Positions 1-44,134 of a stretch of DNA of 44,134 nt are shown piece after piece (the stretch's first letter is position 1; each line of letters begins with the position of its first letter). The translations under genes and the position numbers were made by a program. A model generated the notes under the pieces. That model searched no databases. It was given only the letters and a program-made list of their open reading frames with translations, and was not told the DNA's origin. This stretch comes from Frankia nepalensis. Its GTDB lineage: Bacteria > Actinomycetota > Actinomycetes > Frankiales > Frankiaceae. The stretch is taken from positions 1 through 44,134 of the forward strand of contig NZ_JADWYU010000221.1 of assembly GCF_016786325.1 (NCBI RefSeq). The letters are read 5' to 3'.

Positions 1-206
1 CACCAGTCGGACGCCTTGATCCAGGAAGGATCTAGTCCGCCGGGCGGAGCCTGGCCAGGTCGCGCAGGGCGGCCGCCCTCGCGGCGGCGCCCTCGTGGGG
101 GTCTCCCCGGGCGCGTTGCCGGGCCGCCGGCCCCCCCCGGGGGGCCGCGGGGCCCACGGCCGACAGCCCCGAACTGCTCCAGCTGATCGAGTCGCTGAAC
201 TCGGCC
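1..206 (+). other. grpE: disturbed 5' part of grpE (probable frameshift)
   Basis: GrpE-like coding clearly extends upstream of the only usable start at 207: codons 162-206 read as the start of the GrpE coiled coil (DSPELLQLIESLNSAV). That frame is closed by TAG at 33-35 and has no ATG, GTG or TTG between. A different frame (frame 1) is open from base 1 to about 183. A run of eight C followed by six G at 131-144 lies between them. One missing base there would join the two frames. The N-terminus is therefore either broken or misread at the homopolymer. Confidence 0.5.
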
Positions 207-719
207 GTGCAGGAGCGCACGGCCGACCTGCAGCGGCTGAAGGCGGAGTACGACAACTACCGGCGCCGCATGGACCGGGACCGGCAGATGATCGCCGAGC
301 AGGCGACCGGGCGGGTGCTCGGCGCGATGCTGCCCACGCTCGACGACATCGGGCGCGCCCGGGACCACGGGGATCTGGAAGGTCCCTTCAAGGCGGTCGC
401 CGAGGCGCTCGAGGCCGCGCTGGAGTCGATCGGGCTGGCGCGGTTCGGCACGGTCGGCGACGAGTTCGACCCGCTGGTCCACGAGGCGTTGATGCACTCG
501 TACCGGCCGGACGTCACGGCGCCGACCTGTGTCGAGGTCTTCCGGTCCGGCTACTCCTACGGCGGCCGGGTCCTGCGGGTCGCGCAGGTCGCCGTGGCCG
601 AGCCGATCGACGAACCAGAGGCGTCGGCCGAGCCGGGGGGCGCGTCGGCGGACACGCCAGCTCCCGACGACACGGGCAGCGTGCCCGGCCCGGGGGGCGG
701 CCCCAGCGTGGAGTCGTGA
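207..719 (+). CDS. grpE: GrpE, nucleotide-exchange factor for DnaK (N-terminus uncertain)
   Basis: GrpE releases ADP from DnaK and so drives the chaperone cycle in the cytoplasm. The N-terminal half is a charged helix (RTADLQRLKAEYDNYRRRM) matching the long GrpE dimer coiled coil. The C-terminal beta-domain is clear: FDPLVHEALM, then GYSYGGRVLRVAQVAV. The last ~45 residues are a Pro/Gly/Ala/Asp tail. The start used is GTG at 207, the only in-frame candidate, but it has no Shine-Dalgarno sequence and cuts into the conserved helix, so the real protein is probably longer (see 1-206). The gene lies 98 bp before dnaJ; dnaK is presumably just outside the window. Identity is secure, the start is not. 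Confidence 0.88.
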   Translation: MQERTADLQRLKAEYDNYRRRMDRDRQMIAEQATGRVLGAMLPTLDDIGRARDHGDLEGPFKAVAEALEAALESIGLARFGTVGDEFDPLVHEALMHSYRPDVTAPTCVEVFRSGYSYGGRVLRVAQVAVAEPIDEPEASAEPGGASADTPAPDDTGSVPGPGGGPSVES

Positions 720-817
720 TCCCGCGCATCTGGTCAGCCGGTGCGCGTCCCTGGTTAACAGGGGGCCCCGCGCACCGGCGGTCCGGTTGAGGACATCATG
801 AAGAGAGGAGGGGCGCC

Positions 818-1978
818 GTGAGTGTTCGTGACATGGTCGAGAAGGACTACTACGCCGCTCTCGGCGTTCCCAAGGACGCGCCGGCTGCGGACATCAAGAA
901 GGCGTATCGCAAGCTCGCCCGCGAGCTGCACCCGGACAAGAACCCGGGAGACGCCAAGGCCGAGGCACGATTCAAGGAGATCTCCGAGGCCTACGACGTC
1001 CTCTCCGACGAGCGCCGGCGGCGCGAGTACGACGAGGCCCGGGCGTTGTTCCAGTCCGGGCGCTTCCCCGGCGGTACGGGCCCCGGCGGCGCCGGTGGCT
1101 ATGGCGGCGGCTTCGGCGGCCAGGGCAACGTCCCCTTCGACGACCTGCTCGGCGGCGGCGCGGGCGGGTTCGGCGGCCTGTTCGGCGACCTGTTCCAGCG
1201 GTCCTCGCCGGGTCGTGGCCCCAAGCGCGGCGGCGACATCGAGGCCGAGGTCACGATCTCGTTCGAGAAGTCACTGACGGGGCTCGAGGCCACGGTCCGG
1301 ATCCCGGGCGCAGCCACCTGCGCGACCTGCCACGGCCTGGGCGCCCGGCCCGGCACTGTGCCGCGCACCTGCTCGGTCTGCCGCGGGCTCGGCGTGATCT
1401 CTCGCTCGCAGGGCGGGTTCGCCCTGTCCGAGCCGTGCCGGGAGTGCCTGGGCAAGGGCCAGATCATCGACCACCCGTGCCCGGACTGCCACGGCAGCGG
1501 GCGACGGGAACGGGAACAGCGGATCCGAATCCCGGCCGGCGTGGCGGACGGCCAGCGGCTCAAGGTCCGGGGCCGTGGCAGCCCCGGCGAGCGCGGTGGC
1601 AGCCCCGGCGACCTGGAGGTCACCGTGCACGTCCAGCCACACCAGGTGTTCGGCCGCGAGGGCCCGAACCTGACCATCACGCTGCCGATCACCTTCTCCG
1701 AGGCGACGCTGGGCGCGTCGGTACGGGTGCCCACCCTGGACGGCGCTCCGCTGACGGTGAAGGTGCCGCCGGGTACCTCGAGCGGGAAGCGGCTGCGTGC
1801 CAAGGGGCGGGGCATCCCGAAGGCGGGCGGCGGGAACGGCGACCTGATCGTCACCGTCGAGGTGGCGGTCCCCAAGCCGAACGAGTTGTCACCGAAGGCG
1901 CGAACGGCGCTGCAGGAGTTCGCGCAGGCGCACCCGGGCGACCCACGCGAGGCGCTGATGACACTGTTGGGACAGTAA
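818..1978 (+). CDS. dnaJ: DnaJ, Hsp40 co-chaperone of DnaK
   Basis: This is a full-length type I DnaJ of 386 aa. It stimulates the DnaK ATPase and delivers unfolded substrates. Residues 10-75 are the J-domain with the HPD motif at 38-40. Residues 80-137 form the Gly/Phe-rich linker. Four zinc-binding CxxCxGxG motifs start at C168, C185, C207 and C221. The C-terminal substrate domains follow to about residue 365. GTG at 818 is preceded by a strong ribosome site (AGAGGAGGG). The TAA stop lies inside the first unit of a 17-nt tandem repeat. Its place between grpE and hspR marks it as the stress-operon DnaJ rather than a stand-alone paralogue. Confidence 0.97.
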
Positions 1979-2051
1979 CGGCCTTGAGACAGTTTCGGCC
2001 TTGAGACACTGACGACCTTGGGACACTGACGACCTTGGAACACTGACGGCC
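1967..2051 (+). repeat. five tandem copies of a 17-nt repeat spanning the dnaJ stop codon
   Basis: The units lie at 1967-1983, 1984-2000, 2001-2017, 2018-2034 and 2035-2051, with a form close to TTGRGACACTGACGRCC. Units 2 to 5 are each preceded by C, giving CTTGAGA, CTTGAGA, CTTGGGA and CTTGGAA at 17-bp spacing. These resemble the left half of the HspR operator (CTTGAGT), but in direct rather than inverted orientation. The first unit contains the dnaJ TAA. The remainder of the dnaJ-hspR gap (2052-2380) shows no gene or clear hairpin. Confidence 0.85.
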
Positions 2052-2380
2052 AAGGTGGGGGCCACCGTGTTCGCCGTGCCTCGCGCGGCTTCCCGGTAGT
2101 CCGGCCGTCCACAACCGCCGGGGACCATTCCTTCGATGCCGGGCGTCACCGCCCGACCAGCACCGGAGGCACAGGCGGGGCAAGACCTGCCGGCGGGCCT
2201 TCGGCTTCCGGACCTCCCGATCGCTTCGCCGATCCGGAGCGGGACGCCGGAGACCCGAGCGGCGCCTCCTTGACCACGAGGTGGGCCAACGAAACATCCG
2301 AAGACGGCCTACTGTTCGCCAGTCTGCGGGGAGGGCACTTCAGCCGGCTTCCGGGCCGGTCAAGGAAGTGAGGCAGGCAG

Positions 2381-3013
2381 ATGAATCCTAGAACGCACCG
2401 TACCTCCGACCCACCGATGACCGGAGCCAGGGGCGGCCCTTCGGGCGGCGACCCCGCCAGCGCCGTCCACGACGCCGGCGTGCCCGGGCGGGCCGGCGGC
2501 CGGGCGCGGCCCGCCGGCGTCCCTGGCGCCGCGGCGGGGCCGGGCGGCCCACCGCCGGGAGCCACCGGGGAACGGCCGGCCTACCCGCTGCCGGGCCTGC
2601 CCGGGCCCGCGCACGACGTCGACGCCCCGGTCTACGTGATCTCGATCGCCGCCGAGCTCGCCGGCATGCACCCGCAGACGTTGCGGTCCTACGACCGGCT
2701 CGGCCTGGTCACGCCCGGCCGGACCGCCGGGCGCGGCCGGCGCTACTCGGCGCGCGACGTCGCGCTGCTGCGCGAGGTCCAACGGCTGTCCCAGGAGGAG
2801 GGCGTCAACCTGGAGGGCATCCGGCAGATCCTCCAGCTCGGCGCGCAGGTGCTGGCGCTGCAGGCCGAGGTCCGCGCGCTGCACGAGGAGCTGGCCAAGA
2901 CCCGCGCCGAGGCCGACCGGCGGGTCGCCGAGGCGCACGCCAGCCACCGCCGCGACCTCGTCCCGGTGGACCGCGGCGCCATCGTCATCTGGCGCCCGGG
3001 GCCGCGCCGATAG
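2381..3013 (+). CDS. hspR: HspR, MerR-family heat-shock repressor
   Basis: HspR represses the dnaK operon and clpB in actinobacteria by binding HAIR inverted repeats, with DnaK as co-repressor (family knowledge). Residues 84-155 form the MerR-type winged helix: VYVISIAAELAGMHPQTLRSY, then GLVTPGRTAGRGRRYS, and an EGVNLEGIRQILQL helix. A coiled coil follows (156-190). The first ~80 residues are a Gly/Pro/Ala-rich extension absent from the roughly 150-aa family members, so the annotated start may be too early; the ATG at 2417 is an alternative. AGGCAGGCAG precedes the ATG at 2381. A HAIR-like site upstream of clpB (4080-4100) supports a local regulon. Confidence 0.92.
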   Translation: MNPRTHRTSDPPMTGARGGPSGGDPASAVHDAGVPGRAGGRARPAGVPGAAAGPGGPPPGATGERPAYPLPGLPGPAHDVDAPVYVISIAAELAGMHPQTLRSYDRLGLVTPGRTAGRGRRYSARDVALLREVQRLSQEEGVNLEGIRQILQLGAQVLALQAEVRALHEELAKTRAEADRRVAEAHASHRRDLVPVDRGAIVIWRPGPRR

Positions 3014-3096
3014 GCACGCGGCGGTGTCCGGCCCCGGCGGCCGGGCGGCGGCCGCGGCCTCCAGGGTCCCCGGGGACGCCGGGCCGCGGGCGATTC

Positions 3097-3132
3097 CACC
3101 AGCCAGTCCGGCACGGACCGGCCGCGCTGGTG
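3097..3132 (-). terminator. possible terminator between hspR and lipoprotein gene 1
   Basis: A 7-bp outer stem CACCAGC/GCTGGTG (3097-3103 with 3126-3132) encloses a 5-bp inner stem GTCCG/CGGAC. It lies just past the stop of the minus-strand lipoprotein gene and between two convergent genes. There is no T-run, so this is a weak call. Confidence 0.35.
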
Positions 3133-3136
3133 TCGA

Positions 3137-3850
3137 CTACTGCAGCTTCAGCTGCGCGACGTATCGGGCGGTGGCGTTCTCCACCACGTCGTCGACGGGA
3201 TTGCCCATGGACATCACGATCAGCTCCGCCTCGACCCGGCCGGTGCCGAGGAAGACGATGTCCGAGTAGTACTCGACCGTGGCGCCGCCTTCCTCCGACG
3301 GCATGACGAACGACAGCCGCGCGAGCGCCCCTGGCGGGAGCGGCGTGTCGCGGCTGGTCCAGGTGTCCACGGACGACAGGCCGTCGTCTGCCGCGTCCTC
3401 CCCCATGGTCGACATGAGGCAGCCCGTCAGGTCACCCTCCCCCAGCAGGGCGGTGTGGCGCTTGAGCTGCTCGGGGGTGACGACGTGCGCGTACGAGATG
3501 ATGGAGTACACACCCTCCGGGCCCTGCAGCGCCGGCCCGGACGCGCTGGACGACGGGAAGTCCACCTCCTTGCCGAAGCACTCGGCGATGTCCGCGTACG
3601 GGAACGCGTCGCGGTCCGTCGGGTCCTCGCCCGCCGCGGCCTGGAGTTCGGTGAGGTCGTTGTCCTCCGGGCCCTTGGCATAGACGAAGTCGATGGCGTT
3701 CAGTTCCGTCGCCGTGCCGGCCGACGGCGCGGCGGTCTCGGGCTTGTCGTCGGCCGTGGAGCAGCCGCCGAGCGCGAGCGCGAACGCCGTCGCGGCGCCC
3801 GCGCCGGCCAGCATGAGCCGGGCCCGCGAGTTCGTCCAGGTCATCCACAT
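3137..3850 (-). CDS. lipoprotein of the six-member family (copy 1)
   Basis: Predicted secreted lipoprotein of unknown function, 237 aa. The signal peptide ends in the lipobox LALGGC with the lipidated Cys at residue 30. Family marks are DFVYAKGPED, a first conserved Cys (IAECFG), a second conserved Cys (LTGCLMS), a TPLPPGA motif, a DIVFLGTGRVEAEL strand and a C-terminal Gln. The two cysteines probably form a disulfide in a single extracytoplasmic domain; a sensor or lipid-carrier role is possible but unproven. The frame stays open upstream to 4000, but the signal peptide begins at ATG 3850 or 3844. It is transcribed divergently from clpB. Confidence 0.8.
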   Translation of the reverse strand: MWMTWTNSRARLMLAGAGAATAFALALGGCSTADDKPETAAPSAGTATELNAIDFVYAKGPEDNDLTELQAAAGEDPTDRDAFPYADIAECFGKEVDFPSSSASGPALQGPEGVYSIISYAHVVTPEQLKRHTALLGEGDLTGCLMSTMGEDAADDGLSSVDTWTSRDTPLPPGALARLSFVMPSEEGGATVEYYSDIVFLGTGRVEAELIVMSMGNPVDDVVENATARYVAQLKLQ

Positions 3851-4223
3851 GCCAGGAGGTCCCCATCCTCCACCGACGCATCCGGACGATCCGGACCATG
3901 GGCGGACGACGACTGTAAGGGACCCGATCTTCCTGCCCTCGCCGGGGTGCGGCGATTGGCCGCGAGCGGCGGTGTTCCCGTCGATCAACCCACCGGCCAT
4001 GGTCGGCGGGCTCCCGCCGGTCCCTCAGGACCGGTGCCCGCGACCGCGACCGCGCCGGAGCAGAGCGCGCCGGCATCAAGTTGAGTGGAGTAGGCTCAGG
4101 TATGCTCAGTGCATGAAGCGCTGGGCAGGCGGGAACACGCACACTGAGAGGACCCGAATCTCAGGCGGAGACCGCGCCTGATGTCGCCGATGTCGCTGAC
4201 ACGTCGAGGACCGTGGGGACCAC
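3851..4223. other. divergent promoter region, lipoprotein gene 1 / clpB
   Basis: No gene is seen in this 373-bp gap. Its clpB-proximal half holds the HAIR-like operator at 4080-4100 and a TATGCT -10-like hexamer at 4101-4106. The lipoprotein side has no recognisable operator. Confidence 0.5.
4080..4100 (+). promoter_or_regulatory. HAIR-like operator for HspR upstream of clpB
   Basis: The sequence is GTTGAGT, seven bases, GCTCAGG. It fits the known HspR target CTTGAGT-N7-ACTCAAG in 11 of the 14 arm bases, with the exact 7-bp spacing. A TATGCT hexamer follows directly at 4101-4106, so a bound repressor would cover the promoter. HspR itself is encoded 1.1 kb upstream, and clpB is a known HspR target in Streptomyces. 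Confidence 0.8.
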
Positions 4224-6842
4224 ATGAACGCTGACCGGCTGACCGCCCGCTCGCAGGAGGCGCTCTCCTCCGCCATCTCCCGGGCGACCGGGGACGGGTC
4301 ACCGCTCGTCGACCCGCTGCACCTGCTCACCGCGCTGCTCGAGCCGCGCGACAGCGCCGCGGCCGCGCTGGTCACGGCCGCCGGCGCGTCCCTCGACGCC
4401 GTCCGCGAACGCGCCGAGAGCGCCGTCGCCCGGCTCCCGCACGCGACCGGCGCGAGCGTCGCGCCGCCGCAGCTCTCCCGCCAGCTGATCACCGTGCTCG
4501 ACAACGCCGAGCGGCAGGCGGCCCGCCTCGGCGACGAGTACACGTCCGTCGAGCACCTGGTCATCGCCCTGGCCGAGGAGCGCGGCGAGGCCGGGCGCGT
4601 GCTGGTCGCCGCCGGCGCGACCGCCGACGCGCTGCGCGCCTCGGTGGACAAGGTGCGCGGAGGCGCCCGCCGGGTGACCAGCCGCGACCCGGAGGACTCC
4701 TACCAGGCGTTGGAGAAGTACTCGATCGACCTGACCGAGCAGGCCCGCGCCGGCAAGCTGGACCCGGTCGTCGGCCGCGACACCGAGATTCGCCGGGTCA
4801 TCCAGGTGCTGTCGCGGCGGACCAAGAACAACCCGGTGCTCATCGGCGAGCCGGGCGTCGGCAAGACCGCGATCGTCGAGGGGCTGGCGCTGCGCGTGGT
4901 CGCCGGCGACGTGCCGGAGTCACTGCGTGGCCGGCGGATCGTCTCGCTCGACCTGGGTTCGATGGTGGCTGGCTCCAAGTTCCGCGGCGAGTTCGAGGAG
5001 CGCCTGAAGGCGGTCCTGAGCGAGATCCGCGCGGCCGAGGGTCAGATCATCACCTTCATCGACGAGTTGCACACCGTCGTCGGCGCGGGCGCCGCCGAGG
5101 GCGCGATGGACGCCGGCAACATGCTCAAGCCGATGCTGGCCCGCGGCGAGCTGCGGATGATCGGCGCCACCACGCTGGACGAGTACCGCACCCGGATCGA
5201 GAAGGACCCGGCGCTGGAGCGCCGCTTCCAGCCCGTCATGGTCGGCGAGCCGTCGGTGGAGGACACCATCGGCATCCTGCGCGGCCTGAAGGAGCGTTAC
5301 GAGGTCCACCACGGCGTGCGGATCACCGACGCCGCCCTGGTCGCCGCCGCCACCCTCTCCGACCGGTACGTCACCGCCCGGTTCCTGCCGGACAAGGCCA
5401 TCGACCTCGTCGACGAGGCGGCCTCCCGGCTGCGGATGGAGCTCGACAGCCGGCCGGTCGCGATCGACGAGCTGGAGCGGGCCGCGCGCCGCCTCGAGAT
5501 CGAGGAGATGGCGCTGGCCAAGGAGAGCGACGACGCGTCCAAGGCCCGGCTCGAGCGGCTGCGGCGTGAGCTCGCCGGCAAGCGGGAGGAGCTCTCCGCG
5601 CTGACCGCCCGCTGGCAGCGGGAGAAGAACGCCATCGGCGAGGTGCAGAAGGTCAAGGAGGAGCTGGAGAACGCCCGCCGCGCCGCCGAGATCGCCGAAC
5701 GCGACCTGGACCTCGCCCGGGCCGGCGAGCTGCGCTACGGAACCATCCCGGAGCTGGAGAAGCGGCTGGCGGCCGCCACCGAGGCCCTTGGCGGCGGCGG
5801 CCACGCGGACGGCCAGCCGATGCTGAACGAGGAGGTCGGCCCGGACGACGTCGCCGAGGTGGTCGCGAGCTGGACCGGCATCCCCGCCGGCCGGATGCTC
5901 GAGGGCGAGACCGCCAAGCTGCTGCGGATGGAGGACGAGCTGCACGCCCGGGTCATCGGGCAGGACGCGGCCGTCCGCGCGGTCTCCGACGCGGTCCGCC
6001 GCGCCAGGGCCGGCATCTCCGACCCGGACCGGCCGACCGGCTCGTTCCTGTTCCTCGGCCCGACCGGCGTCGGCAAGACCGAGCTCGCGAAGGCGCTGGC
6101 GGACTTCCTGTTCGACGACGACCGCGCGGTGGTGCGCATCGACATGTCGGAGTACGCCGAGAAGCACTCGGTGGCCCGGCTGATCGGCGCCCCGCCCGGC
6201 TACATCGGCTTCGAGTCCGGCGGCCAGCTCACGGAGGCGGTCCGGCGCCGGCCGTACAGCGTGATCCTGCTCGACGAGGTCGAGAAGGCCCACCCGGACG
6301 TCTTCGACGTGCTGCTGCAGGTACTCGACGACGGCCGGCTGACCGACGGCCAGGGCCGCACCGTCGACTTCCGCAACACGATCCTGGTGCTGACCTCGAA
6401 CCTGGGCTCGCAGTACATCGCCGACCCGACGCTGTCCCCCGAGGCCCGGGCGAACATGGTGCAGGTCGCCGTGCGGGAGGCGTTCAAGCCGGAGTTCGTC
6501 AACCGGCTCGACGCGGTACTGATCTTCGACCAGCTCGGCAGGGCGGACCTGACCAGGATCGTCGACCTGCAGCTCGACCGGCTGCGCCGGCGGCTGACCG
6601 ACCGGCGGATCACCCTGACGGTCACCGACGCGGCCAAGGGCTGGCTCGCGGACGAGGGCAACGACCCGGTCTACGGCGCCCGCCCACTGCGCCGGCTGGT
6701 GCAGACCGCGATCGGCGACCAGCTGGCGCGCGAGCTGCTCGGCGGCCAGGTCCACGACGGCGACGAGGTCCTCGTCGACCTCGACGACACCGGCCGCGGC
6801 CTGACCGTCCGCCCCGCCGTCCCCGCGGGCAAGACCCTCTGA
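4224..6842 (+). CDS. clpB: ClpB, AAA+ protein disaggregase
   Basis: ClpB threads aggregated proteins through its hexameric pore and works with DnaK/DnaJ/GrpE. The 872-aa length is normal. In order: Clp N-domain (about 1-145); first AAA+ domain with Walker A GEPGVGKT at 208-215 and Walker B ending [12 protein letters not shown]; the long coiled-coil middle domain that marks ClpB rather than ClpA or ClpC (about 400-520); second AAA+ domain with GPTGVGKT at 612-619 and LLDEVEKAH. Both nucleotide sites look intact. The start is ATG 4224, after GAGGACCGTGGGGACCAC. Control is likely by HspR through the HAIR-like site upstream, and a 14-bp hairpin follows the gene. Confidence 0.98.
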
Positions 6843-6886
6843 CGGCGACCAGCCCGCAGCGCGGTCAGCCAGGCCAGACGCCGGAA

Positions 6887-6920
6887 CGAGGCGGTAGGAC
6901 GACACTGTCCTACCGCCTCG
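6887..6920 (+). terminator. terminator after clpB
   Basis: A perfect 14-bp stem, CGAGGCGGTAGGAC (6887-6900) with its complement at 6907-6920, closes a 6-nt loop (GACACT). It starts 45 nt after the clpB stop. There is no T-run, which is usual for actinobacterial terminators. Confidence 0.8.
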
Positions 6921-7141
6921 CTGGTATTTCGAGCCGCCCGGACAACGCTGACCGGACACAAACGTTCACACCATTACGGCAACCGCCACCCGGCCATGCC
7001 ACCGACCTCGGACGGGGGTTACCCCGGCTATATGGACTGACCATCGACCGGGTCCGGTCGGGGCGCGGAGCGTCCCGACGGCGGAGCCGGGGTCCCTGCC
7101 GGATCGACGGAGCCTGCGGAGTCGATCTGGGAGGTCCGGAT
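6921..7141. other. gap after clpB, nothing recognised
   Basis: Beyond the clpB terminator this stretch contains only short inverted repeats (GGGGTTACCCC near 7014; ATCGAC/GTCGAT near 7101-7124). No gene is supported. Confidence 0.4.
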
Positions 7142-7159
7142 GGTCGCCCCTGGGCGACC
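7142..7159 (-). terminator. terminator of lipoprotein gene 2
   Basis: GGTCGCCC and its complement GGGCGACC form an 8-bp hairpin with a 2-nt centre. It lies 14 nt beyond the stop of the minus-strand lipoprotein gene, the same distance seen for copies 4 and 5. Confidence 0.6.
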
Positions 7160-7173
7160 TTGAGCCGACCGCC

Positions 7174-7953
7174 TTACTGCTTGGCGATCTTCTTCTCGAC
7201 CTGGTTGGTGAGCGTGCCCAGGACGGATTCGTCGATCGGCTCGAACGGGTTGATGATGAAGATCGTGGACTCCACCTGGCCGGTGAAGATGGTGACCATG
7301 TCGACGTGCAGCTCGATCTCGGTGCCCTCGGTGAGCAGGGTCAGCTGGATCTGGATCCGGTCGGTGGCGCCGGCCGGCGGCGTGGCCCAGTTCGTGCCGA
7401 GCAGGGTCGCGTCGTCGCCGTCGCTGATGAGCTCGTCCACGAGAGCGCGGCCCCAGCAGCCGGCGAACCGGTCGTGGCGGACCAGCTCACGGTGCTTGCT
7501 CACGGTGCTTGTCGACGCGTAGACCGCGGCGAACGACCGGATGTTGGTACCGACCGCGTCGTCGGTGAAGACCGGGCCGTTGGCGTGATCCGTCGAGCGC
7601 CCGCCGAGGTCGGACTGGGACAGCTCCATGCAGGTGGGGATCGGGTCCTCGAACAGCGAGGCCTCGGTCGGGTCGGTGTCCGGCTCCATCGTGTAGGCGC
7701 TGGTCTCGGGCCCCTCACCGAGGACGAAGTCCGCCGCCCGCAGCACGGCCGGCGCCGTGCTCGGTGCCGCCGTCGCCGTGACCGAGACCGACACGTCGTC
7801 CAGGTCGGGGCCCTTGGTGTTCTTCGACTTGGGCGAGCCCGAGCTCTGGCAGCCGGCCAGCGCGGCGACGAGCACCGCGGCGATGACCGTCACCAGAACC
7901 GGAAGAAAGCGCCGCCGATTCCGGTGGCGGCCACCCTGCGATGCATTGTTCAC
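7174..7953 (-). CDS. lipoprotein of the six-member family (copy 2)
   Basis: Predicted lipoprotein, 259 aa, function unknown. A basic N-terminus (HRNRRR) and a hydrophobic helix lead to the lipobox AALAGC, lipidated at C35. Family marks are ADFVLGEGPET, the conserved cysteines in PTCMEL and FAGCWGR, the strand IFTGQVESTIFIINP and the ending KIAKQ. It is the most divergent copy: the usual TPxPPGA motif appears as ATPPAGA and the strand begins MVTIFTG rather than DxVYxG. The start is GTG at 7953 with no strong ribosome site. A hairpin follows the stop. Confidence 0.8.
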   Translation of the reverse strand: MNNASQGGRHRNRRRFLPVLVTVIAAVLVAALAGCQSSGSPKSKNTKGPDLDDVSVSVTATAAPSTAPAVLRAADFVLGEGPETSAYTMEPDTDPTEASLFEDPIPTCMELSQSDLGGRSTDHANGPVFTDDAVGTNIRSFAAVYASTSTVSKHRELVRHDRFAGCWGRALVDELISDGDDATLLGTNWATPPAGATDRIQIQLTLLTEGTEIELHVDMVTIFTGQVESTIFIINPFEPIDESVLGTLTNQVEKKIAKQ

Positions 7954-8433
7954 GATATCGAGAATAGGCGGCCGGGAATAATTGTGGACCGTCGGCGGAT
8001 GTCACCCCCACGACCTCCGTGTCAGCGCCGGGACACCTCCTTTCCATCGGATTCACCCGATGTCCTCCGGCCGGCGCCCGGCGAGCGGCGCCGCGTTCCG
8101 CGCAGGCGCCGAAGCGGTCACCGCGAAATGGCGGCAGCGGGTGGCGGCAGTGGTGCTGGCATGCGTGTTCCGAGACCGGCCAGCACTCATTCCCCCGCCC
8201 TGGAAGCCGCAATCACCGCTGTCAAGGGCGCCAGCGTCACCCGCCAGGCCCTGGCTCGTCGAGCGCGTCTTCCGGCGGCCCTCGGCGCCGTTCCCCGCCG
8301 ACGGCGAGGAGGGCCGTCCGCGGCGGCGCGGAGCCCGCGCCACCGAGCCCGCGCCACCGAGCCCGCGGTACCAAGGCAGCGGTACCGCGCCCACGGGGCC
8401 CCGCCCCGACATGGGTAGCCCTATCGTCAGGCC
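7954..8433. other. divergent region, lipoprotein gene 2 / psuG
   Basis: No gene is convincing in this 480-bp gap. It contains three 14-nt units of the form GAGCCCGCGCCACC at 8331-8344, 8345-8358 and 8359-8372. The third unit runs into an inverted repeat, CGCGGTACC (8364-8372) with GGTACCGCG (8381-8389), 45-70 bp before psuG. The palindrome could be an operator for psuG. Confidence 0.5.
8331..8389 (+). repeat. three 14-nt tandem repeats plus inverted repeat before psuG
   Basis: Units 1 and 2 are identical (GAGCCCGCGCCACC) and unit 3 ends GGTACC instead of GCCACC. CGCGGTACC and GGTACCGCG then flank an 8-nt centre. Both patterns are direct readings; any role is inference. Confidence 0.75.
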
Positions 8434-9420
8434 ATGCCCGACATGAAGGTGTCCGCCACGGTTGCCGAGGCACTGGCCGCTGGGCGGCCAGTGGTGGCGT
8501 TGGAGTCGACACTGCTGGCGCATGGCCTGCCGGCTCCGCGTAACCGGGCGGTCGGCGCCGAGCTGGAGGAGCTGGTCCGCGAGCACGGCGCCGTGCCGGC
8601 GACGATCGCGGTGCTTGCCGGCGTGCCGACGATCGGGCTGGACGAAGCGGGTCTCGCCCAGATCACGGAGGATCCGAACGAGGTCCTGAAGCTGTCGGTG
8701 CGCGACCTCGCGCCCGCGGCGGCGCTCGGGCGCACCGGCGCCACCACGGTCGCCTCCACCGCCTGGCTGGCCGCCCGCGTCGGGATCCGGGTCTTCGCCA
8801 CCGGTGGCCTGGGTGGCGTGCATCGGGGCTCGGCCCAGCCTTCCCGCCAGACCTCCCGGGCCGCCGGCCACGAGGAAGCCGACGGTGCCCACGGATCCGA
8901 CGGGCACAGCTACGACGAGTCGGCGGACCTGCCGACGCTGGCCGCGACCAGGATCACCGTCGTCTGCGCGGGGGTGAAGTCGATCCTCGACGTCGGCGCG
9001 ACCCTGGAACGGCTGGAGACGCTCGGAGTCGCGGTGCTGGGCTGGCGGACCGCGGACTTCCCCGGTTTCTACCTGCCCGGCACCGGCCATCGCCTGGACT
9101 GGCGGGTCCAGGACGCGGGCGAGGTCGCCGCGGTGATGGCGGCGGCCGACCGGCTCGGCGCGCCTGGCGCGCTTGTCGTCGCCAACCCGGTCGCCGCGCC
9201 CGACGCGCTGGACCGCGAGCTGCACGACCGGGTGCTCGCCGACGCGCTCGCCGCGGCGAGCCGGGCCGGGCTGCGCGGCAAGGCCGTCACCCCGTTCCTG
9301 CTGGCCGCCTTCCACCGCGAGACCGCCGGCGCGAGCCTGGAGGTCAACCTGGCGGTCGTCCGCGGCAACGTGACGGTCGCCGCCCAGATCGCGAACGCCT
9401 GGAGCCAGTCACGCCGTTAG
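8434..9420 (+). CDS. psuG: pseudouridine-5'-phosphate glycosidase
   Basis: PsuG splits pseudouridine 5'-phosphate reversibly into uracil and ribose 5-phosphate, a step of pseudouridine recycling from RNA. Family blocks are ALESTLLAHGLP (E24), VLKLSVRDL (K86), GGLGGVHRG (125-132), DESADL (from D161) and VVCAGVKSILD (K182), so the catalytic Glu and Lys residues appear present. Residues about 133-158 are a hydrophilic insertion between GGVHRG and DESADL, where relatives have only a few residues. The kinase partner psuK is not nearby. The start is ATG 8434, with ATG 8443 as an alternative. A short hairpin follows the stop. Confidence 0.93.
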   Translation: MPDMKVSATVAEALAAGRPVVALESTLLAHGLPAPRNRAVGAELEELVREHGAVPATIAVLAGVPTIGLDEAGLAQITEDPNEVLKLSVRDLAPAAALGRTGATTVASTAWLAARVGIRVFATGGLGGVHRGSAQPSRQTSRAAGHEEADGAHGSDGHSYDESADLPTLAATRITVVCAGVKSILDVGATLERLETLGVAVLGWRTADFPGFYLPGTGHRLDWRVQDAGEVAAVMAAADRLGAPGALVVANPVAAPDALDRELHDRVLADALAAASRAGLRGKAVTPFLLAAFHRETAGASLEVNLAVVRGNVTVAAQIANAWSQSRR

Positions 9421-9427
9421 TTCCGAG

Positions 9428-9445
9428 GGCCGGCGTTGGCCGGCC
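9428..9445 (+). terminator. terminator after psuG
   Basis: GGCCGGC (9428-9434) pairs with GCCGGCC (9439-9445) around GTTG, 7 nt after the psuG stop. There is no T-run. Confidence 0.5.
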
Positions 9446-9699
9446 ACGTGGGGCGATGGAAACCGCTGGTGGCCGGCCGGTCCTGGGATCGGTCCATGGG
9501 CTGTGGTGCCAGACGAGCAGGTTTTCGGCACCATGGCGTCTGGGATCATGGCCGAACACCCCACAGGTCATGACCAGCCGCATGTCAGGGGCCACCCCGC
9601 TGACCGGTCACGAGGGTCCCGGTAGGCACGCCGACCGGGCCTGGCGACGACCGCCCCGGGGGGCGGCGTCGACTCGGCTCCCTGCGCGAAGGCCGGCCG
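9446..9699. other. gap between psuG and lipoprotein gene 3
   Basis: No gene is seen. A short hairpin CCGCCCC/GGGGCGG (9651-9666) could end transcription of the minus-strand lipoprotein gene. Confidence 0.35.
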
Positions 9700-9739
9700 C
9701 CCTACCGCTGGCCGAGCTTCCCTACTGCTGGCCGAGCTT
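9700..9739 (-). repeat. 20-nt duplication across the stop codon of lipoprotein gene 3
   Basis: 9700-9719 and 9720-9739 are the same 20 nt with one mismatch. On the minus strand the unit contains codons for KLGQQ, the stop and GG; the outer copy reads KLGQR-stop after the real stop. It looks like a recent slippage duplication without coding effect. Confidence 0.85.
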
Positions 9740-10495
9740 GGCGGTCAGCTGCGCGACCGCCGCGTTGACCAGGTCCTCGCCCGGCTGGTCGATCCTGCCC
9801 ACCAGGTGGAGCTGGGCCTCGACCTGGCCCGACCCGAGATAGACGGTGTCGTAGAACAGCTGCGCCTGGCCACCGGCCGACGTGCCCGCGACCACGACGA
9901 CGGAGGTGCGGCCCAGCGCCCCGGCCGGCAGCGGCGTCTCGAGGACCACCGCCTCGGCGTCGAACGCCGTGGCGCCGCTCGCCTCGATCGCGGCCAGCGC
10001 GTCGGTCTTGGCCTGCTCCGCCGCGCAGTCGGCGAACCGCGGGTGGCGCAGCAGGCCGGCGTCGCGTTCCACCTGGCCGGCCGGCACGATCTGGGCGGCC
10101 GACCAGAGGGTGATCCCGGTGCCGGAGTTCGCCAGGTTCGCGCCCGCCGCCTGGTCCGTGGACCCGTCCGCGACGTCGGCGGGGGACACCCCGAGGCAGG
10201 AGGCCAGGGCGATGAAGGGCGGCGCCCCGGTCCCGTCGCCGCCGGTGGCGGGCGCGAACCCGGTGAGCCCGGCGGCCGTGGTGAGGACGAAGTCCGCGGC
10301 CTGGGCCGAGGGCGCGGGCGCCGTCGTCGGCGCGACCGGAACAGTGGTGATGGCCGTGGTGGGCGAGCCCTGGGGGGCCGTGGGCTCGTCGTCGTCCCCG
10401 CCGGTCAGCCCGCACGCCGCCAGCGTGAGCGCCAGCGCCGCCGCCCCCATGCCGGCCATGATCCGCGCTCCGGTCGACCGCGTCACCGTTCCCAC
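9722..10495 (-). CDS. lipoprotein of the six-member family (copy 3)
   Basis: Predicted lipoprotein, 257 aa, function unknown. Lipobox LTLAAC, lipidated at C28, is followed by an acidic Gly/Asp linker and a Thr/Pro/Ala stretch. The domain carries ADFVLTTAAG (the GPE motif is lost here), the cysteines ASCLGV and FADCAAE, TPLPAGA, the strand YDTVYLGSGQVEAQL and the ending KLGQQ. The start is GTG 10495; in-frame ATG codons at 10459 and 10450 would leave a short signal peptide. A perfect 18-bp palindrome lies about 75 bp upstream. The 20-nt unit holding the stop is duplicated downstream. Confidence 0.8.
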   Translation of the reverse strand: MGTVTRSTGARIMAGMGAAALALTLAACGLTGGDDDEPTAPQGSPTTAITTVPVAPTTAPAPSAQAADFVLTTAAGLTGFAPATGGDGTGAPPFIALASCLGVSPADVADGSTDQAAGANLANSGTGITLWSAAQIVPAGQVERDAGLLRHPRFADCAAEQAKTDALAAIEASGATAFDAEAVVLETPLPAGALGRTSVVVVAGTSAGGQAQLFYDTVYLGSGQVEAQLHLVGRIDQPGEDLVNAAVAQLTAKLGQQ

Positions 10496-10568
10496 CCCAT
10501 CCCTCGGCCAGCCAGGATCGGGTGCCCGCCGGTTCGGCGGCGCCTGACCGGCGGGACCGCGATCCCGT

Positions 10569-10586
10569 CAGGATCGGCCGATCCTG
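10569..10586. promoter_or_regulatory. perfect 18-bp palindrome upstream of lipoprotein gene 3
   Basis: CAGGATCGGCCGATCCTG is its own complement. Partial copies flank it: CAGGATCGGG near 10514 and CGATCCTG at 10593-10600. It lies between the stop of copy 4 and the start of copy 3, so it is best read as an operator for copy 3. The binding factor is unknown. Confidence 0.55.
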
Positions 10587-10629
10587 GCAAAACGATCCTG
10601 TCCGAAGCCTAGGGAGCCGGGCGACCCGC

Positions 10630-10659
10630 CCCACGGCCGGGTACCGCCCCGGCCGTGGG
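10630..10659 (-). terminator. terminator of lipoprotein gene 4
   Basis: A 12-bp perfect stem, CCCACGGCCGGG (10630-10641) with CCCGGCCGTGGG (10648-10659), has loop TACCGC. It lies 15 nt beyond the stop of copy 4 on the minus strand. Confidence 0.7.
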
Positions 10660-10674
10660 TGGCGCCGGAACGCC

Positions 10675-11445
10675 CTACTGCTTCACGATCTTGGCGAGAA
10701 GCTGGGCCGTGGCGGCCTCGGCCAGCTGGTCGGCTGGTTCGAGCGCCGAGATCACGAGCAGCTGGCTCTCCACCCGCCCGGTCCCGACGAAGATGATGTC
10801 GGCGTAGACCTCCACCGAGGTGCCCTCGGCCACGATGGGCATGACGTAGGAGGACCGCGCCTGCGCGCCCGGTGGGACGGCGGCGTCGCGCCGCTTCATC
10901 TTGCCGAGCGTCCCCGAGTCGTCGGCCGCGGGGTCGTCGGCCGCGCTCTGGGCGATCAACCTCATGACGCAGGCGTCCCACCGCGGGTCGCGCAGGAGCT
11001 CGGCGTGCCTGGCCGCGAGCTCGGGCGTGATGACCTGCGCCGCGGAGGTGACCTGCACCAGGTTGTCCGAGCTGGTCAGCTGCGCCCCGTTCGCCGCGGC
11101 GACGGGGTCCTGCTCCGTCTGGCCGAGGCATTTGTTGAGCTCGGTGAACGGCGACACGTCCGCGGCGGTGACGTCGCCGGCGGTCGCCTCGCTGTCCACC
11201 GTGAAGTCGGCGGTCTCGGGGCCCTGCGTGTAGAGGTAGTCGAAGACGTCCAGTTCCTTCGGCGGCGCGGTCGTGGTCGGCGCCCCGGTGATCCGGGACG
11301 ACGTCACCGGGTTCTCGCCGGAGCCGTCGTCACCGCAGCCCACGAGGGCCAGCACGAAGGCACCAGCGAGGATACCGATCATCGCCCCCCGCGGCCTCGT
11401 CCGTGGCCGTGTCCCTTGCCGCGTCCGTGGCGACAAGATGCCCAT
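10675..11445 (-). CDS. lipoprotein of the six-member family (copy 4)
   Basis: Predicted lipoprotein, 256 aa, function unknown. An Arg/Thr/Pro-rich N-terminus precedes the signal helix and lipobox LALVGC, lipidated at C37. Family marks: VFDYLYTQGPET, cysteines NKCLGQ and WDACVMR, VPPGAQA, the strand ADIIFVGTGRVESQL and the ending KIVKQ. It is closest in layout to copy 1. The frame is open up to 11736, but ATG 11445 directly follows a purine-rich ribosome site (GGAGGAGGAGCTGAGGAG) and starts a normal signal peptide, so the shorter start is chosen. A strong hairpin ends the gene. Confidence 0.82.
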   Translation of the reverse strand: MGILSPRTRQGTRPRTRPRGAMIGILAGAFVLALVGCGDDGSGENPVTSSRITGAPTTTAPPKELDVFDYLYTQGPETADFTVDSEATAGDVTAADVSPFTELNKCLGQTEQDPVAAANGAQLTSSDNLVQVTSAAQVITPELAARHAELLRDPRWDACVMRLIAQSAADDPAADDSGTLGKMKRRDAAVPPGAQARSSYVMPIVAEGTSVEVYADIIFVGTGRVESQLLVISALEPADQLAEAATAQLLAKIVKQ

Positions 11446-11838
11446 CTCCTCAGCTCCTCCTCCGGCGGCGGGAGTCCACCGCGCCGCGGGATCCGGACGA
11501 GGCGGACCCGAGCGCGCACGGCGGCCGCCCGCGCGCCGATGAACCCAGCCCACCGACGAGACGGCGGCCGACGCGCCGCTGGTGGGGTCCCCCGCGTCGT
11601 CCTCGCTCCACGGGACGCCTGCCCGCGACCGGCGCCCGCTGGTCTGAGACTCTCGCAGCGGATCAGACACGCCGCCACTGTCCGGTGAGTGACACTTTGG
11701 GCACGCGGACGGCTCGCGGGACACGTCCCGCGACACGCCGTTCAGGAGGACGCCGTTCGGTGGGACGCCGTTCGGTGGGACGTCTCCGGTGGGAACCAGC
11801 GGGGCCGCCGACGCGGCCCGAGCGGGCCGGAAACGACG
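11446..11838. other. gap upstream of lipoprotein gene 4
   Basis: No gene is supported. It carries a 15-nt repeat (see 11732-11792). Confidence 0.4.
11732..11792 (+). repeat. degenerate 15-nt tandem repeat
   Basis: GACGCCGTTCGGTGG is perfect at 11749-11763 and 11764-11778. It is preceded by a related unit, GACACGCCGTTCAGGAG, and followed by GACGTCTCCGGTGG. Confidence 0.75.
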
Positions 11839-11874
11839 CGGCCTGGTAGCGCCGGGGTCGGCGCCACCAGGCCG
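11839..11874 (-). terminator. terminator of lipoprotein gene 5
   Basis: Arms of 15 nt (11839-11853 and 11860-11874; CGGCCTGGT.GCGCC with one mismatch) enclose 6 nt. It lies 16 nt past the minus-strand stop of copy 5. Confidence 0.7.
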
Positions 11875-11890
11875 GGCAAACCATCAGGAG

Positions 11891-12679
11891 CTACTGGTCG
11901 GCCAGCTTGCCGGCGATCTGGTCGATCATGCCCTGCTCAATCGTGGGTGGCGGAACGTCCGCGATGTTGTGGACCTCCAGCTCGACGGCGACGTTGCCGA
12001 CGTAGAAGTACACGGTGTCGAAGACGTAGCCGTAGGTGCCGAACTCGTCGCTGATACCCATCGAGGTCCGGATGAGCGCGGTCGCGCCGCGGGGCGGGGG
12101 CGGTGTCTCGACGGCGACGATCTCGTAGGTGAAGCCGTCCGGGCTCTCGGCGCCCGCCAGACGCTCCTCCAGCGCGCCGCGGTAGCAGTCGCCGAACGCC
12201 GGGTTGGTCACGATCGCCTCGTACTGGAGGATCTCGACCTCGGGCAGGATCTTCGCCCGGCTGGTCGCCTGGAACTCCGACTCCTCGACATAGGTGAAGG
12301 TGTCGCCCTGGCTCTCGTCGAACGGCTCCGACGGGTTGAAGTCGGCCACGCCGACGCACTCGGCCACCTCGCGGCGCGTCAGGCTGGCGTCGGCGTCCTC
12401 GTCCACGACCCCGCCCGAGCTCTCGAAGCCCTCGGTCTCCGGGCCGGCCGCCAGCACGTAGTCGGCGGCGAACAGGTCCGGCACCCCGTCCTCGGTGGGC
12501 TCCGCCGATGGCGGCGCGGCCTGCCCCGTCGCGGGCGGGGGCGTGGCCCCCGGGCCGGTCGGGATCTCGCCTTCCTGGCACCCCGTGGCCAGGAGCGCCA
12601 GCGCCGCGGCCGCGGCGACGACCCCGCCACGCACCGTTCGACGCACCCCGAATCCGCGGTCCCGCCCCATGACGCTCAC
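11891..12679 (-). CDS. lipoprotein of the six-member family (copy 5)
   Basis: Predicted lipoprotein, 262 aa. Lipobox LLATGC, lipidated at C34. Family marks: ADYVLAAGPETEGF, cysteines AECVGV and FGDCYRG, ETPPPPRGATALIR, the strand DTVYFYVGNVAVEL and the ending KLADQ. It is the closest relative of copy 6 (shared AKIL, YEIVAVETP and DQIAxKL). The frame is open from GTG 12700, but GTG 12679 has a perfect GGAGG at 6-nt spacing and copy 6 shows the same leader, so 12679 is preferred. It is divergent from the MMPL transporter, with a GATAAC/GTTATC palindrome about 40 bp upstream. Confidence 0.82.
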   Translation of the reverse strand: MSVMGRDRGFGVRRTVRGGVVAAAAALALLATGCQEGEIPTGPGATPPPATGQAAPPSAEPTEDGVPDLFAADYVLAAGPETEGFESSGGVVDEDADASLTRREVAECVGVADFNPSEPFDESQGDTFTYVEESEFQATSRAKILPEVEILQYEAIVTNPAFGDCYRGALEERLAGAESPDGFTYEIVAVETPPPPRGATALIRTSMGISDEFGTYGYVFDTVYFYVGNVAVELEVHNIADVPPPTIEQGMIDQIAGKLADQ

Positions 12680-12719
12680 CGTGTCCCTCCGAACATTCAC
12701 CCAGGCCGGTCCGACCCGC

Positions 12720-12735
12720 GATAACCACCGTTATC
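12720..12735 (-). promoter_or_regulatory. GATAAC-N4-GTTATC operator-like site, lipoprotein gene 5
   Basis: The perfect inverted repeat GATAACCACCGTTATC lies upstream of copy 5. The same GATAAC-N4-GTTAT core occurs upstream of copy 6 at 15445-15460. These are the only two copies noticed in the window. Confidence 0.6.
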
Positions 12736-12766
12736 TACGGGCAACACCATGCCGGAGGAAAACGCG

Positions 12767-12926
12767 CTGGCGCCAATATCAACCATGTCTTGAGAAGGAC
12801 ATATCCGTTCGGCCGTCACGTGGCCGACGCCAATCCGGCGCCCAGGAGGACAGGAATCAGGATGGCGCCCTTGACAGATTGGCGCCAACCAGACTCCGCG
12901 GCCCGTCCGGGGTGGCGGGCGCCAAA
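12767..12926. promoter_or_regulatory. cluster of GGCGCC palindromes in the lipoprotein 5 / MMPL intergenic region
   Basis: Five GGCGCC cores lie near 12769, 12837, 12864, 12881 and 12918. The fourth is the full palindrome TTGGCGCCAA (12879-12888) and directly follows TTGACA (12871-12876), a -35-like hexamer. The rest of the 342-bp divergent gap (12680-13021) shows no gene. Binding by a regulator is inference. Confidence 0.4.
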
Positions 12927-13021
12927 CGGTACGGGGCACACGGACGGGCGGCGCCGCGGGGGCGGAGCTGGGACGATCGGACGCGCTACGGCGCGCCGAT
13001 ACGAACAGGAGGGGCCGCCGC

Positions 13022-15184
13022 GTGATATGGCGAGTCGCGGGGTGGGCTACCGGGCGCTGGGCGCGCTGGGTCATCGTCGCGCTGTGGCTGGCCGTCGCGG
13101 TGGTGTCGACCCCGTTGGCCGCGCGGCTCGGGGACGCGCAGACCAATGACGCCTCCGCGTTCCTCCCCGCGGAAGCGGAGTCCACCAGGGTGCTCGCCGA
13201 GCAGCGGGCGCTGCCCGGCGGGGACGCGATCCCCGCCGTCGCGGTGTTCGCCCGGACGGATAGACCGCTGACGACGGCGGACCAGGCGGCGATCGCGGCC
13301 GCCGCCACCCGGCTCGCCCCGTTCGCGACCACCACGCTGACCGGGGCGGTGCCCGCGCCGGACGGCCGAGCGGCGCTGTTGATCATCCCAATGGCCCAGT
13401 CCGCGGACGCGAACGCGTTCGCCGACCGGATCGACCAGATGCGGTCGATCCTGCGCGGCCTGGCGCCGCCGGGCCTGGAGACGTCGGTCACCGGCCCGGC
13501 GGGCGTCATCGTCGACACCTACACGGCGTTCGTCCAGATCGAAGGCACGCTGTTCCTCGTGACCGCGGCCGTGGTCGCGGTGATCCTGCTGCTCGTCTAT
13601 CGCGGCCCGCTGCTGTGGCTGGTCCCACTGATCACGGTCGGCATCGCCGACCAGGCGGCCACGGCGATCGTCTCCCTGCTGGCACAGCACGCGGGCCTGA
13701 CGGTCAACGGGCAGAGCGCGGGCATTCTGCGGGTGCTGGTGTTCGGGGCCGGCACCGACTACGCGCTGCTGCTGATCGCCCGCTATCGCGAGGAGCTGAC
13801 CAGGTACGCCGCGCCGGCCGAGGCGATGCGGGTCGCGATCCACCGCGCGGGCCCGGCGATCCTGGCCTCCGCTGGCACGGTCGTCATCGGCCTGCTCTGC
13901 CTTCTGCTCGGCGAGCTGAACTCCGACCGCGGCCTCGGCCCGGTCGGCGCCATCGGCATCATCACCGCGTTCGTGACGATGATGACGCTGCTGCCGGCGG
14001 CGCTGGTGATCTGCGGGCGGCGGCTGTTCTGGCCGCGCATCCCCCAGCTGGACGTCGAGTTGGCCCAGGTGGCCGAGTCGGTCCAGGTGGCGGAGTCGGT
14101 CCAGGTGGCGGAGCTGGCCGCGGCTTCCGGGGTCTGGGCGCGGATCGGGGTCACGATCGCCCGGCGGCCTCGTCTGGTCTGGCTCGCGACCAGCGCGGTG
14201 CTCGCGGGGATGGCCCTCGGCCTCGTCGCGTTCGACACCGGGCTGCGCCAGCAGGACGCGTTCCGCGAGCGCACGGACTCGATCGCCGGCCAGCAGCTCG
14301 TCGCGGCGCACTTCCCGCCGGGGGCGAGCGCGCCGGCCTACGTGATCGGCGCGACCAGCGCGTCGACCGAGCTGGCACAGACGATCAGAGAGACGCCCGG
14401 CGTGGCGACCGCGGTCGAGAACGGCCACGGGGGCGGCCGCGCGCAGTACGTCGTCATCCTCACGGACGAGCCGGACAGCGATGCCTCGTTCGCCACGATC
14501 GAACGGCTGCGCGCGCGGGTACACGCCGTACCGGGCGCGGACGCGCTGGTCGGCGGGAACACGGCAGTCAACCTGGACGTCCGGAAGGCGGCCATCCGCG
14601 ACCGCGAGCTCGTCATCCCACTGGTGCTCGGCGTCGTCCTGGCGATCCTGGGGCTGCTGCTGTGCTCCGTCGTGGCCCCGCTGATCCTGATCGCGACGGT
14701 CGCGCTGTCGTTCCTCGCGGCGCTCGGCGTGTCCGCGCTGGTCTTCAAGCACGTGTTCGGATTTCCGGGAGCCGACCCGTCGCTGCCGCTGTTCGGCTTC
14801 ATCTTCCTGGTGGCGCTCGGCGTCGACTACAACATCTTTCTGATGACCCGGGTGCGCGAGGAGACCGCGCGGTCCGACGCCCGCCAAGGGGTGCTGCGCG
14901 GGCTCAGCGTGACGGGCGGCGTCATCACGTCGGCCGGGGTGGTGCTCGCGGCGACGTTCTCGGTGCTGTTCATCTTCCCGCTGATACAGCTCGCCGAGAT
15001 CGGATTCCTGGTCGCCTTCGGCGTCCTGCTCGACACCCTGGTGGTCCGCTCGGTCCTGGTGCCGGCGCTGGCCCTCGACCTCGGCTCGGCCATGTGGTGG
15101 CCCAGCCGACTGGGCCGCCGCGAGCGCCGTCCCCCCGCGCCGGACGTCGTCGAGCCGGACGACGCCGACAGCATGCGCGCCTGA
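13022..15184 (+). CDS. MMPL-family (RND-type) membrane transporter
   Basis: Predicted proton-driven exporter in the inner membrane, 720 aa. Two homologous halves each have an extracytoplasmic loop domain after the first helix (about 38-170 and 405-520) and a block of helices. The proton-relay Asp-Tyr pairs are present in GAGTDYALLLIARYREEL and LGVDYNIFLMTRVREE. A three-unit in-frame 18-nt repeat at 14060-14113 lengthens the cytoplasmic linker (QVAES repeats). The start is GTG 13022 after AGGAGGGG. Substrate unknown; mycobacterial MmpL relatives export lipids, and some act with lipoproteins. The flanking lipoprotein copies 5 and 6 make a similar partnership plausible. Confidence 0.9.
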   Translation: MIWRVAGWATGRWARWVIVALWLAVAVVSTPLAARLGDAQTNDASAFLPAEAESTRVLAEQRALPGGDAIPAVAVFARTDRPLTTADQAAIAAAATRLAPFATTTLTGAVPAPDGRAALLIIPMAQSADANAFADRIDQMRSILRGLAPPGLETSVTGPAGVIVDTYTAFVQIEGTLFLVTAAVVAVILLLVYRGPLLWLVPLITVGIADQAATAIVSLLAQHAGLTVNGQSAGILRVLVFGAGTDYALLLIARYREELTRYAAPAEAMRVAIHRAGPAILASAGTVVIGLLCLLLGELNSDRGLGPVGAIGIITAFVTMMTLLPAALVICGRRLFWPRIPQLDVELAQVAESVQVAESVQVAELAAASGVWARIGVTIARRPRLVWLATSAVLAGMALGLVAFDTGLRQQDAFRERTDSIAGQQLVAAHFPPGASAPAYVIGATSASTELAQTIRETPGVATAVENGHGGGRAQYVVILTDEPDSDASFATIERLRARVHAVPGADALVGGNTAVNLDVRKAAIRDRELVIPLVLGVVLAILGLLLCSVVAPLILIATVALSFLAALGVSALVFKHVFGFPGADPSLPLFGFIFLVALGVDYNIFLMTRVREETARSDARQGVLRGLSVTGGVITSAGVVLAATFSVLFIFPLIQLAEIGFLVAFGVLLDTLVVRSVLVPALALDLGSAMWWPSRLGRRERRPPAPDVVEPDDADSMRA
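14060..14113 (+). repeat. three in-frame 18-nt repeats inside the MMPL gene
   Basis: Units at 14060-14077, 14078-14095 and 14096-14113 resemble TCGGTCCAGGTGGCGGAG; the last two are identical. They encode repeated (L/S)xQVAE blocks between the two transporter halves and could vary in number without breaking the frame. Confidence 0.85.
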
Positions 15185-15487
15185 CGGCCGCGCCCCGGAC
15201 GGGGCTCCCCCGCGCCTTCCACCGGCCCTGTCGGCCACCGGACAATGTCGTCGCGACCTGGCTCCATCCTTCTGGGCCGACCCGGGACAGAGCGTCAAGT
15301 GCGCCACCGCGCCGAGTTCCGAACCCCGCGTGTCGGGTTCTTGGCAGAAGGGAAGATCTACACTCCGGACACGTTCTTTGTCCTCCTTCCGACACCTTCA
15401 CTGGTGGTCTCGCCACGTTTTTCTCCAGCAAGGTTGTGGCTGCGGATAACGATCGTTATTGGCGGCCCGAATGGTTGGAGGCAGACG
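15185..15487. other. gap between MMPL gene and lipoprotein gene 6
   Basis: No separate gene is supported, although the lipoprotein frame is open from 15245. The last 45 bases hold the palindrome at 15445-15460 and the ribosome site. Confidence 0.4.
15445..15460 (+). promoter_or_regulatory. GATAAC-N4-GTTATT operator-like site, lipoprotein gene 6
   Basis: GATAACGATCGTTATT contains the perfect 14-bp palindrome ATAACGATCGTTAT. It lies 27 bp before the start codon and matches the site before copy 5. Confidence 0.6.
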
Positions 15488-16243
15488 GTGATGGGCTCGG
15501 GAGCTCGGCGGGTTCGCCGGATGGTGTTGGGCGGGATCGTGGCGTCGGTGCTCGCGGTCGGCATCGCTGGCTGTCAGGAGGAGGAACTCCCGACCAGCCC
15601 GGCCACGCCCGGCCCGTCGGCCGCGCCGACCGCCCAGGCGACCGCGGCGAGCGCGCCGAACCTCGTGGCGGCGGACTACGTGCTCACGGCCGGCCCGGAG
15701 ACCGAGGGCTTCTCGGGCTCCGGCGGGGTCGAGGAGGACCCGGCGGACGCCGCGGCTCTGGCCCAGGTCGCCGAGTGCGTCGGCGTCCCCGGCTACGAGC
15801 CGCCGGAGCCGTTCGACGAGGCGAACGGCGACACCTTCGTCAGCGACGAGGACCTCATGATCGAGGTGAGCAGCCGCGCGAAGATCCTCACCGAGGACGA
15901 GGTGGCGTTGGGCGAGCGGATCGTGACCTACCCGACCTTCGGCGACTGCATGCGCGAGATGCTGGAGACCTCGCTGGCGGACGCGCAGACGGACGAGGTC
16001 AGCTACGAGATCGTCGCGGTCGAGACGCCGGAGCCGCCGCGCGGCGCCACCGCGCTCGTCCGCGTCTCGATGGGCGTCACCGACGAGACCGGCGAGACCT
16101 TCGGCTTCGTGCTCGACACCGTCTACTTCTACGTCGGCAACGTCGCCGCCCAGCTGAACCTGCAGAGCGTCGACAACGCGATGTCGCCGACGGTCGAGCA
16201 GGCCATGATCGACCAGATCGCCGACAAGCTCACCAACCAGTAA
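15488..16243 (+). CDS. lipoprotein of the six-member family (copy 6)
   Basis: Predicted lipoprotein, 251 aa, the only copy on the + strand. Lipobox GIAGC, lipidated at C29. Family marks: ADYVLTAGPETEGF, cysteines AECVGV and FGDCMRE, ETPEPPRGATALVR, the strand DTVYFYVGNVAAQL and the ending KLTNQ. It is a close duplicate of copy 5, including the untranslated leader: GAATG.T.GGAGG.A.ACGGTGA is shared. GTG 15488 lies 6 nt from GGAGG; ATG 15491 is the next codon and could also serve. It lies 303 bp after the MMPL gene on the same strand and ends in a textbook terminator. Confidence 0.85.
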   Translation: MMGSGARRVRRMVLGGIVASVLAVGIAGCQEEELPTSPATPGPSAAPTAQATAASAPNLVAADYVLTAGPETEGFSGSGGVEEDPADAAALAQVAECVGVPGYEPPEPFDEANGDTFVSDEDLMIEVSSRAKILTEDEVALGERIVTYPTFGDCMREMLETSLADAQTDEVSYEIVAVETPEPPRGATALVRVSMGVTDETGETFGFVLDTVYFYVGNVAAQLNLQSVDNAMSPTVEQAMIDQIADKLTNQ

Positions 16244-16247
16244 GGCT

Positions 16248-16286
16248 GTCGCCTCAAGGTCGCTTCGCGACCTTGAGGCGACTTTT
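16248..16286. terminator. bidirectional terminator between lipoprotein gene 6 and the nucleotidyltransferase gene
   Basis: GTCGCCTCAAGGTCGC (16248-16263) pairs perfectly over 16 bp with 16267-16282 around a TTC loop and is followed by TTTT. It begins 4 nt after the lipoprotein stop and overlaps the stop codon (16285-16287) of the convergent gene. It is the clearest intrinsic terminator in the window. Confidence 0.9.
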
Positions 16287-17385
16287 AGCCGAAGGTTGGG
16301 AACTCGGGGCCGAAGATGGCGGCCCAGAGGGCGACGGCGTCCTCGTGGTGGCCGTCGGCCTCCGCGAGGACCGCTCTTTCCGAGTAGGACCGGGCGAGGC
16401 GGATCGACTCGCGGAGCGCGCCGAGGTCGTCCGGCCGCAGGTAGGTCGACAGGTCGCCCCCGACGTCGGCCGGGTCCTTCATCGACAGGCCGGCCTCGTC
16501 CATGTGCCGGAACACCGTCGCCAGCCCCTGCCGGGTGTTCAGGCCGCGGCCGGCCAGCACCGTCCCGGCCAGCGCCTCGATGTGGAACGAGCGCAGGTGG
16601 CTGCCGCACACCCGGTTCCACGCCTTGAGCAGCCGCACCGCCGAGATCACGCGGGGACCGAGGTCCTCGGTCCAGCCGGCGTGCCGTTCGGGGCGGGTCG
16701 GCAGCCAGCCGCCGACCCGGTCCGGCATCACGTAGCCGGCCCGGGGATGGTCGAAGGCGGGCACGAGGTGCACGTCCGGCGGCGAGTCGTAGACGACCCG
16801 CAGTGCCTGGCCGCGGGTGCCGATGGTCTGCACCCGGTCGCCGCCGATCGCGCCCCGCACGCAGAGCAGCAGGTCACGCGAGTCCCAGCGGAACCGCTTC
16901 CAGGCACCCCCGGCCGCGCTGAACACGGCGAAGATGTCGACCTCGTCCAATGGGCGGATCATGGTGTCCCGGCCGGCCGACCCGATCGTGGCCACCCCGA
17001 CGAGCGGCAGCGCGCAGCGCGGCGGGAAGATCGCGCGCAGCGCGCGCTCGGCCTCGTCCCGGCGGGCGTCGATCACCGCCTTGTCGTCGGCGGACAGCCG
17101 GACCATGTCGTCGAGCTTCGCGAACGCGCGCGCCGTCGTGCCGACGAGCAGCGGGCCGGTCATCGCTCCGGTGTGCGGGCCGGTGGCTCCCGTCGGATCG
17201 GCGTAGCCGAGCTGGGAGGCCCGCGGGTGCGCTCCCGGCGAGTCGTTGTGCGGGAACAACGCGTTCGGGGCGCCCGGGCCGGACTCGTCGGGCCTCCGCC
17301 AGTGCGGCGGGATGATCAGATGGTCGTAGGTGACCTCCGCGGGCGGGGTCTGCGACGAGACCGGGCGTGGGGTATCGATGCTCAT
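16285..17385 (-). CDS. CD-NTase-like nucleotidyltransferase (orphan)
   Basis: 366 aa. The core has the polymerase-beta/cGAS-type signature: GSAGRDTMIRPLDEVDIF, with the GS at 135-136 and acidic metal ligands at E148 and D150, and a third acid in SPPDVHLVPAF (D204). A helical half follows (AVRLLKAWN, LRSFHIEALA), as in the SMODS/OAS-like group that makes cyclic or linear oligonucleotide signals. About 80 extra residues precede the core. ATG 17385 has GGGGAGGTG at 5-nt spacing, so it is preferred to the upstream open frame (to 17514). No recognisable CBASS effector, Cap2 or Cap3 gene is adjacent, so an antiphage role is only a possibility; a house-keeping nucleotidyltransferase cannot be excluded. 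Confidence 0.8.
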   Translation of the reverse strand: MSIDTPRPVSSQTPPAEVTYDHLIIPPHWRRPDESGPGAPNALFPHNDSPGAHPRASQLGYADPTGATGPHTGAMTGPLLVGTTARAFAKLDDMVRLSADDKAVIDARRDEAERALRAIFPPRCALPLVGVATIGSAGRDTMIRPLDEVDIFAVFSAAGGAWKRFRWDSRDLLLCVRGAIGGDRVQTIGTRGQALRVVYDSPPDVHLVPAFDHPRAGYVMPDRVGGWLPTRPERHAGWTEDLGPRVISAVRLLKAWNRVCGSHLRSFHIEALAGTVLAGRGLNTRQGLATVFRHMDEAGLSMKDPADVGGDLSTYLRPDDLGALRESIRLARSYSERAVLAEADGHHEDAVALWAAIFGPEFPTFG

Positions 17386-17798
17386 GCTGCACCTCCCCGG
17401 CGCATTGCGCCGACCGTCGGGATCCCCCTCCCGGACACACGCCGACCCCCACGCCGGCGCGAATCCCGCGTCCGGAGGCCGGGGTGGCGCCTCCGGTCGC
17501 GACATCGTTCCCATGGTGCCTCAGGTCGTAACCGAGTGAACAGCCGGGACACCCCACAGCGGACCAGAAGATAAGCACCGGCGAAGAAACAAGGGCTCAA
17601 CCGCTGTCGGCTTGCCGACAGTCTGCCAGCACCCACGGCCCGCGCGCGCGTCGAAGAACACCTGGGACCAGGGCGCCCACCTGCGAAGATAACGCGGAGA
17701 ACCGGCTTCACCACACGTCGACCCCCACCGGCGGGTGGGACGAAGGCGGACCCAGCACCCCAGCCCGCTATCACTCTCCGTGAGGTGGCTCCAAGGGG
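17386..17798. other. gap upstream of the nucleotidyltransferase gene
   Basis: No gene is supported. It contains the palindrome at 17604-17621 and a short hairpin CCCACC/GGTGGG (17724-17739) that could end the GNAT transcript. Confidence 0.4.
17604..17621. promoter_or_regulatory. CTGTCGGC-TT-GCCGACAG inverted repeat
   Basis: Two perfect 8-bp arms are separated by 2 nt. It lies about 220 bp upstream of the nucleotidyltransferase start and about 180 bp beyond the GNAT stop. An operator is the simplest reading. Confidence 0.45.
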
Positions 17799-18335
17799 TC
17801 AACGAGTCGGCGGCCGGCACCAGACCCGCCAGCCAACGGTGATCACGACCCGGGTCGGGACGAACGACGTCGTCGCGGCGAGCCGCTCGGCCGCCGGGCT
17901 GCCGGCACGGACGCGGGTCTCCACCAACGCGAACCGGTTGGCCTCCAACCAGCTGGCGAGCGCCCGGATGATCTCGGCGGCATACCCGCGCCGGCGCTCC
18001 GCCGGGCCGATCACCACCGCGACGGCCGCCCGCCTGGCCCGGGTGTCGGCCCCGAGCAGCCCGACCGCCGCGGCGTCGTGGTCGCGGACGACCCAGGTCA
18101 GCATGGCGCGGCCGGCGCCGGCCCGGTGGCGCAGCTCGTGGCGCAGGGCCGCGGGCTCCGCCGTCCCGCGCGCGTCCGGGCCGGCGAACAGCCCACCGAC
18201 GCCGAGGCCGGGTGCCGGGCGCGGCGCCAGCGCCACCTTCTGGGCGAGCTCCTCGGCGACATACGCCGCGTTCCACAGCGTCACCGGCAACGCCTGCAGC
18301 CGCGTGGTCGTCAGCGTCGGCCCGTCATCGCCCAT
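17799..18335 (-). CDS. GNAT-family N-acetyltransferase
   Basis: 178 aa. The acetyl-CoA-binding motif ERRRGYAAEIIRALASWL fits the GNAT R/Q-x-x-G-x-G/A loop, followed by a beta strand and FALVETRV. The substrate cannot be told. ATG 18335 has GAGGT at 5-nt spacing; GTG 18347 is in frame upstream. It follows the epimerase-like gene by about 50 nt on the same strand, so the two are probably co-transcribed. The start region, including ribosome site and ATG, is duplicated (18331-18374), creating a ten-codon leader ORF whose stop overlaps this start. Confidence 0.75.
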   Translation of the reverse strand: MGDDGPTLTTTRLQALPVTLWNAAYVAEELAQKVALAPRPAPGLGVGGLFAGPDARGTAEPAALRHELRHRAGAGRAMLTWVVRDHDAAAVGLLGADTRARRAAVAVVIGPAERRRGYAAEIIRALASWLEANRFALVETRVRAGSPAAERLAATTSFVPTRVVITVGWRVWCRPPTR

Positions 18336-18374
18336 CGGGGACCTCACCCAGTCCCATCGGTGACCTCACCCGGC
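18331..18374 (-). repeat. 22-nt tandem duplication of the GNAT ribosome site and start codon
   Basis: 18331-18352 and 18353-18374 are near-identical (core CCCATCGGKGACCTCACCC). On the minus strand each holds GGGTGAGGT followed by ATG. The outer ATG (18357) opens MGLGEVPDGR and stops at a TGA just inside the GNAT gene, a layout suited to translational coupling. Confidence 0.75.
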
Positions 18375-18387
18375 GGCAGACGACCGG

Positions 18388-19608
18388 TCATCCGCGCCGG
18401 GACGGCTCGCGGACACCGAGCAGGCCGCGCTCGCGCAGCCAGGCCTCGGTACGGCCCATCCCGTCGGCGAGCTCCACCCCGGGACGCCAACCGGTCAACG
18501 CCGTGATCCGGTCGCCGGAGCAGCGGCCCGTCCTGGTGACGTCGGCGACGGTGAGCGGGCCGAGGTCCATCCGGGTCCGAGGGTCGACTCCCGCCGCGAG
18601 CCGGGCCCCGAGCCCGCGAACCACCCCAAGGGCGGTCGAACCGACCGACGGGCCGACGGCGCCGGCCTGGCCCGCGTCCCCGTTCGCGCGTCCCTGGCCG
18701 CCACCGGCGGAGGCCGCCAGGGCGTCGCCGGGCTCGGACCGGCCGCCGCGGCGCGACTCGACCCGGCCGCGCATCCGACCGACCGCCAGCGTGGCGTCGT
18801 CCAGCGCGCCGTACATCCGGGCCGGCACCGAGCGCGGCGCCGGCAGCTCCAGCATCCGGCTGTAGTAACCGGCGAACTCGGCGACGGTGCAGGGCGACGG
18901 GCCGGTGACGTGCAGGGTCTCGCCGCGGGCCCGGTCCGTGCCCGCGGCCGCCAGCACCGCGGCCACCACGTCGTCGATGTGAACCGGGTTGAGCCACCCG
19001 GCGCCGCCGTCGAGCAGGACGAAGCGGCCGGCGCGCAGCAGGAGCACGGGCCAGACCGTCCAGCGGCCGGCACGCGGCCCGTAGGCGTCCCCGAGCCGCA
19101 GGATGGTCGCGGGCAGGCCGGACGCGGTCGCGGCGCTCACCGCCTGCTCGGCGGCGGCCAGCGTGTCCGCCCGCGCGTCGCCGGTCAGCCCGACCGGGGC
19201 GGTCTCGTCGACGCCGTCGGCGATGTCCGGGCCGAGCACCGACACGCAGGACAGGTGCACGAGGCGGCGAGCCCCGCCGCGGGCCGCGGCGTCGAGCACG
19301 GTCGCCGTCCCGCCGAGGAGCACCTGGCGCATCCGGGCCGCCGGCACGCGGGCGCGGCCGGCCGGCCGGCCGCCGCGGATGCGCGGCAGCTCCCCGACCC
19401 CGCCCATGCCGACCGCCGCCGCGTGCACCACGAGGTCGACGCCGACCAGTTCCTTCTCCCAGTCGCCCGGCCGGCTGACGTCCGCGGCGTGCACCCCGGG
19501 GCCGCGTGCGACGTCGAGCGCGACGACCTCATCCCCGCGCCCGCGCAGGGCGTGGGCGATCGCCCCGCCGACGAATCCCGCCGCGCCGGTGACCACCACC
19601 CGAGCCAA
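18388..19608 (-). CDS. NAD-dependent epimerase/dehydratase-like protein (extended SDR)
   Basis: 406 aa. The N-terminal Rossmann motif TGAAGFVG (7-14) binds NAD(P), and LDV at 31-33 suits a dinucleotide-specificity position. GWLNPVHIDDVVAAVL is a typical extended-SDR block near the C-terminal half. Oddly, the segment that should hold YxxxK (around 145-155, DTLAAAEQAV) has neither Tyr nor Lys, so catalysis by the usual route is doubtful. A Gly/Ala/Ser-rich insertion lies at about 285-325. The start is TTG 19608 with AGGAGG at 6-nt spacing. It is likely co-transcribed with the GNAT gene. Substrate unknown. Confidence 0.78.
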   Translation of the reverse strand: MARVVVTGAAGFVGGAIAHALRGRGDEVVALDVARGPGVHAADVSRPGDWEKELVGVDLVVHAAAVGMGGVGELPRIRGGRPAGRARVPAARMRQVLLGGTATVLDAAARGGARRLVHLSCVSVLGPDIADGVDETAPVGLTGDARADTLAAAEQAVSAATASGLPATILRLGDAYGPRAGRWTVWPVLLLRAGRFVLLDGGAGWLNPVHIDDVVAAVLAAAGTDRARGETLHVTGPSPCTVAEFAGYYSRMLELPAPRSVPARMYGALDDATLAVGRMRGRVESRRGGRSEPGDALAASAGGGQGRANGDAGQAGAVGPSVGSTALGVVRGLGARLAAGVDPRTRMDLGPLTVADVTRTGRCSGDRITALTGWRPGVELADGMGRTEAWLRERGLLGVREPSRRG

Positions 19609-19862
19609 CGTCAGCCTCCTGACCGCCTGCCGGCACCCGTCCCAGGCACCGGCGCCGGCGCGTGGATCGCGCCCGCGTCAACCGGTGCGCTCGCGGCCGC
19701 GCGAGGCGCCGCCATTGTCGCGCGACTGTCGCACGACCGGGAACGAGCATGCCGCATCACAGCACACCGGGACCTCGGCCATGTCCAGCACCCAGGGCAC
19801 CACCGTAACGACGCACCACCCACGGGCACCGCTCGGCCCACTCGACCCACTCCGCCTTCCGG
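19609..19862. other. gap upstream of the epimerase-like gene
   Basis: Only the AGGAGG ribosome site of the epimerase-like gene (about 19615-19620, minus strand) is recognised here. Confidence 0.4.
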
Positions 19863-20516
19863 TCAGGTACGGCCGTTCTCCACGGCGGCCAGCTGGGCCG
19901 CGCCCTCCTCGTCCGTCGCCCGCGCGGCCGCCCCGCCGCGCCGGCCGGCCCGGCGGCGCAGCAGCTCGCCGGCCACGCCGGACGCGACGGCGAGGACGAG
20001 GACGACCGGCGCCAGCCACCAGGCCATCTCCTCCAGGAAGGGGACGGAGGCGGCCACATATCCCAGCGAGGTGAGGCCCGTGCCCCAGATCACCGCTCCC
20101 ACCACGGCTACGACCATGAAGCGTGCCGGTGGCATTCGCACCGCTCCAGCGAGGATCGGGGCGAAGGTACGCGCCCACGGCACGAAACGCGCGGCAATCA
20201 GGGTGATAGCCCCGAAACGTTCGTAAAACGCCTCAGTGCGTTGCAATGTTTTCTTATGGCGCCGTTCGAGCCACGGTCGGCCGAGCCGCCGTCCGGTCAG
20301 GTAACCGACCCAGACGCCGGCCACCGCCGCCACGGTCACCCCCGCCGCGAGGACCGGCAACGAGATCTCGTATTTCGGGTCCGCCGCCATGAGGCCGGTG
20401 GCGAACAACATCGCGTCGCCCGGCAGCCAGAACCCGAACGGCACGCCGCTCTCCAGGAAGACGATCATAAAGACGGTCGCATACAGAGTCAGGCCGGATA
20501 GACGGTCGACATCCAT
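19863..20516 (-). CDS. DedA-family membrane protein
   Basis: 217 aa, predicted inner-membrane protein of the DedA/SNARE-associated group, members of which are linked to polyprenyl-phosphate or phospholipid transfer across the membrane. Marks are FLESGVPFGFWLPGD near the N-terminus, LTGRRLG, and ITLIAARFVPWARTFAPILAG, which holds the conserved Arg and re-entrant loop. Four or five hydrophobic segments are visible, and the tail is basic and then acidic. The frame is open up to 20681, but the family N-terminus begins at ATG 20516; no strong ribosome site precedes it. Confidence 0.88.
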   Translation of the reverse strand: MDVDRLSGLTLYATVFMIVFLESGVPFGFWLPGDAMLFATGLMAADPKYEISLPVLAAGVTVAAVAGVWVGYLTGRRLGRPWLERRHKKTLQRTEAFYERFGAITLIAARFVPWARTFAPILAGAVRMPPARFMVVAVVGAVIWGTGLTSLGYVAASVPFLEEMAWWLAPVVLVLAVASGVAGELLRRRAGRRGGAAARATDEEGAAQLAAVENGRT

Positions 20517-20872
20517 GGATTCAGTGTGCAGGGCGGACGGGGCCTGGCCCCAGCAACGCCGGCACGCCGTTGCGGGCAGGCCACGCGGGGGCCGTCCGCT
20601 CGGCCAGCGTCGCCCGGACCGCCAGGACGCCCTCCGGGCCGGAGGCCCGGATCGCCAAGCCACACGCGCTGGAGGCCGCAAGCGGCTCCCTCAGGGAGCC
20701 CCCGCGTCATACCCTTCGCGCAACACCCGCCCACAGCGTGAGGGTTCCGGTCGCGCCCCCGTTCGCGTCGTCCCACTCCTGGCCGCCCGCCGGTCAGGAG
20801 TGGACCGACGCGCCTGGAGGCCGAACGCGCCCCGCCTACTCGGTGATCCGACGCCTTTGACAGGAGCCTTCG
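20517..20872. other. divergent region, DedA gene / fba
   Basis: No gene is supported. It contains a GGCTCCC/GGGAGCC hairpin (20684-20700) and a 9-bp inverted repeat CCACTCCTG/CAGGAGTGG (20773-20781 with 20795-20803), 70 bp before the fba start, which may be an operator. Confidence 0.45.
20773..20803. promoter_or_regulatory. inverted repeat upstream of fba
   Basis: CCACTCCTG and CAGGAGTGG are perfect complements separated by 13 nt. The position fits an operator or a leader hairpin; no factor is known. Confidence 0.4.
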
Positions 20873-21907
20873 ATGCCTATCGCGACGCCAGACGTCTACG
20901 CCGAGATGCTCGACCGGGCGAAGGCGAACGCCTTCGCCTACCCGGCGATCAACGTGACCTCGTCGCAGACGCTCAACGCCGCGCTGCGCGGCTTCGCCGA
21001 AGCCGGTAGCGACGGCATCATCCAGGTATCCACGGGTGGAGCCGAGTACCTGTCCGGATCGACGATCAAGAACATGGTGCTCGGCGCCGAGGCGCTGGCC
21101 GAGTTCGCGCACCACGTCGCGAAGGCCTACCCGATCCAGATCGCCCTGCACACGGACCACTGTCCGGCGGACAAGCTCGACTCCTACATGCGCCCGCTCG
21201 TCGCCATCTCCAAGGAGCGGGTGAAGGCCGGCCGCGACCCGCTGTTCCAGTCCCACATGTGGGACGGCTCCGCGGTGCCGCTGGAGGAGAACCTCAAGCT
21301 GGCCGAGGAGCTGCTCGCGGACTGCAAGGCCGCGAACATCGTGCTCGAGGTGGAGATCGGCGTCGTCGGCGGCGAGGAGGACGGCGTCGTCGGCGCGATC
21401 GACGAGAAGCTCTACACCACGCCCGAGGACATGTGGCGGACCGCCGAGGTGCTGGGCACCGGGGAGAAGGGCCGCTACATGCTCGCGGCCACCTTCGGCA
21501 ACGTGCACGGGGTCTACAAGCCGGGCAACGTGAAGCTGCGCCCGACCATCCTGCGCGACGGCCAGCAGTACGTGGCGTCCAAGCTGGGACTCGGCGGCGA
21601 CGCCAAGCCGTTCGAGCTGGTCTTCCACGGCGGCAGTGGCTCGGAACTCACCGAGATCCGCGAGGCGCTCGACTACGGCGTCGTCAAGATGAACGTGGAC
21701 ACCGACACCCAGTACGCCTTCACCCGGCCGATCGCGGACCACATGCTCAAGAACTACGACGGCGTGCTGAAGGTCGACGGCGAGGTCGGGATCAAGAAGA
21801 CCTACGACCCGCGCACCTACGGCAAGTCCGCCGAGGCCGCCATGGCGAAGCGGGTCGCCCAGGCCTGCGCGGACCTGCGCTCGGCCGGCACGACGCTCGG
21901 CGCCTGA
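20873..21907 (+). CDS. fba: class II fructose-bisphosphate aldolase
   Basis: Zinc-dependent aldolase joining or splitting fructose 1,6-bisphosphate, dihydroxyacetone phosphate and glyceraldehyde 3-phosphate in glycolysis and gluconeogenesis. 344 aa, full length for the class IIA type. Marks are ALHTDHCPADKL (zinc His and catalytic Asp), VLEVEIGVVGGEEDGV, TFGNVHGVYKPG (zinc His) and VFHGGSGS with NVDTDTQYAF for phosphate binding. ATG 20873 follows CAGGAG at proper distance. In many actinomycetes this gene lies near purA and a DUF3151 gene; here the rpf region is inserted between them. Confidence 0.97.
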   Translation: MPIATPDVYAEMLDRAKANAFAYPAINVTSSQTLNAALRGFAEAGSDGIIQVSTGGAEYLSGSTIKNMVLGAEALAEFAHHVAKAYPIQIALHTDHCPADKLDSYMRPLVAISKERVKAGRDPLFQSHMWDGSAVPLEENLKLAEELLADCKAANIVLEVEIGVVGGEEDGVVGAIDEKLYTTPEDMWRTAEVLGTGEKGRYMLAATFGNVHGVYKPGNVKLRPTILRDGQQYVASKLGLGGDAKPFELVFHGGSGSELTEIREALDYGVVKMNVDTDTQYAFTRPIADHMLKNYDGVLKVDGEVGIKKTYDPRTYGKSAEAAMAKRVAQACADLRSAGTTLGA

Positions 21908-21963
21908 CCGACCCTGCCCGGGGCTCCACCGCCCGCCGCTCCGCTCACCGACCCGATCCGACC

Positions 21964-21985
21964 CGGCGCCAGGCCCACGGCGCCG
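21964..21985 (+). terminator. possible terminator after fba
   Basis: CGGCGCC (21964-21970) pairs with GGCGCCG (21979-21985) around 8 nt, 57 nt past the fba stop. No T-run. Confidence 0.4.
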
Positions 21986-22060
21986 CTCGCGTCCGGCGGT
22001 CAGGCGGGCGGTGGGCCCCGTCCGCTCCCACCGAGCCTTCTCCTCTTCCTCTTCTCTCCT

Positions 22061-22096
22061 CTTATTCCTCTCTATCCGCTTATTCCTCTCTATCCG
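22061..22096 (+). repeat. two identical 18-nt repeats in a pyrimidine tract
   Basis: CTTATTCCTCTCTATCCG occurs twice in a row. It lies within a strongly pyrimidine-biased stretch (about 22037-22130) rich in CTCT and TCCT, unlike the rest of the window. Confidence 0.85.
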
Positions 22097-22412
22097 CGAG
22101 CCGTGGCCGTTCCTCTCTCCGCTCTCTCCGCTAGCCGCGGCCGCGGACATGTCCGGGCCGAGGCCGCAAGGGGCTCACCTCACGCCTTCGTCGCGGGAAC
22201 GGGCGGACGGCCGCGTCCCGTGGCGCCTCCGGCCACGGCTGCTCCCTTCGGTCCGCGACGCTCCGGCTCATCACCGCTGATTCGCGCGCGGATCCGGCGG
22301 ACTTCACGTTCGCGGTGCCCGCCGAACGCCGATCTCTCGACGTGGGTTCGAGGCAGGACAGGACGGGGCGGGCCGATCCCGCCCGGCACGAAGATCAAGA
22401 AGCCGGCCCGGC

Positions 22413-22475
22413 GGTCGGCGGTCGGCGGTCGGCGGTCGGCGGTCGGCGGTCGGCGGTCGGCGGTCGGCGGTCGGC
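22413..22475 (+). repeat. nine perfect copies of GGTCGGC
   Basis: A 7-nt unit is repeated nine times without change. It lies outside any supported gene. Such perfect short repeats expand and shrink by slippage, so copy number should differ between strains. Confidence 0.95.
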
Positions 22476-22576
22476 GACTGTATACATTTCGCGGCGCCCA
22501 GCGCGGCCCAGGCACCCACGCGACAAGATCCACGCAGGGCGCTCCCAGCTCCTCCGCGATCTTGTCGGGATCACCC

Positions 22577-22774
22577 GACCGCTGATTCGCGCGCACAACC
22601 GCCGATCATGAGTCGCCAGGAGCCGCGACACCCCTCCTGATCATCAGACCCGTACGCCGTTCGGCGCTTCCTGTCCGTTTTGTCCCCGAGTTCCCGTACG
22701 CATCTGACGATCTACGGACCAGGCCGGGCCAAGACCCAACGAAGATCGCCACATGCGTGCGCGGATCGGCGCCG
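22577..22774 (-). mobile_element. MITE-like element, copy 1 (~198 bp, inverted ends)
   Basis: The ends are 31-nt inverted repeats, 22577-22607 and the complement of 22744-22774, sharing the core ATYCGCGCRC followed by ARCGATC-like ends. The interior aligns colinearly with the element at 37468-37664 when read on the minus strand: an AGATCGYCAGAT block 62 nt from the end in both copies, then GGACAAAACGGACAG at 89 nt (88 in the other). By eye the copies are roughly two-thirds identical. It has no coding capacity. It could be a non-autonomous transposon or a repeated structured RNA. Confidence 0.7.
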
Positions 22775-23524
22775 CGGGATCCGCGCACGTGAACGTCCAC
22801 CGGATGCGCCACAGCACGGCGAGCCAGCGCCTCCTGTGCCCGATTGCCGGCCGCGCCCGCCGGTGGTCACGACCCAGCCGGGCCCATGGTCCCGGGAAGG
22901 CTGGAATAAAGATCACACAGGACGGCGGAACGGGCCGGCCTCGCCGGGGTGGTACCGGCCCCTCGATGGCCATGTGGCCTGTGCCGTCCGCCGGGGCGAG
23001 CCGGCGGACACCGACGGTCGCCTGGGCCACCGTCGGGCCGGCAGGCACATCCGGCATAGTCACTATCCGCAAGATTCACCACACAGTGTGCCACTTTCAC
23101 GGATCACGCCAGGATCACTCCGCCCGGGAGGGCGAGGTGGCGAGCCCAGAAGATCCAGAACTGCCCGTACCCGACCAACTACCTTCGGTCGCGCATTCGG
23201 GACGCGTCCGGCGGATGTAGCCAGGATCGCATTTCTCGCGAGTCCGGCCCGAGGCACTCTTTCGGGCGGCAGACTGGTAGGTTTCTTTTCGCGTGCGACA
23301 GGCGGGCCACACACCACCCGCGCATGGCGCGCGATCTCTGTCAAAACCACTTCTTGGGGTGGGAAACGACCGCCGGCTGGATCTTCGGCGGCGAGTGACG
23401 ACACGCCGGTGGCGGACGCCGCGAAATTTAGATGAGCGCGCGCACGCGCGCGTTAGCAGTGTTAACAGCGGGTTTCAAGAACCGACACGCCGGTGTGGCC
23501 TTTTTCACGTGCCCTATTCGGTGC

Positions 23525-23554
23525 TTGTCGCCACGCCGCGGAATGTGGTTATGG
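23525..23554 (+). promoter_or_regulatory. promoter-like sequence before riboswitch 1
   Basis: TTGTCG (23525-23530), an 18-nt spacer and TTATGG (23549-23554) precede the c-di-AMP riboswitch by about 90 nt. Confidence 0.4.
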
Positions 23555-23642
23555 TCTTCGCCGTGCCTGACGACAGGACAGGCATCCACCGGGCGGCACG
23601 CCGAATCCTGCCCCCGCCCGGCGAGTTTTGAACCAGCGGCAG

Positions 23643-23962
23643 GAACGGGGGACCCGAATTCCGGACGCCAGGACCAGAGACCCTGGAAGAAACCGGGCAT
23701 CGCCAGCGCGGCTTCATAAGCGCCGCGCCGGGCTGGCCCGAGAAGGCGTCCTTGGGGTGAAGCCGACCGACATCCGCGATCGTTGGAAGCGCGCCAGACC
23801 GCGCTCTTTCAAGGACACATGACGGAGACGTCGCGTCGCCGGGCTATACGAGCCTTTCCAGCTAACCCAATCGACCGATGACACACGGTGCGTGAAGGTG
23901 ATGGAAAAGGCTCGCTCTTCCCCAGCCCGAACCCGACAGCTCACCTCGCAGGCGTGGGGAAA
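23643..23962 (+). ncRNA. c-di-AMP (ydaO-type) riboswitch upstream of rpf gene 1, enlarged
   Basis: The conserved ydaO segments appear in order: ACGGGGGACCCG near 23646, CCTTGGGGTGAAGCC near 23750, and CAGCCCGAACCCGACAGCTC near 23923, with GCAGGCG at its end. Actinobacterial rpf genes are known to be controlled by this riboswitch, which lowers expression when c-di-AMP binds. Compared with the second copy, this one has about 70 extra nt in the first variable arm and about 100 in the second. The ribosome site of rpf starts directly after the aptamer, so folding could mask it. Confidence 0.85.
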
Positions 23963-23974
23963 GGGCAACCTCGT

Positions 23975-24802
23975 ATGTCCGAAGCACGCACCCCTGGCCG
24001 ACATCCCGTGCCGGGCGGGCGTTTTGCCCCGCCATCGGCCGACCGACCGACCGCCGGCACCACCGGCGCGCGCGGCCGGGCCAGTTCTCCGACCGCCAGA
24101 ACCGCTCCGCCCGCCCGGCGTGAGCCCCGGCGGTCTCGGCCTGCCGTCACCGGCCCCAACCGGAGGCTCCGGCAAACTCTCGCCGCGGCTCCCGTCATCG
24201 CCGCGGCCGTCGGCGGCACGCTGGCGCTCGCCTCACCCGCCAACGCCTCGTCCAACTGGGCCGAACTGCGCCAGTGCGAGTCCGGCGGAAACTATTCAAT
24301 CAATACCCGTAACGGTTACTACGGCGCCTATCAGTTCTCGCTGTCCACCTGGCGGAGCCTTGGATATTCGGGGCTGCCAAGTGACGCGCCACCGGCGGTT
24401 CAGGACGAGGCCGCGCTGCGGCTCGCCCAGCGTTCCGGATTCGGCCAGTGGCCGGTGTGCGGCCGCGGAATGGGCCCCGACCAGCTCGCGCCGGGCGCCA
24501 GTTCGCCAGCCCCTCCGGCACCGCCGGCACCTCAGGCCGCCCCCGTGGTCCCGCTGTCGCTGGTCGTCCAGCCGGCCTCGACGACGCTGGCGCGGCTGCC
24601 GTTCACGACGGCCCTCGTCGGCGAGTACCGCGCGGACGTCGCGTCCTGGCAGGCCCGCATGAACGAGATCGGCTACCCGCTCGCCGTCGACGGCCACTAC
24701 GGGCCGCTATCGGCCGCGGCGGCCAGTTCGCTGCAGGCCGCGAAGGGCCTGGCGGTCGACGGAGCCGTCGGCCCGGAGACCTGGTCGGCCACCTTCACCT
24801 GA
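23975..24802 (+). CDS. resuscitation-promoting factor (Rpf) 1, secreted muralytic enzyme
   Basis: 275 aa. Rpf proteins cleave peptidoglycan and help dormant or sporulating actinobacteria resume growth. A long Arg/Pro/Ala-rich N-terminus precedes a signal helix (about 66-88) ending SPANA. The Rpf transglycosylase-like domain is at 93-165 with catalytic E102 in RQCESGGNYSIN, and C101/C162 as the likely disulfide. After a Pro/Ala linker the C-terminus (about 215-275) is a peptidoglycan-binding-type repeat (IGYPLAVDGHYGP, LAVDGAVGPETW). The frame is open from 23888, but that part lies inside the riboswitch; ATG 23975 after GGGGAAAGGG is the real start. Confidence 0.93.
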   Translation: MSEARTPGRHPVPGGRFAPPSADRPTAGTTGARGRASSPTARTAPPARREPRRSRPAVTGPNRRLRQTLAAAPVIAAAVGGTLALASPANASSNWAELRQCESGGNYSINTRNGYYGAYQFSLSTWRSLGYSGLPSDAPPAVQDEAALRLAQRSGFGQWPVCGRGMGPDQLAPGASSPAPPAPPAPQAAPVVPLSLVVQPASTTLARLPFTTALVGEYRADVASWQARMNEIGYPLAVDGHYGPLSAAAASSLQAAKGLAVDGAVGPETWSATFT

Positions 24803-25068
24803 TCCTCCCTGGAACCCGGGTTCCGCCGGGTCGACGAGGTGTGGGATTCCTCCCGGACCGGCGAAGCCGGGACGTGCCGGGACCTGGATCCCGCCTCGAC
24901 CGGCTCAGGCGGTCGGGAACGCGGGTCTGGAAGCCCCTACGGGCCCGGCGGAAGGTCCGCCGCCCGGCCCCTCCGGCCGGATCGGCCCCGCTGACGGGGC
25001 CCGCGCCGGACCCGTCGAACCCGATCCCGGGAGATCCGCAGGCACCCCGCCGCGGCTGGGAACCCTCC

Positions 25069-25095
25069 GCCGCGACCGGTTCCGTCGGTCGCGGC
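25069..25095 (+). terminator. hairpin between the rpf genes
   Basis: GCCGCGACCG (25069-25078) pairs with CGGTCGCGGC (25086-25095) around GTTCCGT. It is 270 nt after rpf 1, so it is only a possible terminator. Confidence 0.4.
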
Positions 25096-25368
25096 CCTTC
25101 GCCAGCAGCGGGGATCCCGTCCCCATCCCACCCACCGGCCGCCAGCCGGACGTGGGACACAGCCCCTGCCCTGCTCCCGATGAACCGCCCGGCCGCGTCG
25201 ACGCGTGCGTCCACCCGGCCGGGCGGCCAAGGGCTGGCCGTGGACGGGAACCCGGCGAAGCGCGCCGGCCGCCAACCTCGCTGACCTTCCGCTCCGGAAG
25301 GTCCAGGCCGCGCGGTCTCGCCGGGCCGACCGTGAACCGGGGCCGTCCCTCGCGAGGACGACCCCGGT

Positions 25369-25398
25369 TTGCGGCGAACGATCCCGGCTCGCTACAGT
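25369..25398 (+). promoter_or_regulatory. promoter-like sequence before riboswitch 2
   Basis: TTGCGG (25369-25374), an 18-nt spacer and TACAGT (25393-25398) lie about 95 nt before the second riboswitch, much like the first unit. Confidence 0.45.
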
Positions 25399-25490
25399 CC
25401 GGTACTACTCGCCCGTCCTGGGCGGGTCGCGCGGGCGGACGCCGAATCCCGCCCCACCCGCGTGCACGGAGCACGTATCCGCTTGGGCGG

Positions 25491-25636
25491 GAGCGGGGGA
25501 CCCACTTTCGGGCGCGGCCTGGCCGCGTCCTTGGGGTGAAGCCGGTCGGCCGGCTCGCGCGACACCGCGCGGGCGGGTCCACACCGGCCGGGCATTCCCA
25601 GCCCGAACCCGACAGCTCACCCCGTAGGCGCAGGGA
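25491..25636 (+). ncRNA. c-di-AMP (ydaO-type) riboswitch upstream of rpf gene 2
   Basis: Compact copy. AGCGGGGGACCCA (25492-25504), CCTTGGGGTGAAGCC (25529-25543), CAGCCCGAACCCGACAGCTC (near 25599-25618) and CCGTAGGCG give the full set of conserved ydaO blocks. The ribosome site (AGGGAAGGA) and ATG follow within about 15 nt. The two riboswitches share their conserved blocks but not the variable arms. Confidence 0.92.
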
Positions 25637-25645
25637 AGGACCGAT

Positions 25646-26386
25646 ATGCCGTCTGAGCAGACCGGTGACTCCCGGCCCAGCCGCCGGGCCAGCGGCCGGC
25701 ATCGTGCCCCCCAGGGGCCGTCGTCGACCGCCCGCCTGCTGCGCACCACCGGCGCGGTGACCGCGCTCGTCGGCGGCGGCCTCGCGGTCACCGCGGCGCC
25801 CGCCCACGCGGCCACCCCGGAGGACTTCGCCAAGCTTCGCCAGTGCGAGTCGGGCGGCAACTACGCGATCAACACCGGCAACGGGTACTACGGCGCCTAC
25901 CAGTTCGACAAGCGGACGTGGCAGGGCCTGGGTTACTCCGGTCTGCCCCACGAGGCCGCCCCGGCCGTCCAGGACGAAGCGGCCTACCGGCTCTACAACT
26001 CGCGCGGCTGGTCTCCCTGGCCGGCCTGCGCCCGCAAGCTCGGTCTCACCAACAACGGGCAGATCGGCGTGTCCTCGTCGGGCGCGGCCGGCAACCTCCA
26101 GCAGGAGCCCGTGAAGCCCGCCATGACGCTGGACAAGGCGCAGCAGGAGATCCAGCAGGCCGGCTTCGGCGGCACGATCTCCACGGCCGACGGTGGCGAG
26201 GTCCGCGCCGACGCGTACGTCTGGCAGCACGAGATGCGCGAGCAGCGGTTCGCGCTCACCGTCGACGGCAAGTTCGGCCCGCAGTCGCAGGGCGTCGCCG
26301 CGCTCTACTCGTACCTGACCAAGGTCAGCGACGGCCAGCCGGGTGTCGTCGGCGAGAACCTCTGGAAGGCGACCGTCGAGAGCTGA
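25646..26386 (+). CDS. resuscitation-promoting factor (Rpf) 2, secreted muralytic enzyme
   Basis: 246 aa. A basic N-terminus (RRASGRHR) and signal helix end at APAHA (about residue 55). The Rpf domain (57-133) has catalytic E68 in RQCESGGNYAIN and C67/C128 for a disulfide. The C-terminal part (about 160-246) again looks like a peptidoglycan-binding unit (EQRFALTVDGKFGPQS) but is diverged. The Rpf domain is clearly paralogous to rpf 1 (YYGAYQF, LGYSGLP, PAVQDEAA in both), so the two riboswitch-rpf units look like an old tandem duplication. ATG 25646 has AGGGAAGGA upstream. Confidence 0.95.
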   Translation: MPSEQTGDSRPSRRASGRHRAPQGPSSTARLLRTTGAVTALVGGGLAVTAAPAHAATPEDFAKLRQCESGGNYAINTGNGYYGAYQFDKRTWQGLGYSGLPHEAAPAVQDEAAYRLYNSRGWSPWPACARKLGLTNNGQIGVSSSGAAGNLQQEPVKPAMTLDKAQQEIQQAGFGGTISTADGGEVRADAYVWQHEMREQRFALTVDGKFGPQSQGVAALYSYLTKVSDGQPGVVGENLWKATVES

Positions 26387-26460
26387 CCGGCCGGGGGGTG
26401 GGCCGGCCCTGCTCGCTGGCCTTCGGCCAGCTTCGCCTGGCGGCCGGTCAGGATGTCCGC

Positions 26461-26515
26461 CCAGGGGGATGACCCCCTGGAACCCCCAATGTCGGGGGGG
26501 CTTCGCCCCCCGACA
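26461..26515 (+). terminator. two tandem hairpins after rpf 2
   Basis: CCAGGGGG-ATGA-CCCCCTGG (26461-26480) is followed by TGTCGGGGGG (26490-26499) pairing with CCCCCCGACA (26506-26515). They are about 75 nt past the stop. The rest of 26387-26709 shows no gene. Confidence 0.65.
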
Positions 26516-26709
26516 CCCCCCTCGCCCGCGCTTCGCGCGAGGCTCATCAGCCAGGTGTCCGCGGTGAGGCTGGCGGGGCGTCGGCCCGCGGACGGGTCCG
26601 CGTCCAAGCGGCCACGCACGCCGCGTGGGGCCTCGTCGCCGGGCCGTGCCGGGGCTTTCCGCCGGAGCCTTTCGGGGTGTCGGGGCTTTCCACCTACTAC
26701 GGTTACGGC

Positions 26710-27141
26710 ATGACCACTCCGTCTGGGCGGCCGGATCTGCTGGGTGGGCCGCCGGCCACGTTGCTGCCGATCGACCCCGCGTCCGCGGCGCTCGCCGCCG
26801 GTGAGGCGGCCACCGACGTCGCCGCCCGGTTCCCCACGTCCAGTGCCGCGTGGGCGGCGCTCGCGGAGCAGGCGCTCGACGGCGGGCGGGCGGTCGAGGC
26901 GTACGCGTACGCGCGTACCGGGTACCACCGCGGGCTCGACGCGTTGCGGCGTTCCGGCTGGCGGGGGCATGGGCCGGTGCCGTGGTCGCACGGGCCGAAC
27001 CAGGGCTTCCTGCGCGCGCTGGCAGCGCTCGGCCGAGCCGCGGCCATCATCGGCGAGACCGCCGAGGTCGAGCGGATCGAGACCTTCCTGGCGGACAGCG
27101 ATCCGGAGGCGGCCCGGCAGCTCGGCCCGCTGGCACCTTGA
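26710..27141 (+). CDS. DUF3151 family protein
   Basis: 143 aa, cytoplasmic, function unknown. This family is confined to actinobacteria and often lies by fba or purA. Residues 10-25 (DLLGGPPATLLP) and 75-100 (RTGYHRGLDALRRSGWRGHGPVPWSHGPNQGFLRA, in parts) are its conserved blocks; the latter is helical with a WRG-x-GPVPW turn. The Asp/Ala-rich middle resembles tetratricopeptide-like helices (AALAEQAL, AVEAYAYARTGYHRGL). ATG 26710 has no ribosome site but sits just after TACTACGGTTACGGC, so translation may be leaderless. It is 134 bp before purA. Confidence 0.85.
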   Translation: MTTPSGRPDLLGGPPATLLPIDPASAALAAGEAATDVAARFPTSSAAWAALAEQALDGGRAVEAYAYARTGYHRGLDALRRSGWRGHGPVPWSHGPNQGFLRALAALGRAAAIIGETAEVERIETFLADSDPEAARQLGPLAP

Positions 27142-27164
27142 GGAAGCGGGTCGTCACTGACTGA

Positions 27165-28559
<1,395 letters not shown>

Positions 28560-28714
28560 CCGGCGAGACCGCCCAGCGCGTATCCGGCGAACCGCTCGAC
28601 CGCGCCACCCGCCGCCTCTGGCGGGTCCCGGTCCGGCTTGCGGCCACCACGGTGGCGGGTGACGCTCGTTTGGTCACTCCGCGCAGTCGCCGGGATCTCC
28701 GGGAGGTGGATCGG

Positions 28715-29842
28715 TTGGTCACCGACCCGTTCGAGGAGCCGTCGCAGCAGCCGTCCGGGCCCCCGGAGGCCCGCAAGGAGGATGGCTTCCCGTTCAGACC
28801 GGCCGGAGAGACGGCAGGGCCGGTCCAGGCACCGTCGGACGCGCTCGTTCCCATCCGGTTCCGCGACGCGGATCCGGACGGTTCGTTGGTGGTGGCGCAT
28901 GAAGCCGCCGAGTACGGGTCCCGGCCGGCCGTGGTGGGTCGATCGGCGTCTCCTGGAGCAACTTCCGGACCTGGCGGATCGCTCACCTCCCAGCACGGCT
29001 TCCAGACCTCCCCGATCGCCGACCCCCCGGATCCGGCAGGCACCCCTGGCTTCGCCGATTCGGCGGGGACGCTGTCGCCGATCCAGGAGGATGCCTGGCC
29101 CCGGGACATCCACTGGGAGGTCGGTCCCGGTGGCTACCGGGGCGGGGCCGATTCCGACGCGTGGACGGTCGGCTTCTCGCCGCCCGGGGAGGCGCCGCCC
29201 AACGCGCTCACCGACGTCCTGCTGCGCGGGAGCCACTGGGTGCGCAGCGCGCGGCGGGCCGAGGCGCAGCGGCGGGAACGCTCGGCCGCCATCGCCGCCC
29301 ACGTCGAGGCGCAGCTGGCCGAGTTCCTCGACCTGTGCGCCGGCGCGGAGCTCGTCCCGCCGGTGACCGTGCGGGTGGTACGCGACGTCCCCCGGCGGGC
29401 CAGGCAACGGGGCGAGGGCCGACCACGCGCCGCGCTGCGCGAGGACCAGCCGGTCGGCCCGGTCCTGGCCGACCAGGAGGCCGCCGAACCCGACCGCCCG
29501 CCCGCCGACCGGCCACGCGCCCGGTCGGCCGGGGATCCCGGGCATCCGCCCCGCTGGCGCGGCCGGAACCAGCTGGTGGCCTGGCCACTGCTCTACTGGC
29601 GGTGCGAGAGCTTCCCGTCAGCCGGCCGGTCGCTGCACCTGTTCGTCGAGCCGGGCGGCCGAACGTTCGAGGGCCGCGACGACCCGGCCCCGCTGACGGT
29701 GCTCGGCCGCCTCGTCCGGGTCTGGCCGGTGGACGCGCCGTCGATCGTCGAGGGCATGGCCGAGGTCGACGCCCGCCGCTGCGCGCTGCACCTGGTCGAC
29801 GGCATGGCTCATCTGCTGTGGCGGGCGGGCGTCGGGCTCTGA
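28715..29842 (+). CDS. hypothetical protein between purA and purD
   Basis: Not recognised. 375 aa if started at TTG 28715, which has GGGAGG at 8-nt spacing; GTG 28652 is a longer option. The first ~170 residues are Pro/Gly/Ser/Asp-rich and look disordered. A charged helix ([20 protein letters not shown]) at about 180-200 leads to a short domain, then another Arg/Pro-rich stretch. The C-terminal ~100 residues look folded ([32 protein letters not shown], a VRVWPVDAP strand, a terminal helix ending in [10 protein letters not shown]). No signal peptide. The position suggests a Frankia-type lineage-specific protein; no function is proposed. Confidence 0.6.
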
Positions 29843-30329
29843 CCTGCCAGGCCGGAGCCCAGGCCAGGCCAGCATGAAAGAGGATGCCGGCGGGTCGACG
29901 AGCAGGGACGCCGACACGCAGGGACGCCGACAGGCAGGATGGTCCGTGATCTGCCCGATCGGGCACCGATCGGGCGCGACGTCCGGATCGGGTTGGAGCC
30001 GGCGAACGGCGGGGAACGCCTGTGGGGGCGCGTCCGGTGGGCCCGGACGGCGACCCGCGGGGCGTCGGCGCGCGCCTGCCCGTGGGCCGCCAGTTCCCGG
30101 CCATCCCCGAGGCGGCCGTGGGCGGAGTATGGTGCGGCCGGGCCAAGGTCCCTACCGGGCCGCGGTCCGCACCGGCCCTTCGTGGGCTACCCGACAGGCA
30201 TTCGCGGGCTACCGACAGGCAAAGGACCGACCCTGCCATGACGCACGGCGCACGACGCCCACGACAGCGGGCCCTGTCCCGGTGCGCCTCCAGCGGCGCG
30301 GGGGCTTCTGGCGGCATGGGGGTGCCGAC
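29843..30329. other. gap before purD with short repeats
   Basis: No separate gene is supported, although the purD frame is open from 29874. It has the palindrome GCCCGATCGGGC (29953-29964) with a second CGATCGGGC at 29967-29975, and a 19-20-nt direct repeat (CGYGGGCTACCCGACAGGCA) at 30181-30200 and 30203-30221. Confidence 0.5.
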
Positions 30330-31652
30330 GTGGGCCTGAAGGTTCTCGTCGTCGGCTCGGGTGGGCGGGAGCACGCGCTGTGCCGGGCACTGGCGCGCGA
30401 CCCGGACGTCGGCTCGATCGTCTGCGCGCCCGGCAACGCCGGCACCGCCGCCCTCGCCGAGCCGCGCCCGCTGGCGGTGGCCGACCCCGACGCCGTCGCC
30501 ACGCTCGCCGAGTCCGTCGGCGCCGAGCTGACGATCGTCGGACCGGAGGTCCCGCTGGTCGCCGGCGCCGCCGACGAGCTGCGGGCCCGCGGCCTGCCCG
30601 TCTTCGGCCCGTCGGCCGCCGCCGCCCGGCTGGAGGGCAGCAAGACGTTCGCCAAGGACGTCATGCGGGCCGCCGGAGTCCCGACGGCCGCGGCCAGGGA
30701 CCACACCGAGGTCGAGCCGGCGCTCGCCGACCTCGACACCTTCGGCCCGCCCTATGTCGTCAAGTACGACGGCCTGGCCGCGGGCAAGGGGGTGACGGTC
30801 ACCGAGGACCGGGACGTGGCGGTCGCCGCCGTCCGCCAGTGCCTGCGCGGGCCGGACGACCGGCTGGTGATCGAGGAGTATCTGGACGGCCCGGAGGTGT
30901 CGCTGTTCGCGGTGGTCACCGAGGACGGCGCCGTCGTCCCGCTGCTGCCGGCGCAGGACCACAAGCGGATCGGCGACGGGGACACCGGCCCGAACACCGG
31001 TGGCATGGGGGCCTACGCGCCACTGCCCTGGGCGTCGCGCGGGCTGGCCGGCCAGATCGTCACCTCGGTGATCCGCCCGACGGTCGTCGAGATGGCCAGG
31101 CGCGGCACCCCGTTCACCGGCCTGCTCTACGCGGGCCTCGCGCTCACCTCGCGCGGCCCGCGGGTGGTCGAGTTCAACGCGCGGTTCGGTGACCCGGAGA
31201 CGCAGGCGATCCTCGCGCTGCTCACCACCCCGCTGACCGGCGTGCTCTCGGGCCGCCGGGCGCCGGCCTGGCGGTCGGGCGCCGCGGTCACCGTGGTGGT
31301 GGCGGCCGCGGGCTACCCGGGCACGCCCCGGCTGGGTGACCCGATCCGTGGCCTGGCCGCCGCCGAGAAGCTGACCGGGGTGGACGTGCTGCATGCCGGC
31401 ACGACGCGAAGCCCCGACGGGCAGGTCGTGTCCGCGGGCGGGCGGGTGTTGTCCGTCACGGCGATCGGTTCGAACCTCGAGTCCGCGCGAGGATCGGCAT
31501 ACGAGGCCATCAGCCGGATCTCGCTCGCCGGTGCCCAGTACCGGACCGACATCGGTGACCCGGCCCGGCTGCGGCACGCGGCGGACGTCCGCCGAGCGGG
31601 CACGGTCGGCGACCCCGCCGACCGGCGCGGCGCGCCGGGCGAACCCGGCTGA
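30330..31652 (+). CDS. purD: phosphoribosylamine-glycine ligase (GAR synthetase)
   Basis: Ligates glycine to phosphoribosylamine with ATP, second step of de novo purine synthesis. 440 aa. N-terminal domain [21 protein letters not shown] with the PGNAGT loop; the ATP-grasp domain holds [28 protein letters not shown] and [22 protein letters not shown] and [12 protein letters not shown] are signatures. GTG 30330 gives the expected N-terminus, whereas the open frame to 29874 would add about 150 unrelated residues. The last ~30 residues (after RTDIGD) are a Arg/Ala/Pro tail not usual for the family. It ends 66 bp before purE. Confidence 0.95.
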
Positions 31653-31718
31653 CCAGGCCGCCGGGGCGGTGAGAGCCCCGGCGAGGCCCTCCCCGACGAC
31701 GAGGAGAAGTGAGCAGGC

Positions 31719-32237
31719 ATGTCGAGCACCCCGTCTTCTGGCCGCCCGAAGGTGGCGATCGTGTACGGGTCGGCGTCGGACGCGCAGACGATGAGCAAGG
31801 CCGGCGCGACCCTCGGCCGGTTCGGTGTCGAGTACGAGGAGGCGGCGCTCTCCGCGCACCGCGCGCCGCGCACCCTGGCCGACTGGATCGAGGGGCTGCG
31901 TGACCGCGGCGTCGCGGTGGTCATCGCGGGCGCCGGGCTCGCCGCGGCGCTGCCCGGCACGGTCGCCGCGCTGACCACGCTGCCGGTGATCGGCGTCCCG
32001 ATCTCCGGCGGGGCGCTCGACGGGATGGACTCGCTGCTCGCGATCGCGCAGATGCCGCCGGGTGTGGCGGTCGCGACCGTCGGGCTGAACAACGCCACGA
32101 ACGCGGCCGTGCTCGCGGTCCAGATCCTGGCCCTGTCCGACCCGGAGCTCGCGGCCAGGCTCGCCACCTACAAGGACGACTTCGAGCGGGCGGCCGCCGA
32201 CGGCCTGGCCCGCGCCGCGGCCGGGACCTCGGCGTGA
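31719..32237 (+). CDS. purE: N5-carboxyaminoimidazole ribonucleotide mutase
   Basis: Class I PurE, converting N5-CAIR to CAIR in purine synthesis. 172 aa. The substrate loop YGSASD is at 16-21, and SAHRAP at 45-50 holds the catalytic His47. AGAGLAAALPG and GGALDGMDSLL(A)IAQMP follow the family pattern. Its usual partner purK (which makes N5-CAIR) is not in the window. ATG 31719 has GGAGAAG upstream. The stop overlaps the purB start by four bases (GTGA), so the two are translationally coupled. Confidence 0.95.
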   Translation: MSSTPSSGRPKVAIVYGSASDAQTMSKAGATLGRFGVEYEEAALSAHRAPRTLADWIEGLRDRGVAVVIAGAGLAAALPGTVAALTTLPVIGVPISGGALDGMDSLLAIAQMPPGVAVATVGLNNATNAAVLAVQILALSDPELAARLATYKDDFERAAADGLARAAAGTSA

Positions 32238-33541
32238 TCGAGCGCTACACCCTGCCCGAGATGGGCCGGGTCTGGTCGGAGGCGCACAAGTACGAGCTGT
32301 GGTGCCGCGTCGAGGTGCTGGTCATGGAGGCGCACGCGGCGGCGGGGCGGATCCCGGCCGACTCGGTCGAGCCGGTGCGGGCCGCGCCGGCGCCTACCCC
32401 GCAGGCGGTCGCCGAGATCGAGGCCGTCACCCAGCACGACGTGATCGCGTTCCTGACCGCCTGGGCCGACCGGACCGAGCCGCGCTCGGCCGCCGCCTAC
32501 GCGCACTTCGGGATGACGTCGTCCGACCTGCTGGACACGGCGCTGGCCTGCCAGCTGGTCGAGGCGACCGACATCCTGCTCGCCAAGGCGGACGGGCTCG
32601 TCGCGGCGCTGCGCGACCTGGGCCTGGCGCACCGGGGAACGCTGCGGGTCGGGCGCACCCACGGCATCCACGGCGAGCCGACGGTGTTCGGCCACCGGGT
32701 CGCCGACCTGGCGTTCGGCCTGGCCCGCTGCCGGGACCGGCTGCGGGCCGCGCGCGCCGACGTCGCGGTCGCCAAGATCTCCGGCGCGGTCGGCACGTAC
32801 TCGAACATCGAGCCGGACGTCGAGCGCTACGTCGCCGACAGGCTCGGGCTCACCCCGGCGCCGGTGGCCACCCAGGTGGTGCTGCGCGACGGGATCGCGA
32901 GCTGGGTGGCCGCGCTGGCCGGGCTCGCGACGGTGTGCGAGGCGGTGGCCCTGGAGGTCCGGCACGGCCAGCGCACCGAGGTGCGCGAGCTGTCCGAGCC
33001 GTTCGGCAAGGGGCAGAAGGGCTCGTCCGCGATGCCCCACAAGAAGAACCCGATCATGTCCGAGCGGATCGCGGGCCTGGCCCGGATCGTGCGTGCCCAG
33101 TACGTCCCGGTCCTGGAGGGCGTGCCGCTGTGGCACGAGCGGGACATCTCGCACTCGTCGACGGAGCGGATCGCCCTGCCGGACGCCGCCGCCGGCGTCG
33201 ACTACCTGCTGAACCTGACGACCCGGCTGGTGACCGGCCTGGTCGTCGACGTGGACCGGATGCGGGCGAACCTGGACGCCACCGGCGGCCTCGTCTACAC
33301 CTCGGCGGTGCTGCTGGAGCTGGTCGAGACCGGGCTGTCCCGCGAGGACGCCTACGCCATCACCCAGGCGGCGGCGATGGAGACCTGGCAGACCGGTGTG
33401 CCGTTCCGGGAGACGCTGCGCAAGCACGCGGCCGACCGCGGTCTCCCCCTCGACGAGCCCCGCCTCGACGAGGTCAGCCGCCCCGAGCGCTACGTGGAAC
33501 GACTCTCCCCCGTGTTCGACCGTCTCACCGCGTTGACCTGA
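32234..33541 (+). CDS. purB: adenylosuccinate lyase
   Basis: Cleaves SAICAR and adenylosuccinate to fumarate plus AICAR or AMP; it acts in both IMP synthesis and AMP formation. 435 aa, tetrameric fumarase/aspartase superfamily. MTSSDLLDTA, the RTHGIHGEPTVFGH block (catalytic His) and the signature GSSAMPHKKNPIMSERI are clear. GTG 32234 overlaps the purE stop, and no ribosome site of its own is needed. purC follows after 168 bp with its own ribosome site. Confidence 0.97.
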   Translation: MIERYTLPEMGRVWSEAHKYELWCRVEVLVMEAHAAAGRIPADSVEPVRAAPAPTPQAVAEIEAVTQHDVIAFLTAWADRTEPRSAAAYAHFGMTSSDLLDTALACQLVEATDILLAKADGLVAALRDLGLAHRGTLRVGRTHGIHGEPTVFGHRVADLAFGLARCRDRLRAARADVAVAKISGAVGTYSNIEPDVERYVADRLGLTPAPVATQVVLRDGIASWVAALAGLATVCEAVALEVRHGQRTEVRELSEPFGKGQKGSSAMPHKKNPIMSERIAGLARIVRAQYVPVLEGVPLWHERDISHSSTERIALPDAAAGVDYLLNLTTRLVTGLVVDVDRMRANLDATGGLVYTSAVLLELVETGLSREDAYAITQAAAMETWQTGVPFRETLRKHAADRGLPLDEPRLDEVSRPERYVERLSPVFDRLTALT

Positions 33542-33709
33542 CAGACAAACATCGGTCTCAGGTGCTTCGAGAAGACCTCAACCCTGTCAAGGGTCCCCGC
33601 CCGAGCTGCCCCCGACCCACCGACCGCGCCGAACCCGCGGATCGGGTCTACCAGGCAGATCGGTGGGGGGAGGCCTCGCGGCGCTCAGTCAGTTGAGTTC
33701 GGAGAAATC

Positions 33710-34621
33710 ATGCCGCTTACGCACGAGCAGTTCGCCGGGCTGACCCACCTCGGCTCGGGCAAGGTCCGCGAGATGTTCGCCGTCGGCGACGACGCCGTGC
33801 TGCTGGTCGCGAGCGACCGGATCTCGGCGTTCGACGTCATCCTGCCCACGGAGATCCCGGACAAGGGCGCGGTGCTCACCGGGCTGTCCCTGTGGTGGTT
33901 CGACCAGCTCGCCGACCTGGTGCCCAGCCACGTGATCAGCTCGAACGTGGACGAGTACCCGGCCGAGCTCGCCCCCTACCGGGAACAGCTGCGCGGCCGG
34001 TCGATGCTGTGCCACCGGCTCGACATGGTCCTGATCGAGGCCGTCGCGCGTGGCTACCTGACCGGCAGCGGGCTGAAGGACTACCGGCGGACCGGCTCGG
34101 TCAGCGGCCACCCGCTGCCCGAGGGCCTCGTCGACGGCTCGAAGCTGCCCCACCCGATCTACACGCCGTCCACGAAGGCGCCGATCGGCGAGCACGACGA
34201 GAACATCAGCCGGGCCGACGCGGCGGGCCGGGTCGGCGACGAGCTGGCCGCCGAGCTGGAGAAGCTCACCCTGCAGATCTTCGGCCGGGCCAGCGACCTG
34301 GCGGCCGAGCGCGGGATCCTGCTCGCCGACACCAAGTTCGAGTTCGGCCATGACCGGGCGGGCGTGCTGCGCCTCGGCGACGAGGTGCTCACCCCGGACT
34401 CGTCGCGGTTCTGGCCGGTGGACGGCTGGGCGCCGGGCGGCGCGCAGCCGTCGTTCGACAAGCAGTTCATCCGGGACTACCTGGTCAACACCGGCTGGGA
34501 CCCGAACACCCCCGCGCCCGAGCTGCCGGACGACATCGTCGAGTCGACCAGGGCGCGCTACGTCGAGGCGTACGAGCGACTGACCGGCATCTCGTTCGAC
34601 GACTACCTGTCGACTTCCTGA
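33710..34621 (+). CDS. purC: phosphoribosylaminoimidazole-succinocarboxamide synthase (SAICAR synthetase)
   Basis: Joins CAIR and aspartate with ATP to give SAICAR, the substrate of PurB. 303 aa, the actinobacterial/eukaryotic-like length. Marks are HLGSGKVREMFAVGD (nucleotide-binding loop), SDRISAFDVILP(TE)IPDKG, RGYLTGSGLKDY, ILADTKFEFG and LTPDSSRFWP. ATG 33710 follows GGAGAAATC. It completes the local set purA-purD-purE-purB-purC. A 13-bp hairpin follows. Confidence 0.97.
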   Translation: MPLTHEQFAGLTHLGSGKVREMFAVGDDAVLLVASDRISAFDVILPTEIPDKGAVLTGLSLWWFDQLADLVPSHVISSNVDEYPAELAPYREQLRGRSMLCHRLDMVLIEAVARGYLTGSGLKDYRRTGSVSGHPLPEGLVDGSKLPHPIYTPSTKAPIGEHDENISRADAAGRVGDELAAELEKLTLQIFGRASDLAAERGILLADTKFEFGHDRAGVLRLGDEVLTPDSSRFWPVDGWAPGGAQPSFDKQFIRDYLVNTGWDPNTPAPELPDDIVESTRARYVEAYERLTGISFDDYLSTS

Positions 34622-34628
34622 CACCCCC

Positions 34629-34667
34629 CGGCTGACCCCGCGCGGCCGCTTCCGGCGGGGTCAGCCG
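34629..34667 (+). terminator. terminator after purC
   Basis: CGGCTGACCCCGC (34629-34641) pairs over 13 bp with GCGGGGTCAGCCG (34655-34667), 8 nt after the stop. Loop of 13 nt, no T-run. Confidence 0.75.
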
Positions 34668-34786
34668 CGGGGAATCCACCGGCTCGCGCGGGGATCCCCC
34701 GTCGGCACCCGCGCCGGCGGGGGCCCGAGGGCCGCCGCGAACGCGCTGGTCACGGGCCCGCGGGCGGCGAGTCGACGCCGACGGCG

Positions 34787-34832
34787 CCGGCCGGGGTGGG
34801 GACAGCCCCACCCCGGCCGGAGGTGTTCACCT
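34787..34832. terminator. strong hairpin plus small palindrome before MMPL gene 2
   Basis: CCGGCCGGGGTGGGG (34787-34801) pairs perfectly over 15 bp with 34806-34820 around ACAG. The 12-bp inverted repeat AGGTG-TT-CACCT follows at 34821-34832. The first may be a second terminator for the pur genes, the second an operator of the MMPL gene 85 bp on. The rest of the gap 34622-34916 shows nothing else. Confidence 0.6.
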
Positions 34833-34916
34833 ACCACCGGCCACACTGCTGGCCCGACCTCAGAGTCGGCGGCCCGCTCCAATGACCTTGCGGGCCCGCT
34901 ACGGGAACGTTGGGCC

Positions 34917-37385
34917 ATGCCCAGACGATCCCCAGAGCAGACCGCCGGCCAGCCCGCCGGCCACCCCGCCCCGGCCCGGTCGCCCTCGGGCGCCGAGGCC
35001 CGTCCCAGCCACCTCGCCGCCCGGGCCGCCCGCTGGAGCGTGCGGCACCGCAAGCTCGCCGTCTTCGGCTGGCTCGGCGTCGTCGTCGGCGTCCTGCTGA
35101 TCGGCAACCTGATCGGCACGACGACCCTCAAGGAGGAGGACTGGCTCCTCGGCGAGGACGGCCGCGCCCAGCAGACCCTGCGCGACCACGGCTTCGTCAG
35201 CCACGCCGGCGAGAACGTCCTCATCCAGCTCCCGACGGCCCCGGCGGGCGGCCCGCTGACCGACCCGGCGGTGTCCGCCGCGGTCACCGACGTGGTCACG
35301 CGGATCCAGGCCACCGGCGAGGTGACCGCGGTGCGCGCCCCGGTCGCCGCGCCCGGCGCCACCGAGGACCCGGGCCTGGTCTCGACCGACGGCCGGTCCG
35401 TGCTGGTCACCTTCGACATCACCGGCGAGGTCGACACCGCGGCCGACCGGGTCGAGCCGGTGATGGACGCCGTCACCGCGGCCGGCGCGGCCCACCAGGG
35501 GCTCGCCGTCGAGCAGTTCGGCGACGCCAGCAGCGAGAAGGCGCTCGACGAGACGATGGGCGACGACTTCCAGCGGGCCGAGATCTTCTCCATCCCGATG
35601 ACGATCGCGATCCTGCTGGTCGTGTTCGGCGCGCTGGTCGCCGCCCTCGTCCCGGTCGCGCTCGCGCTGACCGCGTTCGTCGGCGCGCTCGGCGTCGTCG
35701 CGTTCACCAGCCGGCTGATGCCGACCAACGAGATCGCGACATCGGTCATGCTGCTGATCGGCCTGGCCGTCGGCGTCGACTACGCGCTGTTCTACATCCG
35801 TCGCGAGCGCGAGGAGCGCGCGAAGGGCCACAGCCCGAAGCAGGCCCTGGAGATCGCCGCCGAGACTTCCGGGCACACCGTGCTGGTCTCCGGCCTGACC
35901 GTCGCCGTCTCGCTGGCCGGCCTGATGATCACCGGGATGAGCGCGTTCACCGGGATCGCGATCGGCACGATGGTCGTCGTGCTGGTGGCGCTGCTCGGCT
36001 CCCTCACCGTCCTGCCCGCGCTGCTGTCGATGCTCGGTGACCGGATCGAGCTCGGCCGGCTGCCCTGGCACCGCCCGGCCGCGCCGGACGCGCCGCGGTC
36101 GCGGCGGGCCCGGCGGGCCGCGCGCCGCGCCGCCCGGGCCGGGACAGCGGGTGGCGACACCGCCGCGCTTACCCAGGTGCTGGGCGCCACCATCGCCGCG
36201 GATCGCGCGGCCCCCGACGCGGCGGGCCGGCCGGGCAAGGTCCGGCTGCTCGACCGGCTGATGCGCCGGCCGGGGACGGTCGCCGTCGTCACCGGCGGTC
36301 TGCTGGTCGCGCTCGCCGTGCCGACGCTGGGCATGCACACCGCCGAGCAGGGCGTGTCCGACCTGCCCCAGGACATCCCGATCATGAAGACCTACCAGCG
36401 GATCACCACCGCGTTCCCCGGCGGCCCGACCCCCGCGGTGATCGTCGTCTCGGCCCCCGACGTGACCGCCGCCCCGGTGACCGCGGCGATCGACGACCTG
36501 CGCGCCCGCGCCATCGAGGCCAAGGTCGGCTTCGACCCGATGGTCGTCACCGTCAGCGAGGACAAGCAGGTCGCGCGGGTGCTGCTGCCGCTGGCCGGCG
36601 GGGGCACCGACGACGCTTCCATCGACGCGGTCCGCGCGCTGCGCGACGACCTCGTGCCGGCGACCATCGAGACGGTGCCGGGCGCGAGCGCCGACGTCGG
36701 CGGCTGGGCCGCCGGCTCGCTGGACTTCAACAGCCAGCTGAACGTGCGCACCCCACTGGTGATCGGATTCGTGCTGATCCTGGCGTTCGGCCTGCTGCTG
36801 GTGGCCTTCCGCAGCGCGGCGGTCGCCGCCATGGCGGTCGGGCTGAACCTGCTGTCCGTGGGCGCGGCGTACGGCCTGCTGGTGCTGATCTTCCAGCACC
36901 ACTGGGCCGACGGGCTGCTGGACTACACGGCGACCGGCACCATCGCCAACTGGATGCCGCTGATGCTGTTCGTGATCCTGTTCGGCCTGTCCATGGACTA
37001 CCAGGTGTTCCTGCTCTCCCGGGTGCGGGAGGCCCGGATGGCCGGCCAGGACATGCGGACGGCCGCGCTGACCGGCCTGCGCCGCAGCGCCGGCGTCGTG
37101 ACCAGCGCCGCGATCATCATGGTCGCGATCTTCGGGATCTTCGCGACGCTGTCCCAGGTCAGCATGAAGCAGCTCGGCATCGGCCTCGGCGCCGCGATCC
37201 TGATCGACGCGACGATCATCCGGGTGCTGCTGATGCCGGCCCTGCTCACCCTGCTCGGCGACCGCGTGTGGCGGCCCAAGGCCGGCGCCACGCCCGCAGC
37301 CGGCACCGGCGCGGGCGACCTCCCGGCGGCGACTCTCCCCGCCCAGCAGACCGGGCAACTCCGAGCCCACTCACACACCAGCTAA
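34917..37385 (+). CDS. MMPL-family (RND-type) membrane transporter, second copy
   Basis: 822 aa, predicted proton-driven exporter similar to the ActII-3/MmpL group. A ~35-residue cytoplasmic N-terminus precedes the first membrane helix (LAVFGWLGVVVGVLLIGNLI). Loop domains follow at about 60-215 and 480-610, each before a five-helix block. The proton-relay motifs GVDYALFYIRREREE and SMDYQVFLLSRVREA are intact. A basic Arg/Ala stretch (about 385-410) links the halves. It is only distantly related to the MMPL gene at 13022 and has no lipoprotein beside it. ATG 34917 has no strong ribosome site. A 13-bp hairpin follows. Confidence 0.92.
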   Translation: MPRRSPEQTAGQPAGHPAPARSPSGAEARPSHLAARAARWSVRHRKLAVFGWLGVVVGVLLIGNLIGTTTLKEEDWLLGEDGRAQQTLRDHGFVSHAGENVLIQLPTAPAGGPLTDPAVSAAVTDVVTRIQATGEVTAVRAPVAAPGATEDPGLVSTDGRSVLVTFDITGEVDTAADRVEPVMDAVTAAGAAHQGLAVEQFGDASSEKALDETMGDDFQRAEIFSIPMTIAILLVVFGALVAALVPVALALTAFVGALGVVAFTSRLMPTNEIATSVMLLIGLAVGVDYALFYIRREREERAKGHSPKQALEIAAETSGHTVLVSGLTVAVSLAGLMITGMSAFTGIAIGTMVVVLVALLGSLTVLPALLSMLGDRIELGRLPWHRPAAPDAPRSRRARRAARRAARAGTAGGDTAALTQVLGATIAADRAAPDAAGRPGKVRLLDRLMRRPGTVAVVTGGLLVALAVPTLGMHTAEQGVSDLPQDIPIMKTYQRITTAFPGGPTPAVIVVSAPDVTAAPVTAAIDDLRARAIEAKVGFDPMVVTVSEDKQVARVLLPLAGGGTDDASIDAVRALRDDLVPATIETVPGASADVGGWAAGSLDFNSQLNVRTPLVIGFVLILAFGLLLVAFRSAAVAAMAVGLNLLSVGAAYGLLVLIFQHHWADGLLDYTATGTIANWMPLMLFVILFGLSMDYQVFLLSRVREARMAGQDMRTAALTGLRRSAGVVTSAAIIMVAIFGIFATLSQVSMKQLGIGLGAAILIDATIIRVLLMPALLTLLGDRVWRPKAGATPAAGTGAGDLPAATLPAQQTGQLRAHSHTS

Positions 37386-37396
37386 CCCACTCGTTC

Positions 37397-37437
37397 CTGT
37401 GCCCGCCCTCGCCGGCTCCCCGGCAGGGCGGGCACAG
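37397..37437 (+). terminator. terminator after MMPL gene 2
   Basis: CTGTGCCCGCCCT (37397-37409) pairs over 13 bp with AGGGCGGGCACAG (37425-37437), 12 nt past the stop, with a 15-nt loop. Confidence 0.75.
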
Positions 37438-37467
37438 CCATGTCCGTCAAGCCAGCGCCGCAACCAG

Positions 37468-37664
37468 GATCGCCGATCCGTGCACACAACCAGCGATCAT
37501 CAATCCGTCCCAGCCCCGCCTCTCTGGAAGATCGCCAGATCTGTGCGAAGTTCAGGGACAAAACGGACAGAAATCGCCGAAGGCCGCACACATTTGACGA
37601 TCAAGGATGCGCCAGGCCTTACATACGAGAGTGATCATCCGATGTGTGCACGGATCAGCGATCC
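37468..37664 (+). mobile_element. MITE-like element, copy 2 (197 bp, inverted ends)
   Basis: Left end 37468-37498 reads GATCGCCG, ATCCGTGCACACAAC, CAGCGATC. The right end 37634-37664 is its inverted counterpart, with GATCGCTG, ATCCGTGCACACATC, GGATGATC on the minus strand. The cores differ at one of 15 positions. The interior matches copy 1 (22577-22774, opposite strand) in order and spacing, including GGACAAAACGGACAG at 37556-37570. It is GATC-rich and non-coding. Flanks CAACCAG and CAACAG are similar but not a clear target duplication. This copy has the better-preserved ends. Confidence 0.75.
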
Positions 37665-38377
37665 AACAGCCCTGGCAAGATCCACAGGGAGTCTTCGGCC
37701 TTCACGTAATGACCACAGAAGGCCGCGGACCCGCGATGGATCTTTCGAGAGGAGCGGGTGGTCGATGACATCCGCGACGGGGGTAGAGGATCACCAACAT
37801 CACCACCGGTGATTGCGACGAAGGTGACCCCGCCGCGCGGGCGCGCCGCACGTCGCAGCTGGCGTCGCCGACATGGACGGCGCGTGGGGCGACGGCGCGG
37901 CAGATCAGGGGCCCAGTAGCGCCGACAGCAACGTCAGCGACCGGATCCACGCCCAAAGATGAGCCCGATCCGCCCGATCATGCCGATGGCCGACACGGGG
38001 GCCGCCAGGCTGGCCAGCACGACAGAACACTCACCGCCGCCACGCCATAACTTCAGCCAGTCCAGCACCGTGTCCCCCGCGCGGGGGACACGGGCAGACC
38101 GACGCGAGGCGCGCCTCCCCGGGGTCGACGAGATAACCGCCCAGTTCGTTGCCTCCCGCTGCCGCCTCGAACCACACATCTGCTGGCAGAGGGCGAGGTG
38201 ACACGACCCGCCGTCCAGCTCCGGATGCCTTCCGCGCCACGATGTCCCCCATTCGGGCTACACATTGCCCCCGGACCGGGCTACGCTGTCTCCAGCGCGT
38301 CTGGAATGACAGTCGCCACCGGCGGAGGCCTGCCCGACCGAGGCGGGCGATGGCCGACACCGACGGGAGGCCACCCG
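37665..38377. other. gene-poor stretch before the response regulator
   Basis: Small frames exist on both strands but none resembles a known protein. It holds an ATCACC-ACC-GGTGAT palindrome (37799-37813) and the perfect 26-bp palindrome at 38068-38093. Decayed genes cannot be excluded. Confidence 0.45.
38068..38093. promoter_or_regulatory. perfect 26-bp palindrome
   Basis: The left arm is CCGTGTCCCCCGC and the right arm is its exact complement GCGGGGGACACGG, with no spacer. As RNA it would form a very stable hairpin; as DNA it could be a dimeric operator. It lies 285 bp before the response-regulator gene. Confidence 0.6.
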
Positions 38378-39019
38378 GTGACCGAGGCCGTGATCAGGGT
38401 CGGCGTCATCGATGATCACCCTATTGTCCTGCATGGACTGGAAAAAGCCCTCCACGAGCAGGAAAATCTAATGATCACCGTGACGGCAACCGACCTCGGT
38501 AATTTCTTCGATGGCCAGGAGGCACTTCCGGATGTGGTACTGCTCGATCTCGACCTCGGGGATGGCTCTCGGCCGGCGGATAATATCCGGCGGTTGATGG
38601 AGGCAGGAGTCTCGGTTCTCGTCTTTTCGGCGGCGGCGCATCCGGCGACAGTTCGCGCTGCGATTCGCGCGGGCGCTGCCGGCTATATCACCAAGACCGA
38701 CGCGCTGGAAGACCTGATGTCGGCCATCAGATCCGCGCGCTCGGGGAGCGGCTGGGTCTCCCCGGCCCTGGCCTTCATCATGCTGACGGACGACGCCCCG
38801 AGCAGGCCGCAGTTGTCGACGCAAGAACGGGAGGTTCTCAGGCTGTATAGCACAGGCCTTCCCGTGAAGGTGGTCGCGAAGCGCATGGACCTTTCCCCTG
38901 AGACAGCGAAGGAGTACATCGCTCGCGTCCGCAGGAAGTACCGCGACGCGGGTCGCGACGCGCGCAGCAAGATCGACCTACGACTGCGGGCCGTTGAGGA
39001 CGGAATTATTCCGGAGTAG
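38378..39019 (+). CDS. NarL/LuxR-type response regulator
   Basis: 213 aa, two-component transcription factor. Receiver domain 1-120: acidic pocket D12-D13 in VIDDHP, phospho-acceptor D57 in VVLLDLDLGDG, and conserved K106 in GYITKTD. A LuxR-type helix-turn-helix (about 145-205) contains LSTQEREVLRLYSTGLPVKV and MDLSPETAKEYIARVRRKY; the recognition helix has ETAKEYI where most relatives have ATVKTHV. GTG 38378 has GGGAGG at 7-nt spacing; the frame is open to 38198 but that part is not receiver-like. The cognate kinase is the next gene, 113 bp on. Codons are less GC-rich than in the neighbouring genes. Confidence 0.9.
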   Translation: MTEAVIRVGVIDDHPIVLHGLEKALHEQENLMITVTATDLGNFFDGQEALPDVVLLDLDLGDGSRPADNIRRLMEAGVSVLVFSAAAHPATVRAAIRAGAAGYITKTDALEDLMSAIRSARSGSGWVSPALAFIMLTDDAPSRPQLSTQEREVLRLYSTGLPVKVVAKRMDLSPETAKEYIARVRRKYRDAGRDARSKIDLRLRAVEDGIIPE

Positions 39020-39132
39020 CCAGGATCCCGGAGATCATCCATCCGCCACTCCACGAGCCTGTCAGCGTCGAAGGAGACCTGAAATCTATCTCCGTTCGGA
39101 CGGCCCATGACGACTCCCCACTGTGAGCGTCG

Positions 39133-41706
39133 ATGAGCACCCGCGCTCAAGACGCGTTGGCTGCGGTGCTCTTCCGTGGGCTGGCGGTCCTGCGTGCCCT
39201 CGCGGCGGTTTTCACGGTTTCCTACGTCGCGATCTGGTGGGGTGCCTTGTATCACCCGCGGCCATGGGCCCTGGTTGTCCCGGGCATCGTGGCCGCCTGG
39301 AATCTGTACTGCGCGGTGGCGGCTGCCCGCCGGGCACCTCCGCGCGCTGTCGTGGTCGCCGACATCGTCATCGGTTGTCTTGTCGGGCTGACGGCCCCGT
39401 GGACGGTGCCGGACGCGTCGGTGGGAGACACGAGTTCGTGGGTCCTGCTCGCCGTCCTGCTGGCCGGAATGAACGCAGTCATCGCACTACGCGCCGTCTG
39501 GGCGCTGATCGCCATGGTCCTGCTAGGCGCCGCTCACCTGTGGCCGGCCATCGACTACCGCCCACAGGTGCTCACATCGACCGCGCTGATGCTGTTCGTC
39601 GGCGCCGGGCTGAGCCAGGCGACGGCGCGGCTACGACGAGTGGCGCTGGAGGCCGACTCCTGGCTGGCGGCCGTCGCGGGCCGAGCGCGTGCCGAGACGA
39701 TAGCGGTGGCCCGGGCCCGGGCCGACCGCGCGCATGAGCGCCTTCTGCACGACACCGTTCTGAACACGCTGGCTGGTCTCAGCCTCGGAGGCGCGGTGGC
39801 TACGGGGGCGGCCGACTCCGAGACGCTGGCGCAGGTGCGGTCACGATGTCGGCGAATCATCGCGCTGGTCGAGGGCTCACTGGACGGCTTGAGGACCGGC
39901 GACGAGACCTCCGGTGACCCCGATGTGCTGCTGGACGCGAGGGTGGCCGAGCTGGCGGAGGACGCGACGACAGACGGCCTGACTGTGACCGTCGGTTTCA
40001 CGCGGACCGGCCAGCCGCGATGGCCAGAGCGAGCCGCTCCGGCCGACAGGCCGTCGGTCCTGACGGAGGAGCAGATTCCGGCCGACGTGGTTGCCGTGCT
40101 CACCGCGGCGCTACGCGAGGCACTGAGAAACGTTCAGCGGCACTCGGGCGAGAACTCCGCTCGTATCAGCGTCACGCGGTGGACCGACGGGGTACAGCTG
40201 AGGATCGACGACGACGGCCGCGGTTTTGACGCCACCCGTTTTGGGCCAGATCCGCTCTCCGCGGTGCCCGGCGGCGGCGACCACCACCCCGAGGACATTC
40301 GCCTGGGTATTACGCGGTCAATCCATGGCCGAATGGCAGACGTGGGCGGATGGGCGCAGATCTTTTCCACTCCGGGACTTGGCACCCGCGTCGAGCTGAA
40401 CTGGCAACGACCCCATTCACCCATGGTGCCGCCCGCGGACGCCACCGACCTGCGCCAGTCCTATGAGCGCGCCGCTCGTCGGGCAGCAGGCGTCGCGGTG
40501 GTCGTCGGTGTCTCTCTCCTCGCGCTGCCTGCGGTCGCCTACCGCGGGCTCTCACCGCCGTCGGTGGCGGCGCTCGCCCCGTTCTCGCCGGCTGTGTCGC
40601 TCGTGCTGTGGTTGCTGGTTGCCGCCCTCGCGACGTGGGGTGTCGCCATCATCTGGCGGCGGCCACTCACGGTGATCGAGGCTTTGGTCACGCAGGGGAG
40701 CACCGTTCTCCTAGTGCTCGCCGGCGCCGCAGCCACCTCCGGCGGCGACGTCATCAGCATCTACAACTGGGTGGCCATCGCCGCCCCGGCATTGCTGCTG
40801 TTGCCAGTCACGGTCTCGCGGCCTTGGAAGCAGTGGGCGGGCGGGGTCATCGCGGTGGTTGTGACCCAGTTGGTACTCGGCCTTGGCCGGGTCGGGACCG
40901 CACCGCTCGAGCTGGTTCGCCTCATAGGAACCCTGTACGGGTTCTCGGTGATGCAGCTCTTCATCGCCATGATCTGGCCGGCGCTGCGGACCACCGCCGA
41001 GTCAGTCATCCGGGCCGCCAGGCTGGACGCCGAGCTGGACGCGGGTCAGGCCGCGGCGGCCGCCGTACGGCGAGACCGGGCGCGCAGGCTCGCTCGGCTC
41101 AACCGTGACGTGCTGCCGCTGTTGCGGGCGATCGCGGATGGCCTGGCCGATCCGACCGATGAGAGCAATCGCAGGTTGTATGCGGGCCGGGCGCGGGCAG
41201 TGCGCCGCATGCTCGCGGGCTCAGGGGGACGCGCTGGCCCGCTGGCTGAGCTGGAGACCGCGATCGACGCGGCTGAGGCCCGGGGCGTCGTCGTCACCCT
41301 GCAGGTGGCCGGCGACTTCGCCGCGATTCCCCGGGACGCGCGCGACGAACTCGTTGACCTTCTCAGCGAGACCCTGGAAGGAGCGCCTCCCGGTCGGGTG
41401 ACGATCACCCTCCTTTCCGGCGGAGCATTTGGCGAAGGTTACGTTTCCTATCCAGCGACGGTACCACCTCCCGGTCGTTTCACCGGCGGATCTGACCAGC
41501 CAGCGAAACGGGTGGACACGGGTTCCCGTTCAATCTCCGTCGATGCCAGCGTCGAGGAGGGAACGGCAATCGTCGAGCTCCGGTGGCCTCTGCTTCCTCC
41601 TGATCCGCCGCAGCCAACCCCTACCGACGAGAGGCATCAGGAGAATCCGAATCGCGGCAAGACAGCAAACGTCCCGTGCACGCGCACCCGGGATGTCGCC
41701 CCATGA
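39133..41706 (+). CDS. two-module sensor histidine kinase (active module plus degenerate module)
   Basis: 857 aa membrane protein. First half: about five hydrophobic segments (15-175), then a HisKA_3-like helix with H206 in ERLLHDTVLNTLAG and an ATPase domain with N333 in EALRNVQRHSG and DDDGRGFD at 359-366. This is a complete LiaS/NarX-type kinase. Second half: another block of hydrophobic segments (about 450-625), then a helix RRDRARRLARLNRDVLPLLR aligned with the phospho-acceptor helix but lacking His, and a C-terminal region without N or G boxes. So one active kinase is fused to a membrane-bound pseudokinase. ATG 39133 has only a weak ribosome site. Partner: the response regulator at 38378. 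Confidence 0.85.
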   Translation: MSTRAQDALAAVLFRGLAVLRALAAVFTVSYVAIWWGALYHPRPWALVVPGIVAAWNLYCAVAAARRAPPRAVVVADIVIGCLVGLTAPWTVPDASVGDTSSWVLLAVLLAGMNAVIALRAVWALIAMVLLGAAHLWPAIDYRPQVLTSTALMLFVGAGLSQATARLRRVALEADSWLAAVAGRARAETIAVARARADRAHERLLHDTVLNTLAGLSLGGAVATGAADSETLAQVRSRCRRIIALVEGSLDGLRTGDETSGDPDVLLDARVAELAEDATTDGLTVTVGFTRTGQPRWPERAAPADRPSVLTEEQIPADVVAVLTAALREALRNVQRHSGENSARISVTRWTDGVQLRIDDDGRGFDATRFGPDPLSAVPGGGDHHPEDIRLGITRSIHGRMADVGGWAQIFSTPGLGTRVELNWQRPHSPMVPPADATDLRQSYERAARRAAGVAVVVGVSLLALPAVAYRGLSPPSVAALAPFSPAVSLVLWLLVAALATWGVAIIWRRPLTVIEALVTQGSTVLLVLAGAAATSGGDVISIYNWVAIAAPALLLLPVTVSRPWKQWAGGVIAVVVTQLVLGLGRVGTAPLELVRLIGTLYGFSVMQLFIAMIWPALRTTAESVIRAARLDAELDAGQAAAAAVRRDRARRLARLNRDVLPLLRAIADGLADPTDESNRRLYAGRARAVRRMLAGSGGRAGPLAELETAIDAAEARGVVVTLQVAGDFAAIPRDARDELVDLLSETLEGAPPGRVTITLLSGGAFGEGYVSYPATVPPPGRFTGGSDQPAKRVDTGSRSISVDASVEEGTAIVELRWPLLPPDPPQPTPTDERHQENPNRGKTANVPCTRTRDVAP

Positions 41707-41870
41707 CTCGATTCAGATCTGTCAACCGGTCCACCGAAGGCGGCACGGGCCCGCGGCGAGCTCCTCGCCGCCCAGGCGGTGTGCCGCGAACGAACGAGGT
41801 TGACGAACGAGAGGACGTTGTCCGTCCGGGACAGCTCGATCAGTCGAGGGTGGCATGGAACCGGGCCTGA
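41703..41870 (+). CDS. possible 55-aa linker ORF
   Basis: ATG 41703 overlaps the kinase stop (ATGA) and the frame ends at 41870, 16 bases inside the STAND gene, so all three could be translationally coupled. The product (MTRFRSVNRSTEGGTGPRR at its start) is Arg/Glu-rich and unlike anything recognised. In such GC-rich DNA a 55-codon open frame is expected by chance, so this is a low-confidence call. Confidence 0.25.
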   Translation: MTRFRSVNRSTEGGTGPRRAPRRPGGVPRTNEVDEREDVVRPGQLDQSRVAWNRA

Positions 41871-44134
41871 CCGGCCGGCAGGTCGCCGCGCTCGCGGGGC
41901 TGTTCGCCGATCAGCTGGCGGCGCGCCAACTGCTCGCCGAGGCGGGGATTCCGACCGAGGGTCTCCCCTGGGGCTCGTTCGTCCCGAGGACGTTCTGGAC
42001 AGCGCTGTCGGACGAACTCGCCGCGGGCGTCTCGGCCGGTGGAAGGGACCGGCTGCTGAACGTACTGCGGGCGAGGTATCCGGAAAACGACGTCTTCGCC
42101 GATCCGGCACCGGGCCAGGTCGTGGGCGGCGCGCACCACCTGCCGGGGGTGTGGAGCGTGCCGCCGCGGCTCGCGCACTTCACTGGCCGCGCCAACCTGC
42201 TTGACGAACTGGACCTGGTGCTGGCTGAACAACGAACAGCCGCGGTATGCGCGCTGCAGGGCCTGGGCGGAGTCGGCAAGACAGCCCTCGCCGTCGAATA
42301 CGCGCACCTTCGGGCCAGCCAGTTCGAGGTGGTCTGGTGGTTGCCGGCACAGGATCAGGACCTGCTGTCGGGGCATGTCGCCGCGCTGGGTGCGGCCCTC
42401 GGGCTAGGCGACGACGCGGACTGGCCAGCGGTGGCGGCATCGCTGCGCGCCAACAGGCGACGCTGGCTGCTGGTGCTCGACAACGTCGACGATCCCGACA
42501 TCGTCGGCCTATTCCGGCCGGCAGACCCTTACGGCCGGCTGCTGGTGACATCTCGGCTCGCCGGCCTGGACGGGGCCGGCGAGGCGATAACCGTCCGGGA
42601 GTTCACGGCCGACGAGGCGACCAGACTGCTCACTTGCAGGCTGCCGGGGATCGGCCCGGCGACAGCAGGAAAGATCGCCGCTCTACTGGGTTTTCTGCCG
42701 CTGGCCCTGGAGCAGTCTGCCAGCTACCTGACGCAGACCAGCCTGCCGCCCAGCGAGTACGTGACGCTTCTCGAGACCCGGCTGAGTGACATGCTCTCGC
42801 GCGGCCGCGTAGCCGATCGGCCCAGGGACACTGTCGCGAACCTGTGGCGACTGTCCACAGCCCGCTTGGAGGCTGACGAACCAGCAGCGGTGAGCCTGTT
42901 GGAGATATGCGCGGTCTGCGCTCCCGATCCCGTCCCGCTCGACCTGGTCACTGACGGCATCGACGAACTTCGAGACGGACCGCTGCGTCGCGCGGCGGAA
43001 GACCCTGTGGCGTGGGCGGACGCCGTGGGCGCGCTGGTGGGCTACGGTCTGGCCCGCCGGGACGGTCGCTCGTTGGTCGTACACCGCCTGACCGCCGCCG
43101 CGACCCGCGCCGCACTGGACGTCGCCCGCCACCACGACGCCGTTGCCACGGTGACCCGCATGTTGTCCCTAGCGCTGCCACGCAACATCTACGATCCGGC
43201 CGGCTGGCCGCGGTGGCGCACGTTGCTCCCCCACGTCTTCGCGATACTCGACCGTGACGATGCCACCTGGGACGACGATGCCGTCCCCATCGTCTCCTTG
43301 CTGTGCGACCTCGTCGGCCGGTATCTGGAGCATCACGGCCGGCCCGACCTCGCGATCCCCTACCTGTGTCGCGGCTTGGACCTCGACACCGCCCACCGCG
43401 GTGTCGACCATCCGGACACGCTGACCGCGCGGCACAACCTGGCGGGCGCCTACGGAACAGCGGGCCGGGTCGACCAGGCGATCCGCCTCTTCGAACAGGT
43501 CTTGGCGGATCGCGTCCGGATGCTCGGCGGCAACCACCCCGACACACTGACGGCACGGCACAACCTCGCCTACACCTACCGAGTCGCCGGCCGCGTCCAC
43601 GAAGCAATCAACCTCTTCGAAGACGTCCTCACCGACCAGGTCCGCGTACTCGGCAACGACCACCCCGACACACTGACCACCCGGAACATCCTGGCCGGTA
43701 CATACCGGGTCGCGGGGCGAGGCAGCGAGGCGATCAACCTCTTCGAAGACGTCCTCACCGACCAGGTCCGCGTACTCGGCAACGACCACCCCGACACACT
43801 GACGACGCGGCACAACCTCGCCTACACCTACCGAGTCGCCGGCCGCGTCCACGAAGCAATCAACCTCTTCGAAGACGTCCTCACCGACCAGGTCCGCGTA
43901 CTCGGCAACGACCACCCCGACACACTGACAGCGCGGCACAACCTCGCCTACACCTACCGAGTCGCCGGCCGCGTCCACGAAGCAATCAACCTCTTCGAAG
44001 ACGTCCTCACCGACCAGGTCCGCGTACTCGGCAACGACCACCCCGACACACTGACAGCGCGGCACAACCTCGCCTACACCTACCGAGTCGCCGGCCGCGT
44101 CCACGAAGCAATCAACCTCTTCGAAGACGTCCTC
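41855..44134 (+). CDS. STAND ATPase: death-like adaptor domain, NB-ARC, TPR repeats (3' end outside window)
   Basis: At least 760 aa, open to the window end. Residues 1-85 resemble the effector-associated/Death-like adaptor (EAD1-type): AEAGIPTEGLPWGSF, FWTALSDELAAG, ARYPENDVF. The NB-ARC core follows: HFTGRANLLDEL, Walker A GLGGVGKTALAVEYAH, Walker B WLLVLDNVDD, GRLLVTSR sensor, and LGFLPLALEQSASYL, the GxP-type helix. A winged-helix region leads to 42-residue TPRs from HPDTLT at 43409; six have begun by 44039. Proteins of this type sense a ligand with the TPRs, oligomerise and recruit effectors through the adaptor domain. ATG 41855 follows GAGGGTGGC. It lies 148 bp after the kinase. Confidence 0.85.
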   Translation, partial: MEPGLTGRQVAALAGLFADQLAARQLLAEAGIPTEGLPWGSFVPRTFWTALSDELAAGVSAGGRDRLLNVLRARYPENDVFADPAPGQVVGGAHHLPGVWSVPPRLAHFTGRANLLDELDLVLAEQRTAAVCALQGLGGVGKTALAVEYAHLRASQFEVVWWLPAQDQDLLSGHVAALGAALGLGDDADWPAVAASLRANRRRWLLVLDNVDDPDIVGLFRPADPYGRLLVTSRLAGLDGAGEAITVREFTADEATRLLTCRLPGIGPATAGKIAALLGFLPLALEQSASYLTQTSLPPSEYVTLLETRLSDMLSRGRVADRPRDTVANLWRLSTARLEADEPAAVSLLEICAVCAPDPVPLDLVTDGIDELRDGPLRRAAEDPVAWADAVGALVGYGLARRDGRSLVVHRLTAAATRAALDVARHHDAVATVTRMLSLALPRNIYDPAGWPRWRTLLPHVFAILDRDDATWDDDAVPIVSLLCDLVGRYLEHHGRPDLAIPYLCRGLDLDTAHRGVDHPDTLTARHNLAGAYGTAGRVDQAIRLFEQVLADRVRMLGGNHPDTLTARHNLAYTYRVAGRVHEAINLFEDVLTDQVRVLGNDHPDTLTTRNILAGTYRVAGRGSEAINLFEDVLTDQVRVLGNDHPDTLTTRHNLAYTYRVAGRVHEAINLFEDVLTDQVRVLGNDHPDTLTARHNLAYTYRVAGRVHEAINLFEDVLTDQVRVLGNDHPDTLTARHNLAYTYRVAGRVHEAINLFEDVL
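43409..44134 (+). repeat. 126-bp tandem repeats encoding TPR units
   Basis: Units start at 43409, 43535, 43661, 43787, 43913 and 44039, exactly 126 bp apart. Units from 43535, 43787, 43913 and 44039 are nearly identical in DNA (HPDTLTxRHNLAYTYRVAGR), including wobble positions. The unit at 43661 differs in its first half, and the first unit is older. This pattern indicates recent duplication or homogenisation. Confidence 0.95.

Follow-up and report, generated by a model that had tools for sequence, protein, structure and literature searches.

Extent and anatomy of the repeated element in the window

The window, by which we mean the whole stretch of 44,134 bp analysed here, contains two copies of a palindromic element designated MITE1. 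Copy A was placed at about 22548..22810 on the minus strand and copy B at 37436..37700 on the plus strand, in both cases by alignment to a 43-copy consensus and by profile match, and the limits of copy B are likewise approximate because its outer left arm is badly decayed. Pairwise alignment gave 74% identity to the consensus for copy A and 78% for copy B. A sequence-only reading of the window had described two look-alike stretches of about 197 bp, 22577..22774 (minus) and 37468..37664 (plus), with inverted ends and shared internal blocks. The likeness is real and the ends and blocks were found as claimed; used as a query against the host genome, the first stretch recovered the second at 37471-37603 on the plus strand (70% identity, E = 3.7e-9). 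These limits fall short of the true ends, however, and enclose a core made up of the inner inverted repeats without the outer arms. The whole unit measures about 261-262 bp, is palindromic over nearly its full length and is bounded by an outer inverted repeat, GGCGCTTCCCGTGGATC ... GATCCACGGGAAGG, situated about 30 nt farther out on each side in both copies, and the consensus carries both outer and inner terminal inverted repeats. When the copies were aligned in a common orientation, the interior was seen to consist of GATC half-sites in alternating orientation around a AAAACGGACAG centre. In copy B the half-site AGATCGCCAGATCTGTGCG, at 37529..37547 (plus), matches the half-site pattern exactly, and copy A has half-sites at 22695..22713 (minus) and, in the opposite orientation, at 22743..22761 (plus), each with two mismatches to the pattern.

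According to our own codon-bias gene caller, copy A lies within a gene gap at 21907-24545 and copy B within another at 37385-39166, so that the earlier description of the setting as gene-poor was a fair one. No predicted gene is contained in either window copy, in agreement with the non-coding status first proposed, and none lies mostly inside any of 45 MITE1 copies of the host genome. A 7-base microsatellite (cggtcgg) occupies 22412-22477, about 70 bp from copy A, and the left end of a MITE1 copy elsewhere (L018) has been replaced by an array similar to this microsatellite. Elsewhere in the window, a c-di-AMP riboswitch of the ydaO/yuaA leader type (44.3 bits to Rfam RF00379) at 25470-25645 on the plus strand immediately precedes a predicted gene at 25646-26386.

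Copy number, distribution and age

The host genome comprises 10,728,764 bases (10.7 Mb) in 398 contigs. Searching it with 22577-22774 (minus) returned 42 matches, namely the query, the second window copy, 38 other places and two opposite-strand matches, the last of which fall on places already counted. When the MITE1 consensus was used as the query, the best match reached 88% over 259 bases, the best 40 of 193 candidates being scored. A profile search identified 48 elements covering at least 200 of the 357 profile positions, 45 of them in the host and three (L032, L039 and L094) in congeners, the latter excluded from the host counts; as the consensus searches scored 40 of 193 candidates and 13 per genome, the copy numbers are lower bounds, at least 45 for the host. 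That no further copies would exist anywhere, a possibility raised in the sequence-only reading, did not come true, many more being present in the genome. The most diverged host copies, L071 and L078, were dropped before the analyses of conservation, phylogeny, end sharpness and covariation, which were based on 43 copies. Mean identity to the consensus over these 43 was about 79%, calculated on an aligned block that includes short flanks, and the decay was star-like, terminal branches contributing 10.6 and internal branches 1.6 of the tree length.

The consensus was used to search 58 genomes, with the best 13 candidates scored in each. Full-length matches were obtained in the host alone, and six further genomes gave short, weak matches (E from 2.8e-5 to 9.4e-4). 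More diverged relatives were detected by the profile search in three congeners, G006, G003 and G005. The terminal 20-mer had 11 single matches in the named genome collection, and CTA stands before just one of them, the match in Frankia sp. AgKG'84/4; within the flanking stretches examined, no facing partner (up to 4 mismatches, 0.7-3 kb away) was found for any of the 11. A phage origin of MITE1 was rejected for want of any phage match, and a plasmid origin likewise, the sole match being a weak one of 48 bases to a Streptomyces plasmid. MITE1 belongs as a new family to a familiar class of element, the bacterial MITEs, and puts on record a sizeable set of GC-rich hairpin MITEs from a Frankia-like genus. 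No paper on MITEs in Frankia was among those listed in our literature search, and the main text of a survey of Frankia insertion sequences (PMC2770080) does not mention them, the word being absent from it.

Ends, target sites and empty sites

Conservation among the MITE1 copies starts and stops abruptly at both ends, at a C-Y-A motif, and the bases outside are near-random. The left flank is CTAC or CTAG, and the right flank CTAG, TCAG, CTGG or others. With regard to target duplications, proposed earlier as a check on mobility, CTAG is present on both sides of three of the 16 smaller elements with related ends, several others show near forms and one of the 16 (L066:805) looks like a chance match, while MITE1's own flanks are CTAG-like, decayed and unequal.

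Empty sites were sought in a 17-kb host stretch (L079:1500-18500) that carries two MITE1 copies and has matches in all seven congeners compared (G001 to G007). At the second copy, alignment showed that G004, G005 and G006 have the same convergent gene pair and lack the element between its members; the flanking matches there are spaced 113, 198 and 105 bp apart against 464, 464 and 472 bp in the host. At the first copy, the element is absent between the same genes in G003 (243 bp versus 532 bp in the host). The corresponding gap is as long or longer in G001 and G002 (586 bp in G001; 982 bp in G002 versus 542 bp in the host) and holds other DNA, the left part is inverted in G004, G005 and G006, and the loss in G007 is larger than the element alone. 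Empty sites in relatives, the lack of which had also been envisaged, therefore do exist at the level of gene pairs, the spacers being too diverged for a junction to be defined at base level.

The two window stretches are thus very probably old copies, since decayed, of MITE1, a non-autonomous DNA transposon that was moved in trans and used a CTAG-like target, because the family has at least 45 copies, sharp CTAG-like ends, empty sites at gene-pair level and, as described below, no compensatory change. The earlier alternative of a mobile element or a structured RNA accordingly stands in its mobile half, on the dispersal of these copies, their ends and their empty sites. A transposase now lost or unrecognised would have recognised the MITE1 ends (GGCGCTTCCCGTGGATC...) and inserted the element in trans at CTAG-like sites.

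Search for the transposase

A transposase with matching ends, which the sequence-only reading had proposed to look for, was sought and none was found: no autonomous element with MITE1 ends was present in the list of ends, which is complete at up to one mismatch, or among the matches listed at up to three mismatches. Those matches included at least two facing end pairs 0.7-3.5 kb apart, one in the host (1.05 kb) and one in G006 (2.99 kb), each formed by one MITE end and one 3-mismatch match. Inspected by eye, the host pair encloses an ABC-transporter-like gene, and the G006 pair encloses genes resembling those of a regulator, a methyltransferase and an acetyltransferase, with nothing transposase-like among them.

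An IS5-family element of 1094 bp was identified in the host (L230:900-1993, G000:C353) by Pfam DUF4096 and DDE_Tnp_1 and NCBIfam IS5_3. It lies between two CTAGs, contains two overlapping reading frames and has one close copy in the host according to a protein search. Its ends and those of MITE1 are alike in the outermost seven bases, GGCGCGT, and in a subterminal GATC, and they differ in the remaining terminal bases; CTAGGGCGCGTA ends occurred in four of the 30 loci examined, in the host, G003, G004 and G005. This element is the nearest candidate for an autonomous partner. Since it sits at CTAG and shares its initial GGCGCGT with MITE1, an IS5-type transposase is the likely mover of MITE1, whose own mover may have been lost or may have become too diverged to recognise. 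The end sequence expected of an autonomous IS5-type partner for MITE1 is GGCGCKTCCCGTGGATC. Two other types of mover were considered and rejected. The ends of IS701-type (DDE_5) elements, e.g. TACTGCAACGGCAG and TAGGACTTTGTTAGG, mismatch those of MITE1, with four distinct CTAG-flanked elements of this type in 30 loci, and the ends of IS630-type (DDE_3) elements, TGCGCTGTCCACGAAGG, also mismatch, one of four host loci being at CTAG.

Positions relative to gene ends

In 11 of 45 MITE1 copies the element ends no more than 2 bp from a stop codon predicted by the same codon-bias gene caller. Of 143 CTAG sites in 406 kb of host loci, 39 were stop codons, 81 were intergenic and 23 fell within genes, these loci having mostly been chosen for holding an element and some of them overlapping and being counted twice; because 39 of the 143 sites are stop codons, the 11 of 45 is in keeping with a CTAG target. 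The neighbouring genes present 50 3' ends and 36 starts to MITE1; 22 of the former and none of the latter are no more than 60 bp away, compared with 13% and 12%, respectively, for random intergenic points drawn from the same loci. The absence near gene starts suggests that copies close to promoters have been lost. Many copies probably landed exactly at gene ends, with the gene still ending in a stop, since many CTAG sites of the genome are stop codons. MITE1 would thus be a case of a CTAG-targeting element landing on stop codons while leaving the gene a stop.

Conservation of the GATC half-sites

GATC occurs 7.6 times per MITE1 copy, compared with 0.9 times in shuffled copies and 2.0 times per 261 bp of the window. 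Conservation is 93.5% in the GATC columns and 76% in the others, and on the FastTree phylogeny the GATC columns show 1.97 changes per column on terminal branches against 5.10 for the remaining columns. This conservation on terminal branches departs from plain neutral decay and poses the puzzle of why GATC-bearing half-sites outlast the rest of MITE1. The half-site AGATCGCCAGATSTGTRCG, allowing up to two mismatches, was found 62 times in the host, mostly inside MITE1 copies, and 7, 1, 2, 3, 3, 17 and 0 times in G001 to G007, i.e. in six of seven congeners, while a reversed control pattern had no match in any of the eight genomes. In G004, G005 and G006 it occurs as independent palindromes of about 75 bp, and in G001, G002 and G003 it is part of another repeat family of several hundred bases. 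In G001, two copies of another GATC-rich repeat (L180:800-1156 and L189:801-1156) are 98% identical over 357 bp, pointing to a recent duplication, and a tandem duplication of about 300 bp in G006 (L093:1670-2290) has one 75-bp GATC palindrome per unit.

The half-sites, having changed less than the rest of MITE1, may be binding sites for the transposase or for a host protein. We consider it unlikely that the palindromes are a selected host element, once spread by transposition and now kept in place as protein-binding or GATC-methylation sites or as 3'-end hairpins, although the conservation of the GATC columns, the presence of the half-site in most congeners with an empty reversed control, and the excess of 3' ends over gene starts next to the copies all speak in its favour. 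So do three orthologous pairs of 75-bp palindromes that are 70, 86 and 97% identical, with 55, 64 and 49% over the downstream 75 bp, where shuffled sequence gives about 50%. These pairs were chosen through the motif, a biased sample, and are therefore only suggestive; the upstream 75 bp, at 63, 84 and 73%, include one flank (84%) that is equally conserved, being coding. Moreover, the CTAG target explains the stop-codon positions, the lack of compensatory change means that the fold is not what is kept, and the length of the terminal branches may conceal active lineages which the tree does not separate and which keep the half-sites for transposition. By the same weighing, it is improbable that the half-sites are a genus-wide selected binding or methylation site whose placement was the reason for recruiting transposable palindromes to the 3' ends of genes. 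If they were, they would be a GATC counterpart, with a working role in these actinomycetes, of the CcrM-associated intergenic repeat (CIR) of Caulobacter named in PMC10969869. Like CIR, MITE1 is an inverted repeat between genes, most copies of which retain a short self-complementary motif. CIR contains GANTC; the motif of MITE1 is GATC, unlike that of CIR.

Related small elements and the origin of the 262-bp unit

A second family, MITE2, measures about 157 bp and combines ends related to those of MITE1 with a different interior. Its host copies (L085:2994-3156, L090, L084 and L133) include two that are 97% alike, one at 87% and one cut by a contig end, and two relatives in G002 (L139 and L140) show 90 and 88%; MITE2 is the younger family. 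Host contig C154 ends inside MITE2, as palindromes tend to break assemblies. Minis of 40-80 bp with MITE1-related ends and other interiors were also found.

Such small elements raise the question of whether the 262-bp element is itself a nested composite, produced by small palindromes inserting centre-in-centre, with the 198-bp core independent within a mini-MITE. Four MITE1-type minis (L082, L083, L087 and L159, 59-73 bp) carry both outer arms and lack roughly the core first described, and the inner hairpin type stands alone in G004, G005 and G006, as such an origin would have it; but deletion of the centre of an unstable long palindrome would yield the same minis, and copies such as L018, in which an outer arm is missing, can result from decay or truncation, so that this origin has little probability in our view.

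Folding and covariation

The MITE1 consensus folds as a single long hairpin, at -171 kcal/mol in its first version and about -156 kcal/mol in the 43-copy version, where shuffled letters give -106 +/- 5. Such a fold would suit a family of repeated structured or cis-regulatory RNAs, but a palindromic transposon has a hairpin fold by descent. Across 94 consensus pairs in 43 copies, 2784 cells were Watson-Crick; column shuffles gave 2770 +/- 15, and 58 of 300 reached the observed value. Doubly changed paired cells numbered 85 versus 75 +/- 7 (reached by 32 of 300). The 31-copy set gave 1965 Watson-Crick cells versus 1955 +/- 14 and 74 double changes versus 67 +/- 7. G-U cells did not clearly outnumber A-C cells in the 43 copies (397 versus 361), the singly changed cells of the 31-copy set numbered 226 G-U and 272 A-C, and RNAalifold found no long common hairpin in the 31-copy alignment. 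The covariation analysis proposed in the sequence-only reading thus gave no excess over shuffles in 43 copies, and the fold is not what selection keeps, because no compensatory change accompanies it. With no match to the element in an Rfam search in addition, the structured RNA was rejected as hardly credible, and the second half of the earlier alternative falls with it.

Comparison with known systems

REPs and BIMEs consist of short palindromic half-sites in alternating orientation, present in many extragenic copies. MITE1, a non-autonomous transposon by the preferred reading, likewise has alternating short palindromic half-sites and many extragenic copies; unlike those of REPs and BIMEs, its half-sites are parts of a 262-bp unit with sharp CTAG-bounded ends. 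Actinobacterial IS5-family insertion sequences with CTAG repeats are described in PMC9241763, and MITE1 is like them in its CTAG-type flanks, to which the host IS5 element adds GGCGCGT and the subterminal GATC, and unlike them in having no transposase gene and a different remainder of the terminal repeat. The prokaryotic type II MITEs covered in PMC10969869 (Correia, Chunjie and QMITE2) are shorter than 500 bp, non-coding and intergenic, with terminal inverted repeats and tens of copies; their target duplication is lost with age and their truncated copies resemble REPs. Compared with that account (PMC10969869), MITE1 is similarly shorter than 500 bp, non-coding, dispersed in tens of copies and intergenic with terminal inverted repeats, whereas it is GC-rich and they are AT-rich, its inverted repeat spans nearly the whole element instead of about 4-30 bp, and its CTAG-like target is unlike those of the type II MITEs compared. 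QMITE2 is placed there mostly in 3' untranslated regions (PMC10969869), and MITE1 is like it in its 3'-side placement.
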